DNA from: Candidatus Aegiribacteria sp.
GTDB taxonomy: Bacteria; Fermentibacterota; Fermentibacteria; Fermentibacterales; Fermentibacteraceae
Direction: 5' to 3'
Length of the DNA: 9,184 bases
Assembly: GCA_021107345.1 (NCBI GenBank)
Contig: JAIOSX010000093.1
Span: 1 to 9,184 of the forward strand
Positions 1 to 9,184 of this stretch are shown piece by piece; the first letter of the stretch is position 1; each line of letters begins with the position of its first letter. Under the pieces are notes generated by a model, which was given only the letters and a program-made list of their open reading frames with translations, ran no database searches and was not told where the DNA came from. The translations under genes and the position numbers were made by a program.

Positions 1-1094
1 GTACAAACATTAACCTTCCCTTCGTCACAGCTGATTCCGCTGGAGCGAAGCATCTCGATATGACCCTTACAAGATCAAAACTCGAGCAGCTGGTTGATGA
101 GTTTGTGGAAATGACCGTGGGTCCCTGCAAGATAGCACTGAAGGACGCTGGCCTGGACGCATCCGGCATAGACGATGTCCTTCTGGTCGGCGGACAGACC
201 CGGATGCCCCTTGTTCAGAAGAAAGTTACCGAGATCTTCGGCAAGGAACCTCACAAAGGAGTCAACCCCGATGAAGTGGTCGCCGTAGGAGCGGCCATCC
301 AGGCCGGAGTTCTCTCAGGAGATGTCAAGGATGTTCTACTCCTTGATGTTACACCGCTTACGCTTGGTATCGAAACACTCGGTGGAGTGGCCACACACAT
401 TATTGAGAAGAACACAACGATTCCCACGAAGAAAAGCCAGATATTCAGCACAGCGGCTGACAATCAGCCTCAGGTTGAGATCATTGTGCTGCAGGGTGAG
501 CGGAAAATGGCGGCCGATAACAGAACTGTTGGAAGATTCGTCCTTGATGGAATTCCACCGGCTCCCAGGGGAATGCCTCAGATAGAGGTATCATTTGACA
601 TCGACGCTAACGGAATTCTTCACGTTACTGCAAAAGACAAGGCCACCGGCAAGGAACAGAAGATCACAATAGAAGCTTCCAGCGGACTTTCCAAGGATGA
701 AATCGAGAAGATGCTGCACGACGCGGAGGCTCATGCCGAGGAAGATGCAAAGAAGAAGGAGAAGATCGAGAGGCGTAACCATGCCGACGCCATGGTTTTC
801 GAAATAGAGAAGCAGATGAAGGATTACGGAGATAAAGTAGCTTCGGATGACAGGTCCCGGCTCGATTCGGCGGTCTCAGATATGAAGAAAGCTCTTGAGG
901 GAGAAGATGACGATCTGATAAAGCAGAGTTTTGAGAGTCTTCAGGAAACATGGAAGCAGTTCGGGGAGGCCTTCTACAAGCAGCAGCAGGCTGCCGGTTC
1001 AGACGGACAGGCAGGGGAGACCACGGGAGCATCCGATTCCGGCGGAGATGAAGCCAACACTGTCGACGCTGATTACGAAGTGGTTGATGACTGA
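1..1094 (+). CDS. dnaK: Molecular chaperone DnaK (Hsp70), 3' part
   Basis: The ATP-driven cytosolic Hsp70 chaperone binds exposed hydrophobic peptide segments and works with DnaJ and GrpE. The gene runs in from the left edge: the frame is open from base 3, and the residues before the internal ATG at 60 ([15 protein letters not shown]) already match DnaK, so that ATG is not the start. About 363 codons are visible, a little over half of a normal DnaK. In order they hold the end of the nucleotide-binding domain (LVGGQTRMP and [11 protein letters not shown]), the interdomain linker [13 protein letters not shown], the beta-sandwich substrate-binding domain ([33 protein letters not shown]), the helical lid, and a Gly/Ser/Asp-rich tail ending DADYEVVDD, which resembles the usual acidic EEVD-like end. 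The stop overlaps the grpE start by one base. The order dnaK-grpE-dnaJ differs from the common grpE-dnaK-dnaJ. The promoter lies outside the window. Confidence 0.98.
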
Positions 1095-1756
1095 TGGCGG
1101 ATCCAAGAAGAAGCATGAAGAAAAAAAAGAACGGAACCTCCTCAAGAAAAAGAGATCCCGTTTCAGAACCACAGGACGATATGAATAGCATTCAGGAAGT
1201 CGAGGAAGCTGAAGACAAGGCTGAGGGGATAGAGGCTGAAAGCCAGGAGTTTTCCGGAGATATCGAACCTGATCCAGTCAGGCTGCAGCTTCAGGAGAAA
1301 CTCTTGAGGCTCCAGGCAGAATTTGACAACTATAGAAAGCGTCAGGCAAGGGATTTCAGGCGGCTCTGTGATCAGGGAAAGAAAGAACTGATAGAGGAAC
1401 TCATAGCAGTGCTGGATAATTACCACCGGGCAGAGCAACTGGTTAAAGAAGGCGGCCATTCCGTTGAGGAAATAGCTGACGGGCTGTTGAAGACATCTGA
1501 ACAGCTGGTCAGTATTCTGAAGCTGGAGGGTCTTAGTGAGCTGGATGTAAAGAAGGAGGATCCCTTCGATCCAAACATCCACGAAGCCATGCTTGCTGAA
1601 CCAAGAGAAGACATTGATCAGGATACTGTTCTGGAGATTTTTCAGAAGGGTTACCTTCTCGGGCAGGATCTTCTTCGTCCCGCAAGGGTCCTGGTAGGTA
1701 AACCTGTTTCACCTTCGGCAACCGAAGAACAGTCTGATGACGAAGGGGGAGAATAG
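1094..1756 (+). CDS. grpE: Nucleotide exchange factor GrpE
   Basis: GrpE is the homodimeric cofactor that releases ADP from DnaK and so resets the chaperone cycle. The product is 220 residues, a normal length. A basic N-terminus (residues 5-20, rich in Lys and Arg) and an acidic stretch (about 28-60) precede the long dimerisation helix (about 62-115, with EFDNYRKRQ). The C-terminal beta domain follows, with the family signature FDPNIHEAM (158-166) and GYLLGQDLLRPARVLVG (186-202). The ATG at 1094 shares its A with the dnaK stop (TGATG), which suggests translational coupling, as I see no clear Shine-Dalgarno there. An in-frame ATG at 1115 is an alternative start that would lose seven residues and not affect the fold. 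A run of eight A residues lies at 1121-1128, near the start. The acidic tail after residue 205 is probably unstructured. Confidence 0.97.
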   Translation: MADPRRSMKKKKNGTSSRKRDPVSEPQDDMNSIQEVEEAEDKAEGIEAESQEFSGDIEPDPVRLQLQEKLLRLQAEFDNYRKRQARDFRRLCDQGKKELIEELIAVLDNYHRAEQLVKEGGHSVEEIADGLLKTSEQLVSILKLEGLSELDVKKEDPFDPNIHEAMLAEPREDIDQDTVLEIFQKGYLLGQDLLRPARVLVGKPVSPSATEEQSDDEGGE

Positions 1757-1762
1757 AAGCCT

Positions 1763-2773
1763 GTGAACAAAGACCTCTATTCGATCCTGGGAGCAGATGA
1801 AAAAGCATCGCAGGAGGAACTGAAGAAGGCTTACCGAAAGCTGGCCAAGAAATATCATCCCGATGCAAATCCAGGTGATAAAAAGGCCGAGGAACGCTTC
1901 AAGGAGGTTTCTGAAGCATACGATATTCTCGGCAGCAAAGATAAGAGGGAGCAGTACGACCAGATACGGAGTGGCGGCGGCGGTTTCTCCTGGACCGGTG
2001 CAGGTGGACAGGCCGGAAGTCCCTTCGGTGCCGGTGGAGTGGCGGATATTCGCCGGTCCATGTTCGGTGGCAGAGGCGGTTTCGATACAGGTGGCGGTTT
2101 TGGTCAGAGAAGGGCTCCAAGGCAAACCTTTGTTGTACCTGTCCCATTCAGAACAGCAGCCCTGGGAGGAACGGTAAAAGCGAATCTGGAGCTGCCCTCC
2201 ATGTGCCCGGTATGTATGGGAGCAGGCGGTTCCGGTGAGAATACCTGCAGCCAGTGCGGTGGCTCGGGCAGAGTACAGCAGGGTCAGATGGTCATGCCCT
2301 GCTCCGGTTGCTCCGGCACAGGCAAGGTTTATACAGAGGTCTGTTCAAGGTGTAGTGGAACCGGCGAAGTAACTTCTTCTGAAACTGTAAACCTGAACAT
2401 TCCCGCAGGCTCAGAAGACGGATCGGTGCTACGTCTTACAACACCTTCCAGGAAGACAGTCATGGTAAAACTGAGGGTCACCCCGGACGCTTTCTTCAGG
2501 AAAGATGGCAGAAACATTCATTGCACCGTGAAGATAAGCGCTCCTCAGGCAGTTCTGGGAACAAAACTGAAGATACGTACGCTGGACGGCAAGATTGCCC
2601 TGAAGATTCACCCCGGAACCCAGCCTGGAACGATCCTGAGAATTCCCGGAAAGGGAGTTCCCTACAGAGGAGCAAAAGGTGATCAGCTGGTTCATGTGGA
2701 AGTTTCGCTGCCTTCGTCTTTAAAGGAAGAAGAAAAGGTCCTCTGGGAGAAGCTTTCAGGTAAAAAAACTTGA
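1763..2773 (+). CDS. dnaJ: Chaperone DnaJ (type I Hsp40)
   Basis: DnaJ is the Hsp40 co-chaperone that stimulates DnaK ATPase activity and delivers substrates. The product is 336 residues, shorter than the roughly 375 of E. coli DnaJ. The J domain covers residues 3-67 with the HPD motif at 32-34. A Gly/Phe-rich linker (71-114) follows. The zinc region has all four CxxCxGxG motifs, with cysteines at 148/151, 162/165, 180/183 and 194/197. The two C-terminal beta domains extend to about 325, with KIHPGTQPGTILRIPGKGVP recognisable. The spacers between zinc motifs are a few residues shorter than in E. coli, and the far C-terminal tail is short. This accounts for the smaller size without loss of a key residue. 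The start is GTG, 6 bases after the grpE stop; a purine-rich GGGGGAG at 1745-1751 is the likely but somewhat distant ribosome binding site. Zinc motifs and synteny separate it from zinc-less CbpA-type proteins. Confidence 0.97.
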   Translation: MNKDLYSILGADEKASQEELKKAYRKLAKKYHPDANPGDKKAEERFKEVSEAYDILGSKDKREQYDQIRSGGGGFSWTGAGGQAGSPFGAGGVADIRRSMFGGRGGFDTGGGFGQRRAPRQTFVVPVPFRTAALGGTVKANLELPSMCPVCMGAGGSGENTCSQCGGSGRVQQGQMVMPCSGCSGTGKVYTEVCSRCSGTGEVTSSETVNLNIPAGSEDGSVLRLTTPSRKTVMVKLRVTPDAFFRKDGRNIHCTVKISAPQAVLGTKLKIRTLDGKIALKIHPGTQPGTILRIPGKGVPYRGAKGDQLVHVEVSLPSSLKEEEKVLWEKLSGKKT

Positions 2774-2821
2774 CGCGGCTGCGAGAGCGTGTTATTCCCT
2801 GTTGTACGATTCACCGATGAT

Positions 2822-2836
2822 AAGGAGATATCTTTG
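2822..2836 (+). promoter_or_regulatory. Ribosome binding site deciding a TTG start
   Basis: AAGGAG at 2822-2827 is followed after 6 bases by TTG at 2834-2836, in frame with the small membrane protein. The alternative GTG at 2789 lacks such a site. Confidence 0.6.
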
Positions 2837-3010
2837 AATTATGCCTATCTTGCCCTGTTGATACCGGGGTTTCTGCTTTCAGTTGCAGGATTTGTAATGC
2901 TGGGGAAGAAGCTTCATCCGATAATTACCGGATTGATATTCCTGACGGGAATATTCGCGCTTGTCCTTGGTGTTCTGCTGACGTGTGTCCCGGATTTCTT
3001 CTCGGGATAG
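2834..3010 (+). CDS. Small two-helix membrane protein, unknown function
   Basis: I do not recognise this 58-residue protein. It has two hydrophobic segments, about residues 4-23 (YLALLIPGFLLSVAGFVMLG) and 29-51 (ending VLGVLLTC), joined by a short basic loop GKKLH, so a hairpin in the inner membrane is likely. I chose the TTG at 2834 because AAGGAG (2822-2827) lies 6 bases upstream. An in-frame GTG at 2789 would add 15 mostly polar residues but has no good ribosome binding site. It lies 60 bases after dnaJ on the same strand with no terminator between, so it is probably the last gene of the chaperone operon. That position does not prove a role in protein folding. The coding potential rests on the start signal and membrane-like composition only. 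Confidence 0.6.
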   Translation: MNYAYLALLIPGFLLSVAGFVMLGKKLHPIITGLIFLTGIFALVLGVLLTCVPDFFSG

Positions 3011-3046
3011 AAAGCTTACCCTTTATTCCATAAGTCCAAGCTTTTT
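3009..3046 (+). terminator. Possible terminator of the chaperone operon
   Basis: AAAGCTT at 3011-3017 pairs perfectly with AAGCTTT at 3038-3044, extendable by a G-U and an A-U pair, with a 20-base loop and a run of five T ending at 3046. It starts at the stop codon of the membrane-protein gene and overlaps the 3' end of the convergent gene. The stem is AT-rich and the loop long, so termination would be weak. On the minus strand no T-run follows. Confidence 0.35.
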
Positions 3047-4060
3047 AAAGTTATCGACAAATTCCAGCACCAGAACATCATCAGGAAAGAGTTCGAAGGC
3101 TTTTTTAGCAACCGATGCGGCCTCTTCCAGGGAATTATCCTGCACAAGTTCACGTATTACGGTTATGTATTCCCCGCTGGGAATGGAATCATCGTCTTCC
3201 GAATAGCTGTCTTCAGGGATTGAGGAGGAGGTACCGGAATAATTCTCGAGGTCGGAAAGAAGTTCATCCAGGTTTGCGGAATCCGGTCTCATATTAAAAG
3301 CCTGACGAGCAAGCACAACAGCCCTGGCAGCATCCCCCGATTCAAGTTTCTTTCTTGCTATCTGAACAAGGTTGGCAGATTTGATCTTCGTTTTAAGGAT
3401 ATTCATCCTTAATAGAGTTTCCGAATTATCCGGATCGAGTTTTTTGGCTTTCTTCAGATAGGAAATGGCTCTCTGCTGGTTGCCAATATCGTATTCCCTG
3501 TCAGACGCTTCGAACAGTTCGGTGAGTTTATCCTCAGAAGCCATGGATGTTATCTCTTCCTTGTTGATTTCCACAGCTTTCACTTCTGGCTCTGGTTCCT
3601 CCAAAGCCTGTTCCACCACCGGAACTTCCTCCGTGGTTTCCAGTGGTTCCAGTTCATCCAGTTCTATCATTGGAATATCATCCCAGGCTGCCTCCGGGAC
3701 CTCCGCCGGGATTTCAACCGGTTCCAGCTCATCCTGTTCTATTATCGGAATCTCTTCCCAGATTGCATCCGGGACCTTCGCTGTGGCTTCAACCGGTTCC
3801 AGTTCATCCAGTTCTATCATCGGAATCTCTTCCCGGGTTGCCTCCGGGACCTCCACTGGGGTTTCAACCGGCTCATTTTCAGGCTCCGTTGTCGGCTTTT
3901 TCTTACCGATAACCTTTATAACCTGTACGAGAACTCCGTTGTTATCGTCAACGTTGACAGCTTTCTTCATGATCTCAAGGGCTTCATTCCTCTTGTCCTG
4001 CTGGAGTTTCCTTTTGGCTTTTCGGACAAGACTGGCGATAAGCTTAACGTTTTTCTTCAA
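3023..4060 (-). CDS. TPR-like repeat protein with acidic/proline tandem repeats
   Basis: I recognise no named family; the protein looks like a cytoplasmic scaffold of tetratricopeptide-like helix pairs. With the chosen start it has 345 residues and neither signal peptide nor membrane segment. One helix pair lies near residues 5-50 (EALEIMKKAV). A low-complexity acidic/proline region follows, with three 25-residue tandem repeats (63-137) built on IPMIELDELEPVE. Three further TPR-like units follow (about 175-222, 230-273 and 297-342), each with an Ala/Lys-rich helix and a PD or PDN turn. An acidic Ser-rich linker (274-293) separates the last two. The start is TTG (complement of 4058-4060), 5 bases after GGAGG. 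The longer frame opening at 4144 has no such site, and its extra 28 residues are not helical-repeat-like. The gene is convergent with the chaperone operon and divergent from metK. It may mediate protein contacts; the partner is unknown. Confidence 0.8.
   Translation of the reverse strand: MKKNVKLIASLVRKAKRKLQQDKRNEALEIMKKAVNVDDNNGVLVQVIKVIGKKKPTTEPENEPVETPVEVPEATREEIPMIELDELEPVEATAKVPDAIWEEIPIIEQDELEPVEIPAEVPEAAWDDIPMIELDELEPLETTEEVPVVEQALEEPEPEVKAVEINKEEITSMASEDKLTELFEASDREYDIGNQQRAISYLKKAKKLDPDNSETLLRMNILKTKIKSANLVQIARKKLESGDAARAVVLARQAFNMRPDSANLDELLSDLENYSGTSSSIPEDSYSEDDDSIPSGEYITVIRELVQDNSLEEAASVAKKAFELFPDDVLVLEFVDNFKKLGLME
3650..3874 (-). repeat. Three in-frame 75-bp tandem repeats inside the TPR-like gene
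   Basis: The phrase GGTTCCAG(T/C)TCATCC recurs at 3645, 3720 and 3795, and a decayed fourth copy begins at 3870, an exact 75-base period. Read on the minus strand each unit encodes 25 residues, as EPVExxxxVPxAxxEEIP(M/I)IExDEL. The third, nearest the C-terminus, has EPVEIPAEVPEAAWDDIPMI. A partial unit EPLETTEEVP follows. Most differences between copies are substitutions and the length is fixed, so the array appears to be kept in frame. Confidence 0.92.
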
Positions 4061-4126
4061 TAGTGCCTCCGGAGATTCAATGGCCTGAAATTCAAAGATA
4101 ATACAACTTCGGATCATTCGGGAACC

Positions 4127-4154
4127 ATGGCAGTATATCCACAAGAACTGCCAT
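4127..4154. repeat. 8-bp inverted repeat, possible operator
   Basis: ATGGCAGT (4127-4134) and ACTGCCAT (4147-4154) are exact inverted copies separated by 12 bases, so their centres are 20 bp apart, about two helical turns. The pair lies just upstream of the weak -10 box proposed for the minus-strand gene. It could bind a dimeric regulator or simply be chance; no family match is apparent. Confidence 0.35.
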
Positions 4155-4179
4155 TCACAAGTGTTGTTTCACGGAAATA

Positions 4180-4271
4180 GGGGCCGGGTCTGACATCTGA
4201 ACATTTTGATTGTTTATATTTAATATATAACAAATATTTAGTCATAATGTTAAGATGTCAGGCCCGGCCCC
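4180..4271. mobile_element. MITE- or REP-like element with 26-bp inverted termini
   Basis: The left arm GGGGCCGGGTCTGACATCTG plus AACATT (4180-4205) and the right arm (4246-4271, reading AATGTTAAGATGTCAG then GCCCGGCCCC) match as inverted repeats at 24 of 26 positions. The 40-base AT-rich centre contains a smaller imperfect hairpin (4211-4220 with 4222-4232), so the whole unit can fold as one long hairpin. There is no coding capacity. Its compact GC-rich termini and size resemble non-autonomous palindromic elements moved by IS200/REP-associated tyrosine transposases, but no transposase is in the window and the family assignment is inference. I see no convincing target-site duplication. A bidirectional terminator is less likely because no T-run follows either arm. 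Confidence 0.6.
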
Positions 4272-4315
4272 TGATGCACTGATGCTGTTGCTTAAGAGAG
4301 GGTGTTTCCTTAGTT

Positions 4316-4526
4316 GTGACTGAACAGGCGACTTCCAACAGGAAAATCAGAGAGATACCTCTGCTGAAGGAAACAGACCTCCATCTGGCTGAAACTTCTC
4401 ACGAGAAGCTTCTTTATTACCTTTTTTAACGACAGTTCCGGTAAAGCATTTCTGAAGAATAGACGGAGTAAGGAGTGGGCTGCCATTGTCAGGGGAAGAG
4501 AAGAAATAGTATTCTTCAGATATTGA
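4316..4526 (+). pseudogene. Possible frameshifted small ORF, unknown
   Basis: From a GTG at 4316 a frame runs 37 codons to TAA at 4427-4429 (VTEQATSNRKIREIPLLKET and onward, ending EKLLYYLF). Removing one T from the six-T run at 4422-4427 would join it to a second open frame ending at TGA 4524-4526 (NDSSGKAFLKNRRSKEW to VFFRY), about 69 residues in all. The composition of both halves is protein-like, but there is no good ribosome binding site and I recognise no family. The second part also runs into the metK -35 region. It could be a decayed gene or chance. Confidence 0.2.
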
Positions 4527-4550
4527 CTTGAACAGGATTTATCATATCAT
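4523..4550 (+). promoter_or_regulatory. Sigma70-type promoter of the metK operon
   Basis: TTGACT (4523-4528) and TATCAT (4545-4550) each match the sigma70 consensus at five of six positions, with a 16-base spacer. Transcription would begin near 4557, which is where the riboswitch-like stem begins. This agreement supports both calls. The untranslated leader would be about 127 bases. Confidence 0.7.
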
Positions 4551-4557
4551 TGAATTC

Positions 4558-4613
4558 TGTGGAATGATTTGGGGAATATTGCAACCACATTAAAAAAAGT
4601 GCTAAAAAGCCGA
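4558..4613 (+). ncRNA. SAM-II-like riboswitch (S-adenosylmethionine sensor)
   Basis: The leader has the layout of the SAM-II aptamer, a classical H-type pseudoknot. Stem P1 is TGTGG (4558-4562) with CCACA (4585-4589). The loop carries TGATTT (4565-4570) and ATATTGCAA (4576-4584). An A-rich connector (4591-4598) leads to GTGCTAAAAAG (4599-4609). As I remember the published SAM-II sequences, these loop and tail motifs are the conserved ones around the ligand. TTGG (4569-4572) can pair with CCGA (4610-4613), closing the second pseudoknot helix. Where the crystallised SAM-II RNA has CC in the loop and GG in the tail, this RNA has GG and CC, which suggests compensating change. The TTGCA segment pairs less clearly with the tail than in the reference. 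The position directly before metK fits SAM feedback. Confidence 0.8.
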
Positions 4614-4624
4614 TAGCTCACCTC

Positions 4625-4646
4625 AGGCCGCCGGCGGCGGTTTTTT
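4625..4646 (+). terminator. Intrinsic terminator in the metK leader (attenuator)
   Basis: CCGCC (4628-4632) and GGCGG (4636-4640) form a perfect GC stem with a three-base loop, extendable by weak pairs to 4625, followed directly by six T (4641-4646). It lies between the SAM-II-like aptamer and the metK ribosome binding site, so it must act as a conditional terminator if the promoter upstream is real. GCCG at the aptamer's 3' end (4609-4612) is complementary to CGGC at 4635-4638 and could open the terminator when SAM is absent. That switching model is inference. Confidence 0.72.
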
Positions 4647-4683
4647 CATTTTCGGCCACAGAATAGAAGAGGTTTATCTTATC

Positions 4684-5841
4684 ATGGGTACAATGTTTAC
4701 CAGCGAATCCGTTTCCGAAGGACACCCCGACAAGATCTGTGACCAGATTTCGGATGCTGTTCTTGACGCACATCTTGAAGATGACCCGGATGCTCACGTT
4801 GCATGCGAAACCCTTGTAACAACCAATTTCTGCCTTCTTGCGGGGGAAGTGAAAAGTCACTCCGATGTGAATTACGAAAAGGTAGCAAGGGATACGATAC
4901 GCTCAATAGGGTACGATATCCCGGATCTTGGTTTTCACTTCAGCGAGAACACGTACAGGATTAAAGTACATTCCCAATCGCCTGATATCAACCACGGTGT
5001 GGTTGACAACAAAGGAGCAGGAGACCAGGGATTGATGTTCGGGTTCGCGTGCAAGGAAACAGAAGTTCTTATGCCCTATCCTATTCAGCTGGCGCACAGG
5101 CTTCTTGAACAGTTAAGTGAATCGCGCAAAGCGGGGGAACTCCCATGGGCAAGGCCCGACGCGAAGAGTCAGGTGACAGTGGAGTACGAAGGTTATACAC
5201 CTGTTGCCATTGATGAGATCCTTCTCTCCGTTCATCATGCACCCGCTGCTGAAACAGGAGCCATGGGGGAGGAAATACGGGAGAAAATTATAGTACCGGT
5301 TCTGGACAAATGCAGACCTTCTCTAGAATGGAACGGCAAGTTCCTTTTCAACCCCTCCGGGAGGTTCGCAATCGGCGGTCCCCACGGAGACACGGGGCTT
5401 ACCGGAAGAAAGATCATCGTTGATACATACGGTGGCTCAGGAAGGCACGGTGGAGGAGCATTCTCAGGCAAGGATTCGACCAAGGTCGATCGCTCTGCTG
5501 CCTATATGGCCAGACATATTGCGAAGAACGTGGTAAAGGCAGGCATCGCGGACAGGTGCGAAATTCAGTTAGCCTATGCCATAGGAAGGCCGGAACCAGT
5601 TTCCGTGATGGTAGAGACCTTCGGAACGGAAAAAGTCAGCGATATTGATTCCGTTGAAAAGGTGATCAGGGATATATTCCCTCTTCGACCATATAGAATT
5701 ATTGAGTATCTTGGGCTGAAGAAGCCTATCTTCTCAAGTACATCTTCCTTCGGGCATTTCGGCAGGGAACCCGGATCTGACGGATCATTTTCATGGGAAA
5801 AGACTGACAGGGCGGAGGAACTGGCTTCAAGGCTTCTCTAG
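4684..5841 (+). CDS. metK: S-adenosylmethionine synthetase (methionine adenosyltransferase)
   Basis: MetK makes S-adenosylmethionine from methionine and ATP, releasing phosphate and pyrophosphate, and acts as a cytosolic tetramer. The 385 residues match the family length. Near the N-terminus is [13 protein letters not shown] (5-17), with the His and Asp of the ATP/Mg site. The signatures GAGDQG (111-116) and GGGAFSGKD (256-264) are intact, and [14 protein letters not shown] (231-244) and DRSAAY (269-274) are also present. The ATG at 4684 is preceded by AGAAGAGG (4665-4672) at an 11-base spacing, rather long. ATG 4693 would be a slightly shorter alternative, but both give the same conserved core. 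A promoter, a SAM-II-like aptamer and an intrinsic terminator precede the gene, so it is probably repressed by its own product. The next gene follows after 31 bases. Confidence 0.98.
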
Positions 5842-5861
5842 ACGGGGTCATAATAAAATGC

Positions 5862-5875
5862 GGGAGGCATAGTTG
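5862..5875 (+). promoter_or_regulatory. Ribosome binding site fixing a TTG start
   Basis: GGGAGG at 5862-5867 lies 5 bases before the TTG at 5873-5875. The in-frame codon just before it (5870-5872) is TAG, so this is the most upstream start possible for the EnvC-like protein. Confidence 0.8.
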
Positions 5876-6988
5876 ACTGCGCTGATATTCGCTGCGGTAC
5901 TGATTTCCTCAGGCTCACTTGACAGTCTTGATGCCTGCATGCAGGAAACACAGGAGGAGATAGCCCGGCTTGAAGACGAGGAAGCTGCTTTATCCACCAT
6001 CCTTGATGCTATCCATCAGCACATTCTGACCTCCAGAAGCTACTACAATGAACTGGCTCTGGAGGAAGCGGCAATACTCCAGCAGCTGGGCAGAGTCTCC
6101 AGCGTGTTCACCGCTGAGGATTCACTGCGAGAGGCCCTTGTTGAAAGCCTGTCGTCCTATATGCTTTACCTGTATTCCCACAGGAACCTGGGAGGAATAG
6201 GTAGCTTTTTCGTGGAGGGAGGGTTCAGCAGGATGCTTCACAGGCAGGCCTATATAGATTATCTTGCATCGAAGGCGGCAGGAGAAGTTTTCATGCTGTC
6301 GATCAGTCAGGATTCACTGGGAAGTTTCCGGGACTCACTTGAGGTTCTTCTTGTCAATGTGCAGCAGCTCCGGCAGCAGATGACGCAGATACAGGAGGGT
6401 ATATACGCGGAAGAAGCGCGTCAGGCTTCGATGAGGAACCAGATCATGGGAAGGATCTCTGCCGCCGAGGAATCCCTTGCTGTACTTGAAGACAGGAGAA
6501 TAAGCAGGGCTGAATTCGTAACTCAACTCAGCGTTCGTTCAAGTCCGGTTTCCGTGGGAACACCTATCACCGAACCGGATATGAACAGCTATATAGAACA
6601 GCAGAGGGGCAACATTAACTGGCCTGCCGACGGACAAGTGGTCAGGGGGTTTGGAATTGAGACGCATCAGCGGTATGGAACTCAGACCATAAGCGATGGA
6701 ATAACCGTTGTTACTCCTCCATCACAGGGTGTCTGCGCATCGGCGTCCGGAGTAGTGCTGTGGGCAGGTGAGTTCCTGAGCATGGGGCAGATGGTTGTTG
6801 TTGATCACCAGGATGGCTATTTCACAATTTATGGCTATCTTGGGCAACTCATGGTCAGCCCCGATGATGAGATTAGTGTGGGCTTTCAACTTGGCAGAAC
6901 CGGTTCTGTTCCAGGGGGCCAGCCGGGATACTATTTTGAGATTCGAAGGGGAGGAGAACCTGTAAATCCAGTGGAGTATCTGAAGTAA
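5873..6988 (+). CDS. EnvC-like murein hydrolase activator with degenerate LytM domain
   Basis: This 371-residue protein has the architecture of EnvC-type activators of cell-wall amidases. A hydrophobic N-terminus (about 2-13) is followed by a long coiled-coil region (about 20-215, rich in Glu, Leu and Gln) and a C-terminal LytM/M23 domain (about 247-371: NWPADGQVVRGFG, VVVDHQDGYFTIYGYL, YYFEIRRGGEPVNPVEYL). The usual zinc ligands are missing: the NxGxD segment reads SDGITV (274-279), the HxH-type HL is YL (322-323) and the final LHFE is YYFE (353-356). It should therefore activate a hydrolase rather than cut peptidoglycan itself. The start is TTG with GGGAGG (5862-5867) five bases upstream, and an in-frame TAG directly precedes it, so no longer form is possible. 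The presumed export signal oddly lacks any Lys or Arg. The partner amidase is not in the window. Confidence 0.85.
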   Translation: MTALIFAAVLISSGSLDSLDACMQETQEEIARLEDEEAALSTILDAIHQHILTSRSYYNELALEEAAILQQLGRVSSVFTAEDSLREALVESLSSYMLYLYSHRNLGGIGSFFVEGGFSRMLHRQAYIDYLASKAAGEVFMLSISQDSLGSFRDSLEVLLVNVQQLRQQMTQIQEGIYAEEARQASMRNQIMGRISAAEESLAVLEDRRISRAEFVTQLSVRSSPVSVGTPITEPDMNSYIEQQRGNINWPADGQVVRGFGIETHQRYGTQTISDGITVVTPPSQGVCASASGVVLWAGEFLSMGQMVVVDHQDGYFTIYGYLGQLMVSPDDEISVGFQLGRTGSVPGGQPGYYFEIRRGGEPVNPVEYLK

Positions 6989-6989
6989 A

Positions 6990-8072
6990 ATGGGTCTTTT
7001 AAAGAAAGTAAGAGGACAGGATCGGGCAGATGAGCTGCTGAGCAGGTCTTTCTCAAAGGGAAGGCTTGCTCATGCTTACCTTTTTGCAGGCCCCTCCGGT
7101 GTGGGCAAGCTTACCGCCGCACTTGAGCTGGCGGCAGCCTGGATGTGCGAGGAGGAAAGAGACGGTTACTGCGGAGAATGCAGAAACTGCCTGAGGGTAT
7201 TCGGGTTTCAGCATCCGGACGTGAGACTCACTATCCCCATGACGGGAAGTACTGATCCAGAGGATATAGCAAAAATATTTCAGACAAGGATGAACGACGG
7301 TATAACACCGCTAAGGCTGCCCGGAAATACCAGGATAAGCATTGACCAGATAAGGGAACTTGGGGAGAGAATCTCAAAGAAGGCCTACGAAGACAAGGGT
7401 CATATTGAAATCATTCCAGATGCGGACAGTATGGGAGTGGAGGCTGCAAACGCACTGCTGAAAACACTTGAGGAACCTCCAAATGATACTGTGATAGTAC
7501 TTATCAGCTCCAGATGGTCTGCCCTGCTTCCTACAATAAGGTCCCGTTCTCACCTTATAAGGTTCAGGAGACTTAAGGAAGATACTATCAGGAACATTCT
7601 GATGGATCGGCAGGGTCTGGGAGAAGAAGATGCTTGCAATATCGCCAGGATTTCTGACGGGAGACCCGGGATTGCCCTTCTGAAAGGTAACAATCCATCA
7701 GCGGCGGAGGGCGACTATGGAACAGAACAAGTCCTTCGCAGATTAACTGAATGCCGTACAGCGAGGTTAGTGGTAGCCCTGGCCTCCGAAGTTTCACGAA
7801 AACTTGGCGGGGAAGGCTCACTTGAGTTCTGCAGAAGTATGCAGACATTCATCCATGATCTCAGGAGAGGTGCCCTAGATAAGAAACCTGTTGTATATCC
7901 GGAGGATGCACTTAAGGATTTCAGCATCGATGATGATACTTTCGGCTGCGGTATGGGGTTTTTCCGTCTGGCTGAAATCAGACTTGCCGGAAACGGCAAG
8001 CCGGGAATAGTCCTTACAGCAGCTTTCACCTGCTTGTGGAGAAGCATAGTCAGCTCGGGAAAGGAACATTGA
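6990..8072 (+). CDS. holB: DNA polymerase III delta' subunit (clamp loader)
   Basis: The delta' subunit is part of the clamp loader that opens the sliding clamp onto DNA at the replication fork. The 360-residue product starts with RGQDRADELL and LAHAYLFAGP, then a Walker A motif GPSGVGKL (34-41). A zinc-binding cluster has cysteines at 53, 61, 64 and 67, and the AAA+ core carries EAANALLKTLEEPP (151-164). The Walker B-like segment reads IIPDADSMG rather than the more usual DEAD-like form, and the SRC motif reads SRS (185-187). About 30 residues (82-115) are inserted between HPDVRL and ISIDQIREL compared with E. coli; I recall similar insertions in Bacteroidota proteins. It begins one base after the EnvC-like gene, and ricT follows directly, an association also seen in Bacillus. 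A gamma/tau subunit is the alternative, but length and neighbour favour delta'. Confidence 0.9.
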   Translation: MGLLKKVRGQDRADELLSRSFSKGRLAHAYLFAGPSGVGKLTAALELAAAWMCEEERDGYCGECRNCLRVFGFQHPDVRLTIPMTGSTDPEDIAKIFQTRMNDGITPLRLPGNTRISIDQIRELGERISKKAYEDKGHIEIIPDADSMGVEAANALLKTLEEPPNDTVIVLISSRWSALLPTIRSRSHLIRFRRLKEDTIRNILMDRQGLGEEDACNIARISDGRPGIALLKGNNPSAAEGDYGTEQVLRRLTECRTARLVVALASEVSRKLGGEGSLEFCRSMQTFIHDLRRGALDKKPVVYPEDALKDFSIDDDTFGCGMGFFRLAEIRLAGNGKPGIVLTAAFTCLWRSIVSSGKEH

Positions 8073-8073
8073 A

Positions 8074-8982
8074 TTGAGTTACGAGAGTGAGAACGAGAGC
8101 GGCAGCAGAGAAAACTATGATAAGGAGAGATCCGGTGCCATTGAACTTTTCCGGCTTCTGTTCAGTTCCAAAAGACTTGAGACCTTTATCAACACATCAG
8201 ATAAACCGATTTCGGTGGGAGACACTATAGTTGTTTCCGCAGACAGAGGGGAAGACATCGGTATTGTCATTGCGAAGTACAATCCAAGGGATCCGGTAGC
8301 TTCGATAACCGGTCATTTCCTGCGGAAAGCTACACCTGATGATCTTCAGAAAAATCGGCAGAATCGAGAATTTGAAAGAAAAGTGCTGAAATTCTGCAAG
8401 GACAGGATTTCCACAAGAAGCATGGATATGAAGCTTACCAGCTGCGAGTCACAGCTGGACAGAAGGAAATTAAGGATCTATTTCACAGCCGATCAGCGGA
8501 AGGATTTCAGAGGACTCGTCCGGGATCTTGCCAGTAAGTTCCATGCAAGAATAGAGATGAGGCAGATAGGTGTGAGGGACGATGCCAGACAGAAGGATGG
8601 CATGGGCTTGTGCGGAAAGAGGTTATGTTGTGCTTCCTATCTGTCACATTTCAGGTCGATTACGCTTAAGACTGCCAGAGAGCAGGACCTGACTCCTAAT
8701 CCGTCCAAAGTATCAGGTGTCTGCGGCCGTCTGATGTGCTGCCTGAATTACGAATCCGATTTCTACAGAAAGGCCGCCAAACTCTACCCCCAGTTGGGTT
8801 CAAGGACGAGGATAGGAAAGAGGGAGGGGAAGGTTACGGCGGTTGACATATTCAGAGAGACGGTAACCCTTCAGATGGAGGATGAGGAAGAGAAGATCCT
8901 GGATATAGAGAAGTTCCACAGGAAGAAGAAACCTCTGAAGAGATTTCGTGATAAGGTGGACCCCCCTGTAGAATCAAACTAA
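8074..8982 (+). CDS. ricT: PSP1-domain protein RicT (YaaT)
   Basis: RicT/YaaT proteins carry the PSP1 domain. In Bacillus subtilis YaaT forms a complex with YlbF and YmcA that binds iron-sulfur clusters and affects RNase Y-dependent RNA processing and phosphorelay signalling. The 302-residue product has the PSP1 core (about 45-265) with [18 protein letters not shown] near its start and the typical cysteine-rich sequences [14 protein letters not shown] (177-190; Cys 180, 185, 186) and [13 protein letters not shown] (215-227; Cys 217, 222, 223). The tail is rich in Lys and Glu. The start is TTG at 8074, one base after the holB stop, with AAGGAA (8061-8066) seven bases upstream. The holB-yaaT order is shared with Firmicutes. 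YlbF and YmcA partners are not visible, so the function in this organism is inferred only from the family. Confidence 0.93.
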
Positions 8983-9008
8983 TAATATTCCCTGAACATG
9001 GAGAAACA

Positions 9009-9184
9009 ATGTCAAGATATCTGGTAACGAGCGCGCTGCCTTACGCTAACGGTCCTTCACATCTGGGACATCTTGCCGGAGCTTACCTGCCGGCAGATAT
9101 TTATGTCCGTTTTCTCAGGATGTGCGAAGAGGATGTCATATATATCTGTGGCACAGATGAGCACGGTGTACCCATTACTATTAA
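9009..9184 (+). CDS. metG: Methionyl-tRNA synthetase, 5' part
   Basis: Methionyl-tRNA synthetase charges tRNA-Met with methionine using ATP and is a cytosolic class I enzyme. Only 58 codons are in the window and the gene runs off the right edge. They give the catalytic-domain start [20 protein letters not shown], containing the class I HIGH-type motif HLGH (18-21), followed by DIYVRFLRM and [10 protein letters not shown], a segment typical of MetRS. The ATG at 9009 has GGAG (9000-9003) five bases upstream and lies 26 bases after the ricT stop without a terminator. It is thus probably the fifth gene of the metK operon. The KMSKS motif and any zinc knuckle or C-terminal tRNA-binding domain are beyond the window. 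Confidence 0.96.

Follow-up and report, generated by a model that had tools for sequence, protein, structure and literature searches.

The metK locus and its leader

The window, by which we mean the whole 9,184-nt stretch of DNA analyzed here, encodes metK together with a partial dnaK, grpE, dnaJ, an M23 peptidase, a DNA polymerase III delta-type protein and a PSP1/RicT protein. A TPR protein with an acidic and repetitive middle part is encoded at 3023–4144 on the minus strand, opposite to dnaK-dnaJ and metK. The metK gene (4684–5841, plus strand) encodes a 385 aa SAM synthetase that matches PF00438, PF02772 and PF02773, all above cutoff, and a Shine-Dalgarno (SD)-like GAAGAGG (4666–4672) lies 11 nt 5′ of its ATG. 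A search of genome contigs with MetK gave a best identity of 57% among the matches listed, so that close relatives may have been missed, and a search of plasmids returned no relative closer than 60%.

The leader of metK carries a SAM-II aptamer. In a scan of the whole window against 4227 Rfam families (cmscan), the sole match above its gathering score was to RF01726 (SAM-II long-loop), at 4553–4615 on the plus strand (E = 2.2e-6). The match spans model positions 1–60 of 60 and scores 45.8 bits against a gathering score of 44, a margin of just 1.8 bits. The original prediction of a SAM-II-like aptamer 5′ of metK is thus upheld, through a sister of the covariance model that it had named: RF00521 (SAM_alpha) reached 30.7 bits against a cutoff of 36 in a scan of positions 4450–4720 with matches up to E 10. 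The SAM-V model, which it had also named, was absent from the eight matches of that scan, as were SAM/SAH (RF01727) and SAM-Chlorobi (RF01724). The aptamer had been placed from 4558; the RF01726 match opens slightly earlier, at 4553. Pseudoknot-free folding of the single window sequence revealed no excess stability (z = 0.00).

Every element that had been named for this leader is present in the sequence. Both RF01726 and an alignment of 36 leaders (see below) place the P1 stem at TGTGG (4558–4562) and CCACA (4585–4589). GATTT (4566–4570) and TTGCAA (4579–4584) lie between the P1 strands, and an A-run (4592–4598) and GCTAAAAAG (4601–4609) follow them. L1 and the 5′ strand of the P2 pseudoknot form TTTGGGGAATATTGC (4568–4582, columns 19–33 of the alignment), and the 3′ strand of P2 is GCTAAAAAGCC (4601–4611), in which T4603 is unpaired. 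An intrinsic terminator (4625–4646) comes next and consists of a GC hairpin (4625–4643) with six T (4641–4646). These elements are all on the plus strand, as is a sigma-70-like promoter, TTGACT-16-TATCAT (4523–4550), which matches 10 of 12 consensus positions and predicts a transcription start at ∼4557. The promoter ends 7 nt before P1, in agreement with the earlier claim that the aptamer begins at the predicted start.

Distribution of the aptamer

The aptamer recurs before metK throughout the phylum. Among the named relatives of the PSP1 protein are Candidatus Aegiribacteria (74%), Sabulitectum, Fermentibacterales and Fermentibacteria, which places the contig in Candidatus Fermentibacterota. 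Our phylum set comprises 42 genomes around G134, a 71% match among 193 genomes drawn as relatives of G001; we take the phylum of G134 to be Fermentibacterota. RF01726 was found at E ≤ 0.001 in 35 of these 42 genomes, above cutoff in 19 and below it in 16, and a metK start lies downstream of all 35 hits. MetK itself was detected in 38 genomes. The seven genomes that lack the aptamer comprise four without a detected metK (G217, G221, G225, G228) and G210, G231 and G232, which have a metK fragment alone. The G210 fragment ends at the last base of its contig and the G231 fragment starts at contig base 6. In G232, the metK pieces occupy two frames, with a stop, within a contig of 3380 bases, and this copy is therefore broken or misassembled. 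Among the 35 aptamer-bearing genomes, metK is in pieces in two (G234 and G239). Across the 36 leaders (35 phylum hits and the window), which we refer to as alignment A1, P1 lies 106–128 nt from the start codon.

Outside the phylum, RF01726 was found in seven of 343 further, more distantly related genomes under strict filters, one of these matches being weak (33.7 bits), and it was absent from the 17 genomes of UBP14, the phylum of G001. Two aptamers in other genomes (L161 and L162) lie 5′ of metK. Three more (L164, L165 and L166) precede Cys/Met-metabolism PLP enzymes (PF01053), which we call metY-like and metZ-like; our hairpin and T-run script found a terminator for L164 and none for L165 or L166.

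One genome, G113 (1.3 Mb), has a SAM-II aptamer in a different setting. This aptamer (G113:C14:11822–11880, minus strand; 1501–1559, minus strand, of L163) scores 49.1 bits, above cutoff, and its leader shows by eye a hairpin that hides the SD. It lies immediately 5′ of three genes on the same strand: an uncharacterised ORF, a C5 cytosine DNA methylase (PF00145, 236 bits) and a restriction endonuclease of BglII type (PF09195, 37.2 bits against a cutoff of 26). By its sequence, this is a predicted SAM riboswitch before a restriction-modification operon. The methylase and its neighbor ORF, taken from the surrounding region (L204, G113:C14:7500–13500), had no confirmed relatives in viral contigs. 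When RF00521 was run on five genomes outside the phylum, it matched in G113 only, below cutoff.

In one of the 42 phylum genomes, contig G243:C72 (L202, L203) carries two SAM-I riboswitches above cutoff (65.2 and 62.2 bits) beside SAM-II. The available text of a 2007 survey (PMC2258182) reports no species with both SAM classes, and the co-occurrence in G243 is possibly assembly contamination.

Conserved aptamer features and the P2 pseudoknot

Examination of the 36 aligned leaders highlights a strongly conserved aptamer core. The blocks GTGGA, ATTT, TATTGCA, CCAC and CTAAAA are invariant, as are columns 19–21 and 28–33 of L1 and the P2 5′ strand. The alignment likewise retains a P1 hairpin that encloses L1, GATTT and TTGCA, with GCTAAAA 3′ of P1; the three exceptions are L119 (ACATTT) and L159 and L160 (ACTAAA). 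The four inner pairs of P1 are invariant, and the outer pair is CG in 18 leaders, TA in 11, TG in five and unpaired in two. The alignment columns that we take to be the SAM contacts of the crystal structure are invariant in all 36 leaders.

P2, as we draw it, joins columns 24–62, 25–61, 26–60, 28–58, 30–56, 31–55, 32–53 and 33–52. Its pairs are present in nearly all leaders, and compensating changes are rare: L125 has AU for GC, and L124 and L159 have TA for TG. In the window, the cap pairs 4573–4611 and 4574–4610 are both G-C. These two column pairs are near-constant across the leaders (GC in 34 and GU in two; GC in 35 and AU in one), so few changes support them independently. The next column pair, 26–60, is TG in 20 leaders, CG in eight, TA in two and AG, which is not a pair, in six. 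The window is among the last, so that its cap has only two pairs because the third (A4575 × G4609) is non-standard, unlike in the 30 leaders where that pair is standard. In permutation tests over the 36 leaders that ignore kinship, 1720 of 5000 permutations paired the P2 cells as well and 562 of 20000 gave as good a cap duplex; for P1 cells, the count was 3827 of 5000. P1 and P2 cells show no excess over permutation because their columns hardly vary. The GG/CC cap that had been suggested for the window is plausible, and it is typical of the phylum. Compensating changes lend it thin support, and the ‘inverted’ pair, which had been read as a compensating change, is ordinary pseudoknot variation.

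The expression platform

The features around the aptamer are also conserved. The best promoter-like site matches at least eight of 12 positions in 32 of 36 leaders; 27 of these sites lie 7–9 nt 5′ of P1. Of the 36 leaders, 34 have a hairpin with at least four T in the next 8 nt, among them the window, where the GC hairpin with six T had been pointed out from the start; the leaders without a T-run are L124 and L125. The proposal of a terminator-bearing SAM-II leader outside the alphaproteobacteria therefore holds for Fermentibacterota.

Both strands of P2 have complementary segments in the platform. CCTC, complementary to the GRGG of L1, occupies columns 75–78 directly 5′ of the hairpin in 31 of 36 leaders; L103 and L105 have CCCC in its place, which matches their GGGG when shifted by one base. 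In the window, the candidate alternative partner of L1 (TTTGGGG) is ACCTCAGG (4620–4627, plus strand; −7.1 kcal/mol), whose last three bases lie at the base of the terminator. Moreover, TCGGC (4652–4656, plus strand) is complementary to GCCGA (4609–4613), which comprises part of the P2 3′ strand and its flank (−8.7 kcal/mol). TCGGC is kept 3′ of the T-run in the window’s clade. It comes too late for the termination decision and perhaps keeps P2 open in read-through mRNA. The long-branched L125 (G214; leader 1428–1564, minus strand) perhaps has a different platform: AGTCGGAT, its P2 3′ strand, forms a perfect duplex with ATCCGACT past the hairpin (8 bp, −12.2 kcal/mol).

We consider it probable that this SAM-II riboswitch represses metK by transcription termination, as an OFF switch that responds to SAM. 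SAM binding, the direction of control and the choice of alternative pairing are what we infer in the following scheme. The RNA would start at P1. With SAM bound, L1 and the 3′ GCTAAAAAGCC would form the P2 pseudoknot around SAM, P1 and P2 would be stabilized, and the terminator (4625–4646) would fold, leaving metK OFF. With SAM absent, P2 would open and its strands would be free for capture by the platform. L1 (TTTGRGGY) would go to RCCTC+RRG, which in most leaders reaches into the foot of the terminator’s 5′ arm; in addition or instead, the terminator 3′ arm would take up the P2 3′ strand (GCCGNN). Such capture would weaken termination, and metK would be transcribed (ON).

The alternative pairings fit their own leaders better than permuted ones. 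With kinship ignored, as in all of our duplex and column permutation tests, the duplex between L1 and the downstream leader averages −9.5 kcal/mol over the 36 leaders, against −8.6 kcal/mol after permutation of the L1s, and 2 of 20000 permutations were as good. For the L1 × RCCTC duplex, 4 of 20000 permutations were as good. Its five core column pairs are paired in 163 of 180 cells, against 158.0 when permuted (7 of 5000), and all ten in 284 of 360, against 278.3 (123 of 5000). On the other strand, as good a duplex arose in 82 of 20000 permutations for the P2 3′ strand with the terminator 3′ arm, and in 7 of 20000 for that strand with the post-terminator leader. In L116 and L122, the best L1 pairing lies within the terminator 5′ arm itself (−13.8 kcal/mol).

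Kinship qualifies these results. In a tree built from metK for 34 leaders (L102 and L156, with short metK, were left out), the key columns change few times, column 26 five times and the base before CCTC nine times. An independent-pairs test on this tree gave two pairs on starred branches, and four and five on all branches. The alternative pairings beat permutation and are still candidates, as related leaders supply too few independent changes for proof. Furthermore, 45.5% of 200 shuffled window leaders gave an L1 pairing as good as the real one, and many other leaders are likewise no better than shuffled. In 24 of 36 leaders, L1 × RCCTC pairing would draw on bases of the terminator stem; in the other 12 it uses none. 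The hairpin left after L1 pairing averages −9.8 kcal/mol over all 36. Because a hairpin remains, termination would be weakened rather than abolished. We therefore place moderate confidence in termination control and treat the strands of the alternative pairing as candidates. Rather speculatively, the phylum may use a SAM-II variant in which the near-fixed GRGG of L1 can build the pseudoknot of the SAM-bound state (GGY/GCC) or, alternatively, one with RCCTC at the terminator’s foot, so that two pseudoknots would compete for one loop and SAM would be sensed directly at the gene that makes it.

The same elements could instead act on translation, although we regard this as unlikely. Here RCCTC would be an anti-SD that L1 captures without SAM and that covers GAGG with SAM; the hairpin would be a spacer or a constitutive terminator, and both levels of control could act together. 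In the window, ACCTC (4620–4624) can pair with GAGGT (4669–4673) at −7.5 kcal/mol. The hidden SD of L163 offers a precedent in another SAM-II leader, as does metA of Sinorhizobium (S.) meliloti, for which SD control is described together with a terminator that is not predicted to respond to SAM (PMC9373788). A 2024 review (PMC10907184) likewise files SAM-II/V among the classes that block the ribosome site. However, pairing of RCCTC with the SD region is not matched to the individual leader: 19910 of 20000 permutations did as well or better, and we rejected RCCTC as an anti-SD for want of support. In eight of the 36 leaders the 35 nt before the ATG contain no GAGG, yet seven of these (L097, L099, L100, L101, L108, L119 and L124) keep CCTC, and the retention of the T-run hairpin in nearly all leaders also argues against purely translational control.

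Somewhat less likely again is a constitutive terminator, either an attenuator or the end of a small RNA, with the aptamer acting on it through RNA stability or not at all. The S. meliloti study (PMC9373788) describes SAM-II small RNAs that end at a terminator and, for metA, a terminator to which no antiterminator could be assigned by prediction, and our candidate antiterminator pairings leave much of the hairpin intact. Against this, both P2 strands stay complementary to platform segments across deep splits. A switch built on the 9-bp inverted repeat 4554–4562/4656–4664, in which CCACAGAAT, upstream of the SD, would pair with the P1 5′ strand, is very improbable: the match is perfect and both the minimum-energy and the centroid prediction contain it, but its 5′ arm begins upstream of the predicted transcription start, and it is lost in the near relatives L121 and L109, partial in L106 and not seen by eye in other leaders. 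We rejected it as a switch arm on this lack of conservation. Finally, the score lies near the cutoff, yet a chance resemblance is scarcely credible for a motif that sits in the same place in 35 of 42 related genomes.

Comparison with known SAM-II systems

The termination mechanism that we favor is not foreign to SAM-II. The original prediction held that SAM-II control is usually translational and that termination sets the window apart, a view that stems from the crystallised example and that the 2024 review, citing metX, supports. It is weakened by the 2007 survey (PMC2258182), according to which terminators are the commonest SAM-II platform in alpha- and beta-proteobacteria, and by the Pseudomonadota loci described below. 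The same survey states that the gene-control mechanism of SAM-II had not been established experimentally as of 2007. Another paper (PMC1273637) describes many SAM-II members as having putative terminators, places possible start sites immediately 5′ of P1 and assigns a few members to the Bacteroides group. In the 2022 study of S. meliloti (PMC9373788), no antiterminator could be predicted for one of two cases. For riboswitches of Fermentibacterota, we found no paper in the open-licence literature.

The window shares with RF01726 P1, the L1 GATTTG, TTGCAACC, the A-rich connector and GCTAAAA, and L161 and L162 likewise precede metK. RF01726 is recorded in Bacteroidetes and marine samples (PMC2864571), whereas the window belongs to Fermentibacterota. 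Its P2 cap is GGY/GCC, where we read the Rfam consensus as ACTG/CAGT, and it has a terminator, unlike the RF01726 metK loci L162 (none by script) and L161 (none by eye). With RF00521 it shares the aptamer plan, a promoter just before P1, a terminator platform and complementarity between a P2 strand and the terminator region; it differs in scoring below the cutoff of that model, in its shorter P2 and in preceding metK. SAM_alpha is found chiefly before metY in alphaproteobacteria, and also before metA, metX and others (PMC4239095). Aptamers in metK leaders are known from SAM/SAH (RF01727) and SAM-Chlorobi (RF01724) (PMC2864571). A further parallel is the SAM-II leader of S. meliloti metZ, where SAM is likewise predicted to permit a Rho-independent terminator and the terminated RNA is ∼100 nt (PMC9373788). 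That organism is an alphaproteobacterium, in whose cells the effect of SAM supply on the switch was measured.

We also surveyed 398 genomes of the phylum to which G415 belongs; this genome contains locus L035 and is a Pseudoxanthomonas, and the phylum is therefore Pseudomonadota. RF00521 was found in 83 of the 398, above cutoff in 69. We examined the best-scoring 30 loci, of which 29 contained the motif and 27 have a hairpin and T-run. Pairing of L1 to the terminator region reaches −12 kcal/mol or better in 25 of those 27, a complementarity that is partly trivial because P2 in these loci is near-palindromic; in L187 and L190, both the hairpin and the pairing are weak. The same switching logic is possible in these loci.

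Implications for the phylum

By its conservation, the metK leader looks like a genuine and functional SAM-II riboswitch, a new branch of a known class. What is new is the phylum, the little-studied Fermentibacterota; the kind of switch is ordinary. The interest of the finding lies in the phylum-wide use of this switch at metK and in the possible competition between pseudoknots. The 36 natural leaders, with their short platforms, provide material on how a pseudoknot aptamer drives a terminator. SAM-II thus appears to be the standing control of metK in an uncultured phylum, apart from the alphaproteobacteria and Bacteroidetes.
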